Origin: Aestuariivirga litoralis
GTDB lineage: Bacteria; Pseudomonadota; Alphaproteobacteria; Rhizobiales; Aestuariivirgaceae
Assembly: GCF_015714715.1 (NCBI RefSeq)
Contig: NZ_WAHS01000002.1
Span: 620,001 to 684,000 of the forward strand
DNA: 64,000 bases
Direction of reading: 5' to 3'
This document shows positions 1 to 64,000 of this stretch, piece by piece; the first letter of the stretch is position 1; every line of letters begins with the position of its first letter. A program made the position numbers and the translations under genes. The notes below the pieces were generated by a model, which worked only from the letters and a program-made list of their open reading frames with translations, was not told the DNA's origin and made no database searches.

Positions 1-2027
1 TTGCTCCAGCTCTGCCTGATGTTTCAATCATCATACCCGTGCATGGCCAAATTTCCTTCACGCTGAAATGTTTAAAGTCCATCGGCGAATCCAGGCCGAA
101 CAGCTCATATGAAGTGATTGTAATCGATGACGCGTCCGATGCAGGCGATCTCGCAATTCTGCGCCAGGTAAACGGCATCCGGCTGATCGAAAACACAAGC
201 AATCTGGGATTTCTCCGATCTTGCAATAAAGCCGCAAGCAAGGCGCGCGGGAAGTATTTCCATTTTCTGAATAACGACACTGAGGTTTTTCCAGGAACGA
301 TAGATCGGCTGGTTGAACTCGCAGCTGCGCATCCGGATGTTGGTCTTGTCGGTTCAAAATTCATCTTTCCCGATGGGAAGCTGCAAGAAGCAGGTGGCAT
401 AGTTTGGCGTGACGCTTCCGCCTGGAATTATGGGCGTGGAGAAAATCCCAATTTGCCGCGGTTCAATTATGTCCGCGAAGTCGACTATATTTCGGGCGCT
501 TCAATCCTTGTGCCTCGTAAAGTCTGGAAAGCGCTAAAGGGCTTCGACGAATATTATTCTCCCGCTTATTATGAAGACACCGACTTTGCCTTTCGGGTGA
601 GACAACATGGCATGCGCGTCCTGTATCAGCCGCGTTCTGTTGTCATGCATCACGAAGGAGTGTCCAACGGCAAAAAACTTTCGCAAGGCGTTAAGTCCTA
701 TCAGGTCGACAATCATAAAAAGTTTCTCAGTCGTTGGGCCGAGGATTTGCAAAAGAATCACTTTCCAGTTGCTGAACATCTGCTGCGTGCGTGCGATCAC
801 GCGATGCACAAGCCGATTGTTTTGATTATCGACCACTATTTACCCGAGCCAGACCGTGATGCGGGGTCTCGCGCAATACTCGCTTTAGTCCAGTCATTGG
901 TGGACCTTGGTTGCATCGTCAAATTCTGGCCGCAGAACGGGTATTACACGCCCGGCTATCACGACATCCTGGAAAGCATCGGTGTCGAGGTGTTGCAGGT
1001 TGACACGCTGGCCAGCCAGCTCGCAACTCTTGGCAATATAGGATCGGCCGGCGCTCTTGGACTTTGGCTCAAGAAAAGCGGTGCCGATATCAATGCCGTT
1101 TTCTTGTCGCGTCCCCATATTGCCGCCGAACTTTTGCCGGCCCTTCAAAAGCACGCCAGGGCCAAGATTGCTTACTATGGTCACGATTTGCATTTCTTGC
1201 GCTTACAGCGGGAAGCAAAAGCGATGAACGCACCGGAAATTTTGGGTGAAGCCGCAAAGTGGGAAAAAATGGAAAGGCATGCCTGGTCGGCTTCCGATGT
1301 CGTACTTTATCCTTCTGACGAGGAGGTAAACACTGTGAAAGAGCTGTCGCCACGGACCGACGTGCGCCGCCTACAGCTCTATGCCTTCAGTGATTTCATA
1401 CACCGCACCAAGCAGCCTGACGGATCAACCTTGCTTTTTGTGGCGGGCTTTGGCCACCCTCCTAACATCGATGCTGCGATCTGGTTTGTTTCTGAAATCT
1501 TCCCACATGTGAAGAAACTGCGGCCTGGTATTCGCCTGGTGATCGCTGGTTCCAATCCAAGAGACAGCGTGAAAGCGCTTGCCGCCCCTGACATAGAAGT
1601 CACGGGAACCCTGAGTGCTGAGGAACTGGTAAGGCGCTATGCAATTGCAAAACTCGCTGTAGTGCCCCTGCGCATTGGGGCGGGTGTAAAGCTCAAAGTG
1701 GTTGAAGCCATGCAAATGGGAGTGCCACTGGTCACGACGTCGGTTGGCGCTCAAGGCCTGCCCGGTTTTATGGATTTTGCTGCGGTCAAGGATCAGCCGC
1801 AGCAATTCGCCAAAGAGATATTGCGGCTGTTAGACAACCCCCGCGCGGCGCTGGCTCTATCCAAAAAGCAGAGCGCCTATGTGGAAAAAATGTTCTCTTA
1901 TGCAAGCCTGCGTGCTGATTTGCGGGTGTTGCTGAAGGATCTTGGCTGCCCGGCATTGCCTGGCGATCAAATGGATGGCGCTGAAGCGGCTTCTCGCAAG
2001 GCAAGAAAATCCCGCATAAACTCATAG
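1..2027 (+). CDS. GT2-GT4 fusion glycosyltransferase (5' partial)
   Basis: This is a probable surface-polysaccharide glycosyltransferase carrying two catalytic domains. The frame is open back to the window edge: codons from position 3 read APALPDVSIIIPVHG, the usual first strand of a GT2 domain, so the apparent GTG start at 39 is internal and the gene begins upstream. The GT2 half (about the first 250 visible residues) shows a VIDDAS metal-binding region, FLNNDTEV and YEDTDFAFRVRQHG. The second half, from about residue 280, is GT4-like, with FVAGFGHPPNIDA and PLRIGAGVKLKVVEAMQMGVPLVTT as the nucleotide-sugar binding C-lobe. It converges on a minus-strand lipid-sugar gene group. Family assignment is confident; donor and acceptor sugars cannot be told. 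Confidence 0.9.
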   Translation, partial: APALPDVSIIIPVHGQISFTLKCLKSIGESRPNSSYEVIVIDDASDAGDLAILRQVNGIRLIENTSNLGFLRSCNKAASKARGKYFHFLNNDTEVFPGTIDRLVELAAAHPDVGLVGSKFIFPDGKLQEAGGIVWRDASAWNYGRGENPNLPRFNYVREVDYISGASILVPRKVWKALKGFDEYYSPAYYEDTDFAFRVRQHGMRVLYQPRSVVMHHEGVSNGKKLSQGVKSYQVDNHKKFLSRWAEDLQKNHFPVAEHLLRACDHAMHKPIVLIIDHYLPEPDRDAGSRAILALVQSLVDLGCIVKFWPQNGYYTPGYHDILESIGVEVLQVDTLASQLATLGNIGSAGALGLWLKKSGADINAVFLSRPHIAAELLPALQKHARAKIAYYGHDLHFLRLQREAKAMNAPEILGEAAKWEKMERHAWSASDVVLYPSDEEVNTVKELSPRTDVRRLQLYAFSDFIHRTKQPDGSTLLFVAGFGHPPNIDAAIWFVSEIFPHVKKLRPGIRLVIAGSNPRDSVKALAAPDIEVTGTLSAEELVRRYAIAKLAVVPLRIGAGVKLKVVEAMQMGVPLVTTSVGAQGLPGFMDFAAVKDQPQQFAKEILRLLDNPRAALALSKKQSAYVEKMFSYASLRADLRVLLKDLGCPALPGDQMDGAEAASRKARKSRINS

Positions 2028-2131
2028 CGGCAGCAAGCTTCAGCCCTTGATTGATACTGCTTCACCTGATGCGGTGTGCTGGCGAACAATGTGCAGATGG
2101 CAAGGAACTACTATTGTAACCCAGTTGAAAT

Positions 2132-2479
2132 CTAAAAGCTCGACAACACGATGCCGCCCACAATCATCAGCAGCCCAACCAGCTGCTTGGCGCCGAGCGA
2201 CTCTCCCAATTGGAAATAAGCCAATGCTGGAACCAGAAGGAAACTGGTCGCCATCATGGGATAAGCCTTGCTCAGGGCCAGGTCTCTCAACACCAAAACC
2301 CACAAACATGTCGCCAGAAAATACAGAAGTAAGGCACTACCCAGCGTAAAGGCGAAATCAAATTTGATGAATGATTCAAGGGCTAATGGCTGGTCTTTCA
2401 AAATACCGCCAGCCCGCTTGAAGAGCAATTGACCAGCCGTCATCAGAACTATCACTATGATCGATAAAATGTAGGGCAC
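2132..2479 (-). CDS. EamA/EmrE-like small membrane protein, ArnE-type lipid-sugar flippase subunit
   Basis: A 115-residue, very hydrophobic protein with four predicted membrane helices, the size of ArnE/EmrE-family subunits (known to flip undecaprenyl-phosphate sugars or export cations). The frame extends further upstream into the methyltransferase gene, but the sequence becomes membrane-like only from the GTG at 2479 (VPYILSIIVIVLMTAGQLLFK). That start lies 20 bp after the preceding stop, with AGGA upstream, so I take it. Its position after a methyltransferase and a DPM-like glycosyltransferase suggests it moves a lipid-linked sugar across the inner membrane. This is inference from context; a partner subunit is not seen. 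Confidence 0.75.
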   Translation of the reverse strand: MPYILSIIVIVLMTAGQLLFKRAGGILKDQPLALESFIKFDFAFTLGSALLLYFLATCLWVLVLRDLALSKAYPMMATSFLLVPALAYFQLGESLGAKQLVGLLMIVGGIVLSSF

Positions 2480-2499
2480 AGATCTCGAATCCTGCGGGT

Positions 2500-3381
2500 T
2501 CAATGGGTTTCTAAAACATCTTCCGTACGTCCGATATAGGCCACAAACGAGTCCTTTGGCAGGAGCCGAAGTAGGGAAATGATTGGCCAGACGGATACAA
2601 AGACCAGCACGCTGAGTAACAGCGATTGATCTTTGGCGAACCGAATTCGCTCCCACAAGTTTTTTCGCGCAATGGGTAATAGTGGGTGCGCGCTAACAAC
2701 TTGAAATCCGTGTTTCGAGCTCAGTAATTCAATATTTCTCGGGTTGTAATACCACAAATGCGGCGATGGAAGACCCACTTGCCACATGCGATAAAATGGG
2801 CCGGAAATGCCAAGCTTATCCAAAATCGTAGCAATGAAATAAAATATTCCCCTCCGATCAGGAGAATTTATCACCACGATGCCACCAGTCTTAAGATGCA
2901 GCCTGCAAGCATTGAGCATGAAATTGGGATCAGGCAGATGCTCAAACACATCATTGAAAAGGATGACGTCAAAAGTACTTTTTGGTGCGATGCCTTCGGG
3001 AAAATATCCGGACAAAACTTTCACATCCATACGGCGCCGGGTCATTTCCGCAACGTCCTGGTCGGGTTCAATTCCGATCACTGAATGACCTTTGATGCCC
3101 GCCTCGGCCAAGAATTGGCCATGCCCACATCCGACGTCCAAAATTTCAAGGCGCTTACCCCTGAACAAAAGCCCCAGGTGATCCAGTATGCGCTGATTGT
3201 TTGTCGCCCGAAGAGAATCGAGCGCTTTCATTCTCAGTTCTTCATCAATGGCAGTAGGGCCATTGTTCTGGTTTTCTATGTGAGGCTCAAGAGTTGAACC
3301 GAGTAAATTGCATGCCTCGCATTGGAAAAGCCAATCATGGCGCTGCCGTCGCATTGCGGAATTACATACCGGGCAAAGCAT
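2500..3381 (-). CDS. Class I SAM-dependent methyltransferase with N-terminal zinc-ribbon-like motif
   Basis: A 293-residue protein. Residues 3-25 have paired cysteines (CPVC and CEAC) that look like a small zinc ribbon, as in many polysaccharide-locus methyltransferases. The Rossmann SAM-binding core follows, with ILDVGCGHGQFL (motif I) at about 75-86, an acidic GIEPD end to strand 2, and FDVILFNDVFEHLPDP (motif IV region). The C-terminal part carries a hydrophobic stretch near residues 255-275 that may touch the membrane. SD-like GGAAAG precedes the ATG. It lies between a DPM-like glycosyltransferase and a small flippase-like gene on the same strand, so a sugar-lipid or O-antigen substrate is plausible, but the substrate is unknown. 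Confidence 0.87.
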   Translation of the reverse strand: MLCPVCNSAMRRQRHDWLFQCEACNLLGSTLEPHIENQNNGPTAIDEELRMKALDSLRATNNQRILDHLGLLFRGKRLEILDVGCGHGQFLAEAGIKGHSVIGIEPDQDVAEMTRRRMDVKVLSGYFPEGIAPKSTFDVILFNDVFEHLPDPNFMLNACRLHLKTGGIVVINSPDRRGIFYFIATILDKLGISGPFYRMWQVGLPSPHLWYYNPRNIELLSSKHGFQVVSAHPLLPIARKNLWERIRFAKDQSLLLSVLVFVSVWPIISLLRLLPKDSFVAYIGRTEDVLETH

Positions 3382-3450
3382 GCCTATGGACTTTCCAATT
3401 CAATTGATTTTGCATCTATTTGCCCATGCGGAAAACATCGACATTCGCCA

Positions 3451-4518
3451 TTACGGTTTTCCCGTCGCGTCATTCTGATTGTGCACCGGAGAAATGTTGC
3501 GCCTGGATTTCCTCAGGCGGGGGTGCAACGCCTGAGCAGGTGTCGATTGGATATCGTAGTTGAGAAATGCCAACAAGAATTGCACGCCCAAAATAATGGG
3601 GAGTGCCGCAAGCATGACCGTGCCCGCCGTTGCCACCCGGTAATGATTCCAATTGAAAAGACCGAAAACCACCCCGAAAACCAGGGCGATGAGCCCCAGC
3701 ACCAATTCGACCGACGCGACGCTGAAGTTGCGAAGAAAATAGTTATAGACGATGCGCTTATAAGTATTGCGCAGATGGGAAATTGCAAACCGCGGTATTT
3801 CATTGAGTGGCTTCAATCCGCTCGTCTCGTCGCCGTAATGCCCTCGCATCGGGACATCGACCACGCGGGCACCAATCAGCGCCAATCGAAACAAGAGATC
3901 AGATTCAAAAAAATAGCGTTTGGCAATCTTTTGCAAGGGCAGCTCGTCAATCAAACTCGCATGGATTGCGATATAGCCATTCGTGGGATCGAATGTTTGC
4001 CAATATCCGGTTGAGAGCTTGGTGAAAAAGGAGAGGCTGGCATTGCCCAACAATCGCAGCGTCGGCATTGTGGCAACGCCTTCCGGCTCGAAGAAGCGAT
4101 TGCCTTTCGCATAGTCTGCTTCCCCTGCGAGAATGACATCGGTAAAGCTTAGAATATGGGCGGGATCCATCTGACCATCGCCATCAATCTTCACAATAAC
4201 GTCGGCATCCTGCGCGGCGGCGGCCTGCATGCCAACCAGCGTTGCGCCGCCCACACCTTGATTGACGGCGTTGTAAATAATTTGAACCCGGGTATCGCGG
4301 CAATTCTCTTCGACATATCGCCCGGAGTTTTCGGGGCAGCAGTCATCGACGACATAGATGCAGTGAACTTCTGGACCGATCTTTTCAATCACTGAAAGGA
4401 CATGCCCTTTCACGCGATAGCACGGAATTGCCACAGCGATCCTTGGTTTCTTCGTGGTTGCAGTCGGTTGAAATTCGCCCCTGATGGGCAATGGAGAGAT
4501 GAAATGGGAAGAGTTCAT
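3451..4518 (-). CDS. GT2 glycosyltransferase, polyprenyl-phosphate (DPM/DPG-like) type
   Basis: A 355-residue protein that transfers a sugar from a nucleotide donor, probably to a polyprenyl phosphate. The DPM-like GT2 core is clear: IAVAIPCYRVKGHV, IYVVDDCCPENSG, GVGGATLVGMQAA and KIDGDGQMDP (DxD). Two hydrophobic segments near the C-terminus would anchor it in the inner membrane. The frame can start at a TTG at 4530, but the ATG at 4518 has GGAGAA at good spacing and is preferred. It is first in a minus-strand set with the methyltransferase and ArnE-like genes, consistent with making, modifying and flipping a lipid-linked sugar. Confidence 0.88.
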   Translation of the reverse strand: MNSSHFISPLPIRGEFQPTATTKKPRIAVAIPCYRVKGHVLSVIEKIGPEVHCIYVVDDCCPENSGRYVEENCRDTRVQIIYNAVNQGVGGATLVGMQAAAAQDADVIVKIDGDGQMDPAHILSFTDVILAGEADYAKGNRFFEPEGVATMPTLRLLGNASLSFFTKLSTGYWQTFDPTNGYIAIHASLIDELPLQKIAKRYFFESDLLFRLALIGARVVDVPMRGHYGDETSGLKPLNEIPRFAISHLRNTYKRIVYNYFLRNFSVASVELVLGLIALVFGVVFGLFNWNHYRVATAGTVMLAALPIILGVQFLLAFLNYDIQSTPAQALHPRLRKSRRNISPVHNQNDATGKP

Positions 4519-4658
4519 CGGGTTCTCCAAAATGGCCGATTACCAAGTCACAACGGGTGTTTAACCACGCATTTTGTATCGGTCTTTGGGGAAGCTGGCA
4601 AGAACGCACCACGTCATACGGGGCAAAACCGCAAAAATTGCAGCAAAAGCCACCACCT

Positions 4659-4724
4659 GTATTTGCAACATAATCCCGCCTATGTGAAACATGAGACCGG
4701 TTCTGGGCGGTCGTTCCCCGGCTG
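4659..4724 (+). repeat. Upstream repeat copy A (66 bp, partner at 5385-5450)
   Basis: This stretch aligns without gaps to 5385-5450, with 51 of 66 positions identical by hand count. It begins with an identical 14-mer, GTATTTGCAACATA, and later blocks CCTATG, TTCTG, GCGGT and CGGCTG match. It ends 17 bp before the ATG of the quinone reductase at 4742; copy B ends 14 bp before the ATG of the type I secretion ABC gene. An in-frame ATG-TGA inside copy A argues against coding. Most likely it is a duplicated promoter/leader bringing the two units under common control. Confidence 0.7.
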
Positions 4725-4741
4725 CTGCGCAGAGGCATCTC

Positions 4742-5332
4742 ATGAAGGTAAACGTGATCTACGCCCATCCCGTGACGGACAGCTACCAAGCCGTTTTGCA
4801 CCACCGGATTGTGCGCGCGCTTGCAGCGCGGGGCGATGAAGTGATTGATCATGACCTCTATGCCATGGAATTTGATCCGGTGATGAAAGCCAGTGAGTGG
4901 CGTGGCCATTCCAATTCTGCGCAGCCACCGGATGAATTGAGGCCATATATCGAAGCACTGCAATGGGCTGACGCTTGCGTGTTCTGCTTTCCCACCTGGT
5001 GGTCGGGGCTTCCCGCAATTTTGAAGGGATACTTTGACAGGGTGTGGCGGCCGGGTGTGGCTTTTGAAATACCGGCCCATGGTGGAGCGCTCAAGCCTGC
5101 ACTCCGGAATATCCGCCGGATGGGCGTGGTCACCACCTGCGCATCGCCATGGTGGTACAACGAAGTCTACATGCAAAACCCGGCCAGAAAAGTGCTTCTG
5201 CGCGGCCTGAAGTCCATGTGTGGACCGCGGACAGAACATATCTATCTGACCCGGCATTCTGTAGAATCCATCTCCTCCAGGAAGCGAGAGCAATTTGCGG
5301 ACTTTGTAGAACAACAATTCGCACGGTTCTGA
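4742..5332 (+). CDS. NAD(P)H dehydrogenase (quinone)-type flavodoxin-fold protein
   Basis: A 196-residue cytoplasmic flavoprotein of the NQO1/KefF/MdaB-like family, which reduces quinones with NAD(P)H bound on FMN or FAD. The N-terminus (KVNVIYAHPVTDSYQ) is the first strand and flavin-phosphate loop. WADACVFCFPTWWSGLPAILKGYFDRVWRPGVAF is the family's conserved flavin-stacking and dimer region at about residues 80-110. The longer frame from 4691 runs back into the duplicated leader and is unlikely; the ATG at 4742 has AGAGG upstream. It is followed after 130 bp by a type I secretion operon whose leader is related, so the two are probably co-regulated. The substrate is unknown. Confidence 0.85.
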   Translation: MKVNVIYAHPVTDSYQAVLHHRIVRALAARGDEVIDHDLYAMEFDPVMKASEWRGHSNSAQPPDELRPYIEALQWADACVFCFPTWWSGLPAILKGYFDRVWRPGVAFEIPAHGGALKPALRNIRRMGVVTTCASPWWYNEVYMQNPARKVLLRGLKSMCGPRTEHIYLTRHSVESISSRKREQFADFVEQQFARF

Positions 5333-5384
5333 TCTGAGCGAGAAGACGACAAAACCGCGAAACCAAGCGTAAATTCCGCCACCC

Positions 5385-5450
5385 GTATTTGCAACATATG
5401 CCCACCTATGCGAAGATTCAGACTGATTCTGTGCGGTGGGGCACCGGCTG
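5385..5450 (+). repeat. Upstream repeat copy B (66 bp, partner at 4659-4724)
   Basis: Second copy of the duplicated upstream region, offset 726 bp from copy A and placed almost identically relative to the next start (repeat start 80 bp before the ATG, against 83 bp for copy A). The best conserved parts are the GTATTTGCAACATA block and CCTATG. No textbook -35/-10 pair is obvious in either copy, so it may be an activator-dependent or alternative-sigma promoter, or a leader RNA. Confidence 0.7.
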
Positions 5451-5464
5451 ATGGGACGCGGTCT

Positions 5465-7234
5465 ATGACAGGTGACAATGAGATCCGCGCGCAGGTCTTT
5501 GGCCGCAACCGCAAACTGATTATCGTCACCTTCATCTTCAGTTTCGTGATCAATATTCTGGCCCTGTCCGGTTCGCTGTTCATGTTGCAGGTCTATGACC
5601 GCGTGATCCCCTCCGGCAGCATTCCCACGCTGGTGGCTTTGGCGGGGATCGTGCTGCTGCTTTATTGCTATTTCGGCCTGCTGGATTATGTGCGCTCGCG
5701 CATCTTTGTGCGGGTGGGAAAGCGGCTGGAGGAATCGCTACGCCTGCGGGCCTTTGACGTGATGTCCAAGGCGGCCCTGTCCAAGACCAACACCGCCGGC
5801 ACCTTGCCGGTGCAGGATCTGGCCGCCATCCGCCAGTTCATCAGCGGCCAGGGGCCATTGGCTTATTTTGATATGCCCTATGTGCCGCTCTATATGCTGG
5901 CCGCCTTCTCGCTGCATTGGCTGCTGGGCGTAACGGCAATGGTTTCCGCCGCGATCATTTTCATTCTGGCGCTGCTGGCCGAACGGGCCACCCGCAAGCA
6001 TTCCAACGCCGCACAGCAGGCCCAACACCGGCTAACCACAATGACGGAAGAGGCCCGCCGCAATGCCGAAGCGCTTTTTGCTTTGGGCATGAAAGGCCCG
6101 GTGCGCGCGCGCTGGGCCAGAATCCACCAGGAATCACTGGCCCTGCAAACCCATGCCAATGATGCGGGTGCGACTTTCTCGGCCTTCTCGCGGGTATTCA
6201 GGTTGATCGTGCAATCGGCCATGCTGGGCGTGGGCGCTTTTCTGGCCGTCCGCCATGAAATTTCCTCAGGCTCGATCATCGCCAGTTCGATCATTCTGGG
6301 CCGCGCTTTAGCACCGGTGGAACAGGCCGTGGCCGGCTGGCAGCAATTGCTGAACGCGCGCAAAGCCTATGAACGTCTGACGCAGTTTTTCAAACAGGTG
6401 CCGGCGGAACAAGATCGCATCACGCTGCCGCGGCCCAAAGGCCATCTGGCGGCAGAAGCCATTAGCGTCACCGTGCCTGGCATCGACAAGCCCCTGTTGC
6501 AAAACGTGTCCTTCACGGTCGCACCCGGTACGGCGCTGGGTGTGATCGGGCCAACCGGCGCCGGTAAATCCACCTTGGCTCGTGCGTTGACCGGTGTGTT
6601 ACCATTGGCGCGCGGCAATGTGCGGCTTGACGGTGCCACGCCAGACCAGTTCGGCGAAGATCTCTATGGCCGCCTGATCGGTTATCTTCCGCAGGACGTG
6701 CAGATCCTGGATGGCACCGTGGCCGAAAATATTTCGCGTTTTTCCGCAGCCGGTGATGACGCCAAGGTAGTCGCCGCCGCCCAGCTGGCCGACATCCATG
6801 AATTCATCCTGCGCCTGCCACAAGGCTATGAGACCAGACTGCAGGAAGGCGGCTCGCGCCTGTCTGCCGGCCAAAGGCAGCGCGTGGCATTGGCCCGCGC
6901 AGTTTATGGCGATCCGGTGCTGCTCATTCTGGATGAACCCAATTCCAATCTCGATGCCGATGGCGAAGCCGCACTTGATAAGGCGATAAAGGCCACCTTG
7001 GCGCGCGGCGCCAGCGCAGTGATGATTGCTCACCGGCCAAGTGCGCTGAATGCGGTGACCCACCTTCTCGTTTTGGCCAATGGCCAGGTGCAGATGTCGG
7101 GGCCGCGCGATGACGTTCTGATCAAGCTGGGCATGCAGCCCATGCGCCCGCCTGCAGCAGCTGTGAATACCAATGCCCCCACCTTCGCCACCATGGGCGG
7201 AAAACTGGCCGGACCGGCGCGAGGCTCTTCATGA
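5465..7234 (+). CDS. Type I secretion system permease/ATPase (PrsD-like)
   Basis: A 589-residue inner-membrane ABC exporter half-transporter that powers export of RTX-type or glycanase proteins. The first ~300 residues hold six membrane helices (for example VTFIFSFVINILALSGSLFMLQVYDRV). The ATPase follows with Walker A GPTGAGKS, Q-loop YLPQDVQILDGTVAENI, signature LSAGQRQRVALARA and Walker B VLLILDEPNSNLD. The frame is open from 5408, but those residues lie in the repeated leader and the transporter begins at MTGDNEIRAQVFGRNRK, so 5465 is chosen. The stop overlaps the HlyD gene by 4 bp. No C39 peptidase-like extension is present. No TolC-type outer-membrane partner or exported substrate is encoded in the window. 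Confidence 0.93.
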   Translation: MTGDNEIRAQVFGRNRKLIIVTFIFSFVINILALSGSLFMLQVYDRVIPSGSIPTLVALAGIVLLLYCYFGLLDYVRSRIFVRVGKRLEESLRLRAFDVMSKAALSKTNTAGTLPVQDLAAIRQFISGQGPLAYFDMPYVPLYMLAAFSLHWLLGVTAMVSAAIIFILALLAERATRKHSNAAQQAQHRLTTMTEEARRNAEALFALGMKGPVRARWARIHQESLALQTHANDAGATFSAFSRVFRLIVQSAMLGVGAFLAVRHEISSGSIIASSIILGRALAPVEQAVAGWQQLLNARKAYERLTQFFKQVPAEQDRITLPRPKGHLAAEAISVTVPGIDKPLLQNVSFTVAPGTALGVIGPTGAGKSTLARALTGVLPLARGNVRLDGATPDQFGEDLYGRLIGYLPQDVQILDGTVAENISRFSAAGDDAKVVAAAQLADIHEFILRLPQGYETRLQEGGSRLSAGQRQRVALARAVYGDPVLLILDEPNSNLDADGEAALDKAIKATLARGASAVMIAHRPSALNAVTHLLVLANGQVQMSGPRDDVLIKLGMQPMRPPAAAVNTNAPTFATMGGKLAGPARGSS

Positions 7235-8559
7235 GCCAGATTGAAATGTCAAAAGACACGGATGCGGATCTGCGCCGTCTGACGCTGTTGGGCTTTGCCG
7301 GCATTGCCAGCATGCTGGGCCTGTTCCTGGCCTGGACCTGGTTTTCCGATTTGAACGGCGCCGTGGTGGCCCAGGCCACCATCCAGGCCGAAACCTATTC
7401 CAAACGCATCCAGCACCGTGAAGGCGGCAACGTGCTCAAGATTTTGGTCAAGGACGGCGACAGCGTCACCGCTGGCCAGGAACTGGTCTTGCTGGACCCG
7501 GCGGCGATCCAGTCGCAAGTCGGCATTTTTTCCGCAAGGCTGGATGAGCTGACCGTCAAGCGCTCAGCCCTGGAAGCCCAGCGCGACGGCTTGGCTTCAC
7601 TCACCCTGCCGCCAGCCTATCAGGCGCGCGCGCATGAACCTGCCTTGGCGGCCATCATCAGCGGTCAGCAAAGATTACTGCAATCGACATTGGATTCCGC
7701 CCGAGACCGGCAAGCCCAATTGAATGCCCAGACCGACCAGATCAACGAGCAGATCAAAGGCCATGAAGCCCAGATGGCCGCTGACCAGACCCAGCTCTCC
7801 TTGATCACCAGCGAGAGTGACAGCTTGAAGCCGCTGCAGGAAAAGGGGCTGATCCCTGCCACGCGCGTTTTGGCACTGGAGCGTGAATCCGCCCGCATCG
7901 CCGGCGAGATCGGCCAGCTTCAGGCCAGCAAGGCGTCATCTCTTGAAAAGATCAGCGAGATCAAAACCCAAAGCCTGCAGATCGGCGAGGAATTGCGCAA
8001 CCAGGCCCTGAATGAATTGCGCGACACCGAAAGCAAGCTCTCCGATGCGCAGGGCCAGTTGGCGGCGTCGCAGTCGGAACTCGATCATACCACCATCAGG
8101 GCCCCGATTGCCGGCACGGTGTTCCAGCTCACCGTTCACACTGATGGCGGGGTGATCACGCCGGGTGAAACGCTGATGATGATCCTGCCCAAGGATGATG
8201 CGCTGGTGCTGCAGGCTGCCGTGTCTCCCAATGACATCAGCCATATTCATCTGGGCCAGCAGGCCGAGCTGGTCTTCCCAGCCTTTGACTCGCGCGCTAC
8301 CCCCCGCATCGAAGCTGAAGTGACCAATGTAGCCGCCGACACAACCCGACCCGATGTGTCGCGTGGCGATGCTCAGGCGCAGCCTTTTTATGCTGTGCGC
8401 CTGGTCATTTCCGCCAGTGAGCGGCTGAAGCTGGGCACCAATCAGTTGAAGCCCGGCATGATGGCGGAAGCCTTCATCCAGACCGAGGCGCGCTCCCCCA
8501 TGTCTTATCTGCTCAAGCCGCTCCTGCAGCAATGGAACCACGCCATGCGTGAGCATTGA
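7231..8559 (+). CDS. HlyD-family periplasmic adaptor of type I secretion (PrsE-like)
   Basis: A 442-residue membrane-fusion protein. One N-terminal membrane helix (about residues 15-38) is followed by a lipoyl-like hairpin (SKRIQHREGGNVLKILVKDGDSVTAGQELVLLDP). A long coiled coil rich in Gln, Ala and Glu covers about 95-290. The returning lipoyl half and beta-barrel carry the HlyD hallmark RAPIAGTVFQLTVHTDGGVITPGETLMMILP. It would bridge the ABC exporter to an outer-membrane TolC channel. The ATGA overlap with the ABC gene indicates coupled translation and a 1:1 complex. Confidence 0.93.
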   Translation: MSQIEMSKDTDADLRRLTLLGFAGIASMLGLFLAWTWFSDLNGAVVAQATIQAETYSKRIQHREGGNVLKILVKDGDSVTAGQELVLLDPAAIQSQVGIFSARLDELTVKRSALEAQRDGLASLTLPPAYQARAHEPALAAIISGQQRLLQSTLDSARDRQAQLNAQTDQINEQIKGHEAQMAADQTQLSLITSESDSLKPLQEKGLIPATRVLALERESARIAGEIGQLQASKASSLEKISEIKTQSLQIGEELRNQALNELRDTESKLSDAQGQLAASQSELDHTTIRAPIAGTVFQLTVHTDGGVITPGETLMMILPKDDALVLQAAVSPNDISHIHLGQQAELVFPAFDSRATPRIEAEVTNVAADTTRPDVSRGDAQAQPFYAVRLVISASERLKLGTNQLKPGMMAEAFIQTEARSPMSYLLKPLLQQWNHAMREH

Positions 8560-8622
8560 AGCCCAAACCGGCATAGGCCACCACGGTATAATTCATGCCT
8601 CCCGGCGCACGCCGCCGCTATG

Positions 8623-8655
8623 CTGCAATGCAATAATCTTTTTGAAGCATTGCAC
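8623..8655. promoter_or_regulatory. Paired dyad, candidate operator upstream of MFS gene
   Basis: Perfect 8-bp arms TGCAATGC (8624-8631) and GCATTGCA (8647-8654) are separated by 15 bp, with centres about two helical turns apart. The left half also reads CTGCAATGCAA, one base from the TTGC-N3-GCAA dyads seen upstream of the dehydratase, mdh and the helicase. It lies 35-65 bp before the MFS start, so it may be a repressor site. No adjacent regulator gene is present. Confidence 0.45.
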
Positions 8656-8688
8656 CCCTTGAGCACTCAATCTCCCCCAATCTCTCTA

Positions 8689-9861
8689 ATGACCCAACGC
8701 GTCGCCGAATTTGCCTTGGCGATCGGCAGCTTTGCCATCGGCACCGGTGAATTCGCCGCCATGGGCTTTCTGCCCAGCGTGGCGGATGGCTGGCAGGTGA
8801 GCGTGCCGCAGGCTGGGCACATCATCAGTGCCTATGCTTTGGGCGTAGTGGTGGGCGCACCGCTGATTGCCGTGTTGGGTGCGCGCCTGCCGCGGCGCAG
8901 CCTGCTTCTTATTTTGATGGCCATGTTTGCTTTGGCCAATCTGGCCAGCGCACTGGCCCCCAGCTTCGGTGCCCTGCTCGGCTTCCGCTTTCTCAGCGGC
9001 CTACCGCATGGTGCCTATTTCGGCGTGGCCTCTTTGGTGGCCGCCGACATGGCGGGTCCGGGTGGCCGCGCCCGCGCCATCGGGCGGGTGATGCTGGGCA
9101 TCACCATTGCAACTCTGGTGGGTACACCTGCGGCCACTTGGGCCGGGCAAGTTCTGGGATGGCGCATGGCCTTTGGCGCCGTGGGCCTTCTCGGTGCGCT
9201 CAGCGTGGCGCTGGTGTTTGCCTGTGTGGCCCATGACCCACCGCATGAAGATGCCAGCCCGCTGCGCGAGCTGGGTGCGCTGCGCAAGCCGCAAGTCTGG
9301 CTCACGCTGGGCATCGCCGCCATCGGCTTTGGCGGCCTGTTCTCGGTGTTCAGCTACATTACACCCACTTTGATCAACGACGCGCAGCTGCCGCCCGCTT
9401 CGGTACCCTTTGCGCTGTGCCTGTTTGGTGCGGGCATGATTACCGGAAATATCATCGGGCCCAAATTCGCCGACAAGGCGCTATTGCCTACCATCTTCTG
9501 GTCCTTGCTGTGGAACATTGGCGTGCTCACCCTGTTTTACTTTGGTGCCCGCCACCAGATCAGCGCACTGCTCTTCATCTTCCTGGTCGGCACCAATTTC
9601 GTGACCGTGCCGGCCTTGCAAACGCGGCTGATGGATGTGGGCCAGGAAGCCCAGACATTATCTGCCGCCCTCAATCACTCGGCCTTCAACATCGCCAATG
9701 CGCTGGGCGCCTGGGCCGGCGGGGCCGCCATTGATGCGGGCTTCGGCTGGAGTTCAACCGGCCTTGTGGGTTCCGCTCTGGGCGTCATGGGTTTTGGCAT
9801 TTTCCTGATCTCGGTTTATGCCGAACGCAGGAGCTTGATCGCGCAGGTCAGCCCCGCCTGA
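8689..9861 (+). CDS. MFS transporter, AraJ/YdhP-like exporter
   Basis: A 390-residue inner-membrane protein with twelve predicted helices of the drug:H+ antiporter type. Family marks are the opening IGSFAIGTGEFAAMGFLPSVA and FLSGLPHGAYFGVASLVAADM, typical of AraJ/YdhP exporters, which are thought to export sugars or drugs. The ATG at 8689 opens the first helix; the 23 upstream residues available in frame are not conserved-looking and overlap the dyad element. No clear Shine-Dalgarno is visible (CCCCCAATCTCTCTA precedes the ATG), so translation may be weak or leaderless. It is convergent with dnaE2 and only 2 bp from it. Confidence 0.88.
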   Translation: MTQRVAEFALAIGSFAIGTGEFAAMGFLPSVADGWQVSVPQAGHIISAYALGVVVGAPLIAVLGARLPRRSLLLILMAMFALANLASALAPSFGALLGFRFLSGLPHGAYFGVASLVAADMAGPGGRARAIGRVMLGITIATLVGTPAATWAGQVLGWRMAFGAVGLLGALSVALVFACVAHDPPHEDASPLRELGALRKPQVWLTLGIAAIGFGGLFSVFSYITPTLINDAQLPPASVPFALCLFGAGMITGNIIGPKFADKALLPTIFWSLLWNIGVLTLFYFGARHQISALLFIFLVGTNFVTVPALQTRLMDVGQEAQTLSAALNHSAFNIANALGAWAGGAAIDAGFGWSSTGLVGSALGVMGFGIFLISVYAERRSLIAQVSPA

Positions 9862-9863
9862 CA

Positions 9864-12800
9864 TCAGTGAAAATCGCGTGACTTGAGCACGCTGCGCACA
9901 TTGCGCGGGTGCTTGTGCATGCTGGATGCCTGGGCCCGCCACGACGGCACATTCTGATCATCTTCTGAAAGCCGGTGCAAGTCCTCGGAACGGTCGAAAA
10001 TCTGTTCAGCGACCAGATGCACCACATTGTCTTCACTGCGCTGCACCTTGCCCTTCACCAGCATCAGCCGCGCCCCCATGATCTCGCGGCGGAACACTTC
10101 GACCAGCCGCGGCCACACCACTACATTGACCACGCTTTCTTCATCGCTGATCGTGGCGAAGACCACCCCGGAATCCCCCGGCATTTGCCGCACCAGCACG
10201 ATGCCGGCACAAGACGCGCGCGTGCCGTCTTTCATCGCATTGATCTCACCCGAGCTTGAAACACCCTCCGACCGGAAAAAATCCCGCAGGAAGAACATCA
10301 GGTGGGCTTTCAGTGAAAGCCGCAGCATCTGATAGTCGGCCACCACCTGTTCGCTCATCGGCATCAGCGGCAAGGGGGCAATCACTTCTTCCGGCTGCTC
10401 CTGTGCATAGGCCGCAGCAAACAGCGGCAGCTCATCATCATCAGGCAGGCGCCGCACCGCCCAGAGAATCTCGCGCCGGTCCTTGTCGATGGATTGGAAG
10501 GAATCAGCCTCAGCCAGAATGATCAACGCGCGTTTCGGCAGCTTGGCCTTCTTGGCCACCTCAGCCACCGTACCATACCGGTTGCCCCGCGCCGAAACCA
10601 AAGCCTTGGCCCAATCTTCCCGGAAGCTATCCACCTGCCGGAAGCCAAGGCGGAGAGCGAGGCCATCGACGCTAGCTTCGAGCGTGTTGTCCCAGTTGCT
10701 GTCATTCACATCAACATGACGGACTTTAACACCTCCACGTTCCTGTGCATCCCGCACAATCTCGGCCGGCGCATAGAACCCCATAGGTTGCGAATTGAGC
10801 AATGACGCAGCGAAGGCGGCCGGATGGTGCTTCTTGAGATAAGCCGAGATGTAAACCAGATGCGCGAAAGCAGCTGCATGGCTTTCCGGAAAACCGTAAG
10901 AGCCGAAGCCCTCGATCTGCCGATAACAGCGCGCAGCGAAATCCGGCTCATAACCGCGACGCACCATGCCATTGATGAACTTGTCTTTGTACTGATCAAT
11001 AGTCCCCAGATTGCGGAACGTGGCCATGGCACGCCGCAGGCCATTGGCTTCTTGGGGCGTGAATTCTGCGGCAATAATTGCCAGCTTCATCGCTTGTTCC
11101 TGAAACAGCGGAACACCAAAGGTTTTACCGAGAAGCCCAACCAACTCGTCTTTATCGCCCATGCCCTCCGCCGGTGAAGGGTATTCAACCGGTTCCTTGC
11201 CACTGCGGCGGCGCAGGTAAGGATGAACCATGTCGCCCTGAATGGGTCCAGGCCTTACAATGGCAACCTCGATGACCAGATCATAAAATTCCTTCGGCTT
11301 GAGGCGCGGCAACATGCTCATCTGTGCCCGGCTTTCAATCTGGAACACGCCGATTGTATCGGCCTTTTGCATCATCTCGTAAACTTCCGGCCGCTCACGC
11401 GGCACCTTCTTCAGATCAAAGTTTATACCTTCGTGAAGCCGCATCAGGTCGAAGGACTTGCGTATACAGGTCAGCATGCCCAGCGCCAGCACATCAACTT
11501 TCAACATGCGCAATGCATCCAGATCATCCTTGTCCCATTCGACAAAAAAACGATCTTTCATTGTGGCGGGGCCAACGGGTACCGTTTCATCCAGCCTGTC
11601 CTGCGTCAGAACAAAGCCCCCCACATGCTGCGATAGATGACGCGGAAAACCGGTAAGTTCATTGGCAAAATAAATGGCCTGTTCAAGGACGGAATTATGC
11701 GGATCAAGCTTGCCCTGTCTCACATTGCCGTCCTTGAGTTCGGTGCCCCAGCTTCCCCAAACACTGCTGGCTATGCGTGCCGTCACATCTTCCATCAGGC
11801 CGAACACTTTGCCCACCTCGCCAATCGCACTGCGCGAACGATAGGAAATTACCGTCGCAGCAAGTGCCGCACGATCGCGGCCATAACGCTTATAGATGAA
11901 TTGGATGACTTCCTCGCGCCGCTCATGTTCAAAGTCGACGTCTATATCAGGGGGTTCCTTGCGTTCTTCGCTGATAAAACGCTCAAACAGCAGCTCGAAA
12001 TGGTTCGGATCGACAGGCGTGATGTCGAGCACAAAACATACTGCGGAGTTTGCAGCAGAGCCACGGCCTTGGCACAGGATGCTTTCGCTGCGGGCAAATT
12101 GCACCACGTCATTGACGGTGAGAAAATACTGGGCGATTTCCATTCTGCCGATCAGAACGAGCTCTTTTTCCAGTGCGATCCTGATTTTTTCGGGAACGGC
12201 CATGCCATAGTGCTTGACGGCACCAGCCCATGCCAGGTCTTCAAGATGCTGTTGCGGCGTCTTCCCCTTGGGCACTGACTCATCCGGGTAATTGTATTTG
12301 AGCTGGTCGAGCGTGAAGGTGATGCGAGTTGCGAAAGATTGCGTCTCCTTTACTGCTTCGGGTGCTGCAGCAAATAGCGCACGCATCTCGCTTTCTGATT
12401 TCAAATGCCGCTCGGCATTGAGATTGAGGAGCAGGCCCGCAGCATCCAGCGTCACATGATTGCGTATGCAGGTCACCACATCCTGTAGCATTCGTCGCTC
12501 CGGCTCATGGTAATGTACATCATTAGTGGCAATCAGCGGCACGCCTATGTCTTCCGCGACAGCCTTCCAGTGCCGCAAGCGGCGTAGATCATCACCGAGA
12601 TAAGGCATGGAGACGCCAAGCCAGGCGCGGTCCGGTGCTGCATGACGCAAGATATTCAAAGCCGCAGCCACGTCTTCATCCCTGGCCACGCGCACATCCG
12701 GTACCTTCTGCCAATCCGAATGCTTTTCATTCCAGGCCTTGGTGGATTGCTCCTCTTCTACCGCATAGCGCAACGGATGCGGCGGCCGCACGATGAGCAG

Positions 12801-13169
12801 CAGGCCCTCCTGCCACCTCAGCAGGTCTTCAAAGGTGAGATAGCACTCGCCCTTGGGTGCGCGCATTTTGCCCGCGCTCAGCAGGCGGCAAAGCCTCCCA
12901 TAAGCGGCACGATCCGTTGGATAGGCCAGAACATCCGGCGCTCCATCGCGAAACACCAGGCGTGCGCCAACCAGCAGGCGAGGCTTGGGCGCTTTCAAAT
13001 CCTTCAAGGCCGCATAGGCGCGCACCACTCCGGCCAGCGAATTGCGGTCGGCAATGCCGATGGCACCGTGGCCGAGCTTTGCCGCCTGCTCGACCAGTTC
13101 CTTCGGATGCGAAGCGCCGCGCAGGAAGGAGTAATTCGTTGTCACAGCAAGCTCGGCAAAAAAGCTCAT
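9864..13169 (-). CDS. dnaE2: Error-prone DNA polymerase III alpha subunit DnaE2
   Basis: A 1101-residue catalytic subunit of the SOS mutasome, which extends past lesions together with ImuA and ImuB. The N-terminal PHP domain reads AELAVTTNYSFLRGASHPKEL and GIADRNSLAGVVRAY. The polymerase palm carries the acidic triad motif PDIDVDFEHERREEVIQFIYKRYGRDRAAL, and the C-terminal OB fold is present (GIVLVRQMPGDSGVVFATI). The ATG at 13169 overlaps the imuB stop as ATGA; the GTG eight codons upstream is within imuB and less likely. Length fits DnaE2 (about 1050-1150 aa), shorter than replicative DnaE1. It is third in the SOS-controlled operon. Confidence 0.97.
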   Translation of the reverse strand: MSFFAELAVTTNYSFLRGASHPKELVEQAAKLGHGAIGIADRNSLAGVVRAYAALKDLKAPKPRLLVGARLVFRDGAPDVLAYPTDRAAYGRLCRLLSAGKMRAPKGECYLTFEDLLRWQEGLLLIVRPPHPLRYAVEEEQSTKAWNEKHSDWQKVPDVRVARDEDVAAALNILRHAAPDRAWLGVSMPYLGDDLRRLRHWKAVAEDIGVPLIATNDVHYHEPERRMLQDVVTCIRNHVTLDAAGLLLNLNAERHLKSESEMRALFAAAPEAVKETQSFATRITFTLDQLKYNYPDESVPKGKTPQQHLEDLAWAGAVKHYGMAVPEKIRIALEKELVLIGRMEIAQYFLTVNDVVQFARSESILCQGRGSAANSAVCFVLDITPVDPNHFELLFERFISEERKEPPDIDVDFEHERREEVIQFIYKRYGRDRAALAATVISYRSRSAIGEVGKVFGLMEDVTARIASSVWGSWGTELKDGNVRQGKLDPHNSVLEQAIYFANELTGFPRHLSQHVGGFVLTQDRLDETVPVGPATMKDRFFVEWDKDDLDALRMLKVDVLALGMLTCIRKSFDLMRLHEGINFDLKKVPRERPEVYEMMQKADTIGVFQIESRAQMSMLPRLKPKEFYDLVIEVAIVRPGPIQGDMVHPYLRRRSGKEPVEYPSPAEGMGDKDELVGLLGKTFGVPLFQEQAMKLAIIAAEFTPQEANGLRRAMATFRNLGTIDQYKDKFINGMVRRGYEPDFAARCYRQIEGFGSYGFPESHAAAFAHLVYISAYLKKHHPAAFAASLLNSQPMGFYAPAEIVRDAQERGGVKVRHVDVNDSNWDNTLEASVDGLALRLGFRQVDSFREDWAKALVSARGNRYGTVAEVAKKAKLPKRALIILAEADSFQSIDKDRREILWAVRRLPDDDELPLFAAAYAQEQPEEVIAPLPLMPMSEQVVADYQMLRLSLKAHLMFFLRDFFRSEGVSSSGEINAMKDGTRASCAGIVLVRQMPGDSGVVFATISDEESVVNVVVWPRLVEVFRREIMGARLMLVKGKVQRSEDNVVHLVAEQIFDRSEDLHRLSEDDQNVPSWRAQASSMHKHPRNVRSVLKSRDFH

Positions 13170-14689
13170 GCAAACACCCCATGCATGAACCATTGCGCCG
13201 GCTGGGCCAGCTCACAATACAACCAATAGCGGTGGCCCGCCTCGTCTTCGGCGCGGTAATAATCGCGCGGAATTTTGCTACCTTCGAGCCGCCACCATTC
13301 CATGGCGATACGCTCCGGCCCCTCCCACAGGGTGAGACCGCGCCATGCCTTGCGCCATTGCAGGCGTAGAGGTTCATGCTCAATCGCGACAGACTCAGGC
13401 CGCGCCAGCAGACGCAAAGGACGACGCGGTGCTTCCACTTTCGCACGGATATTCCGCCATTGCGTTTTCGTCTCATACACCTGTTGCGCCGGCAACAGGA
13501 CCCAGGCCTCTTCCGGCACATGCGTTTCATGCGGATAGATTCGCAATACACGCTCGCGCCCGAAGCGCGCCGCAAGACGATCGGTCAGGAAATCGATTTC
13601 AGCTGCAGCCCGCACTGCTTGATCCAGCGGGACGGCTTCAACCTGCATGCGCTCGACGCGCAGGGCCGCCAGCCGGATCAGATCAAAACCAAAACCGGGA
13701 TCAAGCGGATCGGCCAGCGAGGCCAGCCGCTCGCGGAACAACCGTTCGATCATGGCGGCATCACGTACCGGCGCGCCCGCCTCGACAACGATCCGGCGCA
13801 GCGCCCCATCGGCGCGGAAGAAGCTCGCTTCCAGCCGCCGTGCGCCGGAGCCTTCCTGAACCATCAAGGCACAGAGTTCGGCGCCGATTTCGCGTAAGGC
13901 ATTTTGAATCACCTCCTGCGTGGCAACGGGTTCGGCAAAGCTTTTCGCCGTCCAGTAATCCGGCTCCGGCAGGCGCGGGCTGATCGGCATTTCGCGCTGC
14001 CCCAAAGCCTCGTCGATGCGGGCATGCGTGGCGGCACCAAAGCGCGAGACGATCTCACTGCGCTTGCGGCTGGCCACCTGGCCGATGGTTTTCAGGCCCG
14101 CACGGCGGAAGGCATGCGTGGTCACGGGATCAAGCTGCAAGGCCTCGATGGGCAAGGGTGAGACGGCGTCTCTCTCGGCCCGCTCCGCCACGATCATGCC
14201 ATCGCGGTAGCGCGCCAGTGCATGCGCGGCCAGGGCCGAACCAGCGATGGCCGCCTGCACATTGAGGCCCCTGGCCTTGAGCGCCTTGCGGATTTTATCC
14301 AGCAGCGCCCGCTCGTCTCCGAAAAGATGTGCGGCACCGGCAATATCGAGAATGAGCCCATCCGGCGCATCAAGCGCCACGACCGGGGTGAAACGGTCGC
14401 ACCACTCTGCCATCTGGGAAAGGAGAACCGCATCAGCATGCGGCGATGCTGGCACCACTTCCAGTGCGGGCACCATGGCGCGCGCATTGGCCAGCGGCTG
14501 GCCCACATGCAGCCGCAGCTGGGAAGCCGCCTCGTCCACCGCGCAAAGCCGCAAGGCGCCCTTCACTTTCTCGGCCACCACCAGCGGCGGAGCGTTCAGT
14601 GTCTTTGTTCTATGCCGCTTCAGCCTGTCGGTGGGCAGGCGCGGGAACCACAGTGCCAGAAGCCGTCTGTCTTTCTGCAAAGCGCCCAT
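13166..14689 (-). CDS. imuB: ImuB, Y-family-like DNA polymerase subunit of the SOS mutasome
   Basis: A 507-residue Y-family fold protein known to be catalytically inactive and to act as the hub linking ImuA, DnaE2 and the beta clamp. It shows LLALWFPRLPTDRLKRH at the start and LDAPDGLILDIAGAAHLFGDERALLDKI, the counterpart of the Y-family palm. A clamp-binding-like stretch lies in the C-terminal third. The ATG at 14689 opens the conserved N-terminus and lies 80 bp inside the end of imuA; the longer frame from 14731 adds residues that do not look like the family. Confidence 0.93.
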   Translation of the reverse strand: MGALQKDRRLLALWFPRLPTDRLKRHRTKTLNAPPLVVAEKVKGALRLCAVDEAASQLRLHVGQPLANARAMVPALEVVPASPHADAVLLSQMAEWCDRFTPVVALDAPDGLILDIAGAAHLFGDERALLDKIRKALKARGLNVQAAIAGSALAAHALARYRDGMIVAERAERDAVSPLPIEALQLDPVTTHAFRRAGLKTIGQVASRKRSEIVSRFGAATHARIDEALGQREMPISPRLPEPDYWTAKSFAEPVATQEVIQNALREIGAELCALMVQEGSGARRLEASFFRADGALRRIVVEAGAPVRDAAMIERLFRERLASLADPLDPGFGFDLIRLAALRVERMQVEAVPLDQAVRAAAEIDFLTDRLAARFGRERVLRIYPHETHVPEEAWVLLPAQQVYETKTQWRNIRAKVEAPRRPLRLLARPESVAIEHEPLRLQWRKAWRGLTLWEGPERIAMEWWRLEGSKIPRDYYRAEDEAGHRYWLYCELAQPAQWFMHGVFA

Positions 14690-15311
14690 TGTCACAACTC
14701 CACTCAAAAACCCACTGCCCCGTCCGGCCATTGCGGTTGCGGATCAGGCTCGCATCAAAAACCGGCTGGCCCCAATTCTCACCCGCAAAGGCAGAAGGTG
14801 CCGCCTTCACCAGCCAGCGCGTTTCCGCCGCACTGGCCTGAGGCGCCGCGCCAAAGCGCAACAGCACGGCCGGCACGCCCTGCTTCTCGCAGGCCAGAAC
14901 CAGACGTCGGCTCGCCGTAAGATCAAGAATTTTAGGACTGCCGATCACTTCAATGATGACAGCGCCGAGAGCACGGCAAGTCAGCGCATCGCCCGATGCG
15001 CGCAATGCATCTTCGGCATGGCCCACCGAGAGCAAAATCAGCTTCGCAGGATCAAGCCCGAACTCGAACAATCCAGTGGGACACAGGCCGCCATGTTCCT
15101 GCGCGGCAAAGCTTTGCCCGATCCATAGCAGGTGCTTTCTTTCCGCCAAGCGCAAGGCCAGACCCGCGGTAAAGGCCGCCGCAGTAACCTCATGCCCCGG
15201 CACAGCAAAGACTTCATGCAGCGCCCCGCGCCGCACGCCACCTTTCAGCTCGGCATCGGCTGGTGCGTATCCGAGAGGCAAAATGGCTTGTTTCTGGAAC
15301 TGATCCCGCAT
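14610..15311 (-). CDS. imuA: ImuA, RecA-like SOS mutasome protein
   Basis: A 233-residue RecA/SulA-like protein needed with ImuB and DnaE2 for damage-induced mutagenesis. The fold is shown by GVRRGALHEVFAVPGHEVTAAAFTAGLALRLAER near the start and by the predicted beta strands HLLWIGQS and LILLSVGHAEDAL. The annotated start is the ATG at 15311. A longer frame to 15392 would place the SOS box inside the gene, which argues strongly for the shorter form. It is first of three overlapping genes, and its 3' end overlaps imuB by 80 bp. Confidence 0.92.
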   Translation of the reverse strand: MRDQFQKQAILPLGYAPADAELKGGVRRGALHEVFAVPGHEVTAAAFTAGLALRLAERKHLLWIGQSFAAQEHGGLCPTGLFEFGLDPAKLILLSVGHAEDALRASGDALTCRALGAVIIEVIGSPKILDLTASRRLVLACEKQGVPAVLLRFGAAPQASAAETRWLVKAAPSAFAGENWGQPVFDASLIRNRNGRTGQWVFEWSCDNGRFAERQTASGTVVPAPAHRQAEAA

Positions 15312-15323
15312 GAACCTACACAA

Positions 15324-15338
15324 GAACAAAACAGGAAC
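15324..15338 (-). promoter_or_regulatory. LexA (SOS) box of imuA-imuB-dnaE2
   Basis: Read on the minus strand this is GTTC-CTGTTTT-GTTC, an exact match to the alphaproteobacterial LexA consensus GTTC-N7-GTTC. It ends 12 bp before the imuA ATG, so LexA bound here would block the promoter or early transcription. This predicts induction of the whole operon by DNA damage. Confidence 0.93.
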
Positions 15339-15426
15339 ATTGTCAATGTCTAAGAATCTGATTCTATCCTCCCGCAGCGATCCTCCCCGCATTGTTTTGA
15401 AAAATGCGCTGAGCTAACCTCCACTG

Positions 15427-16161
15427 ATGCTCACACGGCTTCGATCTCAAACTCTGCCGTTTCTTGTTGTTTTATTTCTGTCCGGAATCGGCTTCGCCAC
15501 GGCGTATGCGGATGGCCCAAGCTTCAACTGCAAGAAGGCTTCTTCACCGGATGAGCGCGCGATCTGTGCCGATGAAACCTTGTCCGAACTCGATGTGATC
15601 ATCGCCGATGGCTACAAGAGGATGGTCGACAAGGTAGGCAAAGATCAGGCTAACGCGGTCAACAGCAACTTCTTCCAGGCGCGCAAGGGCTGTGGCGCCA
15701 GAGTCTCCTGCATTGGCGCCAATGGTTTGGCCGAAATTCCCGCGATCCATGCCATCGACGACAGCTTCCCCACCAAGGACCAGCAACAGACGCTGGATGC
15801 CGTTTCCTACGACATCGTGAAAGCGGAAACCAGGATCGGTGATTGCGTGAAATCTGAAATTATCGAATTGGGCCCACGCCTCTGCACGCCGGATGCCAGC
15901 GGTGATTGTCCGGAAAATCTGCCCTTTGATGAGAGCGGCAACACCGTCACCGCCAAGGATCATGTTTACGGCGTAGGCTATGAGCGCGACAAGAATCTCG
16001 AAGCCTCCAGGCTGGGCGATCCCGTGCAGATATGCCTCACCAGCAAGCCCAAGCATTGTCCAAAGGGCGATGACCGCGGCTATATGTGGAAATGGAAAAA
16101 TCTCCGAACCGGGAAAAGCTGGGAGCTTCCCGATTCCGAACACCAGTGCGGTGGCGCTTAA
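15427..16161 (+). CDS. Secreted LprI/DUF1311-like cysteine-rich periplasmic protein
   Basis: A 244-residue protein with a Sec signal peptide (hydrophobic FLVVLFLSGIGFATAYADG, likely cut after AYA, about residue 28). The mature N-terminus, FNCKKASSPDERAICADETLSELD, is the LprI/DUF1311 signature, a family that includes lysozyme inhibitors. Further cysteines (KGCGARVSC, GDCVKSE, RLCTPD, GDCPEN, QICLTSKPKHCPKGDDRG, HQCGGA) suggest several disulfides and a second, uncharacterised C-terminal domain ending in a PDSEHQCGGA tail. It stands alone, convergent with and overlapping by 4 bp the aminotransferase gene. Envelope stress protection is plausible but unproven. Confidence 0.8.
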   Translation: MLTRLRSQTLPFLVVLFLSGIGFATAYADGPSFNCKKASSPDERAICADETLSELDVIIADGYKRMVDKVGKDQANAVNSNFFQARKGCGARVSCIGANGLAEIPAIHAIDDSFPTKDQQQTLDAVSYDIVKAETRIGDCVKSEIIELGPRLCTPDASGDCPENLPFDESGNTVTAKDHVYGVGYERDKNLEASRLGDPVQICLTSKPKHCPKGDDRGYMWKWKNLRTGKSWELPDSEHQCGGA

Positions 16162-17003
16162 GCTTTCTGTGCTTCCTCAAGAAACAAATCGCGCATCTTG
16201 CGCGACACCGGGCCGGGCTGGCCGCCGCCGATGCGCTTGCCGTCAATCTCAGTCACCGGCATCACGAATTGCGAAGCTGATGTGATGAAAGCCTCATCCG
16301 CCGCATAGGCTTCCTCCGGCGTAAACTGCCGTTCGACAATCTCCACGCCCTGCTCTTTTGCCAGGCGGAACAGTGCGCGCCGTGTGCAGCCGGCCAGAAT
16401 TTCATTCGACAAAGGCCGCGTGATCACCTTGCCGTCTTTCACGATGAAGGCATTGTTCGACGTGCCCTCGGTGATCTTGCCATCCTGCACCATCCAGGCA
16501 TCGGTCACGCCCTGATCAACAGCCGCCTGCTTGCCCAGCACCGAAGCGAGAAGCATCACCGTCTTGATGTCGCGCCGGCCCCAGCGGATATCCGGCGTGG
16601 TGATCACTTTGATGCCAGTGCGCGCATAAGGATTATCCACCAGCTTGGCCACTTGGGTGAAGGCGATCAGCGTTGAAGGAATATCCTTGGGGAAATTGAA
16701 CTGCCTGTCGGCCACGCCGCGCGTCACCTGCATATAGATCATGCCTTCGACGAGGGAATTGCGCTTCACCAGTTCCAGATGCATAGCCCGCATCTCGTCC
16801 TTCGTGCAGGGCCAGGCCATCTTGAGCTCGCCCAGCGAACGGCCCAGGCGTTCCATATGCGCGTCATAATCCACCAGATTGCTGTTCACGATCGGGGTGA
16901 CTTCATAAACCCCGTCACCAAACAGGAAGCCGCGGTCAAAGATCGAAACCTTGGCTTCACCCTCCGGCTGATACTGACCATTCACATAGCAAATGCGGCT
17001 CAT
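16158..17003 (-). CDS. D-amino-acid transaminase (class IV PLP aminotransferase)
   Basis: A 281-residue fold-type IV aminotransferase that interconverts D-amino acids and 2-oxo acids, for example supplying D-glutamate or D-alanine to the cell wall or catabolising D-amino acids. It matches the D-amino-acid transaminase form in length and in CYVNGQYQPEGEAKVSIFDRGFLFGDGVYEV. The PLP lysine lies in DIKTVMLLASVLGKQ, and TEGTSNNAF and GCTRR form the phosphate and carboxylate regions. AAGGACA precedes the ATG at 17003; the frame extending to 17078 has no comparable start. It is divergent from the class III aminotransferase gene. Confidence 0.88.
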   Translation of the reverse strand: MSRICYVNGQYQPEGEAKVSIFDRGFLFGDGVYEVTPIVNSNLVDYDAHMERLGRSLGELKMAWPCTKDEMRAMHLELVKRNSLVEGMIYMQVTRGVADRQFNFPKDIPSTLIAFTQVAKLVDNPYARTGIKVITTPDIRWGRRDIKTVMLLASVLGKQAAVDQGVTDAWMVQDGKITEGTSNNAFIVKDGKVITRPLSNEILAGCTRRALFRLAKEQGVEIVERQFTPEEAYAADEAFITSASQFVMPVTEIDGKRIGGGQPGPVSRKMRDLFLEEAQKA

Positions 17004-17119
17004 CTTGTGTCCTTTTAACCATGAAATCAGGGCGATTCCGCACCTGCGAAGCTGAGGGGTTGGTTTAGCCCTGCCCACCCCCTAGAAGCAAGGGACCGGA
17101 AACAACCCATAGGTATATC

Positions 17120-18475
17120 TTGAAGCCATCAATAGCGGACAGCGCCGTAAAGGCCATGTTGGAGCGCGAGGCTAAGCTCTATGTCCAACGCAACCCGAAA
17201 TCACAGGCACTGTCGGCCGAGGCTTCTGCGCATTGGCTGCGCGGCGTTCCCATGCAATGGATGGTGGATTGGGGCTTGCCCTTTCCGCTTTTCGTGGATG
17301 AGGCAAAAGGCATCAATCTGAAAGACGCCGATGGGCATTCTTATCTGGATTTCTGCTTGGGCGACACCGGCGCCATGTTCGGCCATTCACCCAAGCCCGT
17401 AGCTGATTGCCTCGCCCGCGAAGGTGCACACGGCCTCACCACCATGTTGCCATCGCCCGATGCCACCAAAGTTGGCGCATTGCTGGCCGATCGCTTCGGG
17501 CTGCCCTTCTGGCAAGTGACAGCCACCGCATCCGATGCCAACCGCGCCGTTATCCGCTGGTCGCGCGCCATTACTGGCCGCCAGAAAATCCTGGTCTTCA
17601 ATCATTGCTACCATGGCTGTGTGGATGAAACCTTCGTCACCGCCGATGGTGGCAAGGTGATCATGGATCCCAGCCTGGTGGGCGAACCGCGTGATCTTTC
17701 GGCCTTCACCAAGGTCGTCGAATTCAACGATGTACCGGCACTGGAAAAAGCTTTGCGCGTTGGCGATGTGGCTTGTGTACTGGCCGAACCGGTGATGACC
17801 AATGTCGGCATGGTGCTTCCCGCCCCAGGCTTCCTCGAAACCCTCCGTACACTGACGAAAGAGACCGGCACCATCCTGGTGATGGATGAAACCCACACGC
17901 TCACTTCGAGTGTGGGCGGCTATTCGCGCAGCATCGGCCTGAAGCCTGATGCACTCGTCTTTGGCAAACCCATCGCCGGCGGCATCCCCGCTGGCCTTTA
18001 TGGCTTCTCCGCCGAAACTGCAGCGCGCGTGCACACCTATATGGGCCAGCGCGGCGAAGGCCGCTCCGGCATCGGCACCACGCTATCAGGCTCACGCATC
18101 CAAGTGGCCTTGATCCGCACGGTGCTGGAAGAATTCATGACCGATCCGGTCTTCGAAGCTTTGATCACGCTCGCCCGGCGTCTGGAACGCGGGGTTGCCG
18201 ATGTGATCATCAAACATTCATTGCCGTGGCACGTCACCCGCGTGGGCGCACGCGTGGAATTCATGTGCGTGCCAACGCCTCCCAAAAATGGATACGAGGC
18301 GTCGCAAGTGATCCACAAGCCCATTGATGAGGCGGTGCATCGCTATCTCCTGAACCGGGGCGTGGTCATCACGCCCTTCCACAATATGATGCTGGTCTGC
18401 CCCTCGACGACGGGTGAAGATGTGACCAAGCTGATTGAAACCTTTGAAGCCTGCGTGAGTGAGCTTCTGAACTGA
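17120..18475 (+). CDS. Class III PLP aminotransferase (aspartate aminotransferase family / GSA-aminomutase-like)
   Basis: A 451-residue class III aminotransferase in the branch close to glutamate-1-semialdehyde aminomutases and omega-transaminases. The co-factor sites are visible: MDETHTLTS holds the PLP-stacking Asp, and DALVFGKPIAGGIPAGLYGF holds the Schiff-base Lys. HWLRGVPMQWMVDWGLPFPLFVDEAKG is typical of this subgroup. The start is uncertain: TTG at 17120 has AGG before it, while ATG at 17156 has AAAGG very close. The next gene, a glutamine-synthetase-like ligase, starts 19 bp downstream, so the pair probably acts on one amine substrate, which I cannot identify. Confidence 0.87.
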   Translation: MKPSIADSAVKAMLEREAKLYVQRNPKSQALSAEASAHWLRGVPMQWMVDWGLPFPLFVDEAKGINLKDADGHSYLDFCLGDTGAMFGHSPKPVADCLAREGAHGLTTMLPSPDATKVGALLADRFGLPFWQVTATASDANRAVIRWSRAITGRQKILVFNHCYHGCVDETFVTADGGKVIMDPSLVGEPRDLSAFTKVVEFNDVPALEKALRVGDVACVLAEPVMTNVGMVLPAPGFLETLRTLTKETGTILVMDETHTLTSSVGGYSRSIGLKPDALVFGKPIAGGIPAGLYGFSAETAARVHTYMGQRGEGRSGIGTTLSGSRIQVALIRTVLEEFMTDPVFEALITLARRLERGVADVIIKHSLPWHVTRVGARVEFMCVPTPPKNGYEASQVIHKPIDEAVHRYLLNRGVVITPFHNMMLVCPSTTGEDVTKLIETFEACVSELLN

Positions 18476-18494
18476 AAGAAAGGGAGTACACAAA

Positions 18495-19877
18495 ATGGCT
18501 CTCGTAACCCCGCGCCTTGGCGCTGAAGCTGAAACGTTCCTGCGCGCCAATCCGGATGTGCAAAGTGTACAGGTGATCTGGACTGATATGTGCGGCGTGA
18601 TCCGCGGCAAGGTGCTGCGTCGCGATGAAGTCGTGCCCGCCTGGAATGATGGCCGCTTCCTGCCGATCTCGGCCCTCGTGCTCGACATCACCGGCCAGGA
18701 CGTGCCGGAAACCGGGCTGGTCTTCGATGAAGGTGACCGCGATCTTCTGATGTGGCCGATCCCCGGCACATTTGTGCGCGTACCCTGGCTGGAAGAACCC
18801 ACCGCGCAATATACTGCGCGCCTCTGCGATCTCGACGGCAAGCCGCATTATGCCGACCCGCGCAATGTGCTGGAAGGCATCGTGCGCCGCTTCAAGAACG
18901 AGCTGGGCATGAACCCGGTGGGCGCAGTCGAGCTTGAGTTCTTCCTGATGGACCGCAAGAGCGCCTACGAAGACGGCAAGCCGGTTCCACCCAAGTCTCT
19001 CAACAATGAATGGCGGCCCAAGCACTATCAGGCCTATCACCTGCAGGACACCGACGACTTCGCACCCTTCTTCGCCGATCTCTATAAATACTGCGAAATC
19101 CAGGACCTTCCCGCCAAGACCCTGATTGCCGAATATGCGCCAGGGCAAATGGAAATCGTGTTGCGCCACCGCACTGATATCTTGGACGCCTGCGATGAAG
19201 CGATCATGCTGAAGCGCCTGATCAAGGCCACCGCCGAGAAGCACGGCCTCTGCGCCACCTTCATGGCCAAGCCCTATTCGGAATGGACCGGCAGCGGCAT
19301 GCATGTCCATGTCAGCCTCGGTGATGAAGCGGGCAAAAACCTCTTCGCCACCGACGAGCCGGAAAAACATCCCCTGCTGCTCAATGCCATTGGCGGCCTG
19401 AAAGCGACGATGGCAGAATCCATGTTGATTTTTGCCCCCAATGCCAACTCCTATCGCCGCTTCCGCCGCCATTCCTATGCGCCGGTGGCTGCAACTTGGG
19501 GCATCAATAACCGCACTGTGGCTTTGCGCGTGCCAGCCGGCAATGCCAATTCCTGCCATATCGAACACCGCCCTTCCGGTGCTGACGCCAACCCCTATTT
19601 GGTGATGGCGTCCATCCTGGCCGGCATGCATTATGGCATCACCGAAAAGATTGATCCGGGTGCACCGATCGAGGGCAATGGTTACAGCCGCCGCTCCAAA
19701 CACATTCCGGGCAATTGGTTTGAAGCGATCGATGCCTTCTGGCGCGCCTCGATCCTGAAAGAATATTTCGGCAAGGATTTCATCGAAACCTTCTGTACGC
19801 TGAAGGAAGTTGAAGCAGACAGATTCTTTGCCGAGCCAACGCTACGCGACTTCGAGTGGTATCTCCGCACGGTGTGA
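18495..19877 (+). CDS. Glutamine-synthetase family ligase (gamma-glutamyl-amine synthetase-like)
   Basis: A 460-residue GS-fold enzyme, shorter than and different from GlnA in its N-terminus (VQVIWTDMCGVIRGKVLRRDE), which is typical of PuuA/GlnA3-type enzymes that join glutamate to an amine using ATP. Catalytic parts visible are VGAVELEFFLMD (metal-binding Glu), APGQMEIVLRH, SGMHVHVSLGDE, NSYRRFRRHSYAPVAATWGINNRT and EHRPSGADANPYL. AAGGGAG precedes the ATG. It follows an aminotransferase by 19 bp and converges with the ATP-grasp-like gene, overlapping it by 36 bp. The amine partner is unknown; polyamines are the usual guess for the family. Confidence 0.9.
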   Translation: MALVTPRLGAEAETFLRANPDVQSVQVIWTDMCGVIRGKVLRRDEVVPAWNDGRFLPISALVLDITGQDVPETGLVFDEGDRDLLMWPIPGTFVRVPWLEEPTAQYTARLCDLDGKPHYADPRNVLEGIVRRFKNELGMNPVGAVELEFFLMDRKSAYEDGKPVPPKSLNNEWRPKHYQAYHLQDTDDFAPFFADLYKYCEIQDLPAKTLIAEYAPGQMEIVLRHRTDILDACDEAIMLKRLIKATAEKHGLCATFMAKPYSEWTGSGMHVHVSLGDEAGKNLFATDEPEKHPLLLNAIGGLKATMAESMLIFAPNANSYRRFRRHSYAPVAATWGINNRTVALRVPAGNANSCHIEHRPSGADANPYLVMASILAGMHYGITEKIDPGAPIEGNGYSRRSKHIPGNWFEAIDAFWRASILKEYFGKDFIETFCTLKEVEADRFFAEPTLRDFEWYLRTV

Positions 19878-20795
19878 GGCATCAAGCATTTCGACACCCG
19901 GAAAGGCGCGGGCCAAAACATCCCGCGCCTTGAGCCCTGCATTCAAATTTATGGCATTGATCACACCAAGGCGAAACCCGCCCGGCGGCATCGCATGGTA
20001 AGCGCCTTCGCTGGCATCGTGGAACGTGATCTGCAAGCTGGCAATGCCCGGCATGGCGCGGATGCGCGCTTGCACTTCGGCAGCAGGATGCGAAAATGCT
20101 TCGCCATGTTCCGCAAACAACGGGATGGAATAGCCGGCATTACGGTGCTGCTCCTTGAACTCCCATTCGCCTCGTGCATAGAGCCGCACCAGCGCTTCCA
20201 CCCAGCCCGCGCCATAGAGATCGCACCACTGGTCGGCAAAGCGCAGATGCGCCTCGATTAAGCCGCCACCGATGCTTTCGAAATTCATCATGCCGGTATA
20301 GCCAGCCATATGTTCCTTCACCCAGCTGGTGATCTTTGCCGTAAGGGCCGAGCGCGGTGTGGCTTCCACCGTCCAATACTTGAACGTGCCGCCATCACCC
20401 GGCACACCTGATGTATGGCGCAGCCATTTGACTTCGCCGCGCACCACGGCGCAATCGGTCGACACGTGGTCTCCGCGAAAAAGCTCCATCCAGAAATGGC
20501 CGGGCTGGTAGCCGCTGGCCAATTGCTCCGCATTGCAGACAGCCTCACTGCCCACGCCCATGCCTTTCAAATTGAAGATCGGCTTGGAAAAAACCGGAAA
20601 GCGCTGCGGCGTCACGCCATGCGGGCCACAGGCCACACCTTGGCTCTCGGCAATATAGAGCTTGTTATAAACCCAGCGGTGCTTCGGATAGAGATGCCAA
20701 CAATCCGGATCATCGGTCGGCACCACCACATCCTCGGGGCAATCCACACCTTCGAAATACTGCAAACGCCAGGGGTCACGCTCTAGGATCGGCAT
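19842..20795 (-). CDS. ATP-grasp-like protein of unknown substrate
   Basis: A 317-residue soluble protein with no name I can give. Three regions resemble an ATP-grasp fold: VFSKPIFNLKGMGVGS (about 85-105) like the nucleotide lid, FWMELFRGDHVSTDCAVVRGEVKW (about 125-150) like the EE-x-G core strand, and MMNFESIGGGLIEAHLRF (about 190-210) like the metal-binding strand. AGAGGAAA lies at better spacing to the second of two adjacent ATGs, so 20795 is chosen over 20798. It overlaps the end of the GS-like gene tail to tail. The neighbouring aminotransferase and GS-like ligase suggest an amide- or peptide-forming pathway, but that is inference. Confidence 0.72.
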   Translation of the reverse strand: MPILERDPWRLQYFEGVDCPEDVVVPTDDPDCWHLYPKHRWVYNKLYIAESQGVACGPHGVTPQRFPVFSKPIFNLKGMGVGSEAVCNAEQLASGYQPGHFWMELFRGDHVSTDCAVVRGEVKWLRHTSGVPGDGGTFKYWTVEATPRSALTAKITSWVKEHMAGYTGMMNFESIGGGLIEAHLRFADQWCDLYGAGWVEALVRLYARGEWEFKEQHRNAGYSIPLFAEHGEAFSHPAAEVQARIRAMPGIASLQITFHDASEGAYHAMPPGGFRLGVINAINLNAGLKARDVLARAFPGVEMLDASHRAEIPLEVA

Positions 20796-20832
20796 CATTT
20801 TCCTCTAACAAACCGTCACGCACACACGGAAA

Positions 20833-20857
20833 TCACAATCTGATGATCAGGATGTGA
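20833..20857. promoter_or_regulatory. Interrupted dyad, candidate operator in the ATP-grasp / chaA divergent region
   Basis: Arms TCACA (20833-20837) and TGTGA (20853-20857) enclose an inner dyad CTGAT-G-ATCAG (20840-20850), so 10 of 12 base pairs are symmetric. It lies about 38 bp upstream of the ATP-grasp-like start and 116 bp upstream of chaA. This shape suits a dimeric repressor. A second palindrome, GGCAATTGCC, lies at 20951-20960 right before the chaA start. Confidence 0.4.
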
Positions 20858-20972
20858 GAATTTAGACGCCCCTCATGCAGATTTTTGTCAGCAGAGGGAG
20901 TTTCGCTCCAATGCTTCAACACGGCTTTAGTTCCCGGTTCCAAAATCGCTGGCAATTGCCTAGATTGCCCAA

Positions 20973-22067
20973 ATGGCCAACCCTTCGACTTCGATCAATA
21001 AAACGCCTTGGGCGTTTATCATCTCTACTCTGGTGGCATTGCTCTTTCTTGGTTTAAAACAGGCCGGCGTTGATTTCGGTTCGTCCATACCCATCGTCAT
21101 TTTGGAAGTCCTGCTGCTTGGATTTGCCGTCTTCGGCGCCGTGCACCACGCTGAAATCCTGGCTCTGAAAGTGGGCGAGCCCTACGGCTCCATCATCCTG
21201 GCACTCGCCGTGACCGTGATCGAGGCGGCTCTTATCATCTCGCAAATGTCCACCGGCAAACCCGGTGTGGAAGTCATCGGACGCGATGCGGTTTTTGCCA
21301 CAGTGATGATCGTGCTCAACGGCATTGTGGGCTTGGCCCTGCTTATGGGTGGAGCACGCTTTCATGTGCAGCGTTTCAAACTCGATGGCGCGGCCGCCGC
21401 CCTCAGCGTGCTTGCTACACTGGCCGCACTCTCATTGATCCTGCCGAACTTCACCACCACCGCGCCGGGCCCGGTCTATTCGTCACCACAGCTGGCCTTC
21501 GTGGGCACGATCAGCCTGGTGCTTTATGCGATCTTCGTTTTCGTCCAGACCGTGCGCCACCACGACTATTTCGTCACTGGTGAAAAAAACGCCGTCAATA
21601 TTCCGCTTCACCGCCGCGCGGTGACACTTGCGCTCATCTTTCTGCCACTGTCGCTTGTTGCGGTGGTGTTGATGGCCAAGGCGTTGTCGGGGCCGATTGA
21701 TGCCGCCATTGCCGCTGCGGGCCTGCCCACTGCGGTGCTCGGCGTGGTGATCGCGTTTATCGTTCTGCTGCCTGAAAGCATTGCGTCACTGCGCGCCGCC
21801 CGTGTCAATGATCTGCAGACGAGTCTTAATCTTGCGCTCGGTTCCGCCATTGCCACGATCGGGCTTACCATTCCCACGCTTGCGGCCTATTCGCTCTGGC
21901 ATGGCGACAAATTGAGCTTGGGGATCAGCCCGCAATCCACCGCACTTCTTGTGCTCACTTTGTTCATCAGCTCCGTCACGCTGGCCACCGGCCGCACCAC
22001 CATCCTGCAGGGCGCTGTGCATCTGGTGATCTTTGGCGCCTTCCTGTTCCTGACAGCATGGCCCTAA
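20973..22067 (+). CDS. chaA: Calcium/proton antiporter ChaA-like
   Basis: A 364-residue inner-membrane CaCA-superfamily exchanger. The two inverted alpha-repeat motifs are seen: EPYGSIILALAVTVIEAALIISQM in the first half (about residues 67-92) and LPESIASLRAARVNDLQTSLNLALGSAIATIGLTIP in the second (about 268-303); their acidic residues bind the cation. About eleven hydrophobic helices are predicted, with the usual acidic-to-His-rich loop (TVRHHDYF) in mid-protein. Known ChaA proteins export Ca2+ or Na+/K+ in exchange for protons at alkaline pH. The metallo-hydrolase gene follows after 9 bp, probably on the same transcript. Confidence 0.9.
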   Translation: MANPSTSINKTPWAFIISTLVALLFLGLKQAGVDFGSSIPIVILEVLLLGFAVFGAVHHAEILALKVGEPYGSIILALAVTVIEAALIISQMSTGKPGVEVIGRDAVFATVMIVLNGIVGLALLMGGARFHVQRFKLDGAAAALSVLATLAALSLILPNFTTTAPGPVYSSPQLAFVGTISLVLYAIFVFVQTVRHHDYFVTGEKNAVNIPLHRRAVTLALIFLPLSLVAVVLMAKALSGPIDAAIAAAGLPTAVLGVVIAFIVLLPESIASLRAARVNDLQTSLNLALGSAIATIGLTIPTLAAYSLWHGDKLSLGISPQSTALLVLTLFISSVTLATGRTTILQGAVHLVIFGAFLFLTAWP

Positions 22068-22076
22068 AACCCGATC

Positions 22077-23015
22077 ATGAAATATGAGATCATCGACGGC
22101 CGTTTCACCCTGCCCACGCAGCGCGGCCAGGCCAGTTTCAGCGAAATCCTGAAATGGCAAACCAGCGGTTCGCGCCAGAAATGGCCGAAGCATATCGACA
22201 ACAAGACTTATCCGCCGCCGCCACAGCGGGTGGACGGCAAGGAAATCGCTGCCACGTGGATCGGACACTCCACCGTCCTGCTGCAAGTGGCAGGTCTCAA
22301 TGTTTTGACAGATCCATTCTTCTCGAAACGTGCGAGCCCTTCGCAGCTGATCGGCCCATCCCGCGTGCGCGCACCGGGCATTGCGCTGAAAGACCTGCCA
22401 CCGCTGGATCTCATCCTGCTCAGCCACAGCCATTACGACCACATGGACAAGCCCACGCTGAAATGGCTGGCGCGCAACACCAAGGCCAAATTGATCACCC
22501 CTCTGAACAACAGGCGCCACGCGCCGGGCTTTGAAACCGTGGAGCTGGATTGGCATCAGAGCCATACGCATGGCGAGGCGAAAGTCACGGCCTTGCCGGC
22601 CTTGCACTGGTCCAAGCGCACCTTGGGCGACACCAACAAAAGCCTCTGGGCCGCCTTCATGCTGGAAACGCCGCTAGGCCTGATCTATTTCGGCGCCGAT
22701 ACCGGCTTTGGCACCGGCGAGACATTCCGCGAAGCCCGTGAGCTTTTCGGCGCGCCCAGCCTCTCGCTGCTGCCGATTGGCGCTTACGAGCCGCGCTGGT
22801 TCATGGCGCCCCAGCATATGAATCCCGAAGAGGCGGTCGAAGCTCATATCCTGCTCGGCTCAAAGCAAAGCCTCGCCATCCATCACGGCACGGTGCAGCT
22901 CACTGATGAGGCGATTGATGCGCCTGTCGCCGCACTCGATGTGGCGCTAGCCGCGCGCAAGCTCACTGCCAAGGATTTCACCGTGGCGGATATCGGCGAA
23001 ACTCTGCTGTTCTGA
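22077..23015 (+). CDS. MBL-fold metallo-hydrolase (NAPE-PLD/UlaG-like)
   Basis: A 312-residue beta-lactamase-fold hydrolase. It shows IGHSTVLLQVAGLNVLTDPFFSKRASP and the metal-binding LLSHSHYDHMD (HxHxDH). LPALHWSKR, IYFGADTGFG and LAIHHGTVQLTD complete the site. This arrangement is that of NAPE-PLD-like and outer-membrane-associated phosphodiesterases, with no signal peptide here. The substrate is unknown. It follows chaA closely and ends tail to tail with the yqhA-like gene (stop codons adjacent). Confidence 0.87.
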   Translation: MKYEIIDGRFTLPTQRGQASFSEILKWQTSGSRQKWPKHIDNKTYPPPPQRVDGKEIAATWIGHSTVLLQVAGLNVLTDPFFSKRASPSQLIGPSRVRAPGIALKDLPPLDLILLSHSHYDHMDKPTLKWLARNTKAKLITPLNNRRHAPGFETVELDWHQSHTHGEAKVTALPALHWSKRTLGDTNKSLWAAFMLETPLGLIYFGADTGFGTGETFREARELFGAPSLSLLPIGAYEPRWFMAPQHMNPEEAVEAHILLGSKQSLAIHHGTVQLTDEAIDAPVAALDVALAARKLTAKDFTVADIGETLLF

Positions 23016-23516
23016 TCAATCGTGGCTGGGCATCACCCGGTCAATGAAAGCCAGCATCAAAGCCGAAACCACAAATGCCATATGCATGATGGTCAGCCAC
23101 ATCATCTTCTCACCGGTATAGGTGTCTGAGTTCAGAAACACCTGCAGAAGATGGATCGACGAAATCGCCACGATGGTGGAAGCCACCTTCACCTTGAGCG
23201 AGCTGACATCGATCTTGCCCAGCCAGTTCAGCTCCACCTGCTTGCCGCCATCCAGCTTGCTCACAAAATTTTCGTAACCGGAAATGATCACCATCACGAC
23301 AAGGCTGGCCACCAGACTGGCATCGATCAGACTTAAGATGCGCAGGATCCCGTCGGTCTCCTCCATCGTGCCCATTTCAAGGAACAGCTTCTTCAGCTTG
23401 ATCAGGAAGGTGAAGCCATACATGGCCAGCGCCAGCGCCAGGCCCAAATAAAACACCACCAGAAGCCAGCGCGAACCCAACACAATATATTCAACAACGG
23501 CTTCCAGCTTCTTCAT
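23016..23516 (-). CDS. YqhA/UPF0114 family inner-membrane protein (TIGR00645)
   Basis: A 166-residue protein with four membrane segments, which fits the UPF0114 family. Characteristic parts are YIVLGSRWLLVVFYLGLALAL, SLIDASLVASLVVMVIISGYENFVSKLD and LNWLGKIDVSSLKVKVASTIVAISSIHLLQ. AAGGAGAAAAG directly before the ATG at 23516 fixes the start; the frame to 23567 adds a non-conserved 17 residues. The biochemical role is not established. Confidence 0.88.
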   Translation of the reverse strand: MKKLEAVVEYIVLGSRWLLVVFYLGLALALAMYGFTFLIKLKKLFLEMGTMEETDGILRILSLIDASLVASLVVMVIISGYENFVSKLDGGKQVELNWLGKIDVSSLKVKVASTIVAISSIHLLQVFLNSDTYTGEKMMWLTIMHMAFVVSALMLAFIDRVMPSHD

Positions 23517-23635
23517 CTTTTCTCCTTGGGGCGATTTTCCCAGCAATATGGGAAACGATCCATGCATTTCCAGTCTAAAATCTATTCGCCTGAACCCATT
23601 GGCGAAGCCAGCCGGTTTCGCTAGAACGCAGTCCC

Positions 23636-24544
23636 ATGTCCCAGCCGCCCATTACCTGCCTTCTCGATGCCAAGAACAAGCTGGGCGAGGGCTGCCTGTG
23701 GGACGAAGATGGCCAATGCCTCTGGTGGCTGGATATCGCGCCCACCAGCAAATTGCACATCCTCGATCCCGCCACTGGTGCCACAAGGCACTGGACTTTT
23801 CCAATCGTGCTTACCTGCTTTGCACTGGCAAACCGCAACCGCCTGCTGATCGGCGGAGAGCCGGGCCTGTTCTTCTTTGATCCCGCCACGGGAGCACTCA
23901 CCGATTTTGCGCGGCCCGAAATTGACCGCCCCGGAAACCGCGGCAATGATGGTGCCGCCGATGCCAGGGGCCGCTTCTGGTTCGGCACCATGCAGCAGAA
24001 TATCGCGGCCGATGGCAGCGACATGGACATCACCCGCGATTCCGGCGCGCTCTATCGCGTGGGCGCCGATGGTGTATCGAAACTGATGTTCGATAATGTC
24101 GGCGTGTCCAACGGCCCCAACTGGTCACCCGATAACAAGACCTTCTATTTCAGCGATACCAAGAACCAGAATATCTACGCCTTCGATTTTGATCTCGACA
24201 GCGGCAACCTGTCCAACCAGCGCATCTTCAATGACAGCAAGCTCCACGGTTATCCCGATGGCGCCACCGTGGATGCTGATGGCTTCCTCTGGTCGGCGCG
24301 ATGGGATGGCTCCTGCATCGTGCGCATCGACCCCAAGGGCCGCATTGACCGGGTGGTCGAAATGCCAGTCACACGCCCCACCTGCGTGGTCTTCGGCGGG
24401 CCGGAGCTGGATACGATTTATGTCACCTCGGCCTGCGCCAACATGCCGCCCGAAATGTTCAAGAAGCGCCCGCTGGAAGGTGGCCTGTTCTGCTTCAATC
24501 CCGGCGTCAAAGGCCTGCCCAAGCACAAATTCGGTGCGGCATGA
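23636..24544 (+). CDS. SMP-30/gluconolactonase family sugar lactonase
   Basis: A 302-residue six-bladed propeller lactonase that opens aldono-lactones, probably galactono-1,4-lactone given its neighbours. The metal-binding pieces are visible: LLDAKNKLGEGCLWDEDGQCLWWLDI at the start (metal Glu), RFWFGTMQ, GVSNGPNWSPDNKTFYFSDT (Asn and Asp ligands) and YPDGATVDADGFLWSARWDGS. The stop overlaps the kinase gene by 4 bp, beginning a tight operon that makes and splits 2-keto-3-deoxygalactonate 6-phosphate. Confidence 0.9.
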   Translation: MSQPPITCLLDAKNKLGEGCLWDEDGQCLWWLDIAPTSKLHILDPATGATRHWTFPIVLTCFALANRNRLLIGGEPGLFFFDPATGALTDFARPEIDRPGNRGNDGAADARGRFWFGTMQQNIAADGSDMDITRDSGALYRVGADGVSKLMFDNVGVSNGPNWSPDNKTFYFSDTKNQNIYAFDFDLDSGNLSNQRIFNDSKLHGYPDGATVDADGFLWSARWDGSCIVRIDPKGRIDRVVEMPVTRPTCVVFGGPELDTIYVTSACANMPPEMFKKRPLEGGLFCFNPGVKGLPKHKFGAA

Positions 24545-25431
24545 AACCTTTCATCTCGCTGGACTGGGGCACCAGCTCGTTCCGTGCCTATGAGGTCAAT
24601 GCCGAAGGCAAGGTGGTCAATCAGACCTCCGCTCCCGAAGGCATTCTTGCCGTCAAGGACCAGAAATTCGAGGAGACACTCGAAACTCATATCGGCAGCT
24701 GGGATAAATCCCTTCCCGTCATCGCTTCCGGCATGATCACCTCGCGCCAAGGCTGGGTTGAATGCGCCTATGCCGAATGCCCTGCGGATGCCTCCGCCTT
24801 GGCCAAATCCATAACGACCAAAACAACCACGTCAGCCCGCAACATTCATTTCATCACCGGGCTGCATTACGAAAGCCCCTCCATCGGCCATGACGTGATC
24901 CGTGGCGAAGAAACCCAGGTCTTTGGCGCACTGGCCACCGGTGCAAAGCATTTCATCACCCCCGGTACCCATTCCAAATGGATCGACGTGGAGAACGCGC
25001 AAGTCATCGGCTTCGCCACTTACATGACCGGCGAAAGCTTCGCGCTCTACAAGAACAATTCCATCCTCGGCCGCTTGATGCAGGATGGCCCGCAGGACGA
25101 CAAGGCCTTCGCGCGCGGCATCGAGAAAGCCTTCTCCGATCCAGCAGCCCTGCTGCACCAGCTGTTCTCGGTGCGCACTTTGGGTCTGTTCAATGATCTG
25201 CCGCCTGAAAGCCTGGCCTCCTATCTGTCGGGCCTGCTTGTCGGCCAGGAAGTGGCGCATGCCACCATCGGCCACGACCAAAGCGCGGCCTATCTCGTTC
25301 TCGCCTCGCCCGCTTTGGGGGCAGCCTATATCACCGCGCTGAAATTGGCCGGTCTCGACGTCAAACTGGGTGATCCCCTCTGCGCCATCGATGGCCAGCG
25401 CCTCATAGCCCATGAAGCAGGATTGATCTGA
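24541..25431 (+). CDS. dgoK: 2-dehydro-3-deoxygalactonokinase
   Basis: A 296-residue ASKHA-fold kinase that phosphorylates 2-keto-3-deoxygalactonate. It shows the phosphate-1 loop SLDWGTSSFRAYEV, the typical SGMITSRQGWVECAY, TPGTHSKWIDVENAQVIGFATYMTGE (phosphate-2/catalytic region) and a C-terminal LASPALGAAYITAL. Overlapping starts and stops on both sides (ATGA with the lactonase, TGATG with the aldolase) indicate coupled translation. Confidence 0.94.
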   Translation: MKPFISLDWGTSSFRAYEVNAEGKVVNQTSAPEGILAVKDQKFEETLETHIGSWDKSLPVIASGMITSRQGWVECAYAECPADASALAKSITTKTTTSARNIHFITGLHYESPSIGHDVIRGEETQVFGALATGAKHFITPGTHSKWIDVENAQVIGFATYMTGESFALYKNNSILGRLMQDGPQDDKAFARGIEKAFSDPAALLHQLFSVRTLGLFNDLPPESLASYLSGLLVGQEVAHATIGHDQSAAYLVLASPALGAAYITALKLAGLDVKLGDPLCAIDGQRLIAHEAGLI

Positions 25432-26057
25432 TGAAACTGAACGATGCACTGGACGCCTGCGGCATCATCGCCATCCTGCGCGGCGTCACCCCGGCTGAAG
25501 TGCTGGATGTCGGCACCACGCTTTATGAAGCCGGAATCCGCATCGTCGAAGTGCCGCTGAACTCACCCGAACCCTTCGTCTCCATCGAAAAACTGGCAAA
25601 GGCTTTCGCCGGCAAAATGGTGGTGGGCGCAGGCACGGTGCTCACCGAAAGCGATGTTGAAAAACTGAAAGCCTCTGGCGGCACCATTTCCGTCTCTCCC
25701 GATTGCAACCCAGCCACCATAGCGCGCGCCGTGGCACTGGGCCTCAATCCCCTGCCCGGTGTGTTCACGCCCACCGAAGCTTTCGCTGCCATCCGCGCCG
25801 GCGCAAGCCAGTTGAAACTGTTCCCCGCCGAAGTCGCATCACCGCAAACCATCAAGGCATGGAAGGCCGTGCTACCCAAGCATGTGAAGGTCCATGCTGT
25901 GGGCGGCGTCACCCCCGCCAACATGGCGGATTGGATCAAGGCCGGCGCATCCGGCTTCGGCATCGGCTCGTCCCTCTACAAACCCCGTGCCACGCTCGAA
26001 CATGTTGCAAAATCGGCAGGCGAACTCGTCGCTGCCTGGCAGAAAGCAAAGGTCTGA
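25431..26057 (+). CDS. dgoA: 2-dehydro-3-deoxy-6-phosphogalactonate aldolase
   Basis: A 208-residue class I KDPG/KDPGal aldolase that splits KDPGal into pyruvate and glyceraldehyde 3-phosphate. The barrel features are [24 protein letters not shown] (Glu base), [30 protein letters not shown] and the Schiff-base Lys in [20 protein letters not shown] and [10 protein letters not shown] bind the phosphate. EVPLNSPEP is the DgoA-type form, in contrast to EVTLRT in KDPG aldolases. It is third in the operon, with the SDR start 2 bp after its stop codon. Confidence 0.95.
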
Positions 26058-26058
26058 T

Positions 26059-26802
26059 ATGAAGAAAGTTGCACTCGTTACCGGCGCTGGCTCCGGCATC
26101 GGCAGAGCCTGCGCCAAGGCATTGGGCAAGGCGGGCTACGCTGTCGTATTGGCGGGCCGCAGGCTCGACGCGCTGCAGGACACGGCCAAGCAGATGGAGG
26201 GTGAAACCCTCTGCGTCGCCACCGATGTGGCTGATGCAAAATCAGTCGCGCAGCTCTTTGCCGAAACCAAGAAGAAATTCGGCCGCCTTGATGTGCTTTT
26301 CAACAATGCCGGCACGGGTGCTCCCGGCACGGTGATGCTGGAAGATTTGACCTTTGAGCAATGGCAGAATGTGGTGAATGTGAACTTGACCGGGCCATTC
26401 CTGTGCACCCAGGAAGCCTTCAAGATCATGAAGGACCAGAGCCCGCGTGGCGGCCGCATCATCAACAACGGCTCGATCTCGGCGCAGGCCCCGCGCCCGA
26501 ATTCAGCGCCCTATACCTCCACCAAACACGCCATCACCGGCCTCACCAAATCAACCTCTCTTGATGGCCGCAAATATGACATTGCCTGCGGACAGATCGA
26601 TATCGGCAATGCAGCGTCAGACATGACCGCCAACATGACCAGCGGCGTGCCGCAAGCCGATGGCACCATGAAACCAGAGCCGCGCATGGATGTGGAAGAT
26701 GTGGCGCGCTCATTGGTGTTCATGGCCTCGCTGCCGCTCGATTCAAACGTCCTTACGATGACAGTGATGGCCACCAAAATGCCGCTGGTTGGCCGCGGCT
26801 GA
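26059..26802 (+). CDS. SDR-family oxidoreductase, probable D-galactose/aldose 1-dehydrogenase
   Basis: A 247-residue classical short-chain dehydrogenase: TGAGSGIG cofactor loop, [14 protein letters not shown], catalytic Ser in [10 protein letters not shown] and YTSTK (Tyr and Lys). The loop favours NADP(H) or NAD(H) equally by eye (AGRRLDAL suggests NADP). The last stop and this start are 1-2 bp apart (TGATATG). Placed with lactonase, kinase and aldolase genes, it probably oxidises galactose or a related aldose to the lactone. The assignment of substrate is inference. Confidence 0.88.
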
Positions 26803-26815
26803 ACGAAAGACTTCT

Positions 26816-27988
26816 ATGAAGATTACGCCTCGCGTCGCCGTCACGCTCACCTTTATTGCCTTTGGCGCGATGATGGGGGCACAGCTCGGTGCCATTCCCG
26901 TTTTGAAGGCTCAATCGGGAACCGACTCGTTCTGGTTCGGCGTGCTTACCAGTGTGGGCACTGCCGCCAATATTGTGGCCATGTCACTCGGCGGGCAGAT
27001 CGCCAAGCGCTTCGACAACCGCAGCGTCATGCTGTTCATCATGCCGGTGATCTTTGCCGCGCTGGTCTACAGCCTCATGGTGCAATCGGTGTTCGCCTTC
27101 GGACTTTCATTTATTTTGCTGATGACGTCGATTGGCGCGCTCGATCTATTCATGAATGCTGAAGCCGCCGTGGTGGAACATGACGCGGGCAAGCCGCTGT
27201 TTGGCGGTTTTCATGGTGCCGTGCTTCTGGCCATGGGGTTGTTCGGCCTGATCAGCAGCTTCATCGCGGTGAATTATGGTGCGGTCTGGTCGCTCATCCC
27301 GCCCTTGCCCTTTACGATTGCCGCCATTTACGCCGTGAACAAAGCTATTCCGCACCGACCTGTCACGGCCTCCCATGAAAGCGCATCGCAGGGTGAATTT
27401 CCGCGCAAAATCCTGATCCTGATGGGCGTGGTGGTGGGTCTCGAAGTCGCTGCCGAATTCACCTGCGTGCAATGGTCCGGCCAATTGCTGGCGGCGCTGC
27501 AGCCCAAGCTGGCCGCCTATTCCGGCCTCGGAATTGCGTTCTACGGCCTGTTTAGCGGTGGCATCCGCGTGGTGGGCGACAGGCTGCGCCAGCGCTTTGA
27601 CGATCTCAAGCTGGTGGCCGTTTCACTGTGTGTGGGCCTCGTTGGCTTTGTCACACTCGCACTTGATCCGGGCTTTCTGATTTCAGTCATTGCCTTTGCC
27701 GTGGTCGGCATCGGGCAAGGCCTGATTTTCCCTTGCCTGTTTTCGCAAGCCGCCAGATTGGCCCCCGCCAACCGCGCCAGCGCCTTTGGTCTGATATCTC
27801 TGGTCTCTGGCCCGCCACGCATTCTGCTGCCGCTCCTTCTGGGGATTCTGGCCCAAAGCTTCGGCATCGCCAGCATCTATCTGGCCTCGGCTATTGGCAT
27901 TGCCACCGCCATCGGCTTCAGCATGTGGATCGCCCGCGAAATCGACAAAAGAAAAGAGGCGCAGGTTTCCCCGCGCCTCGCAACGTAG
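26816..27988 (+). CDS. MFS transporter
   Basis: A 390-residue, twelve-helix permease. The first residues MKITPRVAVTLTFIAFGAMMGAQLGAIPVLKAQSG open helix 1; a longer frame from 26789 lies within the preceding gene's end. Twelve hydrophobic segments follow with a basic loop (KRFDNRS) after helix 2, as in YbjJ/FucP-like carriers. It starts 13 bp after the SDR gene and so belongs to the galactose operon transcript, which suggests a sugar or sugar acid substrate. It is convergent with the Hsp20 gene. Confidence 0.85.
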   Translation: MKITPRVAVTLTFIAFGAMMGAQLGAIPVLKAQSGTDSFWFGVLTSVGTAANIVAMSLGGQIAKRFDNRSVMLFIMPVIFAALVYSLMVQSVFAFGLSFILLMTSIGALDLFMNAEAAVVEHDAGKPLFGGFHGAVLLAMGLFGLISSFIAVNYGAVWSLIPPLPFTIAAIYAVNKAIPHRPVTASHESASQGEFPRKILILMGVVVGLEVAAEFTCVQWSGQLLAALQPKLAAYSGLGIAFYGLFSGGIRVVGDRLRQRFDDLKLVAVSLCVGLVGFVTLALDPGFLISVIAFAVVGIGQGLIFPCLFSQAARLAPANRASAFGLISLVSGPPRILLPLLLGILAQSFGIASIYLASAIGIATAIGFSMWIAREIDKRKEAQVSPRLAT

Positions 27989-28007
27989 CACTGCTACTCA
28001 CTTCTCG

Positions 28008-28460
28008 TTAGGCGGCCTTTTCGCCGTCAATCGCTTTCAGCTTCGGCGCAACACCGTTGATCGCAATCTGCCGCGGCTTCAAGGCTTCCGGCAATTCGCG
28101 CTTCAGGCTGATATGCAGAAGGCCATTGTCCATGTCGGCACCTTTGACCTCAACATGGTCAGCCATCTGGAAGCGGCGCTCAAAACCACGTGCGGCAATG
28201 CCCTGGTGGAGCATTTCGCCTGCGGTGCCCTTTTCGGCCTTTTTGCCGGTCACAGTCAGCGTGTTGCCCTTGGCTTCGATCGAAACATCGGCCGGGCCAA
28301 AGCCGGCAACCGCCATGGTGATGCGGTATTCATTGTCGCCGACGCGCTCAATATTATAGGGCGGATAAGTCTGGTTTTCGGTGGCAGCGGCTTCATCAAG
28401 AAGCTGGAACAGGCGGTCAAAACCAACCGAGCTGCGATAGAGGGGGGTAAAGTCAAACAT
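28008..28460 (-). CDS. Small heat-shock protein, Hsp20/alpha-crystallin (IbpA-like)
   Basis: A 150-residue cytoplasmic holdase. The alpha-crystallin domain runs from about 35 to 125, with YNIERVGDNEYRITMAVAGFGPADVSIEAKGNTLTVTGKK and the GFERRFQMADHVEV strand. NGLLHISLKRELPEALKPR holds the IXI-type C-terminal tail region. The N-terminus MFDFTPLYRSSVGFDRLF is typical of IbpA. AAGGAG sits 8 bp before the ATG. A sigma-32-like promoter and a UUCG-loop hairpin lie upstream. Confidence 0.94.
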   Translation of the reverse strand: MFDFTPLYRSSVGFDRLFQLLDEAAATENQTYPPYNIERVGDNEYRITMAVAGFGPADVSIEAKGNTLTVTGKKAEKGTAGEMLHQGIAARGFERRFQMADHVEVKGADMDNGLLHISLKRELPEALKPRQIAINGVAPKLKAIDGEKAA

Positions 28461-28491
28461 GTCATATTCTCCTTAAGCAATTTGACAATTC

Positions 28492-28513
28492 AGTGGACCC
28501 CGAAGGCATCCAC
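28492..28513 (-). promoter_or_regulatory. 5'-UTR hairpin with UUCG loop upstream of hsp20
   Basis: On the minus strand GTGGA and TCCAC arms (plus CC/GG after a bulge) close a UUCG tetraloop, about 30 bp before the hsp20 ATG. It could be part of an RNA thermometer, but it does not itself cover the Shine-Dalgarno, so its role is unsure. Confidence 0.3.
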
Positions 28514-28521
28514 AAGGCGTG

Positions 28522-28549
28522 AGATGGGATGCCAAAACCCGATTTCAAC
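28522..28549 (-). promoter_or_regulatory. RpoH (sigma-32)-like promoter of hsp20
   Basis: On the minus strand GTTGAAA (-35) and CCCATCT (-10) are spaced 14 bp, close to the sigma-32 consensus CTTGAAA-N13/14-CCCCATNT. It lies about 60 bp upstream of the hsp20 start, giving a leader that includes the UUCG hairpin. Confidence 0.5.
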
Positions 28550-28677
28550 CCCCCGGTCGCGGCCGAACATGAACGGCAGATGAACAGCCCCTTTGGGCTT
28601 CATTCAGTTCCTCTGCCCTAATATGGACGCCTGAAGATGGTGGGGTGCACCATCGCCGCGTACCAGGAGTGACTGCC

Positions 28678-29094
28678 ATGATATCCAAGATGATTTTTGC
28701 CGCTGCCGCCATTGCTTCAACTGCAATGCTCGCGGTAGCACCCGCCGCTAAGGCCGATAGTATCGGTTTTGGCATTACCCTTGGCGACGGCGGCTGGGGC
28801 GGTGGTTATCCTGGTGGCGGCGATTGGCGCTGGCGTCACCCGCATCCGCGCCCGCATTATTGGGGCGGCGGTTTCGGTGGTGATTTTGATGGCGACTATT
28901 CGCCCCCGCCCGTGCGTTATGGCATGAGCTGCAATGAAGGCGCTGGCTTGCTGCGCAATTCAGGCTTCCGCGGCGTCCATGCCACCGATTGCAGCCGTCC
29001 GGTTTACGAATATGAAGCCTGGAAGCGTGGCCGCCTGTTCAGCGTGGATGTTTCGGTCGCCGGCCGCATCGTCAGCGTCGATCCGGTCTATTGA
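28678..29094 (+). CDS. Secreted glycine-rich protein with two-cysteine C-terminal domain (paralogue 1)
   Basis: A 138-residue protein with a Sec signal peptide (MISKMIFAAAAIASTAMLAVAPAAKA, cut near residue 26). A Gly/Trp/His/Pro-rich linker (about 30-80) follows. The C-terminal ~56 residues start MSCNEGAGLLRNSGF and contain a second Cys (ATDCSRP). This domain matches the end of the next gene's product (VTCDKGASIVSSFGF ... KSCAATS), so the two are diverged tandem paralogues. AGGAG at 28666 supports the ATG at 28678. It has its own terminator. Function unknown; envelope location is likely. Confidence 0.8.
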   Translation: MISKMIFAAAAIASTAMLAVAPAAKADSIGFGITLGDGGWGGGYPGGGDWRWRHPHPRPHYWGGGFGGDFDGDYSPPPVRYGMSCNEGAGLLRNSGFRGVHATDCSRPVYEYEAWKRGRLFSVDVSVAGRIVSVDPVY

Positions 29095-29100
29095 AATCCG

Positions 29101-29126
29101 GCGGGAGGCCGAGGCCTCCCGCTTTT
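29101..29126 (+). terminator. Rho-independent terminator
   Basis: A 10-bp perfect stem GCGGGAGGCC/GGCCTCCCGC with a GA loop is followed by TTTT. It ends the first secreted-paralogue gene (stop at 29094). Confidence 0.9.
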
Positions 29127-29192
29127 CTGCCCTAATCATGCCCTCTTTCGGTGGAGATTGCCGGGCATGACATCCGTGTCATGGAGAGAGAC

Positions 29193-29903
29193 ATGCTGAA
29201 GAAAATTTTGCCGCTGGCCATTTTGCCATTTTTGAGCCTGGTCCAGCCAGCCGCAGCCCAGCAGCCCTATTGGTGGCAGGGCAATCAGGATAGCCCCTAC
29301 CATCAGGTCCAGCAGGACTATGGCCAGGATGACGCCGAAGCCATTTATGGGCCAGACCCCTACGCTTCGCGCGCTCAGGATTTTGACGAGCAGCAATACC
29401 GCATGTATCGCCGCGAAATGGCACGCCGCTATCATCGCGAACAGCGCTATCAGCAATACGACCAGCAGCAGGAATATGGCTATAACCAGCCCTACGCAGC
29501 GCCCGTCTATCCGGTGCAGCCACAAGGCAAAGTCATTGTCCAGGCCAACAAGCCCGTCGTGAAGAAGAAGGCCCCGGCCAAGCCCACGACGACGACGGCT
29601 TCTACTTCATCGTCGACATCGGCCAGTACCACAACCACGGTCGCCAGCACCGCGCCAGCCACAACCTCAACAACGGCACCCGCCGCTACCACAGCGTCCA
29701 CCACGCAAGCTGCGCCCAAAAAGGGTGGCGCTGTGACCTGTGACAAGGGTGCCAGCATCGTCTCCAGTTTCGGTTTTGAAAAAGTGGCCAGCAAATCCTG
29801 TGCGGCAACCTCGCTGGTTTATTCAGCCGAGCGTGGCGGCAAGCCCTTCGAGATCGAAGTCAATCCCAAGAGCGGTGAATTGACCGCAGTCAAGAAACTC
29901 TAG
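29193..29903 (+). CDS. Secreted Gln/Tyr- and Thr/Ser-rich protein with two-cysteine C-terminal domain (paralogue 2)
   Basis: A 236-residue exported protein. A signal peptide (MLKKILPLAILPFLSLVQPAAA) is followed by a Gln/Tyr/Asp-rich stretch (about 25-115), a Lys/Pro hinge and a long Thr/Ser/Ala low-complexity region (about 125-175), then the ~56-residue C-terminal domain with two Cys that it shares with its neighbour. GGAGAGAG precedes the ATG at 29193, which I prefer over 29151. The low-complexity part may reach through the periplasm or cell wall. No function is known to me. Confidence 0.78.
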   Translation: MLKKILPLAILPFLSLVQPAAAQQPYWWQGNQDSPYHQVQQDYGQDDAEAIYGPDPYASRAQDFDEQQYRMYRREMARRYHREQRYQQYDQQQEYGYNQPYAAPVYPVQPQGKVIVQANKPVVKKKAPAKPTTTTASTSSSTSASTTTTVASTAPATTSTTAPAATTASTTQAAPKKGGAVTCDKGASIVSSFGFEKVASKSCAATSLVYSAERGGKPFEIEVNPKSGELTAVKKL

Positions 29904-29982
29904 GCTTTCAAAACCTGCCCCTAAACCACTGGTTTTATGGGACGGCTTGCCTCCACTCTGGTGTCAGACTAGACACGGGGGC

Positions 29983-30912
29983 ATGCAGCTTTTCCCAACG
30001 CCAGAAAACAAGGCACCGCCCGGCATTCGCGTGGTGGAGCTTTTCGCCGCCGACAAGGTGAAGCTGCGCGCTGCTTTTGCCGTGCCGAAAAACCCCAAGG
30101 GCACAGTTCTGTTGGCCAATGGCCGCAGCGAATTCATCGAGCGCTATTTCGAAACGATGAATGACCTGATGAAACAGGGCTTTGCCGTGGCCACTTTTGA
30201 CTGGCGCGGCCAGGGCGGCTCGCAGCGCCTGATTGCCGATCCCAAGCGTGGCTATGTCAGGAGCTTTGCTGATTATGATCTCGACATTGATGCGGTCTAT
30301 TCGCGCCTGCTCGTGGCACAATGCCCTAAGCCTTTTTACGGCCTTGGTCATTCTACCGGCAGCCACCTGATGCTGCGCGCCTTGCGCGGCCGCAAATGGC
30401 TGGACCGCGTAGTGCTGTCTGCACCTCTGATGGGCTTTCACTATGGCTCTTGGCCGCGCTGGGTGGCGCGCGGCATGGCGATTGGCGCCACCACTTTCGG
30501 CATGAAAACTGGCATCCTACCCGGCTACGCCAATCTTCCTTACAAGCGCGAGGACTTCCCGAACAATCCGCTCACCTCGGATCGCCGCCGCTGGGACCGT
30601 GATATTACCTCGCTGGAACACGCCCCGCAGCTCGCCATTGGCGGGCCCACCTTCGGCTGGTTCCGTGCGGCCCTGAATTCCATGGATGAATTGCAGGCCT
30701 GGCCAGAGGCGCAAGGCCCCTCCTGCCCCACTTTGATCGTCATGGCAGGACTGGACCGGGTGGTGAATAATGATGCCACCAAGATGTTCCTCGCCCGCGC
30801 GCCCGGCTTCTCGTCGCTCACCATTGCCGACAGCCAGCACGAAATCCTCAATGAGAAGAATGCCATCCGGCAGCGCTTTCTCGCGGCCTTCAACGCCTTC
30901 GTCACCGGCTGA
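29983..30912 (+). CDS. Alpha/beta hydrolase, lysophospholipase (PldB)-like
   Basis: A 309-residue hydrolase. The oxyanion and nucleophile parts are TFDWRGQGGSQR and GLGHSTGSH (nucleophile Ser in GHSTG); VMAGLDRVVNND carries the acid and SQHEIL the His. The GHS-x-G elbow, the DWRGQGGS loop and the length fit PldB-like monoacylglycerol or lysophospholipid hydrolases. The ATG at 29983 has a purine-rich GGGGGC before it. It has no signal peptide. Confidence 0.85.
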   Translation: MQLFPTPENKAPPGIRVVELFAADKVKLRAAFAVPKNPKGTVLLANGRSEFIERYFETMNDLMKQGFAVATFDWRGQGGSQRLIADPKRGYVRSFADYDLDIDAVYSRLLVAQCPKPFYGLGHSTGSHLMLRALRGRKWLDRVVLSAPLMGFHYGSWPRWVARGMAIGATTFGMKTGILPGYANLPYKREDFPNNPLTSDRRRWDRDITSLEHAPQLAIGGPTFGWFRAALNSMDELQAWPEAQGPSCPTLIVMAGLDRVVNNDATKMFLARAPGFSSLTIADSQHEILNEKNAIRQRFLAAFNAFVTG

Positions 30913-30930
30913 TCATTCCTGTCCGTCAAG

Positions 30931-30943
30931 GTTGCGCTGCAAC
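30931..30943. promoter_or_regulatory. TTGC-N3-GCAA dyad upstream of the dehydratase gene
   Basis: GTTGC-GCT-GCAAC is a perfect 5-bp-arm dyad, 84 bp before the dehydratase ATG. It belongs to a recurring set with 8623-8633 (one mismatch), 51811-51821 and 62593-62603. The core TGC-N3-GCA resembles, from memory, sites of the PHB regulator PhaR. That link is unproven. Confidence 0.45.
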
Positions 30944-30985
30944 ACTCTAACGGCTGGACGAAAGCCATTCCCGCCACTAATGTAA

Positions 30986-30996
30986 TTGTACGACAA
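30986..30996. promoter_or_regulatory. GntR/FadR-type operator candidate upstream of the dehydratase gene
   Basis: TTGTACGACAA fits the FadR-subfamily pattern TNGTNNNACNA and is a perfect dyad. It lies 30 bp before the ATG of the dehydratase. GntR repressors such as DgoR govern galactonate genes in other bacteria; no GntR gene is within this window. Confidence 0.55.
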
Positions 30997-31026
30997 ATAA
31001 AATTTCAAGAAACCGAGACGGAAACG

Positions 31027-32841
31027 ATGACCAAGGCGCCCAATAGCAAGATTGAAAACAAGCTGAAACTGCGCTCGCAGAACTGGTTTGATAATCCAGC
31101 CAATGCCGACATGACTGCGCTTTATCTTGAGCGTTATCTCAATTACGGCCTCACCCAGGGCGAATTGCAGGGCGGCAAGCCGATCATCGGCATCGCGCAG
31201 ACGGGCTCTGACCTCTCGCCGTGCAACCGTGTTCACGTGGAACTGGTGAAGCGCGTGCGCGATGGCATCATCGCCGCCGGCGGCGTGCCTTTTGAATTCC
31301 CCATCCATCCGATCCAGGAAACCGGCAAGCGCCCGACAGCATCGCTGGACCGTAACCTTGCCTATCTCTCACTCGTCGAAGTGCTCTACGGTTATCCGCT
31401 CGATGGCGTGGTGCTCACCGTGGGCTGCGATAAGACAACCCCGGCCTGCCTCATGGGCGCCGCCACCGTCGATATTCCGGCCATCGCTCTGTCGTCCGGC
31501 CCGATGCTAAACGGCGACTACAAAGGCCAGCGTACGGGTTCAGGCACCATCGTCTGGCTGGCCCGCGAAAAGCTGGCCACCGGCGAACTCGACTATAAGG
31601 GCTTTGTTGATCTCGTGGCCTCGTCGGCGCCCTCAACCGGCTTCTGCAACACCATGGGCACCGCCAACACGATGAACTCGCTGGCCGAAGCCTTGGGCAT
31701 GACGCTGCCCTACAATGCCGCAATCCCCGCACCCTACCGTGAGCGTGGCCAGATGGCCTATGAAACCGGCAAGCGCATCGTGGAAATGGTGCATGAAGAT
31801 CTCACTCCCTCCAAGATCATGACGCGCAAGGCGTTTGAAAATGCCATCGTCGTCAACACCGCAATCGGTGGTTCCACCAATGCGCCCAACCATCTGAACG
31901 GCATCGCCGCGCATCTCGGCATCGAGCTTGAGGTGAAGGATTGGGAAAAGCACGGTTATGAATTGCCGCTGCTGGTCAACCTGCAGCCCGCCGGTGAATA
32001 TCTCGGCGAAGACTATCACCGTGCCGGTGGCGTGCCCGCCGTGATGGCCGAGCTGATCCAGGCCGGCAAGATCCACGAGGACTGCATCACCGCCAATGGC
32101 AAGACCATCGGCGAAAACAACAAGGGCAAGTTCTCATGGAACCGCAAGGTGATCCGCGAGTTCAACGACCCGCTCAAGAAGACCGCCGGCTTCAAGATGT
32201 TGCATGGCAATCTGTTTGACTCAGCCATCATGAAGACCTCCGTGATCTCCGATGAATTCCGCCAGCGCTATCTGTCCAACCCGAAAGACCCGAATGCCTT
32301 CGAAGCCAAGGCCGTCGTGTTTGATGGTCCGGAAGATTATCATGCCAATATCGATGATCCGAAATTGGGCGTTGATGAAAACACCATTCTCTTCATCCGT
32401 GGCGTGGGCCCCCTGGGCTATCCGGGTGCCGCAGAAGTGGTGAATATGCGTGCACCGAATTACTTGCTGGAAAAAGGCATCCGCGCCCTTCCTTGCGTAG
32501 GCGATGGCCGCCAGTCTGGCACGTCGGGTTCGCCTTCGATCCTCAATGCCTCGCCCGAAGCGGCAGCCGGCAGTGGGCTCGCAGTCATTAAGAATGGTGA
32601 CATGGTGCGCGTCGATCTCAATACCGGCGATTGCAACATGCTGGTCCCCAAGGAAGAGATCGCCAAGCGCCAGGCCGAGCTTGCAGCCAGCGGTGGCTAC
32701 CCCGTTGCACCGTCGCAAACGCCGTGGCAGGAAATCTTCCGCAACACTACTGATCAACTTGCCCAGGGCATGGTGATCAAGGGAGCCACCAAGTTCCAGC
32801 GCGTCGCCAAGACCATGGGCATCCCGCGCGACAATCACTAA
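31027..32841 (+). CDS. IlvD/Edd-family sugar-acid dehydratase (probable galactonate/arabinonate/xylonate dehydratase)
   Basis: A 604-residue iron-sulfur dehydratase that turns a sugar acid into its 2-keto-3-deoxy form. The Fe-S cysteines are visible in [25 protein letters not shown] and [36 protein letters not shown] and [21 protein letters not shown] are family marks. The length and [32 protein letters not shown] match the pentonate/galactonate branch, not IlvD proper. Because the kinase and KDPGal aldolase lie 5 kb upstream, galactonate is the likely substrate; arabinonate or xylonate cannot be excluded from sequence. Confidence 0.9.
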
Positions 32842-32856
32842 ACTGCAAACTCTCCA

Positions 32857-32878
32857 TCGGCGGGCTCAGGTCCGCCGA
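32857..32878 (+). other. Intercistronic hairpin between dehydratase and mutarotase genes
   Basis: A perfect 7-bp stem TCGGCGG/CCGCCGA encloses an 8-base loop, 16 bp after the dehydratase stop. There is no T-run, so it is more likely an mRNA-stabilising or attenuating hairpin than a full terminator. Confidence 0.5.
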
Positions 32879-32903
32879 CCCAGTCTTTCAAGAGGATGTG
32901 GCC

Positions 32904-33836
32904 ATGTTCAAATCAATCAAATCCCCCGGCCTGAAAGCAACTTTCGCCGATCACGGCGCGCGCCTTGTGGCGCTGGAAATTGATGGCCGCGATGTGGTCT
33001 TCGGAACGCCGCTCGATCCTGACTTTTCCAAATGGGATAATTCCGCCGGCGTCACCTGCGGGCGCCACGCGGGCCGCATTTCCAAAGGCGGCTATGATCT
33101 GGATGGCGAACGCGTCAACCTGGTCAACAACAAGGATGGTTTCCAGCTGCATGGCGGGCCCAAGGGCTTCGGCAGCTGCGATTGGGCCGTGACCAAAAAA
33201 GGCAGCGAGCTGCATTACACGCTCACCAGCCCGGATGGCGATCAGGGCTTTCCCGGCGAGTTGAAAGCCAGCGCGGTTTATGGCCTCACCGGCAACACGC
33301 TCTGGGCCGAACTCACCGCCACGACGACGAAGCCCACCGTGATCAACCTCACCAACCACGCTTACTGGAATTTGATGGGGCCGAGTGCCGGCAAGGACGA
33401 CGCCTTCACCCAGGAAATCCAGATGCATGCCAGCCACTATCTGCCGGTGGACAAGAACCTGCTGCCACTGGGCGACATTGCTGACGTCACCGGCACCAAA
33501 TATGATTTCCGCAAACTCCGCGCCGTGGGCCAGCCCTATGATGATTGCTTCGTGATGGACGGCAAGCGCGGCGAACTGAAACAAGTGCTCACCATGCGCG
33601 ATCCGAAATCAAACCGCCGCATGGAAGTGTGGAACACCGAAAGCGCCATCCAGTTTTATACGGCCCTGCACTGGAGCGATAAAATCCCCGGCAAGGGGCA
33701 GACGCTGCAGCAGCATCAGGCCATCGCGATTGAACCGCAAAACGTGCCGGACGCACCGAACAATCCGAACTTCCCGCAAAGCGTGCTGCGCCCTGGCAGA
33801 ACCTACCGCAACCGGATTGAGTGGCGGTTTAGCTAA
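32904..33836 (+). CDS. galM: Aldose 1-epimerase (galactose mutarotase)
   Basis: A 310-residue mutarotase that equilibrates the alpha and beta anomers of galactose and other aldoses. It shows AGRISKGGYDLDGERVNLVNNKDGFQLHGGPKGFG (first His), VINLTNHAYWNLMG (catalytic His) and YDDCFVM (Asp). A Glu base lies in HQAIAIEPQNVPDAPN. AGAGG lies before the ATG at 32904, chosen over the GTG two codons earlier. It follows the dehydratase by 62 bp, completing the galactose oxidation set. It is convergent with, and overlaps by 4 bp, a small membrane protein gene. Confidence 0.93.
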   Translation: MFKSIKSPGLKATFADHGARLVALEIDGRDVVFGTPLDPDFSKWDNSAGVTCGRHAGRISKGGYDLDGERVNLVNNKDGFQLHGGPKGFGSCDWAVTKKGSELHYTLTSPDGDQGFPGELKASAVYGLTGNTLWAELTATTTKPTVINLTNHAYWNLMGPSAGKDDAFTQEIQMHASHYLPVDKNLLPLGDIADVTGTKYDFRKLRAVGQPYDDCFVMDGKRGELKQVLTMRDPKSNRRMEVWNTESAIQFYTALHWSDKIPGKGQTLQQHQAIAIEPQNVPDAPNNPNFPQSVLRPGRTYRNRIEWRFS

Positions 33837-34159
33837 AAGAACAGCGCTGCAGCCACGCCGCAAAACGCCATTATGATCGCCGTCATATAGAGCCGCAGCG
33901 TGCGCATATAGATCGTCTCCACATCCTCCACCTTGTGGCGCATGTCGAGCATCCGGTAGAGCACCAGCAGCATCAGCACCAACGCCGGCAGTAGCGTCAC
34001 CGCCACGATGATATCGGCGATGCTATGAATCTCGGAAACCTGGTCTTCCTTGGTGGCCCAGCCCGCGAGAAAGTTCAGCAGGAAGCCCATGATGATCCCA
34101 AGCGAAGTGATCATCGGCTGGCGGTAGGATGCAATGTCTTTCAGGTTGCGGGCAAGCAT
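33833..34159 (-). CDS. Small three-helix membrane protein of unknown function
   Basis: A 108-residue hydrophobic protein. The helices are about residues 18-35, 47-68 and 88-107, with a conserved-looking YRQPMITSL entry and a charged loop (RHKVEDVETIYMRTLRLY). It starts 12 bp after the priA stop, so it is probably co-transcribed with priA. I do not recognise the family. Confidence 0.7.
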   Translation of the reverse strand: MLARNLKDIASYRQPMITSLGIIMGFLLNFLAGWATKEDQVSEIHSIADIIVAVTLLPALVLMLLVLYRMLDMRHKVEDVETIYMRTLRLYMTAIIMAFCGVAAALFF

Positions 34160-34171
34160 GGCGCCACACTC

Positions 34172-36340
34172 TCACAGGAAGTTGTAAGGATCAACATCCA
34201 GCTGCAAGGCCAGCGAGCCCTTCGGCTTGATGTCCTTCAGCCACGCCGAAAGAAACGCCTGCAGATTGACCTCACGCCCCGCCTTCACCAGGAGGCGTAT
34301 CCTGTGCCGCCCACGGATCATCGCCAAAGGCGCAGGCGCCGGGCCCAGCACCTTGATGCCTTCAGCTGGTGGTGCCGCATGCGCCACATCGCGCGCAAAG
34401 CGCAACGTCTCGCCGCTGTCCTTGCCCGAAATCACAATGCCAGCCAGCCGCCCGGCCGGCGGCAGGCCCGCCATTTCACGAATGCGCTTTTCACCATCGA
34501 GATAGGCATCGCGGTCACCGCGCGCGAGCGCCTTCATCAAGGGATGATCGGCCAGATAGGTCTGCACCAGAGCACGCCCCGGTTTCTCCCCGCGCCCCGA
34601 ACGCCCCGCCACTTGCGCCAGCAACGCCCAGGTGCGCTCGCCTGCCCGAGGATCAGAAGATTCCAGCGCAAGGTCCGCATCCACTACACCCACCAGCGTC
34701 AGCTGTGGAAAGTGATGACCCTTGGCCACCAATTGCGTGCCCAGGATCAAGTTGAAATCGCCATCTTCAATCCCGCGCAAAGTATCGCGCAGATTTTCAC
34801 CGCGCGAAAGATCACTCGAAAGAATGGCCATCCGCGCATCTGGAAACAGCCGCATCGCCTCTTCGGCCAGCCGTTCAATGCCGGGGCCGACAGGTGTGAG
34901 CTTGCCCGCCTCACCACAGGACGGGCAGGCCTGCGGCACGCCTTCCTGATGCCCGCAATGATGGCATTGCAGGATCTTGCGGAACCTGTGTTCAACCATC
35001 GAGGCCGTACAATCCGGGCAATTCAACCGGTGCCCGCAGGCGCGGCACAAAGTCAGCGGCGCAAAGCCGCGCCGGTTGAGAAACAACAAGGCCTGATCGC
35101 CTGATGCCAAAGTATGCGCTGTGGCCGCAACCAATTCAGGCGAGAGCCACTGGCCGGGCTCCAGCTTCTCCACCACCATATTGATCAGCCGCGTTTCTGG
35201 CAGCTCCGGCCGCCCATGCCGGTCCTTCAGCTTCACCAGAAGGTAGCGACCGCGATCGACATTCATCAGGCTTTCCAGCGAAGGTGTGGCCGATGACAGC
35301 ACCACCGGAAATTTTCCGAGATTGCCATAAAGCACGGCCATGTCGCGCGCGTGATAAGGCACGCCTTCATCCTGCTTGTAGGCATTCTCATGTTCTTCAT
35401 CGACCACGATAAGGCCGAGATTGATCCATGGCAGGAACAGCGACGACCGGGCACCCACCACGATGCGCGCATCACCGGTCGCAATCCCGCGCCACACCCG
35501 CTCACGCTCGCGCGGGCGCAAATCCGAATGCCATTGCGCCGGCGCACAGCCAAAGCGCCGCTCTACGCGCGCAAGAAAAGGTGCCGTGAGCGCAATTTCC
35601 GGCAACAGCAGCAACACCTGCTTTCCCGCAGCCAGTGCCGCAGCCATCGCTTCGAAATAGACTTCCGTCTTGCCAGACCCCGTCACACCATCCAGCAGCG
35701 CAACCTTGCCGCCACGCTGCGCCACCATCTGCCGTAGTGCCTCAGCAGCGATCACCTGATCCTTGTTCAGCGTAAAGGCCCCAGCATTCAAATCCGGTTC
35801 CTGGAACTTCGCATGTGGCGGCAAACCCACTTCCTTTAGCGCACCTTGAGCCGCCAGCGCCTTCACCACCGATGCACCCACACCTGCGGCCTGCGCCAGT
35901 TCGGAAGGCCGCATCGCAAAGCCCTGTGCCGCAACTTCCAGAACCCTCGCCCGCTGCGGCGTCAGCTTGGCAGGCGTGACCTCACCCAGCACCAAAGCCT
36001 TCTGCAGCACTGGTTCATCCAGCGCCGCAGGCACGCGCATCACCATGCGCAGCACATTGCCCTTGGGTTCCAGATAATAGGCCGAAAGCCATTCGATGAA
36101 TTTGCGGTGCGTCTCGGAAAGTGGCGGCGCATCGCAGCGCCGCGTCACCGCGCGCAGCTTCATATTGGTGCCGAAACTCTGGTTCACTTCCCACACACAG
36201 CCCAGATAGCTGCGCGGCCCCATCGGCACTTCAACAAAATCGCCAGGCGCCAAAACCATCCCATCAGGGATCGCGTAGGAATAAGCCTGTGCCAATGCTA
36301 GCGGCAAAAGTACCTCTGCGATTCTGATCGAGTTCTCCAT
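34172..36340 (-). CDS. priA: Primosomal protein N' (replication-restart helicase PriA)
   Basis: A 722-residue 3'-5' helicase that reloads the replicative helicase at stalled forks. The N-terminal DNA-binding part spans about 1-180. Walker A GVTGSGKT, DEEH in VDEEHENAYKQDEGVPYHARDMA and LSSATPSLESL follow. Eight zinc cysteines lie in CRACGHRLNCPDC and CHHCGHQEGVPQACPSC. The C-terminal helicase motifs include GTQLVAKGHHFPQLTLVGVVDADLAL and QVAGRSGRGEKPG. Length and motif order match the family. The start is divergent from pabB, 52 bp apart. Confidence 0.96.
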   Translation of the reverse strand: MENSIRIAEVLLPLALAQAYSYAIPDGMVLAPGDFVEVPMGPRSYLGCVWEVNQSFGTNMKLRAVTRRCDAPPLSETHRKFIEWLSAYYLEPKGNVLRMVMRVPAALDEPVLQKALVLGEVTPAKLTPQRARVLEVAAQGFAMRPSELAQAAGVGASVVKALAAQGALKEVGLPPHAKFQEPDLNAGAFTLNKDQVIAAEALRQMVAQRGGKVALLDGVTGSGKTEVYFEAMAAALAAGKQVLLLLPEIALTAPFLARVERRFGCAPAQWHSDLRPRERERVWRGIATGDARIVVGARSSLFLPWINLGLIVVDEEHENAYKQDEGVPYHARDMAVLYGNLGKFPVVLSSATPSLESLMNVDRGRYLLVKLKDRHGRPELPETRLINMVVEKLEPGQWLSPELVAATAHTLASGDQALLFLNRRGFAPLTLCRACGHRLNCPDCTASMVEHRFRKILQCHHCGHQEGVPQACPSCGEAGKLTPVGPGIERLAEEAMRLFPDARMAILSSDLSRGENLRDTLRGIEDGDFNLILGTQLVAKGHHFPQLTLVGVVDADLALESSDPRAGERTWALLAQVAGRSGRGEKPGRALVQTYLADHPLMKALARGDRDAYLDGEKRIREMAGLPPAGRLAGIVISGKDSGETLRFARDVAHAAPPAEGIKVLGPAPAPLAMIRGRHRIRLLVKAGREVNLQAFLSAWLKDIKPKGSLALQLDVDPYNFL

Positions 36341-36392
36341 TTGTTCGGCTTTAGACTTTGATCACTTCGGTTTCCAGCACTATATCTGATTC

Positions 36393-37691
36393 ATGCTCAC
36401 GCGCCCGCACAGCACCCCGCAAGTGACCGAGATCGCCTATCTCGAACCGGCACTTTACGCCGCCCGCCTGCGTGACCAGCCAAATCTCACATTGCTGGAA
36501 ACCGTGATGCGGCAGGAACATCTGGGCCGCTGGTCATTCCTCGCCTGCAATCCATCGGCGACGGCCAGAGCGCTGGATGATGTGCAACGCGACCTGACAA
36601 AGAATCGAGTCGAAACCCTGCCCGGCCTGCCGCCATTTCAGGGCGGTTGGGCCGGCTTCATCTCCTATGATGCGGGCTGGGCCTTCCAAGGTGCCAAACA
36701 TCCGCCCGCCTTCAAGCCGCTCTGCCCGGACATGATTTTCCACCGCTACGATACCGTGTTGGGTTTCGACCACTTGCAGGAACGCGCCTTCATCATCGGG
36801 CCCGATGCGGCCAAGCTCGAAAAACTGCTGAAGCGCAAAGCACCGCCCAAGGGCCCGCATGTGATCAAAGTCTGGCAAAGCAATTTCACCCGGCCGGATT
36901 ATGAAGCCGCCATTGCCCGCACGGTTGAATACATTCTGGCCGGAGATATTTTCCAGGCGAACATCACGCAGTGCTTCTCAGCTGAAATTCCGCAAGACTT
37001 TGACGCGTTTGCGTTCTATCAAACCCTGCGCACCAAAAATCCCGCCACCTTCGCCGCCTTCCTCGACTATGGCGATCTGAAAGTGGCTTCCTCCTCGCCC
37101 GAGCGCCTGGTGAAGATGGAAGCCGGGCATCTCGAAGCGCGTCCCATCAAGGGCACGCGCAAACGCGATGGCGATCCGGCGCGTGATGCCGCACTGATCG
37201 CCGAGCTGCAATCCAGCCGGAAAGACCGCGCCGAGAATGTGATGATCGTCGACCTGCTGCGCAATGATCTCAGCCGCATCAGCAAGCCCGGCACGGTGAA
37301 AGTGCCTATCCTGTGCGGGCTGGAATCCTACGCCAATGTGCATCACCTCGTGTCAGTGGTGGAAGCAGAAGCCCGTGACGGACTGGATGCGGTCGATCTC
37401 ATCAAGGCGATTTTCCCCGGCGGCTCGATCACCGGCGCACCCAAGATCCGCGCCATGGAAGTGATTGCAGAGTTGGAGCAACAGGCGCGCGGGCTCTATT
37501 GTGGCGGCATCGGCTGGCTGGGCTTCAACGGCAACGCCGATTTCAACATCACCATCCGCACGGCTTTGTTCTCCGGCGGCAAGGCCTATGTGCAGGGCGG
37601 CGGCGGCATCACCGCGCGTTCCGAGCCAGCCGCCGAATATGAAGAGAGCCTCACCAAGATCAGCCGCATCATGGAGGCGTTCAAGCCATGA
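36393..37691 (+). CDS. pabB: Aminodeoxychorismate synthase component I
   Basis: A 432-residue enzyme that aminates chorismate to 4-amino-4-deoxychorismate with ammonia from PabA, for folate. The chorismate-binding core shows YILAGDIFQANITQCFSAEIP, ASSSPERLVKMEAGHLEARPIKGTRKR, ENVMIVDLLRNDLSRISKPGTVKVP and PGGSITGAPKIRAMEVIAELE. PIKGT with Lys (rather than Thr of TrpE) is the PabB-type signature. It is first of four overlapping genes. Confidence 0.92.
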   Translation: MLTRPHSTPQVTEIAYLEPALYAARLRDQPNLTLLETVMRQEHLGRWSFLACNPSATARALDDVQRDLTKNRVETLPGLPPFQGGWAGFISYDAGWAFQGAKHPPAFKPLCPDMIFHRYDTVLGFDHLQERAFIIGPDAAKLEKLLKRKAPPKGPHVIKVWQSNFTRPDYEAAIARTVEYILAGDIFQANITQCFSAEIPQDFDAFAFYQTLRTKNPATFAAFLDYGDLKVASSSPERLVKMEAGHLEARPIKGTRKRDGDPARDAALIAELQSSRKDRAENVMIVDLLRNDLSRISKPGTVKVPILCGLESYANVHHLVSVVEAEARDGLDAVDLIKAIFPGGSITGAPKIRAMEVIAELEQQARGLYCGGIGWLGFNGNADFNITIRTALFSGGKAYVQGGGGITARSEPAAEYEESLTKISRIMEAFKP

Positions 37692-38248
37692 TCCTGATCA
37701 TCGATAATTACGACAGCTTCGTCTTCAACGTGGCGCGTTACTTTGAGGAACTGGGCGAGAAAACCCGCGTCATCCGCAATGACGCCGTCACTGATGACGA
37801 TATCAAAGCGGCCAAGGCCATCGTCATCTCACCCGGCCCCTGCGCGCCCAAGGAGGCCGGCCAGTCTCTGGATATCGTGCGCCAATATTCCGGCAAGCTC
37901 CCCATTCTCGGCATCTGCCTTGGCCATCAGGTGATCGGTGAAGTCTTCGGTGCGCGCGTCACCCGCGCAAAGCGGCCATTGCATGGCGAAGCCTCCGACA
38001 TCGAGCATGATGGTGAAGGCATGTTTGCGCATATTCCGCAAAATTTCGCCGCGGGCCGCTATCACTCACTCATTGTTGACCAAGTGGAGGGCACACCCTT
38101 GAAGGTCACCGCGCGCAGCGCCAATGGCGAAGTCATGGGCCTGCAACATGAATCGCATCCAACCTTCGGTGTGCAATTCCACCCCGAATCCATCCTCACG
38201 GAGCATGGCTACGGCCTGCTCAAGAATTTTCTGAAAGTTGCTGCATGA
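37688..38248 (+). CDS. pabA: Glutamine amidotransferase, aminodeoxychorismate/anthranilate synthase component II
   Basis: A 186-residue class I glutamine amidotransferase: LIIDNYDSFVFNVARYFEELG opening, nucleophile Cys in GICLGHQVIGE, and the His-Glu pair in VQFHPESILTEHG. It supplies ammonia to PabB and may also serve TrpE. The ATGA overlap with pabB fits a complex formed during synthesis. Confidence 0.93.
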   Translation: MILIIDNYDSFVFNVARYFEELGEKTRVIRNDAVTDDDIKAAKAIVISPGPCAPKEAGQSLDIVRQYSGKLPILGICLGHQVIGEVFGARVTRAKRPLHGEASDIEHDGEGMFAHIPQNFAAGRYHSLIVDQVEGTPLKVTARSANGEVMGLQHESHPTFGVQFHPESILTEHGYGLLKNFLKVAA

Positions 38249-39051
38249 GCGTCTGGTGCAATGGTGCGTTTGTTGATCACTTGACGCTCGATCTCGCCGA
38301 GCGTGGACTGATGCTGGGGGATGGCATTTTTGAAACCATCGCCGTGCGCGAAGGCCGCGCCATCTGGCTCGACGCCCACCTCGCCCGCATGGCACGCACT
38401 GCCGATGCTCTGGGTCTGGCCTTCGATGAGCACAAGCTGCGCGGCGCCTTGTTTTCAGTGCTGATCAAATCCGCCGCGCCGTCGGAAGTCCTGCGCATCA
38501 CTCTCACCCGCGGCCCCACGGGCCGGGGCTTTGCCATTAACGGCGACAAGCCGACGCTGATGATCTCGCTCAACCCGTTTGATCTGAGCAAGCTTCCCGC
38601 TTCCGTGCGGCTGGCCACCTCCACCATCCGCCGCAACCCTTCCGCCCCCTCTTCGCATTTCAAGACGATTTCCTACATCGACGGCATCGCCGCCGCCCGC
38701 GAAGTGGCCGGCCGCGCCGATGACGCGCTGCTGCTCAACACCGAAGGCCATGTCGCCTGCACCACCATAGCCAATGTGTTTCTGCTGAAAGACGCCACGC
38801 TGATCACCCCCAGCGATGGCCAGGGCATCCTGCCCGGCATTGCCCGCGCCGTGATCATGGCCGGCGTGGCGGAACTGGGCCTCAGCCTGGAGCTCCGCCC
38901 AGTCCAGTCCGCCGAGCTGGCCACTGCCGATGCGGTTTTCGTGACCAATTCTTTGCGCCTTGCCACGCCGGTGTCATCCATTGATGGCAAGGCGTGTGGC
39001 ATGCGTGCTATAGATGACATCAACGCATTCTTGGAAAGGGACTTCTCATGA
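38245..39051 (+). CDS. pabC: Aminodeoxychorismate lyase (class IV PLP aminotransferase family)
   Basis: A 268-residue fold-type IV PLP enzyme. It should cleave aminodeoxychorismate to p-aminobenzoate and pyruvate. [24 protein letters not shown] is the N-terminal part, the PLP Lys sits in [16 protein letters not shown], and [25 protein letters not shown] forms the C-terminal sites. It overlaps pabA by 4 bp. A D-amino acid or branched-chain transaminase role is possible from sequence alone, but pabBA context decides. Confidence 0.88.
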
Positions 39052-39701
39052 AATTCTTTGCTGATACGGGCGACGTCGCGGAAATCCGCGAAATCCAGTC
39101 CATGGGCCTGCTGGATGGTGTCACCACCAATCCCTCGTTGATCGCCAAATCCGGCCGCCAGTTCAAGGATGTAATCAAGGAAATCTGCGGCATCACCGAT
39201 GGCCCGGTTTCTGCTGAAGTGGCCGCGCTTGATTACGAAACGATGATGAAAGAGGCCGACGTGCTGCGCAAGATCGCCAAGAATGTGACGGTCAAGGTGC
39301 CACTCACGGTCGATGGCCTCAGGGCCTGCAAGGCGCTTTCCGGCGATGGCACGATGGTCAATGTCACGCTCTGCTTCTCGCCGAACCAGGCGCTGCTGGC
39401 CGCCAAGGCCGGTGCGCATTTCATCTCGCCCTTCGTGGGCCGCCTCGATGACATCCATCTGGACGGCATGGAGCTCATCTCCGAGATCCGCCAGATCTAT
39501 GACAATTATGATTACGACACCAACATCCTGGTCGCCTCAGTGCGCACTGCCAATCACATCAAGGAAGCCGCCTTGATCGGTGCTGACTACGCAACGGCCC
39601 CTGCATCGGTGCTGAAATCACTGGTCAAGCACCCGCTGACCGACAAGGGCATCGAAGGCTTCGTCGCCGACTGGAAGAAGACCGGCCAGTCGATCATCTA
39701 G
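39048..39701 (+). CDS. fsa: Fructose-6-phosphate aldolase / transaldolase-like protein
   Basis: A 217-residue member of the short transaldolase family (FSA/TalC). [36 protein letters not shown] and the Schiff-base Lys in NVTVKVPLT are diagnostic, as are [29 protein letters not shown] and [23 protein letters not shown]. Whether it acts as transaldolase or FSA cannot be told from sequence. It overlaps pabC by 4 bp and so is translated as part of the folate operon. Confidence 0.92.
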
Positions 39702-39738
39702 TAACCGCGCCTTCACTTTTGAGGGTGAAATTGGGGCC

Positions 39739-40674
39739 ATGTCCGAGGATATGGCCCTTTTTCATTTTGCTGCTGATGTCACGCCCATCGCCCGGGCATG
39801 GCTGGCCACGCTGAAATCCGAGCGCCGCCTCGCCGCCAAAACGCTCGAAGCCTATATCAGCGACCTCACGCAATTCGGTGGCTTCCTGCAGGAGCATCTG
39901 GGCGAAGCCGCATCCATCTCTCTACTCGCCGGACTGGACGCATCCGATTTCCGCAGCTTCCTGGCCCGCCGCCGCAATGACGGGATCGAAAGCCGCTCAC
40001 TCGCAAGACAGCTCTCCGCCATCCGCTCCTTCTTCCGCCATGCCGAGCGTAATGGGCATTTCAAATGCGCAGCCCTCGCCGCCGTGCGCACACCGAAAAT
40101 CCCGCATTCGGTGCCAAGGCCGCTGACTGAGGACCAGTCGCACAAGCTGGTCACAGACGTGGTGTTGGAACAGGATGAAGCCTGGATTCAAGCCCGCGAC
40201 ATGGCCGTCCTCACTTTGCTCTATGGTTGCGGCCTGCGCATCTCCGAGGCTTTGGGCCTCACCGTGAAACAATCCGAGCAGAACCCTCTGGTCATCATCG
40301 GCAAGGGCGGCAAAGAACGTCTGGTGCCCATGGTGCCCGCCGCCGTCGAAGCCATTACGGCTTACCGGAAGCTGGCGCCGATGCCACTGCTGCCATCCAT
40401 GCCGTTGTTCCGCGGCGCCAAGGGTGGCGCCCTCAGCCCGCGCATCATCCAGCTGCTGATGGAACGGCTGCGCGGTGCGATGAACCTGCCGGATTCCGCC
40501 ACGCCGCATGCTTTGCGTCACAGCTTTGCGTCGCATCTTTTGGGAAATGGCGCTGACCTGCGCGTGATCCAGGATTTGCTCGGCCATGCCTCGCTGTCAT
40601 CCACGCAGATCTACACCGAGGTCAACCGCAAGCATCTGCTTGAGCAGTACCGCAAGGCGTTCCCCAAAGCGTGA
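39739..40674 (+). CDS. xerC: Tyrosine recombinase XerC
   Basis: A 311-residue site-specific recombinase that resolves chromosome dimers at dif with XerD. The N-terminal SAM-like core-binding domain occupies about 15-105. The catalytic residues are seen in YGCGLRISEAL (Arg), IIGKGGKERLVPM (Lys), HALRHSFASHLL (His, Arg), LGHASLSSTQIYTEV (His, Tyr nucleophile). It starts 37 bp after the fsa stop. Confidence 0.94.
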   Translation: MSEDMALFHFAADVTPIARAWLATLKSERRLAAKTLEAYISDLTQFGGFLQEHLGEAASISLLAGLDASDFRSFLARRRNDGIESRSLARQLSAIRSFFRHAERNGHFKCAALAAVRTPKIPHSVPRPLTEDQSHKLVTDVVLEQDEAWIQARDMAVLTLLYGCGLRISEALGLTVKQSEQNPLVIIGKGGKERLVPMVPAAVEAITAYRKLAPMPLLPSMPLFRGAKGGALSPRIIQLLMERLRGAMNLPDSATPHALRHSFASHLLGNGADLRVIQDLLGHASLSSTQIYTEVNRKHLLEQYRKAFPKA

Positions 40675-40692
40675 GCCGTGCTAGTCTGGGCC

Positions 40693-42045
40693 ATGCCCCA
40701 GATTGATCGCGTTCGTCCCAATGAAGACCTCCCGAAAAGCGTAGATGTCGCCATTATCGGTGGCGGCATTGCTGGCATTGGCCTCGCTTTGGACCTTGCC
40801 GAACGAGGGCTGAAAGTCGCCGTCTTCGAAAAGGGTGAAATCGCCGCCGAGCAATCCAGCCGCAATTGGGGTTGGTGCCGTCAGATGGGGCGTGACGTAA
40901 GGGAAATTCCCTTGATCCTCGAAAGCCTGAAACTCTGGTCCGGGATGAACCAGCGTTTGGGCGCGGAAACCGGATTCCGTACCTGCGGCATCGCCTATCT
41001 GGAAAAAGATGAAGCCTCTCTCGCTCCGCGCGAGGCATGGCTGAGCGATGTCGCCGCCCCTGCAGGCATCGTCAGCCACATGGTGAGAGGCGCTGATCTC
41101 GAAAAGATTGTCCCCGGCAGCAGCAGCCATTTCCATGGCGCCCTTTACACGCCGGGTGATGGCAAGGCCGAGCCGTTTATCGCGGTAACAGCCATGGCGC
41201 GGGCCGTGCAGGCCAAGGGCGGATTGATTTTCACCCAATGCGCCGTGCGCGGCATCGAGACTTCTGCCGGCCGCATCTCATCCATCGTGACTGAACGCGG
41301 TGCCGTTGCCTGCAGCGCGGCGGTCATCGCCGGTGGATATTGGTCGCGGCATTTTCTGGCCAATCTCAGCATCGCATTCCCACAGGTGGGGGTTCTCTCT
41401 TCCGTTCTGCGCACCACCCCGCTGGAGAATGGCCATGTGACAACTTTTGCCGGCGGCAAATTCGCTGCCCGCAAAAGGCTGGATGGAGGTTTCACCATCG
41501 CCCCCAATTTCCTGTCCATGCCGGAAATGGTGCCCGCCTCTTTCCGGTATCTTTTCGATTTTCTGCCGATGCTGCGACAGGAATGGGCCTGTCTGCGCCC
41601 GCGTCTGTCCAGCTGGTTTTTCGAAGAGGCACGCATGAAGAAGCGCTGGAATCTGGATGAGACATCGCCCTTCGAATCTCACCGCATCCTCAATCCCAAA
41701 CCTGTGGGCTGGGTTCTCGATGAAGCAATGCGCGAGTTGAAACGCTACTTCCCGGCCTTTGCACCTGTGCAGGTCGCCGAGCGCTGGGCCGGAATGATTG
41801 ACGGCACGCCCGATGCCATCCCGGTGATTTCAGCCATCGACAAAGTGCCGGGCCTCTATCTCTCAGCCGGCTATTCCGGCCATGGCTTCGGCATCGGCCC
41901 CGGTGCGGCGAAACTGATGGCGCAATTGATTGTGGGTGAGCGCCCTATGCCGACACGTCGGCTTTCCGCTTTTCGCGCTTCAGCGATGGCACAAAACATC
42001 GCCCCACAACGGGCGTTTGATCAGGCCGCGATCAGCTTGGCGTGA
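40693..42045 (+). CDS. FAD-dependent amino-acid oxidoreductase (DadA/glycine-oxidase-like)
   Basis: A 450-residue DAO-family flavoenzyme. The dinucleotide loop is [48 protein letters not shown] is the conserved segment of this group. The C-terminal flavin site is IDGTPDAIPVISAIDKVPGLYLSAGYSGHGFGIGPGAAKLMAQLI. It oxidises an amine or D/imino acid; the substrate is unknown. The ATG at 40693 (PQIDRVRPNED follows) is taken over the GTG at 40678. It lies 18 bp after xerC. Confidence 0.87.
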   Translation: MPQIDRVRPNEDLPKSVDVAIIGGGIAGIGLALDLAERGLKVAVFEKGEIAAEQSSRNWGWCRQMGRDVREIPLILESLKLWSGMNQRLGAETGFRTCGIAYLEKDEASLAPREAWLSDVAAPAGIVSHMVRGADLEKIVPGSSSHFHGALYTPGDGKAEPFIAVTAMARAVQAKGGLIFTQCAVRGIETSAGRISSIVTERGAVACSAAVIAGGYWSRHFLANLSIAFPQVGVLSSVLRTTPLENGHVTTFAGGKFAARKRLDGGFTIAPNFLSMPEMVPASFRYLFDFLPMLRQEWACLRPRLSSWFFEEARMKKRWNLDETSPFESHRILNPKPVGWVLDEAMRELKRYFPAFAPVQVAERWAGMIDGTPDAIPVISAIDKVPGLYLSAGYSGHGFGIGPGAAKLMAQLIVGERPMPTRRLSAFRASAMAQNIAPQRAFDQAAISLA

Positions 42046-42413
42046 TTGATCGCGCGGTTGATCGTGTCCAGCAGCTCTTCCGGCTGCACAGGTTTGCGCA
42101 TGAATTCAAAAATCTTGAGGTCAGCGGCGCGCAACTGCGTGGTGCGTTCAACGTCTGCCGTTACCATCACATAGGTGGCATCAGCACCCATGGCCTGCAG
42201 CGTCTCGATGACGTCAAGGCCGTTCTTCAAACTGCCCAGGCGGAAATCAAACAGGCCGACCGCAAAAGTCTGGTCCACCGCGAATTCAACGGCACTTTCA
42301 GGATCAGAGAAGCCCTTCACCTTGTAGCCGCAATCGGCCAGCAATTCGGCAACGCTGGTCAGCAGATCAACGTCATCATCAAGGATCAGGATATCGATAT
42401 CTTTTCTGGCCAA
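42021..42413 (-). CDS. Stand-alone response-regulator receiver protein (CheY-like)
   Basis: A 130-residue receiver domain with no output domain. LILDDDVDLL provides the acidic pocket, the phospho-acceptor Asp lies in VGLFDFRLG, and VTADVE (Thr) and MRKPVQPEE (Lys) complete the switch. The TTG at 42413 is preceded by GAGGGG at good spacing and opens exactly at the domain; an ATG at 42464 would add 17 residues without a good Shine-Dalgarno. It ends inside the oxidoreductase gene (25 bp convergent overlap) and lies 71 bp downstream of lpd, so it may ride on the suc transcript. Its kinase is not in the window. Confidence 0.8.
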   Translation of the reverse strand: MARKDIDILILDDDVDLLTSVAELLADCGYKVKGFSDPESAVEFAVDQTFAVGLFDFRLGSLKNGLDVIETLQAMGADATYVMVTADVERTTQLRAADLKIFEFMRKPVQPEELLDTINRAINHAKLIAA

Positions 42414-42484
42414 GGCAAACCCCTCACTTGCCGCGAAATTAGGCGACAATCCTTTCGAACCCATTGAGCCCGAAAGTTAACGAC

Positions 42485-43867
42485 CTATGAATGGATGGCC
42501 CGGCCATCCACCGCCATGGCCGCTTCCTTCACAGCTTCCGACAACGTGGGATGGGCATGACAGGTGCGCGCCAGGTCTTCTGCCGAGCCGCCAAATTCCA
42601 TCAGAACAGCAACTTCGTGAATCATTTCGCCAGCTTGCGCACCCACAATATGGCAGCCCAACACCTTGTCGGTCTTGGCATCAGCGAGGATTTTCACGAA
42701 ACCATCGGTCGTCTGGTTGGCCTTGGCGCGGCCATTGGCAAGGAAAAGAAATTTCCCGGATTTGTATTCAATGCCGGCCTGCTTCAATTCTTCTTCGGTC
42801 TTGCCGACCGAAGCCACTTCCGGAGACGTATAGACCACGCCGGGAATGACGCCGTAATTCACATGGCCCGCCTGGCCAGCCAGAAGTTCAGCGACAGCGA
42901 TGCCCTCATCTTCCGCCTTGTGGGCCAGCATGGGTCCGCGGATCACATCACCAATCGCGTAGATGCCCGGAACGGACGTGGCGAAATCTTCATTCACTTC
43001 CACACGGCCGCGCGCATCAAGCACAATGCCTGCTTCTTTCGCACCCAGCCCTTCGGTATTGGCGGCCCGGCCCACGGCCAGCAGCACCACGTCCGAAATA
43101 ATCTTCTCCGCAGCGCCACCAGCAGCAGGCTCCACCGACAGCGTGACGCCCGCAGCTGAAGTCTCAGCGCCCATCACCTTGGACGACAGCTTGAAAACAA
43201 AACCCTGCTTTTCGAGCAAACGCTGGAACGCCTTGGCCACTTCTGCATCCATGCCGGGCAGGATGCGGTCGAGATATTCCACCACCGTCACTTTAGAGCC
43301 CAGCCGCTGATAGACCGAACCCAGTTCAAGCCCGATCACGCCAGCCCCGATCACCGTCAGCGAGGCCGGAATCTTTTCGAGCACCAGGGCGCCGGTGGAA
43401 CTAACGATAGTCTTCTCGTCAACCTCAACGCCCTTGAGCTTGGAGGATTCCGAACCGGTGGCGATCACAATGTTCTTGGCTTCGTGAACCGTGTCGCCCA
43501 CCTTCACCTTGCCGGCGCCGATGATGGTGGCACTGCCACGGATCACATCAATCTTGTTCTTCTTGAACAGGAAGTCGATGCCCTTGGTATTGCTTTCCAC
43601 CACCTCTTGCTTGAATTTCAGCATCTGGCCGAAATCAACCTTGGTGTCGGCGGTCAGGCCCATGCGGGCAAAACCATGCTTGCTCTCGGCCAGAAGCTCG
43701 GTCGCATGCAACAGCGCTTTTGATGGAATGCAGCCCACATTGAGGCAGGTGCCGCCATGCGTGGCGCGCTTTTCGATGACAGCCACTTTCATCCCCAGCT
43801 GCGCCGCGCGAATGGCGCAGACATAGCCGCCGGGTCCGGTGCCGATAACGATGAGATCGTGAGACAT
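42485..43867 (-). CDS. lpdA: Dihydrolipoyl dehydrogenase (E3)
   Basis: A 460-residue flavoprotein disulfide reductase that reoxidises lipoamide of the 2-oxoglutarate dehydrogenase complex with NAD+. The redox disulfide lies in [16 protein letters not shown]; the FAD loop is [21 protein letters not shown] and the NAD loop [33 protein letters not shown] carries the catalytic His-Glu pair. It follows odhB by 2 bp, ending the sucA-odhB-lpd unit, so it is the E3 of this complex. Confidence 0.96.
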
Positions 43868-43869
43868 GA

Positions 43870-45081
43870 TCAGAGATCCAGCAGCGCGCGTTGCGGGTCT
43901 TCCAGGCCGTCCTTGATGCGCACGAGGAAGGTCACCGCTTCCTTGCCGTCTACGATACGGTGATCATACGAAAGTGCGAGATACATCATCGGGCGGATCA
44001 CCACCTGGCCGTTCACCGCAATCGGCCGGTCCTTGATCGCATGCATGCCCAGAATGCCGCTCTGCGGTGCATTCAATATCGGCGTGCTCATCAGCGAACC
44101 ATAGATGCCGCCATTGGTGACAGTGAAGGTGCCGCCCTGCATGTCGGCAATCTGCAGCTTGCCGTCACGCGCCTGCTTGCCATAGCCGGCAATGGTCTTT
44201 TCAATGCCCGCAAAGGACAGCATGTCGGCATTGCGCACCACCGGCACGACGAGGCCCTTGTCGGTGCCCACCGCCACGCCGATATTGTAGTAATTCTTGT
44301 ACACAATGTCTTCGCCATCGATCTCGGCATTGACGGCGGGCACATCCCGCAGCGCCTGGATAACGGCCTTCACGAAGAAACTCATGAAGCCCAGCTTGGT
44401 GCCGTGCTTCTTCTCGAACACATCCTTGTACTGATTGCGCATCGCCATCACCGATGACATGTCCACCTCGTTGAACGTGGTCAGCATCGCGGCGGTGTTC
44501 TGCGCATCTTTCAGGCGCTTGGCGATGGTGGCGCGCAGGCGCGTCATCTTCACCCGCTCTTCGCCACCAGCGGGCGCAGCAGGAACCGGCGCCGACACCG
44601 CAACAGGTGCAGGCGCAGCAGCAGGCGCTGCCGCTGGCTTGGTTTCCATCGCACCAATCACATCACCCTTGGTGATGCGGCCATCCTTGCCAGTGCCGGG
44701 AATATCAGCCGGGTTGAGATTGTTCTCGACAACCGCTTTGCGTACGGCGGGAGACAGCGTCTGTTCAACCACTGCCGGTGCAGCCGCCGGAGCAGGCGCA
44801 GCCGAAGGCTTCGCGGCAGGAGACGAAGGTGCGGCACCCGCAGCACCTTCAAGGATCGAACCCAGAAGCGCACCCACCGCGATAGTCGCACCCGGCGCGG
44901 CATTGATCTTTTCCAGCTTGCCAGAGGCGGGTGCCGGCACTTCCACCGTCACCTTGTCGGTTTCAAGCTCGACCAGCGGCTCATCGATCTTGATCGCATC
45001 GCCTTCCTTCTTGAACCACTTTGCAATCGTGGCTTCCGTGACGCTTTCGCCAAGGGCGGGAACGCGGATTTCTTTGCTCAT
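43870..45081 (-). CDS. odhB: Dihydrolipoyllysine-residue succinyltransferase (2-oxoglutarate dehydrogenase E2)
   Basis: A 403-residue E2 core. One lipoyl domain (about 1-76) has the lipoylated Lys in [14 protein letters not shown]. An Ala/Pro-rich linker leads to the peripheral subunit-binding domain ([32 protein letters not shown], about 107-140), and a second linker to the catalytic domain with [17 protein letters not shown] near the C-terminus. It transfers succinyl groups from SucA to CoA. Start ATG 45081 is 30 bp after the sucA stop. Confidence 0.96.
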
Positions 45082-45111
45082 TTTTTTCGCCGTCTTTCAG
45101 AATGAAGTTGC

Positions 45112-48099
45112 TTAAGCCATGGCTTCGTCAAGGAACGCTTTCAGCTCCTTGAGATGCCGGCTCATCAGGCCCGATGCGGTGGCGGCAGAGGCCGCGCGGC
45201 CCACATAACGAACCTTGTTGTTCTTCGCCTTGATGAAGTCCAGCACGCGCTCCAGATTGGGCTGCGCGAAACTCCATGCGCCCATATTGTAGGGCTCTTC
45301 CTGGCACCAGACGAATTCGGCTTTTGAGAAGCGCGCCAGTTCCTGCGCCAGCGCCTTGTGCGGCCAGGGATAAAGCTGTTCAACGCGCAGCAGGTAAATG
45401 TCATTGAGGCCGCGTTTTTCGCGCTCCTCATAAAGATCGAAATAAACTTTACCCGTGCACAGCACCACGCGGCGGATCTTGTCGTCCTTTACGAGCTTGA
45501 TCTTCTCGCTCTTCAGGAACTCAGCATCATCCCACAGGATGCGGTGGAAGGTGGAATTCGCACCCATGTCTTCCAGCGAAGACACCGCACGCTTGTTGCG
45601 CAGCAGGCTCTTCGGCGTCATCAGGATCAGCGGCTTGCGGAAGTCGCGCTTCATCTGGCGGCGCAGGATGTGGAAGTAATTCGCAGGCGTCGAACAATTC
45701 GCCACCTGCATATTGTCTTCCGCACACATCTGCAGGAAGCGCTCCAGTCGGGCGGAAGAATGTTCCGGCCCCTGGCCCTCATAACCATGCGGCAACAGCA
45801 CCACGAGGCCCGACATGCGCAGCCACTTGCGTTCCGCCGATGAAATGAACTGGTCGAACAGAACCTGTGCGCCATTGGCGAAATCGCCGAATTGCGCTTC
45901 CCACAGCACGAGCGCATTGGGCTCGGCCAGTGAATAGCCATATTCAAAACCCAGCACGGCTTCTTCCGAGAGCATCGAATTGATGATCTCGATCTTGGTG
46001 GCTTGGTCTTTGACCAGATGATTGAGCGGCGTGTAGCGCTTCTCGGTTTCCTGGTCGATCAGGACCGCGTGGCGTTGCGAGAATGTGCCACGTTGCACGT
46101 CCTGGCCGGAAAGGCGGATCTTGGTGCCTTCCTTCAGCAGCGTGCCGTAAGCCAGCGATTCAGCCATGGCCCAGTCAATGCCCGAGCCATCTTCGATCAT
46201 CTTGCGGCGGCCATCCAGCACGCGCTGCAGCGTGCGATGCGGCGTGAAGGTCTTCGGCACCTTGGTCAGCTTGATGCCGATGGCCTTCAGCTCTTCCACT
46301 TCAATGCCGGTCGTGCCGCGGCGCGCATCGTCTTGCGCTTCAGCGGTCTTCATGCCTGCCCAGCGTCCATCCAGCCAGTCAGCTTTATTGGCTTTGTAGG
46401 CCGAGGCCACACCCATCGCGTCATCAAGGCGCTTGCGGTATTCGGCCTTCATCTCGTCGAATTCGGCTTCGGTGACCGTGCCATTGGCAATCAGGCGCTT
46501 GGCATAGATGTTCACCGCGGTTTCATGGCCCTGGATGCGCTTGTACATCAGCGGCTGGGTGAACATCGGCTCGTCGGTTTCGTTATGGCCGAAGCGGCGA
46601 TAGCAGAACATGTCGATGACGACAGGCTTCTTGAACTCCTGGCGGAATTCCATTGCCACCTTGGCGGCAAACACCACCGCTTCCGGATCATCGCCATTCG
46701 CATGGAAGATCGGCGCTTCGATCATCTTGGCAATGTCGGACGGATAGGGCGACGAGCGGGACCATAGAGGGCTCGTCGTAAAGCCGATCTGGTTGTTCAC
46801 GATGAAATGGATCGACCCGCCGGAGCGGTGGCCTTTCAGGCCCGAAAGCCCGAAACATTCAGCAATCACGCCTTGGCCAGCAAAGGCCGCATCACCATGA
46901 ATCAGCAGTGGCAGAACCGATGTGCGCTCGCGGTCGCCGCGCGCATCCTGCTTGGCGCGGGCCTTGCCCAGAACCACAGGATCGACGATTTCGAGATGCG
47001 ACGGATTGGCAGTGAGCGACAGATGCACGGTGTTGCCATCGAATACGCGGTCTGATGATGAACCGAGATGGTATTTCACGTCGCCTGACCCTTCCACTTC
47101 ATCCGGCGTGGAAGACCCGCCCTGGAATTCATGGAAAATCGCCGAGTAAGGCTTGGCCAGGAAATTCGCCAGCACATTGAGGCGGCCGCGATGCGCCATG
47201 CCCAGCACAATGTCCTTCAGGCCAATCTGTCCGCCGCGCTTCACGATCTGCTCCAGCGCCGGGATCATGCTTTCGCCGCCGTCCAGGCCGAAGCGCTTGG
47301 TGCCGGTGAATTTCAAGTTACAGAACTGCTCGAAGCCTTCCGCCTCGATCAGCTTGTTGAGGATCGCCTTCTTGCCCTGCGGCGTGAAGCTGATTTCCTT
47401 GCTCTCGCCTTCGATGCGCTTCTGCAGCCAGGCCTTCTGCACCGGATCGGAGATGTGCATGAATTCCACGCCCAGCGTGCCACAATAGGTGCGGCGCAGA
47501 ATGTCAGTCACCTGGCGGATAGTGCCCTTTTCCAAGCCCAGCACATTGTCGAGGAACACCGGGCGGTCAAGGTCGGCCTCACCGAAACCATAAGTGGCCG
47601 GGTCTAGCTCGGGCTGTGGCTCTGGCTCTTTCAGCTTCAAGGGATCAAGGTCGGCACCCAGATGGCCACGCATGCGGAAGGCGCGGATCATCATCAACGC
47701 GCGTACGGAATCGAGCGTGGCCTTCTTGACGTCATCGGGATTAGGAGCGGCGGCAGCGGGCGCTGCAACCGGCGCAGCCACAAGTGCTGGCGCGCGGACG
47801 GCCTTGGGATCAACCTTGGGCGCATGCGCCTTGTCATAGGCAGACCAATTGCCGTCAAGAGCCGCAGTCAGTTCATCATTGGGCGGGGCCGGCCAATCGG
47901 CACGCTCCCAGGAGGGGCGGGCGGCGGGCGCTGCGCCCAAAGCACCACTGTCCAGCTCAGAAAAAAATTGCCGCCAGTGGATATCCACGGCAGCAGGGTC
48001 TTTCTTGAATGTGCTGTAAAGTTCTTCGACGAATTTGGCGTTGCCGCCGTAGAGGAAAGACGATTGCTCCAAGGCAGCCGCCAAGTCGGTCTTGTTCAT
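45112..48099 (-). CDS. sucA: 2-oxoglutarate dehydrogenase E1 component
   Basis: A 995-residue ThDP-dependent decarboxylase of the TCA cycle. It opens with MNKTDLAAALEQSSFLYGGNAKFVEELYSTFKKDP, the OdhA-type N-terminus that binds E2. DIVLGMAHRGRLNVLANFL, FGHNETDEP and GYEGQGPEHSSARLERFLQM are diagnostic. ATG 48099 is chosen over the GTG/TTG frame to 48177 because that would cover the tandem leader hairpins. It is 175 bp from sucD, so it probably has its own promoter. Confidence 0.96.
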   Translation of the reverse strand: MNKTDLAAALEQSSFLYGGNAKFVEELYSTFKKDPAAVDIHWRQFFSELDSGALGAAPAARPSWERADWPAPPNDELTAALDGNWSAYDKAHAPKVDPKAVRAPALVAAPVAAPAAAAPNPDDVKKATLDSVRALMMIRAFRMRGHLGADLDPLKLKEPEPQPELDPATYGFGEADLDRPVFLDNVLGLEKGTIRQVTDILRRTYCGTLGVEFMHISDPVQKAWLQKRIEGESKEISFTPQGKKAILNKLIEAEGFEQFCNLKFTGTKRFGLDGGESMIPALEQIVKRGGQIGLKDIVLGMAHRGRLNVLANFLAKPYSAIFHEFQGGSSTPDEVEGSGDVKYHLGSSSDRVFDGNTVHLSLTANPSHLEIVDPVVLGKARAKQDARGDRERTSVLPLLIHGDAAFAGQGVIAECFGLSGLKGHRSGGSIHFIVNNQIGFTTSPLWSRSSPYPSDIAKMIEAPIFHANGDDPEAVVFAAKVAMEFRQEFKKPVVIDMFCYRRFGHNETDEPMFTQPLMYKRIQGHETAVNIYAKRLIANGTVTEAEFDEMKAEYRKRLDDAMGVASAYKANKADWLDGRWAGMKTAEAQDDARRGTTGIEVEELKAIGIKLTKVPKTFTPHRTLQRVLDGRRKMIEDGSGIDWAMAESLAYGTLLKEGTKIRLSGQDVQRGTFSQRHAVLIDQETEKRYTPLNHLVKDQATKIEIINSMLSEEAVLGFEYGYSLAEPNALVLWEAQFGDFANGAQVLFDQFISSAERKWLRMSGLVVLLPHGYEGQGPEHSSARLERFLQMCAEDNMQVANCSTPANYFHILRRQMKRDFRKPLILMTPKSLLRNKRAVSSLEDMGANSTFHRILWDDAEFLKSEKIKLVKDDKIRRVVLCTGKVYFDLYEEREKRGLNDIYLLRVEQLYPWPHKALAQELARFSKAEFVWCQEEPYNMGAWSFAQPNLERVLDFIKAKNNKVRYVGRAASAATASGLMSRHLKELKAFLDEAMA

Positions 48100-48126
48100 A
48101 TCACCACCATCGTTCAGCTCCAGCCT

Positions 48127-48167
48127 CTGGCACAATCGCCAGCTTGCCGGTCGGGCACAATCGCCCG
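48127..48167 (-). promoter_or_regulatory. Tandem hairpins with identical loops in the sucA leader
   Basis: Two 16-base units lie in the sucA leader, at 48127-48142 and 48152-48167. On the minus strand they read CTGGC-GATTGT-GCCAG and CGGGC-GATTGT-GCCCG. The loop is identical, and the only differences are a compensatory base-pair swap (T-A in one stem, G-C in the other). They start 25 bp apart, so they are not a coding repeat. The proximal one ends 27 bases before the sucA ATG. They could be RNA hairpins read by a ligand or protein, or paired DNA operators. Confidence 0.7.
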
Positions 48168-48274
48168 TGCAAACCAAATGCGTATTCTAATGTGCTATAT
48201 AGGAGTTGGATTTTGTCGGAAATATAACTTTTCTGATTGTTTCACGTTTGTAACCAGATTTGATGGCGCGAAGC

Positions 48275-49156
48275 TTACTTCGCGCGCTTCAGCTTCTTCA
48301 GCAGTGTCTCACCCAGCAACGCCGGCGAGTCCGAAACCGCGATCCCGGCGCGCTTCATCGCGTCAACCTTGGAGCCTGCATCGCCCTTACCGCCTGAAAT
48401 GATTGCACCCGCATGGCCCATGCGGCGGCCGGGAGGTGCCGTGCGCCCGGCGATGAAACCAGCCATCGGCTTCTTCACTTTGTTTTTGCGCAGGAATTCG
48501 GCCGCTTCTTCTTCGGCTGAACCACCGATTTCACCGATCATGATGATTGATTTGGTCTTCGGGTCAGCGAGGAACATCTCCAGCACGTCGATGAATTCGG
48601 TGCCTTTGACCGGATCGCCGCCAATGCCCACAGCCGTGGTCTGGCCGAGGCCCGCATTGGTGGTCTGGAACACCGCTTCATAAGTCAGCGTGCCGGAACG
48701 CGAGACGATCCCCACCGAGCCCTTCTTGAAGATGTTGCCCGGCATGATGCCGATCTTGCATTCGCCTGGCGTCAGAACACCCGGGCAGTTCGGCCCGATG
48801 AGCCGCGACTTGGAGCCGGAAAGCGCCCGCTTCACCCGCACCATGTCGAGAACTGGAATGCCCTCGGTGATCGCCACGATCAGCGGCACTTCGGCATCAA
48901 TGGCTTCCAGAATGGCATCAGCCGCAAAGGGTGGCGGCACGTAAATGACTGAGGCATCAGCGCCAGTCTTCTCGCGCGCATCAGCCACCGTGTCGAACAC
49001 TGGCAGGTTCAGATGCTTGGTGCCACCTTTGCCCGGCGTGACACCGCCGACCATCTTGGTCCCATAATTCAACGCCGACTGCGAGTGGAATGTGCCGGCC
49101 TCACCCGTGAAGCCCTGGCAGATGACCTTGGTGTTCTTGTTGACGAGAATGGACAT
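48275..49156 (-). CDS. sucD: Succinyl-CoA ligase, alpha subunit
   Basis: A 293-residue CoA-binding subunit that forms the phosphohistidine. [45 protein letters not shown] is the CoA-binding part, [21 protein letters not shown] is central, and the phosphorylated His lies in [20 protein letters not shown]. Normally directly after sucC, here it is separated from it by the Ivy-like gene and a weak hairpin terminator. Confidence 0.96.
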
Positions 49157-49180
49157 TACTTATGTCTCCTGAATTTTGGG

Positions 49181-49206
49181 AAAAGCGGGTTCAATTGATC
49201 AACCCG
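49181..49206 (-). terminator. Weak intrinsic terminator/attenuator after the Ivy-like gene
   Basis: On the minus strand CGGGTT and AACCCG pair around a 9-base loop, and CTTTT follows. It overlaps the end of the Ivy-like gene and lies just before sucD. The short stem suggests partial termination. Confidence 0.4.
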
Positions 49207-49601
49207 TCCAAAGCTTTTTTCTCGGCCGCACTGGGCTTGCCGAGATATTGCGGTTTCGAAGAAATGGAAATTTCGGCAATCGCCTTCTTGCCATCGGCCG
49301 TGACCAGAAAGCCGACAATGTTTTGCGCACAGAATTTCGGCTTGCAGCCCCAGCCGGCAATGTAGTGAACGCCGCCCACATCCTTGTCCATCAGCGCCAT
49401 GCCCACGCCGTTCAAATTCCACAGCCAGTCTTCACCCTGCATGTTTTTCGGCAAGATGCCGTGCAGGGCTTTCATGGCGGCAGGATATTTCTTCGGCAGG
49501 TCGCCCGTCTGCGCCGCGTTTGGATTGTCATTCTCCACCGCGAAGGCACCGCTGGCCATCAGCGGCAAAAGCAGCAGCGCCGCAACCGCAATCCGCTTCA
49601 T
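49191..49601 (-). CDS. Periplasmic Ivy-like lysozyme inhibitor
   Basis: A 136-residue exported protein: signal peptide ([21 protein letters not shown], cut near residue 20), then a small domain with [22 protein letters not shown]. The CKPxxC loop is the Ivy hallmark that plugs the lysozyme active site in E. coli Ivy, and the tail [21 protein letters not shown] matches Ivy C-termini. The ATG at 49601 shares its A with the sucC stop (TGATG), so translation is coupled to sucC. Its location in the suc operon is odd. The family call is moderate. Confidence 0.78.
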
Positions 49602-50770
49602 CACGCCGCGTCCTTCACGGCCTTGACGATTTTCTTGGCTGCATCATTGAGATCATCGGCGGGCAGCACATTGAGGCCGCTGTCACGGATGATGGCCTTG
49701 CCCTCTTCCACATTGGTGCCTTCCAGGCGCACGACGAGCGGCACTTTCAGACCCACTTCCTTCACCGCCGCCACAACGCCAGCCGCGATCACATCACATT
49801 TCATGATGCCGCCGAAGATGTTGACGAGGATGCCCTTGACCTTGGGATCAGCCGTGATGATCTTGAACGCTGCCGTCACCTTTTCCTTGGTGGCGCCACC
49901 GCCCACATCGAGGAAGTTGGCAGGCTCTGCGCCATAAAGCTTGATGATGTCCATCGTCGCCATGGCAAGGCCAGCGCCATTCACCATGCAACCGATCGAA
50001 CCATCGAGCGCCACATAGGACAGATCGAATTTCGAAGCTTCGATTTCCTTCGGGTCTTCTTCGGTCAGATCACGCAACGCGACAATTTCAGGATGGCGCA
50101 TCAACGCGTTGTCATCAAAATTCACTTTCGCATCGAGGCAGATCAGCTGATTGTCCTTGGTCACCACCAGCGGATTGATTTCGAGCAGGCTCATATCCTT
50201 GTCAACGAAAGCCTTGTAGAGCCCGCCCACCATCTTGTTCAGCTGCTTGGCCAGATCGCCTTCCAGCTTGAGTGCCGAGGCAATGCGGCGGCCCACATAG
50301 CCCGAATACCCGGCTGCCGGATCAACATGCACAGTCACGATCTTTTCCGGCGTCTTGTGCGCCACTTCTTCAATGTCCATGCCGCCTTCGGTGGATACAA
50401 TGAAAGCGATGCGCGAATTGGCGCGGTCCACCAGCATGGAAAGATAAAGCTCGCGGGCAATCGCCGTACCTTCTTCGATATAAAGGCGCTGCACTTGCTT
50501 GCCGGCGGGGCCGGTCTGATGCGTGACGAGGTTCATGCCCAGCATGCGCGTGGCTTCCGCCTTCACGTCAGCGATGGATTTCACCACCTTCACGCCGCCG
50601 CCCTTGCCGCGGCCACCGGCATGGATCTGCGCCTTCACCACCCAGACCGGGCCGGGCTGGCCTTCAGCGGCCTTCACGGCTTCTTCCACCGTGAAAGCGG
50701 GCGAGCCCTTGCCGGTTGCTACGCCATATTGGCGCAAAACTTCTTTGGCTTGATATTCGTGGATGTTCAT
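49601..50770 (-). CDS. sucC: Succinyl-CoA ligase [ADP-forming], beta subunit
   Basis: A 389-residue ATP-grasp subunit pairing with Suc[23 protein letters not shown] opens the protein. [20 protein letters not shown] lies in the ATP-grasp lid, [31 protein letters not shown] binds Mg2+, and [16 protein letters not shown] and [15 protein letters not shown] bind succinate/phosphate. It starts 35 bp after the mdh terminator, so a promoter there must act across it or the terminator must leak. Confidence 0.96.
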
Positions 50771-50803
50771 CTGGGCCTCGTTCGCTTAGGTCACATCAGA
50801 GAT

Positions 50804-50828
50804 AAAAAAGGCGGGCTCGAAGCCCGCC
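50804..50828 (-). terminator. Strong Rho-independent terminator after mdh
   Basis: On the minus strand an 8-bp stem GGCGGGCT/AGCCCGCC with a three-base loop is followed by TTTTTT. It sits between the mdh stop (50836) and the sucC start (50770), which separates mdh transcripts from the suc genes. Confidence 0.92.
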
Positions 50829-50835
50829 TCAAAAC

Positions 50836-51798
<963 letters not shown>

Positions 51799-51810
51799 TC
51801 AAGACCCCTG

Positions 51811-51821
51811 TTGCATTGCAA
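51811..51821. promoter_or_regulatory. TTGC-N3-GCAA dyad upstream of mdh
   Basis: TTGCATTGCAA is a perfect dyad 12 bp upstream of the mdh ATG, next to the Shine-Dalgarno. It is one of the recurring TTGC-N3-GCAA sites in intergenic DNA of this window. Confidence 0.45.
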
Positions 51822-51830
51822 TATTTATTG

Positions 51831-51868
51831 AGGACTTCCTAGTCCTGTTAACTATTGGCTTCAATAGT
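51831..51868 (-). other. Two adjacent hairpins upstream of mdh
   Basis: Perfect arms AGGACT/AGTCCT (51831-51846, TCCT loop) and ACTATTG/CAATAGT (51851-51868, GCTT loop) stand 4 bp apart. They lie between zapE and mdh and may end the zapE transcript or fold in the mdh leader. No T-run follows. Confidence 0.45.
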
Positions 51869-51888
51869 CATTTGTTGAGTGACGCCAA

Positions 51889-52923
51889 TCAGTCCCGCGC
51901 CCACCAGCTGACAGACTGCATTTCCCGCAAACGTGACGCCGTTCTTAGGAATTCGGTCTTGTGCGGGCCTGTGATGCACAGTTTCTCCGGCGCCGCCGCT
52001 GCGGTGACGACGAGGCGCGTGCCCGCATCATAGAGCGTGTCGATCAGCAGGATGAAGCGCTTGGCCTCATTGCGCTCGGCAACCTTGAGCACCGGCACAT
52101 GTGCCACAAACACCGTGCCATAATGCTTGGCGATGGCCAGATAGTCGGGCGCTGCCAGAGGCTGGCGGCACAGGGCATCGAATTCAAACCAGCAGCAGCC
52201 ATGCGCGGCATAGGGCACCAGCAGCTTGCGGCCCAGAACTTCAATCTCCTGCGGGCGACCGGTCTCGCTGTCGGCCAGCCGGTGCCAGAGATGAACCAGA
52301 GTCTCATCGGCCTTGGGCGTCAGCGGCGAAATATAGGTCTGCTCAGCGGCCACGCGGCCCAGCCGGTAGTCCTTGCCTGCACCCAGCTCGACCACATCCA
52401 TCATCTCGTTCAGCCGCGCCACAAAAGGCAGGAACAGCTGACGATTCAAACCATCTTTGTAGAGCCCATCCGGTGGCTGGTTGGACGTGGTCACGATCAC
52501 CACGCCCCGCGCCCACAGCGCCTCGAACAAACGGCCCAGGATCATCGCATCGGCAATGTCGGTCACCTGCATTTCATCCAAGCACAGCAGCTTGGCATCC
52601 TTGGTGATGCCATCAGCAATATCAGCAATCACATCATCCGATTTCGAGGCCGTGCGCGCAGCATGAACCTCCTGCATGAAGCCATGGAAATGTACGCGAC
52701 GTTTGGGCAGCTCCGGCGCCTGCGCGAAGAAGTCATCCATCAGCATGGTCTTACCACGCCCGACATTGCCCCAAATATAGAGGCCGTGCACAGGTTCACC
52801 GCCGCGCGTGAACAGTCGCGCGAAAAGGCCGGGCCTTGGCAACGCCAGGGCCTCGTTCAACGCTTCCAGTTTTTTGGCTATGCCACTTTGCGCCGCGTCG
52901 AGATGCATTACCCGGTTGCTCAA
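51889..52923 (-). CDS. zapE: Cell-division ATPase ZapE (AFG1 family)
   Basis: A 344-residue AFG1-type AAA ATPase. Walker A GNVGRGKTMLMDDFF, Walker B LLCLDEMQVTDIADA and sensor VTTSNQPPDGLYKDGLNR are clear. Known ZapE proteins act at the Z-ring and on envelope proteins. The TTG at 52923 overlaps the preceding stop (TTGA) and is used provisionally; an ATG at 52908 is possible. The location before mdh is a familiar Hyphomicrobiales order. Confidence 0.92.
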   Translation of the reverse strand: MSNRVMHLDAAQSGIAKKLEALNEALALPRPGLFARLFTRGGEPVHGLYIWGNVGRGKTMLMDDFFAQAPELPKRRVHFHGFMQEVHAARTASKSDDVIADIADGITKDAKLLCLDEMQVTDIADAMILGRLFEALWARGVVIVTTSNQPPDGLYKDGLNRQLFLPFVARLNEMMDVVELGAGKDYRLGRVAAEQTYISPLTPKADETLVHLWHRLADSETGRPQEIEVLGRKLLVPYAAHGCCWFEFDALCRQPLAAPDYLAIAKHYGTVFVAHVPVLKVAERNEAKRFILLIDTLYDAGTRLVVTAAAAPEKLCITGPHKTEFLRTASRLREMQSVSWWARD

Positions 52924-54134
52924 CGACCCATTTGCTCCAGAAATCTCATGAGCAGCGTATAATGCGCTGCCGTGATCGAAACATAGCCCAGAAAGGCAAT
53001 GCTGACCTGCAATGATGTGAGAGGCGTGAGCCCAGAGTCAATCTTCCTTGGCTTCAGATTGGCCACAATCGCAAAGCCGCCAAACAGGATCATGACGGTT
53101 TGCCCCATGGCGAAACCAATAGCCGCGATCACCACACCGATCGTCATCAGGCCAAGCGCGGCATGCTTGCCAACCAGTTTGGTCAGCACCGAGCGCAAGG
53201 CAATGCCACCATCCAGCGGTTCGGTCGGCAGCATGTTGAACAGGTTCAACCCGGCCGTGACCACGCCGATGATCGAATAGGCCATGGCATGCGGCCAGCC
53301 TAGGAAAGTGGGAATGGTGCAGCCAATGGCCAGCAGACAGGAAAGGCCGGGCCCCATCAAAGCGGCAAACACGCTCTGCGCCTGGCTTTCAAATGGTAGC
53401 CGCGGCACGGCAATGGCGCCCAGGAAGGGCAAGAAGATCAACCGGCCCCAAGGCTGGCCCATCATCCGGAACGCCAGCAGATGGCCAAATTCATGGATGA
53501 ACAGCGCCAGCACTAGAACAGCGGCAATGTTAAAGCCCAGCAGCAATCCAAATGTGGCCAGGCTCAACAGCCCGGTCACCAAAGCCACCGCAGCGCCAAT
53601 CAGCCAATAGGCCTTGTCGCCCGGCGTTCCGGTTTCGGCGAGGCCCTTGAGGCGGAACGCGCCGCCCCACAAATCAGCCCGCGCCAGAAGCTGCGCAAGG
53701 AAAGGCCGCTTGCCCCACAAATAACTGGTCTTCAACCGCGTACCCTGACCTTCGGCAGCAAAGTCGTAGCGGATTTCCAGAAGCTCATTGTTTTCGGATT
53801 TGCCTTCAAGCTCGCGTTTCAGCACCAGCCTCTCATGGGGCACAGTTTCCGCCACTTGAAAGCGCCCGCTATGCAAACGCGGCACGCCATTCTGGCCGGG
53901 AATGCTGACTTCGAACACGAAGCTGCCCTCACCCACAAATCGATATGATGCCGTCACTTGCCCCCAGCGATCCACCTTGCCGTCATAGGGCACCAGAAGC
54001 TGCCACAGCTTTTCAGTCGTCGTCTTGATAAACAGCGATGTGCGCGGCCGCACCCGCATGCGAAACGCCAGCAAGGCAAGCAGAATGATTGTCAGTGGAA
54101 TTTCCGGGCCAATCTGTTGCAACAGGCCAAGCAT
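52920..54134 (-). CDS. M50-family site-2-type protease with N-terminal SRPBCC-like domain
   Basis: A 404-residue membrane protein. A short N-terminal helix precedes a soluble domain (about 30-155) that resembles SRPBCC/polyketide-cyclase folds: FIKTTTEKLWQLLVPYDGKVDRWGQVTASYRF and TVPHERLVLKREL. The metalloprotease half has the zinc site HEFGH in ALFIHEFGHLLAFRMMG and the second motif NMLPTEPLDGG, with several membrane helices. GGGGGTG precedes the ATG at 54134, chosen over the GTG at 54146. It overlaps zapE by 4 bp. The substrate is unknown. Confidence 0.82.
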   Translation of the reverse strand: MLGLLQQIGPEIPLTIILLALLAFRMRVRPRTSLFIKTTTEKLWQLLVPYDGKVDRWGQVTASYRFVGEGSFVFEVSIPGQNGVPRLHSGRFQVAETVPHERLVLKRELEGKSENNELLEIRYDFAAEGQGTRLKTSYLWGKRPFLAQLLARADLWGGAFRLKGLAETGTPGDKAYWLIGAAVALVTGLLSLATFGLLLGFNIAAVLVLALFIHEFGHLLAFRMMGQPWGRLIFLPFLGAIAVPRLPFESQAQSVFAALMGPGLSCLLAIGCTIPTFLGWPHAMAYSIIGVVTAGLNLFNMLPTEPLDGGIALRSVLTKLVGKHAALGLMTIGVVIAAIGFAMGQTVMILFGGFAIVANLKPRKIDSGLTPLTSLQVSIAFLGYVSITAAHYTLLMRFLEQMGR

Positions 54135-54189
54135 AAGCACCCCCACATTGAAGAGAGCTGAATCTACAAGGGCAAACCTTAATAACGGG

Positions 54190-54798
54190 TCAGCTTTTCA
54201 CCAGCGGCACATGCGGGGCGGACGAAAGCGGCAGATGGCCTGAAAGCCGTGGATCATCATGCACTTCGATCATTGTCTTGTAAGGCCGAAACCCGGCCTT
54301 CTGATAAAACGACAAAGCCTTGGGATGGTCATAATGGCAGGTATGCACCCACAGGCGGTTGATCTTCTGCGCCCACGCCCGGTTCAAGCCTTCCTGCATC
54401 AGCAGACGGCCAAGCCCCGAACCCACTTCGCCCGGCACCAGGCCGAAGAAGGCCAATTCGCAATCCGGCAATTCAGCGAAATTCAGCTCCAGCAGGCCCA
54501 CCGCATCAGGCCCCTTCATGAGGACCGAAGATTCAATAGCCGGATTGGTGAGAATGGCAGACAGCGCCTCATCCGGCATGATCAGCCGGGAAAACCACAT
54601 CAGGTCCTGGCCGACGGCCCTGAACACCTGACGGTAGGAAGCCAGATCCGCGCCATTGCACGGGGCCAGATGATAGCCCTCCGGCCACACCACGGGTGCA
54701 AGCTCCGGCCTGTTCAGCATTTCAAGGCACGTGACGAGGTTGACCAGTTTGCCCTTGGGCAGGTCATAATAGCCGTTGGTCAGTTCAAGTTCGGGCAT
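54190..54798 (-). CDS. GNAT-family N-acetyltransferase
   Basis: A 202-residue acyl-CoA N-acyltransferase. FAELPDCELAFFGLVPGEVGSGLGRLLMQEGLNRAWAQ is the acetyl-CoA loop and alpha3, HTCHYDHPKALSFYQKAGFRPYKTMIEV is the typical GNAT end. The first ~70 residues are a lineage-specific extension. The ATG at 54798 shares a base with the arsR-like stop (TGATG), so it is translated with the regulator. The substrate is unknown. Confidence 0.87.
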   Translation of the reverse strand: MPELELTNGYYDLPKGKLVNLVTCLEMLNRPELAPVVWPEGYHLAPCNGADLASYRQVFRAVGQDLMWFSRLIMPDEALSAILTNPAIESSVLMKGPDAVGLLELNFAELPDCELAFFGLVPGEVGSGLGRLLMQEGLNRAWAQKINRLWVHTCHYDHPKALSFYQKAGFRPYKTMIEVHDDPRLSGHLPLSSAPHVPLVKS

Positions 54799-55097
54799 CA
54801 AGCCTCTAGTTCGGTCACCAGATCGCCCAGCGCTGAAAGGATCAGCGGCAGGTTTGCCGAATAGTGTATCTCACGGCCCCGCCGCTTTGGAAGCAGCAAG
54901 TGGCGCAGGCTCATGTCTTTCAGGTGGAATGACAGCGTGGGCGGGCTCACCGCCAGCGCCACTGCAATTTGCCCAGCGGGCATGCCTGCCGGTGCCTTGC
55001 CGTGTGAAACGGGTGCCAGCAACCTCAGGATTTCCAGTCTTGTCCCCTGCCCCAGCGACCCAAAAACGCCGGCCAGATTTGTGATTTTTCTGTCCAA
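54798..55097 (-). CDS. ArsR-family winged-helix transcriptional regulator
   Basis: A 99-residue ArsR/SmtB-type regulator: GSLGQGTRLEILRLLA, AGQIAVALAVSPPTLSFHLKDMSLRHLLLPKRRGREIHYSANL. The recognition helix and wing are complete. No ELCVCDL metal motif is present, so it is probably not metal-sensing in the ArsR alpha3 manner. With the coupled GNAT gene it forms a two-gene unit. Confidence 0.9.
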   Translation of the reverse strand: MDRKITNLAGVFGSLGQGTRLEILRLLAPVSHGKAPAGMPAGQIAVALAVSPPTLSFHLKDMSLRHLLLPKRRGREIHYSANLPLILSALGDLVTELEA

Positions 55098-55213
55098 GAT
55101 TTCCCCAACTCTTGAAATGTCGAACCGTTCATAACATCCGGGTGCAGGGAAACCAGCGCGAAACTATATTTTGGTGAATATCCGGAGACGGAAAGATGAC
55201 GGAACGCGTTTCG

Positions 55214-55645
55214 TCAACCAGACTGCGGCAGGGACGGAATCCAAACATACCCGTCATCATCCAGGATCATGCATTCACGCATGCCATGCGGCTTGTCCAT
55301 GCTGCCCGCCAGAACGGTAAAGCCTAACGCCCGCGCCCGCGCTTCTGCCTGGTCCGGGTTCACCGCATAGGCACGCAGCTCGACGCCTACGCCGCGCGGG
55401 CTGTCCGCCGTCAAACTGCCGATCAATGGATTGTTCCGGTAAGTATCGTCCACATGCAGCATGAAATCGTCGCCGCACAGGCGCATGGCGGCAAATTTGT
55501 CGGTACGGAACCGTGTCTCCGCACTTAGAATCTCGGTCACGAAAAAATGCGCCCGGTCAATGTCGCGCACGATGATGTTGATGCCCAGCCCCTGAAGGGC
55601 TGCACCATAGGCCATGGCGGAGGGTGGGTTGTCCTGCTCGGTCAT
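55214..55645 (-). CDS. VOC-superfamily (glyoxalase/bleomycin-resistance-like) protein
   Basis: A 143-residue vicinal-oxygen-chelate protein with the two beta-alpha-beta-beta-beta units: LQGLGINIIVRDIDRAHFFVTEIL and a second half GVGVELRAYAVNPDQAEARARALGFTVLAGSMDKPHGMRECMILDDDGYVWIPS. Metal ligands may be the His of MLHVDD and Glu of GVELRAY. The substrate is not known. It lies between gbcB and arsR and is transcribed with neither for certain. Confidence 0.83.
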   Translation of the reverse strand: MTEQDNPPSAMAYGAALQGLGINIIVRDIDRAHFFVTEILSAETRFRTDKFAAMRLCGDDFMLHVDDTYRNNPLIGSLTADSPRGVGVELRAYAVNPDQAEARARALGFTVLAGSMDKPHGMRECMILDDDGYVWIPSLPQSG

Positions 55646-55685
55646 GAAAGGAGCTTAGCTCCGGCACGCAGCCGAACAAGCCCCC

Positions 55686-56762
55686 TTAGACCTCCAGCAC
55701 CACCCGGCCCATCGGCTTCGAACAGCAGGCCAGGATGAAACCATCCGCGATCTCCTCATCGCTGATGCCGCCATTATGCACCATATGCACATCGCCTTCG
55801 GTCTTCTTGATCTTGCAAGTGCCGCACAGGCCGAAATTGCAGCCAGATGGAATATTGAGGCCCGAACGCTTCGCCACCGAGAGAATGCTTTCCGTCTCGC
55901 GGCAATCGGCGATCTTTCCGCTCTTGGCGAAATTCACTTTCACCATCACGCTGTCGGCCGGCTTCACATCATGGATCAGCGGCTGATCGGCCTCAGTGCG
56001 CACCGGTGCGCCGAAGCTTTCCTGGTGATAATGCGCCATGTCAAAACCCAGCGCGTTCAGCATGTCGCGCACGCCCTGCATGAAGGGTTCGGGCCCGCAG
56101 CAGAACACTTCACGCTCCAGATAGTCCGGCGCCATCAGGCCCAGCATGATTTGCGACAGGCGTCCACGATAGCCATGCCAGGAGCGGAAGGCATCGGATT
56201 CTTCCACGGTAAAACGCAGCTGAATGCCCGGCACACGGTTGGCCAGCTGTTCAAGCCGCTCGCGGAAAATGATTTCCGATGGGCGCTTCGCCGCATGCAC
56301 GAACACAATGTCGGGCATTTCACTTGAGTCCCAAGCCCAAGTCGTCATCGACATCATCGGCGTGATGCCCGACCCTGCCGAAATGAACAGCTGCTTCTTG
56401 GCTGGATGCTTGTGCGAGCTGAAAATGCCGCTGGGCCCATAGGCCTTGATCTTCATCCCCGGCTTCAGATGATCCAGCATCCAACGGCCGCCAACCGAAT
56501 TTTTCTGCGCCCGCACGGTGACCGAGATCGAAACGGGGCGCGAGGGCGAAGATGAAATCGTATAGGTGCGCTGCACTGTGCCGCCAGGCACCGGCAGCTC
56601 CAGCGTAATGAATTGTCCGGGTATATAGTCAAACCACGCACCCGAAGGCGCGCGCAGGCCAAAGGTTGCGGTATTGGCGTCTTCTGGAATGACCATCGCG
56701 CATTCGAGAAGCTCAGAATCATCCCACGGCGTGGCTGACCAGTTGAGTTGCCGCTGTGCCAT
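55686..56762 (-). CDS. gbcB: Glycine betaine demethylase reductase subunit GbcB-like (FAD/NAD + 2Fe-2S)
   Basis: A 358-residue electron-transfer partner of the Rieske oxygenase. The FAD site is VQRTYTISSSPS, the NAD(P)H site ISAGSGITPMMSM and CCGPEPFMQGVRDML. A plant-type 2Fe-2S domain at the C-terminus shows CNFGLCGTCKIKKTEGD and a last Cys in ILACCS. The order FNR-then-ferredoxin is that of GbcB and related carnitine or betaine demethylase reductases. Its ATG shares a base with the gbcA stop (TAATG). Confidence 0.9.
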   Translation of the reverse strand: MAQRQLNWSATPWDDSELLECAMVIPEDANTATFGLRAPSGAWFDYIPGQFITLELPVPGGTVQRTYTISSSPSRPVSISVTVRAQKNSVGGRWMLDHLKPGMKIKAYGPSGIFSSHKHPAKKQLFISAGSGITPMMSMTTWAWDSSEMPDIVFVHAAKRPSEIIFRERLEQLANRVPGIQLRFTVEESDAFRSWHGYRGRLSQIMLGLMAPDYLEREVFCCGPEPFMQGVRDMLNALGFDMAHYHQESFGAPVRTEADQPLIHDVKPADSVMVKVNFAKSGKIADCRETESILSVAKRSGLNIPSGCNFGLCGTCKIKKTEGDVHMVHNGGISDEEIADGFILACCSKPMGRVVLEV

Positions 56763-58000
56763 TATTCAGCCGCCAGTGCCGGGCGCGGCGCGAGGCGATC
56801 CTGCATGATGTTGCAATACCAATCCACAAACTGAATGACGCCCTCTTCCTGGATGGTCGAATAGGGACCGGGCTCATAGGCGGGCGAGAGAATGCCCTTC
56901 TGGTTTTCTTCCACCACTTGGCGGTCCTCATCATTGGTGTTCATCCAGACCTCTGTGAGGTTCTCGAGATCGTAATCCACGCCTTCAACCGCATCCTTGT
57001 GCACCAGCCATTTGGTGGTCACTTCGGTTTCGGTGGCGCTGATCGGCAATATGCGGAACACGATGGCCTGGTCGGCCAGAAAATGATTCCAGGTATTTGG
57101 ATAGTGATACATCAGCAGGCTACCGGCATCATTGAAGGGCATCGTGCCCATGCGCTTGGTCACGGCGGCCTTGGTGCTCATCGTATAGCTTTCGGCATTG
57201 CCCAGCAGCGGCACGCGCGCCAGACGCCATTGCATCTTGGCCTGATGCACAAAGCGTGACGGCAGGCCCGCCGCATCGCAACGCTGCCAATGCGCCATGA
57301 TTTCCGGCGAGGCCGAATCCGGCCCATCCATCGCGCCGATCTTCGGGTTATCCGAGAAGGTGCGGCACAAAGACGGATGCGAGCCGGAGCAGTGATAGCA
57401 TTCGCGGTTGTTCTCGATGACCAGCTTCCAATTGCCCTTCTCGATAATGGTGGAGCTGAACGCCACCTTGGCATCTTGAAGTGCTGAGGGCGCGAGATAC
57501 TTCATCGCGGTTTGAGCCAGCTCGGCAATCGGCGGCGGAATATCGGCGAGGCAGATATAAACCACGCCCGCCATGTCGATGCAGTGAACTTTCTTCAGGC
57601 CGTAAGCCGCAGCATCAAAACCTTCGCCCATTTCACGCGCATAGAGCAGCTTGCCGTCGAGATCATAAGTCCACTGATGATAGGGGCAGACCAGCTTTTG
57701 CGTGGAACCCGTGGCATGCGAACACAGACGCTGGCCACGGTGGCGGCACACATTGTGAAAGGCGCGGATGCGGTTGTCACTGCCGCGAATGATGACGACG
57801 GGATAGGCACCCACTTGCATCGTGGCATAAGCGCCGGGCTTGGCCAGCTCGCAGGCCGGAACAGCAAACAGCCACTCCTTGTAGAAGATGTGCTGAAGGT
57901 CCGCCTCCAGCACACCGGGATCAGAGTAGAGTTCGCGCGACAGCGAAAAATTGCGCTTGCGGGCGGAAAGCTGCGCCTGGATATCGTGGGTGTTCAACAT
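56762..58000 (-). CDS. gbcA: Rieske-type glycine betaine demethylase oxygenase subunit GbcA-like
   Basis: A 412-residue ring-hydroxylating-type oxygenase alpha subunit that removes a methyl group from glycine betaine as formaldehyde, giving dimethylglycine. Rieske ligands: CRHRGQRLCSH and CPYHQW (about residues 86-111). The mononuclear iron site is ENNRECYHCSGSHP. The C-terminus TTKWLVHKDAVEGVDYDL and EENQKGILSPAYEPGPYS closely recalls GbcA. The ATG at 58000 has GAGGAC at good spacing. Transcripts start upstream of a cobalamin riboswitch. Related stachydrine or carnitine demethylases are alternatives. Confidence 0.88.
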   Translation of the reverse strand: MLNTHDIQAQLSARKRNFSLSRELYSDPGVLEADLQHIFYKEWLFAVPACELAKPGAYATMQVGAYPVVIIRGSDNRIRAFHNVCRHRGQRLCSHATGSTQKLVCPYHQWTYDLDGKLLYAREMGEGFDAAAYGLKKVHCIDMAGVVYICLADIPPPIAELAQTAMKYLAPSALQDAKVAFSSTIIEKGNWKLVIENNRECYHCSGSHPSLCRTFSDNPKIGAMDGPDSASPEIMAHWQRCDAAGLPSRFVHQAKMQWRLARVPLLGNAESYTMSTKAAVTKRMGTMPFNDAGSLLMYHYPNTWNHFLADQAIVFRILPISATETEVTTKWLVHKDAVEGVDYDLENLTEVWMNTNDEDRQVVEENQKGILSPAYEPGPYSTIQEEGVIQFVDWYCNIMQDRLAPRPALAAE

Positions 58001-58016
58001 AACGTCCTCGCAAGTT

Positions 58017-58067
58017 CCATGCTTCCCCGCATGGGTGGAATAAATATTACGACGGACTAATGCGGGG
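58017..58067 (-). promoter_or_regulatory. Two-state expression platform between cobalamin aptamer and gbcA
   Basis: On the minus strand CCCCGCA (58061-58067) can pair with TGCGGGG (58025-58031), or TGCGGGG can be used by a local hairpin CCATGC/GCATGG (58017-58034). The two are mutually exclusive. The local hairpin ends about 16 bases before the gbcA ATG, just before the GAGGAC Shine-Dalgarno. No T-run follows, so control of translation is more likely than transcription termination. Confidence 0.55.
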
Positions 58068-58098
58068 CTGGGTGATGAACCTGGCACGCGCATCGAAA

Positions 58099-58300
58099 CA
58101 CCGCCCGCCGCGGTTCGACTATATGCAAGGCTGGTTTCCGGGCTTTAGCGAGCTCCTCCCAGGATCAGCCGCAGCGCCTTCCCAGGTTAAACCCAGTGGC
58201 ATCAATTGCAGCCTTTTCTCTCGCCTACCGTTGCGGGGGCAGCGTTGGTTTAAGCCAACTTCCCAATTCTCCGCTGTCTCCAGCGGCACCTTACGCGGTG
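58099..58300 (-). ncRNA. Cobalamin riboswitch
   Basis: Read on the minus strand all core parts are present in order: P1 arm CACCGC (58295-58300), GGTGCC (58285-58290), the signature CTGCCCCCGCAACGGTA (58226-58242), GCCACTG (58194-58200), GGGAAGGC (58176-58183), the B12-box-like GCCCGGAAACCAGCC (58129-58143) and the closing P1 arm GCGGTG (58099-58104). The nearest downstream gene on this strand is gbcA, about 100 bases away; on the other strand nothing reads from it. Confidence 0.92.
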
Positions 58301-58381
58301 AAAGCTAACATGTGATTTTGCGACGGCACGGATAAAAGCGACATGCGGAATGAAATCCGCGCGAGAATGCGAGTGGCTTTG

Positions 58382-58789
58382 TTAGTAGCGGCTGACCGAA
58401 AGATGCTCGGCCGTATCTTCGCGCCAGGCCAGCGTGCAGGAGCGCGCGGCCTGCGCCACATCCATGCCCTTTTCGCGCACGGCAAGCAGGAAAAACGCCG
58501 TCATGTCTTCAGCCAGTGCACCAATGTCGCAGGTGTCTTCATCTTCCAGCGCACCGGCAATGCGATTGGCCGCAGAAGCCATCAGCGCCTGGGCTTTCTG
58601 ACGGCCTATATTGCAGGCCGAGCGCCAGCTCTCCAACAAGTCAGAGCGTTTCAGTTCGATCAGCACATCTTCTTGCAGCACCAGAGGAATATTGCCCCGG
58701 CTGCGGATCTCACGCACCGGAGAACCCGTCTTATCCGAGACTGGGCAGGAAATGATAAAGCCAGTTGCCAAGGGAAATTGATCTCTCAT
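58382..58789 (-). CDS. Hypothetical protein
   Basis: A 135-residue soluble protein that I do not recognise. An N-terminal strand-rich part (FIISCPVSDKTGSPVREIRSRGNIPLVLQED) is followed by alpha helices (LLESWRSACNIGRQKAQALMASAANRIAGAL and DIGALAEDMTAFFLLAVREKGMDVAQAARSC). GGGTGAG precedes the ATG at 58789; 13 residues more are possible upstream. It lies between iolB and the gbcA riboswitch. It is downstream of iolB, past a stable hairpin, on the same strand. Confidence 0.6.
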   Translation of the reverse strand: MRDQFPLATGFIISCPVSDKTGSPVREIRSRGNIPLVLQEDVLIELKRSDLLESWRSACNIGRQKAQALMASAANRIAGALEDEDTCDIGALAEDMTAFFLLAVREKGMDVAQAARSCTLAWREDTAEHLSVSRY

Positions 58790-58813
58790 CGCACTCACCC
58801 CGCGCCTCAAACG

Positions 58814-58853
58814 CAGGCGCACACTCACTCACAGGAATGAAAGAGTGCGCCTG
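58814..58853. other. Long-armed inverted repeat between iolB and the hypothetical gene
   Basis: CAGGCGCAC (58814-58822) and GTGCGCCTG (58845-58853) are perfect 9-base arms, extendable by CTC/GAG after a two-base bulge. No T-run follows on the minus strand. It may stabilise the iolB mRNA 3' end or terminate it with Rho. Confidence 0.5.
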
Positions 58854-58889
58854 TCAGGTTGCAAAACCGTTAAAAAGCGAGGGATTTGC

Positions 58890-59687
58890 CTAAGCTTTGA
58901 GCAACCACTCATGTTCCGGCGCGTTGTAGAACTTCCACACGCGCTTCGGGCCGGCCATCACATTGAGGTAATAAAGGTCATAGCCATGGATGGCGGCACA
59001 GGGATGGTAGCCCTTCGGCACCATCACAACGTCTCCATCTTCCACCGCCATCGCCTCATCCAGCTTGCGGTCATCGGTATAGACGCGCTGGAAGGCAAAG
59101 CCCTGCGGTGGGTTCAGGCGGTGATAATACGTTTCTTCCAGCAGGCTTTCCTGCGGAATGTTGTCCTTGTCATGCTTGTGGCTGGGATAGGATGAAGTGC
59201 AGCCATTGGGCGTGATCACTTCAACCACCAGCAGGCTTTCCGCCGAGCCATCCCATTCCGGCATGATGTTGCAGACATAGCGGGTGTTGGAGCCCTTGCC
59301 GCGCGTGATGATTTCGAGATCATCCGGCTTGATCACCTTAATAGGCATGCCGCCTTTAGCGGGCGCGGTGCAGATATTGATGACCAGATCATTCTCGGCC
59401 TTCACCGACCATTTGGCCTTTGGCGGAATGTAGATCGCCCAGGGCTTGCCTTCGAACACCGAATTGCGCTCGCCCAGCACACCATAATCCTTGCCATCGA
59501 TCGTCACCCGGCCCTTGCCCGAGGTGAAGACGATGCAGGTCTCGCGCTTGGCTTCTTCACCTTTGGCCGATTTGCCCGCGGCCAGCTTCCATACATCATG
59601 GCCGACATATTTCCACTTGGCCGATTTCGGCGTGACCTCGATCACCTTACCGGTTTTCTTTTTCGCTTTAACGAGTAGCTTTGGCAT
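58890..59687 (-). CDS. iolB: 5-deoxy-glucuronate isomerase
   Basis: A 265-residue cupin-type isomerase in myo-inositol catabolism that turns 5-deoxyglucuronate into 5-dehydro-2-deoxygluconate, the IolC substrate. VEVITPNGCTSSYPSHKHDKDN and PKGYHPCAAIHGYDLYYLNVMAGPKRVWKFYNAPEHEWL are the family cores and metal-binding histidines. It overlaps the iolC stop by one base, so it is coupled to it. Confidence 0.95.
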   Translation of the reverse strand: MPKLLVKAKKKTGKVIEVTPKSAKWKYVGHDVWKLAAGKSAKGEEAKRETCIVFTSGKGRVTIDGKDYGVLGERNSVFEGKPWAIYIPPKAKWSVKAENDLVINICTAPAKGGMPIKVIKPDDLEIITRGKGSNTRYVCNIMPEWDGSAESLLVVEVITPNGCTSSYPSHKHDKDNIPQESLLEETYYHRLNPPQGFAFQRVYTDDRKLDEAMAVEDGDVVMVPKGYHPCAAIHGYDLYYLNVMAGPKRVWKFYNAPEHEWLLKA

Positions 59688-61600
59688 CAGTTTTTGCTCC
59701 CGCGCGCATCATTCCAAATCTTGACCAGCGATGCAAATTTCGCGGCCATCTGATCGACGGCGGCCTCATCATTGATCTTGCCCGCCAGCCATTGCTCCGC
59801 CGGTCCCGCGAAAATCGTCCGGCCCACGGCGAAACCCTTCACATGCTTGGCCTTGGACACAGCCGCAAAACCCTTGGCCAGTTCCTCTTCCGGCGCTTCC
59901 AGCCCCAGAAGCACAATGCCACGGCACAGCGGGTCTTCGCGGTCGATCACCTTGCCGATTTCATCCCAGGCGGCGGGATCAGCCTGCGGCTCCAGCTTCC
60001 ACCAATCAGGCTTGATGCCCAAAGCATAAAGCTCAGTCATCGCGCGCGCGATGGTATTCTTGTCCATCGGGCCATGCTTTGATGCAATGATCTCCACCAG
60101 CAATTCGCGGCCCACTTTGGTCGCGGCGTCATAGAGCCCGCGCAATTTGGCGGCCTGCTTGTGCTTCAATTCCGGCTCATCATCCGGGTGATAGAAGGCG
60201 AGGCACTTGATGCAATGCGTGACCGGCCATTCCACCAGCCGCGATCCCACATCCTGTGAGAATTCAAATCTCAGAGGACGCGAGCCCGGCACTTCCAAAG
60301 GTCGCCCGACCCAAAGGCCAAGCTTCGCCGCATCAAACATCGCCTCGCGGCCATAGGTATCATCGAGCAGCGTGCCGTAACCCGGTGCTCCGCCAGACAC
60401 TTTGCCGATGGCCTTCATCGCCAGCCGCTTGAACGGCGCAATCTTGTCGCGCGACGCACCGGCCTTATCAGCCAGGTCTTCCAGCTGCTTGCGGTGATCA
60501 ATCGCAAACGAAAGAATCTGATCCGGCAGTTCCCGCCGCGTAGTGGCGCGATGGATATGGCTGATATCCTCATCCTTGCGCAGGGCCCGCGTTTTCGACC
60601 CATGTTTGAGGAAATATTGCAGCTCCGTCCAGGTCACATATTCCGGCGAGCACAGCAGACGCGACACGGCAAACGCGCCGCAGGCATTGGCCCAGGTGGC
60701 GCAGGTTTCATAAGGCTCATCTTTCAGCCAGCCGCGCAGGAAGCCCGACATAAAGGCATCGCCCGCACCCAGCACATTATAGACTTCAATCGGGAAGCCC
60801 TTGCCCACCAAACCATCATCCAGCGAAGCCGGAATGGCGTCCGGGTAAACCACGCAACCCATCGGCCCGCGCTTCAACACGATCACGCCCTTGGAAATCG
60901 CACGGATCCGGCGCAAGGCTTCCAGCGTGTCTTCGGTGCCGCCGGCAATCGCCACTTCCTCTTCGGTGCCGATGATCAGGTCGCAATCAGCTAAAATGCT
61001 CTGGATATGCGCCGTCACCTTGTCGGACTTGATATAGCGTTCCTCACCCGCCGCATGGCCGGCGAGGCCCCAGAGGTTCGGGCGATAATCAATGTCAATG
61101 ATCACGCGGCGGCCATGGGCCTTGGCAATCTTCATCGCCTTGCGTTGGGCGGCATCAGTGTTGGCGCGGGCGAAATGCGTGCCGGTCACCAGCAGCGCAC
61201 GAGCGGAAAGCACAAAGGTCTCATCCACATCATCTTCGTTCAAAGCCGAATCCGCACAATTGTCGCGGTAGAAAATCAGCGGAAAAGTTTTATCATTCTC
61301 AACCGAGAGCAGAACCAGCGAGGTCAGCCGCTGCTTGTCGGTGACCACACCCTTGGTCTCGACACCCTCGCGGGCCAGCTGCTCAAGGATGAAACGCCCC
61401 ATCTGCTCATCGCCCACGCGGGTGATGAGGCCGGTCTTCAATCCTAGTCGCGATGTACCGATGGCGATATTGGTGGGCGAACCACCGACCGATTTGGCGA
61501 AGGAGCCCACATCTTCCAGCCGCGCGCCGATCTGCTGGCCATAAAGGTCAACCGAGCTGCGGCCCATGGTGATGACATCAAGCGGGAGTGTGGCGGTCAT
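59687..61600 (-). CDS. iolC: Bifunctional 5-dehydro-2-deoxygluconokinase with C-terminal DUF2090 aldolase-like domain
   Basis: A 637-residue protein. Residues 1-330 form a PfkB sugar kinase (DVITMGRSSVDLYGQQIG, VGGSPTNIAIGTSRLG, VLGAGDAFMSGFLRGWL with the catalytic Asp). Residues 340-637 form the DUF2090 domain found in rhizobial IolC, related to the class II/I DKGP aldolases (for example KCLAFYHPDDEP, FAVGRTIFAGPAEQWLAGKI). It phosphorylates 5-dehydro-2-deoxygluconate; the C-terminal part may cleave the product. Three one-mismatch IolR-like sites lie upstream. Confidence 0.94.
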   Translation of the reverse strand: MTATLPLDVITMGRSSVDLYGQQIGARLEDVGSFAKSVGGSPTNIAIGTSRLGLKTGLITRVGDEQMGRFILEQLAREGVETKGVVTDKQRLTSLVLLSVENDKTFPLIFYRDNCADSALNEDDVDETFVLSARALLVTGTHFARANTDAAQRKAMKIAKAHGRRVIIDIDYRPNLWGLAGHAAGEERYIKSDKVTAHIQSILADCDLIIGTEEEVAIAGGTEDTLEALRRIRAISKGVIVLKRGPMGCVVYPDAIPASLDDGLVGKGFPIEVYNVLGAGDAFMSGFLRGWLKDEPYETCATWANACGAFAVSRLLCSPEYVTWTELQYFLKHGSKTRALRKDEDISHIHRATTRRELPDQILSFAIDHRKQLEDLADKAGASRDKIAPFKRLAMKAIGKVSGGAPGYGTLLDDTYGREAMFDAAKLGLWVGRPLEVPGSRPLRFEFSQDVGSRLVEWPVTHCIKCLAFYHPDDEPELKHKQAAKLRGLYDAATKVGRELLVEIIASKHGPMDKNTIARAMTELYALGIKPDWWKLEPQADPAAWDEIGKVIDREDPLCRGIVLLGLEAPEEELAKGFAAVSKAKHVKGFAVGRTIFAGPAEQWLAGKINDEAAVDQMAAKFASLVKIWNDARGSKN

Positions 61601-61618
61601 GGCGTTCTGTTTCTTCCT

Positions 61619-61678
61619 GGAATGATCGTCCCTTGAAACAATAATTCCAACTGGAAGTCAATATAGAACATTCATTCC
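61619..61678. promoter_or_regulatory. Cluster of three near-consensus IolR sites upstream of iolC
   Basis: GGAA-TGATCG-TCCC (61619-61632), GAAA-CAATAA-TTCC (61635-61648) and AGAA-CATTCA-TTCC (61665-61678) each differ by one base from GGAA-N6-TTCC, the motif I recall for rhizobial IolR. They lie 19-78 bp upstream of the iolC start; the last overlaps the end of the regulator gene. Confidence 0.55.
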
Positions 61679-62506
61679 ATCGGTCTTTCCGCGCCGTTCC
61701 GCCACGCCCACGGTCAGCGCCATGGCCAAGGTCATGGTGGCGGCCATTGAGCGGAAGCCCTCGAAATGACTTTCCGTCACTTCGAACCAGATCTTCGAAG
61801 CCGGCACCAAGGGCGAAAAGGCTGAATCCGTAATCGTCACCACCGGCACGCCACGATTGCCCGCCGCCTGCGCCAAACGCAACGTTTCAGCCGCATAGGG
61901 CGTGAAACTCACCGCCAACAAAGCATCCTGCGCCGTGGCAAAGCCCACTTCTTCAGCTGCCAGACCCGCAGCTCCGCTGATGAGCTGGTTCTTGATGCCC
62001 AGCTTGCCAAACGCATAGGCCATATAGGAGGTGATCGGGAAAGACCGGCGCTGACCGATAATGTAAATCCGATCAGCCTTGGCCAATTGGCGGATCGCCT
62101 GTTCCAGCCGCTCGCCATCCAGCCGGTTGCGCAAATCCTGAATGGATTTCTCCGAAGCCTCCGCAAAACCCTGAAACAGCATGGCCGCCTTGTGCGCCTT
62201 GCTATCGGCGCGCAGATGCGACAGGCGTTCTTCATAGGAAATCACCCGCTCGCGCAGGCGCGAACGGAACACATCCTGCAAATCAGAAAAGCCGTTGAAG
62301 CCTAGGCTCTGGGCGAATCGCACCAGCGTGGAAGGCTGCACATCCGCCGCCTCGGCAATTGAAGCGGCCGTACCGAAGGCCACTTCATCTGGATTATCCA
62401 GCGCATAAACAGCCACTTGCGCCAGCCTTTTGGGCAGGTTTTGCGCGCGTTCCATGATCATGGAACGCAAAGCTTCAAAATCGCGCGGGGCATCGGTCAC
62501 ACTCAT
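61658..62506 (-). CDS. iolR: MurR/RpiR-family transcriptional regulator, probable IolR
   Basis: A 282-residue repressor. The N-terminal helix-turn-helix (about 30-85) reads AAQIAEAADV-like: FGTAASIAEAADVQPSTLVRFAQSLGFNGFSDLQDVFRSRL. The SIS sugar-phosphate domain (about 130-260) has IYIIGQRRSFPITSYMAYAFGKLG and SFTPYAAETLRLAQAAG. The ATG at 62506 is used because the longer frame to 62593 would include the operator at 62549. It is adjacent to iolC and likely senses an inositol catabolite. Confidence 0.9.
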   Translation of the reverse strand: MSVTDAPRDFEALRSMIMERAQNLPKRLAQVAVYALDNPDEVAFGTAASIAEAADVQPSTLVRFAQSLGFNGFSDLQDVFRSRLRERVISYEERLSHLRADSKAHKAAMLFQGFAEASEKSIQDLRNRLDGERLEQAIRQLAKADRIYIIGQRRSFPITSYMAYAFGKLGIKNQLISGAAGLAAEEVGFATAQDALLAVSFTPYAAETLRLAQAAGNRGVPVVTITDSAFSPLVPASKIWFEVTESHFEGFRSMAATMTLAMALTVGVAERRGKTDGMNVLY

Positions 62507-62548
62507 GGAATGAAAAAAGCATGTTTGCTGGAACAAGCCAAGCGGGAT

Positions 62549-62562
62549 GGAATATTCATTCC
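62549..62562. promoter_or_regulatory. IolR operator (GGAA-N6-TTCC)
   Basis: GGAA-TATTCA-TTCC is an exact match to the rhizobial IolR pattern and sits in a wider dyad TGGAAT/ATTCCA. It lies 43 bp upstream of the iolR ATG, so the repressor probably controls itself. Confidence 0.75.
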
Positions 62563-62586
62563 ACAGTCGGTTAACCCCGATTGGAA

Positions 62587-62615
62587 TTGACATTGCACTG
62601 CAACATGCCTATGTG
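62587..62615 (+). promoter_or_regulatory. Sigma-70 promoter of the DEAD-box helicase with an embedded dyad
   Basis: TTGACA (62587-62592) and TATGTG (62610-62615) are spaced 17 bp, which is the ideal spacing, with a perfect -35. The spacer holds TTGCACTGCAA (62593-62603), a perfect TTGC-N3-GCAA dyad, in the position expected of a repressor operator. Confidence 0.7.
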
Positions 62616-62679
62616 ACCGCTATCGCTGCCGGCCCAAACGACGACGTGAGGAGCTTTTTAGCTACCAGTCAGGCCAGGC

Positions 62680-62709
62680 GCCCATGAAGAACTCGATAAG
62701 TTCATGGGC
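62680..62709 (+). other. Stable hairpin in the helicase leader
   Basis: Perfect 9-base arms GCCCATGAA (62680-62688) and TTCATGGGC (62701-62709) enclose 12 bases. An alternative register (GAACT pairing AGTTC with a three-base bulge) gives an 11-bp stem. It lies about 105 bases before the start codon in the leader of a helicase mRNA, where cold-induced structures are common. Confidence 0.6.
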
Positions 62710-62814
62710 CAGTAAGAGCGCCCCAACTTTCCTTTCACGTGGGATCGTCAACTTCGCCTGTTCAGGAACAGCGGCGGAGCCAAATCCCTTATGTTCCGTT
62801 TGAAAGGGTCCTCT

Positions 62815-64000
62815 GTGACTCAATTTACCGACCTTGGCCTTTCCCAGAAGCTGCTCGATGCGCTCAACCAGGAAGGCTACACCACCCCAACCCCCATCCA
62901 GGCAAAATCCATTCCTTCATTGCTTGAAGGCCGCGATTTGCTGGGCATCGCCCAGACCGGCACCGGCAAGACCGCTGCTTTCGCGCTGCCGATCCTCGAG
63001 CGCCTGTCGCGCCATGAAGACCGTGTGGCCCGCGGCACCTGCCGCGTGCTCATTCTGTCGCCAACCCGTGAGCTTGCCGCCCAAATCGGCGAAAGCTTCA
63101 AGACCTATGGCAAATACATGAAGTCGTCGCGCGCTGTCGTTTTCGGCGGGACGTCGATCGGCAAGCAGGTTGAAATGTGCCGCAACGGTGTGGACATTCT
63201 CGTTGCCACCCCCGGCCGCCTCGTCGACCTGATCGAGCGCCGCGCCATTTCGCTCGGCAAGGTTGAAATCCTGGTTCTCGACGAAGTGGACCAGATGCTG
63301 GACCTCGGCTTCATCCACGCCATCCGCAAGATCACCGCTTTGATACCGAAGACCCGTCAGAACCTGTTCTTCTCGGCCACCATGCCGAAGGAAATCGCTG
63401 GCCTGGCTTCTGGCCTGCTGAACAATCCAGTGCGCGTTGAAATCGCCCCCGTGGCGACCACCGCTGAGCGTGTGAACCAGTCCGTGATCCATGTCGATCA
63501 GCCCGGCAAGATGGCCGTGTTGAACGACCTGCTGAAGGACAACAACATGACGCGCACCTTGGTGTTCACCCGCACCAAGCATGGCGCCGACAAGGTTGTG
63601 CGTGGTCTGGCTCAAGCCAACTACACCGCCGCCGCCATTCACGGCAACAAGAGCCAGCCCAACCGCGAAAAGGCGCTGGCAGGCTTCAAGAGCGGCAAGA
63701 TCCTCGTCCTCGTGGCGACGGACATTGCCGCCCGTGGCATCGACGTCGATGGCGTGTCGCACGTCATCAATTTCGATCTGCCGCATGTGCCGGAATCCTA
63801 CGTGCATCGCATCGGCCGCACCGCCCGTGCAGGCGCTGAAGGCCAAGCCATCGCTTTGTGCGCCGGTGATGAACGTTCATTGCTGCGCGACATTGAGCGC
63901 ACCATCCGCATGTCGATCCCGGTGACCACCCATCCGCTCGGCAAGCAGGAAGTGCCGCAGGGCCGCGAGACCAGCACGCGCCCCAATGGCCGTGCCATGG
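62815..64000 (+). CDS. DEAD-box ATP-dependent RNA helicase (3' partial)
   Basis: About 395 residues are visible and the frame is still open at the window edge. All motifs are present: Q-motif FTDLGLSQKLLDALNQEGYTTPTPIQ, Walker A AQTGTGKT, PTRELAAQ, TPGR, DEAD replaced by DEVD in LVLDEVDQM, SAT in FFSATMP, VFTRTK, VATDIAARGIDVDGV and HRIGRTARAG. AAAGGG lies 7 bp before the GTG at 62815; an in-frame ATG at 62791 is possible. A basic C-terminal tail, usual in RhlE/DeaD types, seems to begin at the window edge (PLGKQEVPQGRETS). A role in rRNA maturation or mRNA decay is likely. Confidence 0.92.
   Translation, partial: MTQFTDLGLSQKLLDALNQEGYTTPTPIQAKSIPSLLEGRDLLGIAQTGTGKTAAFALPILERLSRHEDRVARGTCRVLILSPTRELAAQIGESFKTYGKYMKSSRAVVFGGTSIGKQVEMCRNGVDILVATPGRLVDLIERRAISLGKVEILVLDEVDQMLDLGFIHAIRKITALIPKTRQNLFFSATMPKEIAGLASGLLNNPVRVEIAPVATTAERVNQSVIHVDQPGKMAVLNDLLKDNNMTRTLVFTRTKHGADKVVRGLAQANYTAAAIHGNKSQPNREKALAGFKSGKILVLVATDIAARGIDVDGVSHVINFDLPHVPESYVHRIGRTARAGAEGQAIALCAGDERSLLRDIERTIRMSIPVTTHPLGKQEVPQGRETSTRPNGRAM

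Follow-up and report, generated by a model that had tools for sequence, protein, structure and literature searches.

Why should a vitamin B12-sensing RNA precede an operon whose predicted business is the demethylation of betaine-like compounds? The question is raised by a 64,000-nucleotide stretch of the Aestuariivirga litoralis genome (hereafter ‘the window’), where a cobalamin riboswitch stands in front of genes for a Rieske oxygenase and its reductase partner. An earlier note on this DNA had read the pair as gbcAB and sought the answer in the supply of precursors for corrin synthesis. We favour a different answer, and think it probable as a whole: that the operon would encode a riboswitch-repressed, B12-free N-demethylase, replacing the MtgBCD route and thereby sparing corrinoid.

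A full-length cobalamin aptamer

The Rfam covariance model for cobalamin riboswitches (RF00174) aligns from end to end with the minus strand of the window (model positions 1–189 of 189), at 95.4 bits, where the gathering score is 31.5; nothing else in the 64 kb reaches an Rfam gathering threshold (Table 1). In the Rfam alignment and in the sequence itself, the P1 helix, the core strands and the B12 box are all intact. The aptamer that the earlier note had described on the minus strand, with its core elements and P1, is thus borne out by the Rfam search which that note had proposed; the range given for it (58,017–58,300) does cover the aptamer and most of the leader, but misses 8 nt at the aptamer's 5′ end. 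A purpose-built covariance model, R1—trained on 23 leaders, that of the window among them—gives 143.4 bits. By predicted folding energy, the aptamer does not stand out from shuffled sequences (z 0.69; 156 of 200 shuffles equally or more stable), and support for the riboswitch therefore comes from the covariance model and from covariation (see below), not from stability.

Across the whole genome (G000; 3.33 Mb, 4 contigs) there are three matches to RF00174, which lie before a cobW-like gene, a bluB-like gene—both names read from translations—and the Rieske operon. As a sequence feature, we regard the riboswitch as certain.

Table 1. Features of the riboswitch–Rieske locus (positions are those of the window; all features lie on the minus strand)
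Feature	Position	Strand	Basis
Cobalamin riboswitch aptamer (RF00174)	58112..58308	(-)	95.4 bits, E 1.8e-22
P1 helix, 5′ arm GUAAGG	58289..58294	(-)	Sequence and covariation alignment, helix 1
P1 helix, 3′ arm CCUUGC, immediately after the B12 box	58125..58130	(-)	Sequence and covariation alignment, helix 1
C-rich L5 GCCCCC, candidate partner of L13	58235..58240	(-)	Sequence
Candidate P13 hairpin ACCGC-GGCGG-GCGGU, loop complementary to L5	58100..58114	(-)	Sequence; kissing loop putative
Hairpin CCCCGCAU/AUGCGGGG upstream of the ribosome binding site	58025..58067	(-)	Sequence and folding; function putative
Shine-Dalgarno GAGGA, 4 nt before ATG 58000	58005..58009	(-)	Sequence
Rieske oxygenase, Stc2/GbcA-type N-demethylase, 412 aa	56762..58000	(-)	Profile and structure-sequence matches
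FAD/NAD/[2Fe-2S] reductase partner, GbcB-like, 358 aa	55686..56762	(-)	Profile matches
143-aa ORF, possible third operon gene	55214..55645	(-)	Operon membership suggested by strand and 40-nt gap only
148-aa ORF directly upstream of the riboswitch (beyond it, iolB)	58382..58828	(-)	No Pfam or NCBIfam match for the ORF

The leader and its candidate expression platform

A leader of 111 nt separates the end of the aptamer from the ATG of the Rieske gene. A kissing loop formed upon ligand binding would call for a C-rich L5 and a G-rich hairpin loop downstream of the B12 box, and the window offers candidates for both (P5, L5 and L13 in the usual helix naming). A scan for hairpins past the aptamer ranked one with a G-rich five-base loop first at 20 of 29 loci, and a different hairpin at nine. 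Further down the leader lies a second hairpin, at 58,067–58,025, the 5′ arm of which contains a CCCGC (58,066–58,062) that could pair alternatively with GCGGG at 58,108–58,104. The earlier note had placed a mutually exclusive helix pair before the ribosome binding site: this is borne out in part, by the candidate P13, this hairpin and the alternative pairing, but P13 did not form when the leader of the window was folded without the aptamer.

When 27 leaders were folded over the stretch between B12 box and start codon, the structures were clade-specific and revealed no common mechanism for hiding the Shine-Dalgarno sequence; in 10 of the 27 the start position was off, falling on a non-start codon. 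Since no terminator-like site was found on the operon strand—nor, in the same scan, any sigma-70-like promoter—we infer that control is translational; most likely, binding of AdoCbl would reduce translation of the Rieske operon, although folding favoured neither of the two states.

A predicted betaine-type N-demethylase

The start of the oxygenase gene was set by its Shine-Dalgarno sequence and by alignment, the mechanical open reading frame beginning at 58,093. It overlaps the reductase gene by one base, and both reading frames are intact; the 143-aa ORF that follows has no Pfam or NCBIfam match. Elsewhere in the window, three adjacent genes (9,864–15,311) appear to us, judging from their translations, to resemble dnaE2-imuB-imuA.

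Among NCBIfam models, the oxygenase comes closest to GbcA (NF058607, 503.4 bits) and the reductase to NF058606 (372.7 bits), each falling under its cut-off (670 and 500, respectively); no homolog in any of 57 homolog-bearing genomes reaches that of GbcA. The designation gbcA proper, as given in the earlier note, is hence not upheld. The nearest solved structures are 3vca and 4qup (570 bits), which we take to be the stachydrine demethylase Stc2, followed by 3n0q (564 bits), with some 400 residues aligned (residues 4–409 of the oxygenase). Rieske oxygenases are recognised by a CxH...CxxH cluster motif and an HxxxxH iron site; read by eye, the window protein has the same residues at both as the Stc2-type structures. 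It is also 59% identical to Sinorhizobium meliloti proteins, one of which (H24) has stc4 and stc3 annotated adjacent to it; no stachydrine catabolic partners were recognised among the window neighbours. By kinship, then, the oxygenase is likely a betaine-type N-demethylase, with glycine betaine its likely substrate, an assignment that is less than assured because the GbcA cut-off is missed and Stc2-type structures are closest.

Conservation of the association in relatives

Searching up to 350 nt upstream of homologous Rieske genes, R1 places an aptamer in 32 of 89 sources (the window plus 88 loci), 30 of which score above 100 bits; the two weak ones are L029 (46.5 bits) and L084 (34.1 bits). 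As 21 of the 32 had been part of the R1 training set, the Rfam model carries more weight, and RF00174 confirms an aptamer beside the Rieske gene in 31 of the 32. In whole-genome runs, at least 27 of the 32 genomes have such a match among those listed, at 99.8–125.9 bits; on the remaining loci, RF00174 gives the 95.4 bits of the window, 80.9 for L020 and, at threshold, 31.8 for L029 and 32.0 for L084, whilst the aptamer of L097 has R1 as its sole support. Over 40 R1 matches, 94.5% of cells are paired and 29 of 42 base pairs have changed on both sides, with two-sided changes in 290 cells against a shuffled mean of 73.9 (none of 500 shuffles as high; slid controls 25–68), figures that refer to an alignment fitted to R1 in which eight of the 40 rows are riboswitches of other genes.

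Of four plasmid records fetched, three carry the aptamer before the Rieske gene: Gemmobacter fulvus p2 (167 bits), Cereibacter azotoformans pORIO2 (141 bits) and Phaeobacter gallaeciensis pP128_c (173 bits). None was found before the Rieske homolog of S. meliloti RCAM1750, where stc4 and stc3 are annotated adjacent to the gene, nor, by R1, at the S. meliloti Stc-type locus L124. The association of aptamer with Rieske and reductase genes, whose conservation the earlier note had named as a check, is conserved in relatives. Two of the three outcomes that would have refuted that note, lack of a significant covariance-model hit and absence of the association from all relatives, are thus not observed. 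Two irregularities were seen in passing: in Rubellimicrobium thermophilum DSM 16684 the assembly shows a Rieske gene (L032, 6,001–7,238) whose 5′ part is apparently frame-broken, although its riboswitch is intact, and the Paracoccus kondratievae locus L026 has a match to Rfam SECIS_3 (RF01989; 80.4 bits) at 9,071–9,129.

Distribution and history

Homologs of the oxygenase at E 1e-80 or better are found in eight of 80 genomes (79 relatives and, counted with them, the genome itself). Within the genus there is one among 36 other genomes (G020), at a locus without the riboswitch. When 90 homologs are placed in a tree, the window protein groups with those of Rhodobacterales, to which it is up to 83% identical (345 columns), a placement that suggests a recent transfer; the window operon is likely a recent acquisition. 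Presence or absence of the riboswitch takes nine changes on the tree, versus 26.4 in shuffles. The genes that have it belong to one group of roseobacters, to another of Rhodobacter type, and to G047, a genome of the same family as that of the window.

Among the riboswitch-free branches is a thirteen-row clade of Paracoccus. Ten Paracoccus genomes with a riboswitch-free locus were tested for the B12-dependent markers discussed below: eight lack both MttB and DUF1638 (G110, G113, G115–G120) and two have both (G112, G114). A gene for a flavoprotein of OYE/FadH type (family membership checked for L049), likely StcD/DgcA, occurs at 15 riboswitch-free loci, 11 of them within one riboswitch-free clade of 21 rows; it is found at none of 29 named riboswitch loci, with flanks of up to 6 kb.

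Gene neighbourhoods of the riboswitch loci

Genes at the loci were called with a codon-model caller, plain longest-ORF calling having set many on the wrong strand; 15 of the 32 riboswitch loci were gone through one gene at a time, the others by gene clusters only. In Roseibium aquae (L067) and R. hamelinense (L097), riboswitch, Rieske and reductase genes are divergent from a set that encodes four proteins: one MtgC-like (PF02607 and PF02310), one DUF1638, one pterin-binding and MtgD-like, and one RACo/RamA-like. The Pfam assignments come from L067. On its other side the operon has a gene for formate–tetrahydrofolate ligase. R. aquae in fact has two homologs: that of L067, with its riboswitch, beside the mtgC cluster, and a riboswitch-free one (L050) whose neighbours, read from translations, are an OYE-type flavoprotein and a TetR-like gene.

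In G047, four riboswitches lie within about 12 kb, before a second Rieske gene, metE (1110 bits, above cut-off), nrdA-nrdB and the Rieske operon; the second oxygenase is divergent in sequence, with 277 bits to the GbcA model (L121, 4,737–6,246; G047:C7:943231–944739). Three riboswitches are likewise seen at L022, the first before ABC transporter genes (substrate assignment unsure), another before the operon, which is followed by genes for homocysteine S-methyltransferase and metH, and the third before nrdH/nrdI-like genes. Genes of nrd type occur within the locus at L022, L023, L055, L068 and L083 (NrdE and NrdF confirmed by NCBIfam for L068), and also beside the operon at five riboswitch-free Paracoccus loci (L034, L035, L038, L039 and L040), the genomes of L034 and L038 having neither MttB nor DUF1638. 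At the Cereibacter locus L123 the operon is adjoined by metH, and cobalt transport genes are nearby at L029 (CbiM confirmed) and L055. No B12 link was evident at L018, L030, L066 and L070, which are among the loci read.

The substrate itself is the point at which the neighbourhoods bear on an alternative. It may be proline betaine, a carnitine-like compound or some other quaternary amine rather than glycine betaine; this is a serious contender, if one against which we lean, and it overlaps with our preferred explanation, the logic of the riboswitch being the same. It would account for Stc2-type entries being the best structure matches, for the kinship with S. meliloti proteins next to stc genes and for the missed GbcA cut-off; the multiple MttB paralogs of riboswitch genomes, of which there are up to 16, and the two different Rieske genes under riboswitches in G047 also speak for it. 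On the other hand, the OYE/FadH-type cluster of the 15 riboswitch-free loci is absent from all 29 named riboswitch loci (flanks of up to 6 kb), and in Phaeobacter (L125) an annotated glycine betaine ABC transporter gene lies about 3 kb from the operon.

A putative B12-dependent counterpart in the same genomes

According to a 2025 study, the breakdown of glycine betaine in a roseobacter depends on a methyltransferase of cobalamin type (PMC12478193). Ruegeria pomeroyi is reported there to need MtgC and MtgD both for growth on glycine betaine and for methionine synthesis; MtgC, a cobalamin-binding protein, is common to the two processes, and an mtgC mutant fails to grow on glycine betaine whether or not methionine is added (PMC12478193). 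MtgB (PF06253) is the proposed betaine methyltransferase, with DUF1638 and RamA proposed for reactivation; gbcAB homologs are described as rare in ocean data, and canonical metE as absent from most genomes with MtgBCD (PMC12478193). In the main text of that paper, ‘riboswitch’ occurs a single time, in the title of a reference.

Proteins of the MttB family (PF06253) are encoded by all 32 riboswitch genomes, versus 12 of 22 whose examined locus has none (L056 left out; Fisher p 2.7e-5), and DUF1638 by all 32 versus 14 of 25 (p 1.6e-5), p values which treat as independent rows that are not. The riboswitch-free genomes were hand-picked before the result, from 21 of 51 named riboswitch-free loci and from further relatives; ‘without riboswitch’ refers to one examined locus, several of these genomes holding further homologs. 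Across six independent pairs on the tree, about two agree with an association between riboswitch and MtgBCD markers, none contradicts it and four show no difference (median p 0.5). The association is thus suggestive, one-way—the riboswitch implies the counterpart—and confounded by ancestry.

The number of MttB copies per riboswitch genome ranges from 1 to 16, with five in the genome of the window. Four genomes (G092, G093, G095 and G039) hold 13 to 16 copies of PF06253 each, which suggests many B12-dependent demethylations in these organisms. Within 6 kb of each other, at C1:1262000–1281000, the window's own genome encodes DUF1638, an MtgC-like corrinoid protein (201 bits to MtgC_2, under the cut-off of 370) and a protein of the betaine–homocysteine S-methyltransferase family that scores over its model cut-off; the genome would accordingly appear to encode a B12-dependent counterpart of the Rieske operon, a role that we infer from these genes. 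Full-length MetE was found in one of 45 genomes (MetE and whole-genome Rfam runs covered 45 of the 57, all save G037, G051, G057, G069 and G121–G128), so most of these cells would need B12 for methionine anyway.

The earlier note had held that the target is no B12-independent isoenzyme. The genome context of relatives points the other way: the Rieske operon is likely an O2-dependent, B12-independent counterpart of demethylation by MttB and MtgC.

Discussion

Our best explanation builds on what is observed, namely the aptamer, the operon, their conservation, their co-occurrence with the counterpart and the gene neighbourhoods. While B12 is plentiful, a riboswitch of AdoCbl type would keep the Rieske operon off, probably at the level of translation. 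The product of the operon is predicted to be an O2-dependent, B12-free quaternary-amine N-demethylase, acting most likely on glycine betaine or proline betaine, and would substitute for the route formed in the same genomes by the MttB-family protein MtgB, the corrinoid protein MtgC and MtgD. Upon a fall in B12, the operon would be derepressed and betaine demethylation would shift to the oxygenase; scarce corrinoid, the carrier MtgC being common to methionine synthesis, may in this way be left to methionine synthase and to other enzymes that the cell cannot do without. With MetE almost absent and B12 needed anyway, the operon looks like a sparing device rather than a full B12-free alternative. 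That said, around half of the riboswitch-free genomes also carry the B12-dependent markers, including G020 of the same genus, and many riboswitch loci (in the gene-by-gene reading of 15 of the 32) have no B12-related neighbour; both observations count against the explanation. So do the confounding of the co-occurrence by ancestry, the near-absence of MetE, the missed GbcA cut-off, the threshold-level aptamers of L029 and L084 and, from R. pomeroyi and ocean data, the failure of the mtgC mutant on glycine betaine and the rarity of gbcAB homologs (PMC12478193).

A broader proposal is nearly balanced in our estimation, tipping slightly to the negative: that alphaproteobacteria with one corrinoid protein for both methionine and betaine use riboswitches to shift whole classes of quaternary-amine demethylation to oxygenases at low B12, the fate of the methyl group changing from methyl-folate to formaldehyde and turnover becoming O2-dependent. 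It is the two different Rieske genes under riboswitches in G047 that raise the idea of a B12-sparing programme across whole substrate classes.

The earlier note's own account—that glycine from betaine feeds 5-aminolevulinate by the C4 pathway, and hence corrin synthesis, with B12 repressing the operon as end-product feedback—strikes us as improbable. Betaine does stimulate industrial B12 production, an effect tied to the supply of 5-aminolevulinate (PMC8123684), and cobalt transport or cob genes adjoin some loci (L029, L055). However, glycine betaine would yield dimethylglycine by way of either the Rieske pair or MtgBCD so that, if it is the substrate, glycine supply needs no B12-sensitive choice at the first step; nor is a later demethylation step seen in the window operon. 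Neighbours of nrd, metE, metH or mtg type are present at nine loci (L022, L023, L055, L068, L083, L067, L097, G047 and L123), as against clear cobalt transport at two, and overall little was found to favour such a feed over the reading of the operon as an isozyme.

We give very little credence to a role for the Rieske pair in B12 biosynthesis, salvage or corrinoid modification, to which the riboswitch control, the cobalt transport genes (L029, L055) and the riboswitch-preceded ABC transporter of uncertain substrate (L022) might point, given the strong N-demethylase kinship, which spans 400 residues and extends to those of the Rieske cluster and the iron site, the catabolic-type flavoprotein adjoining riboswitch-free homologs, and a presence in just eight of 80 genomes (own counted), which is not expected of a step in the B12 pathway. 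It is just as hard to credit that the aptamer is the non-functional relic of a transferred operon: the Rhodobacterales kinship, the single, riboswitch-free homolog among the 36 genomes of the genus and the decayed look of the L029 and L084 aptamers would fit, but in the window the core, P1, the L5 and P13 candidates and the reading frames are intact, at 95 bits.

The regulatory logic of the sparing explanation is a known one; the pairing of riboswitch and Rieske demethylase appears to be new. A search of the literature on cobalamin riboswitches with betaine or Rieske demethylases, covering mostly titles and the beginnings of abstracts and with subscription papers largely outside its scope, found no report of such an operon. 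Rodionov et al. 2003 (J Biol Chem) may, reportedly, list a B12-element operon of alphaproteobacteria named ‘ardX-frdX’, its function then unknown, which is said to comprise an aromatic-ring dioxygenase and a ferredoxin-type protein; should this be the Rieske operon, the association itself has been described before, and novelty is confined to the explanation. In the sea, glycine betaine is of major importance as an osmolyte and nutrient; if our explanation is true, its turnover at low B12 would continue with changed chemistry and oxygen demand, and a riboswitch target outside B12 synthesis and transport would be explained.

Comparison with known systems

In its full-length covariance match, core motifs, B12 box and P1 helix, and in a candidate L5/P13 arrangement, the window element is like RF00174 riboswitches at large; its target differs from their usual ones, being a Rieske N-demethylase operon and not a gene of B12 synthesis or transport, or metE/nrd. 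‘Isozymes of B12-dependent enzymes’ is nonetheless a category of cobalamin-riboswitch targets already described (PMC3766115), and the operon resembles riboswitch-controlled metE and nrdAB/nrdHIEF in that a B12-free enzyme would stand beside a B12-dependent counterpart; in G047 these are found in tandem, each with its own riboswitch. Such grouping with members of the metE/nrd class is seen in relatives only (the G047 island, the nrd neighbours) and is absent in the window. Unlike those isozymes, the Rieske operon is by prediction catabolic and oxygen-dependent, and would spare B12 in cells where MetE is mostly absent.

At the level of the enzyme, the oxygenase is like the Stc2 structures 3vca and 4qup and the related 3n0q over about 400 residues (564–570 bits), with the same Rieske and iron-site residues. 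Unlike the riboswitch-free Stc-type locus of S. meliloti (L124, by R1), the window locus has a riboswitch and lacks stc3-type neighbours. GbcAB is the best NCBIfam match of both subunits, yet at scores (503 and 373) that stay below the cut-offs of 670 and 500. With MtgBCD (PMC12478193), finally, the window pair is predicted to share the first step, betaine demethylation, in the same genomes; whereas MtgBCD is B12-dependent and passes the methyl group to folate (PMC12478193), the window pair would, going by its family, use O2 and set free formaldehyde.
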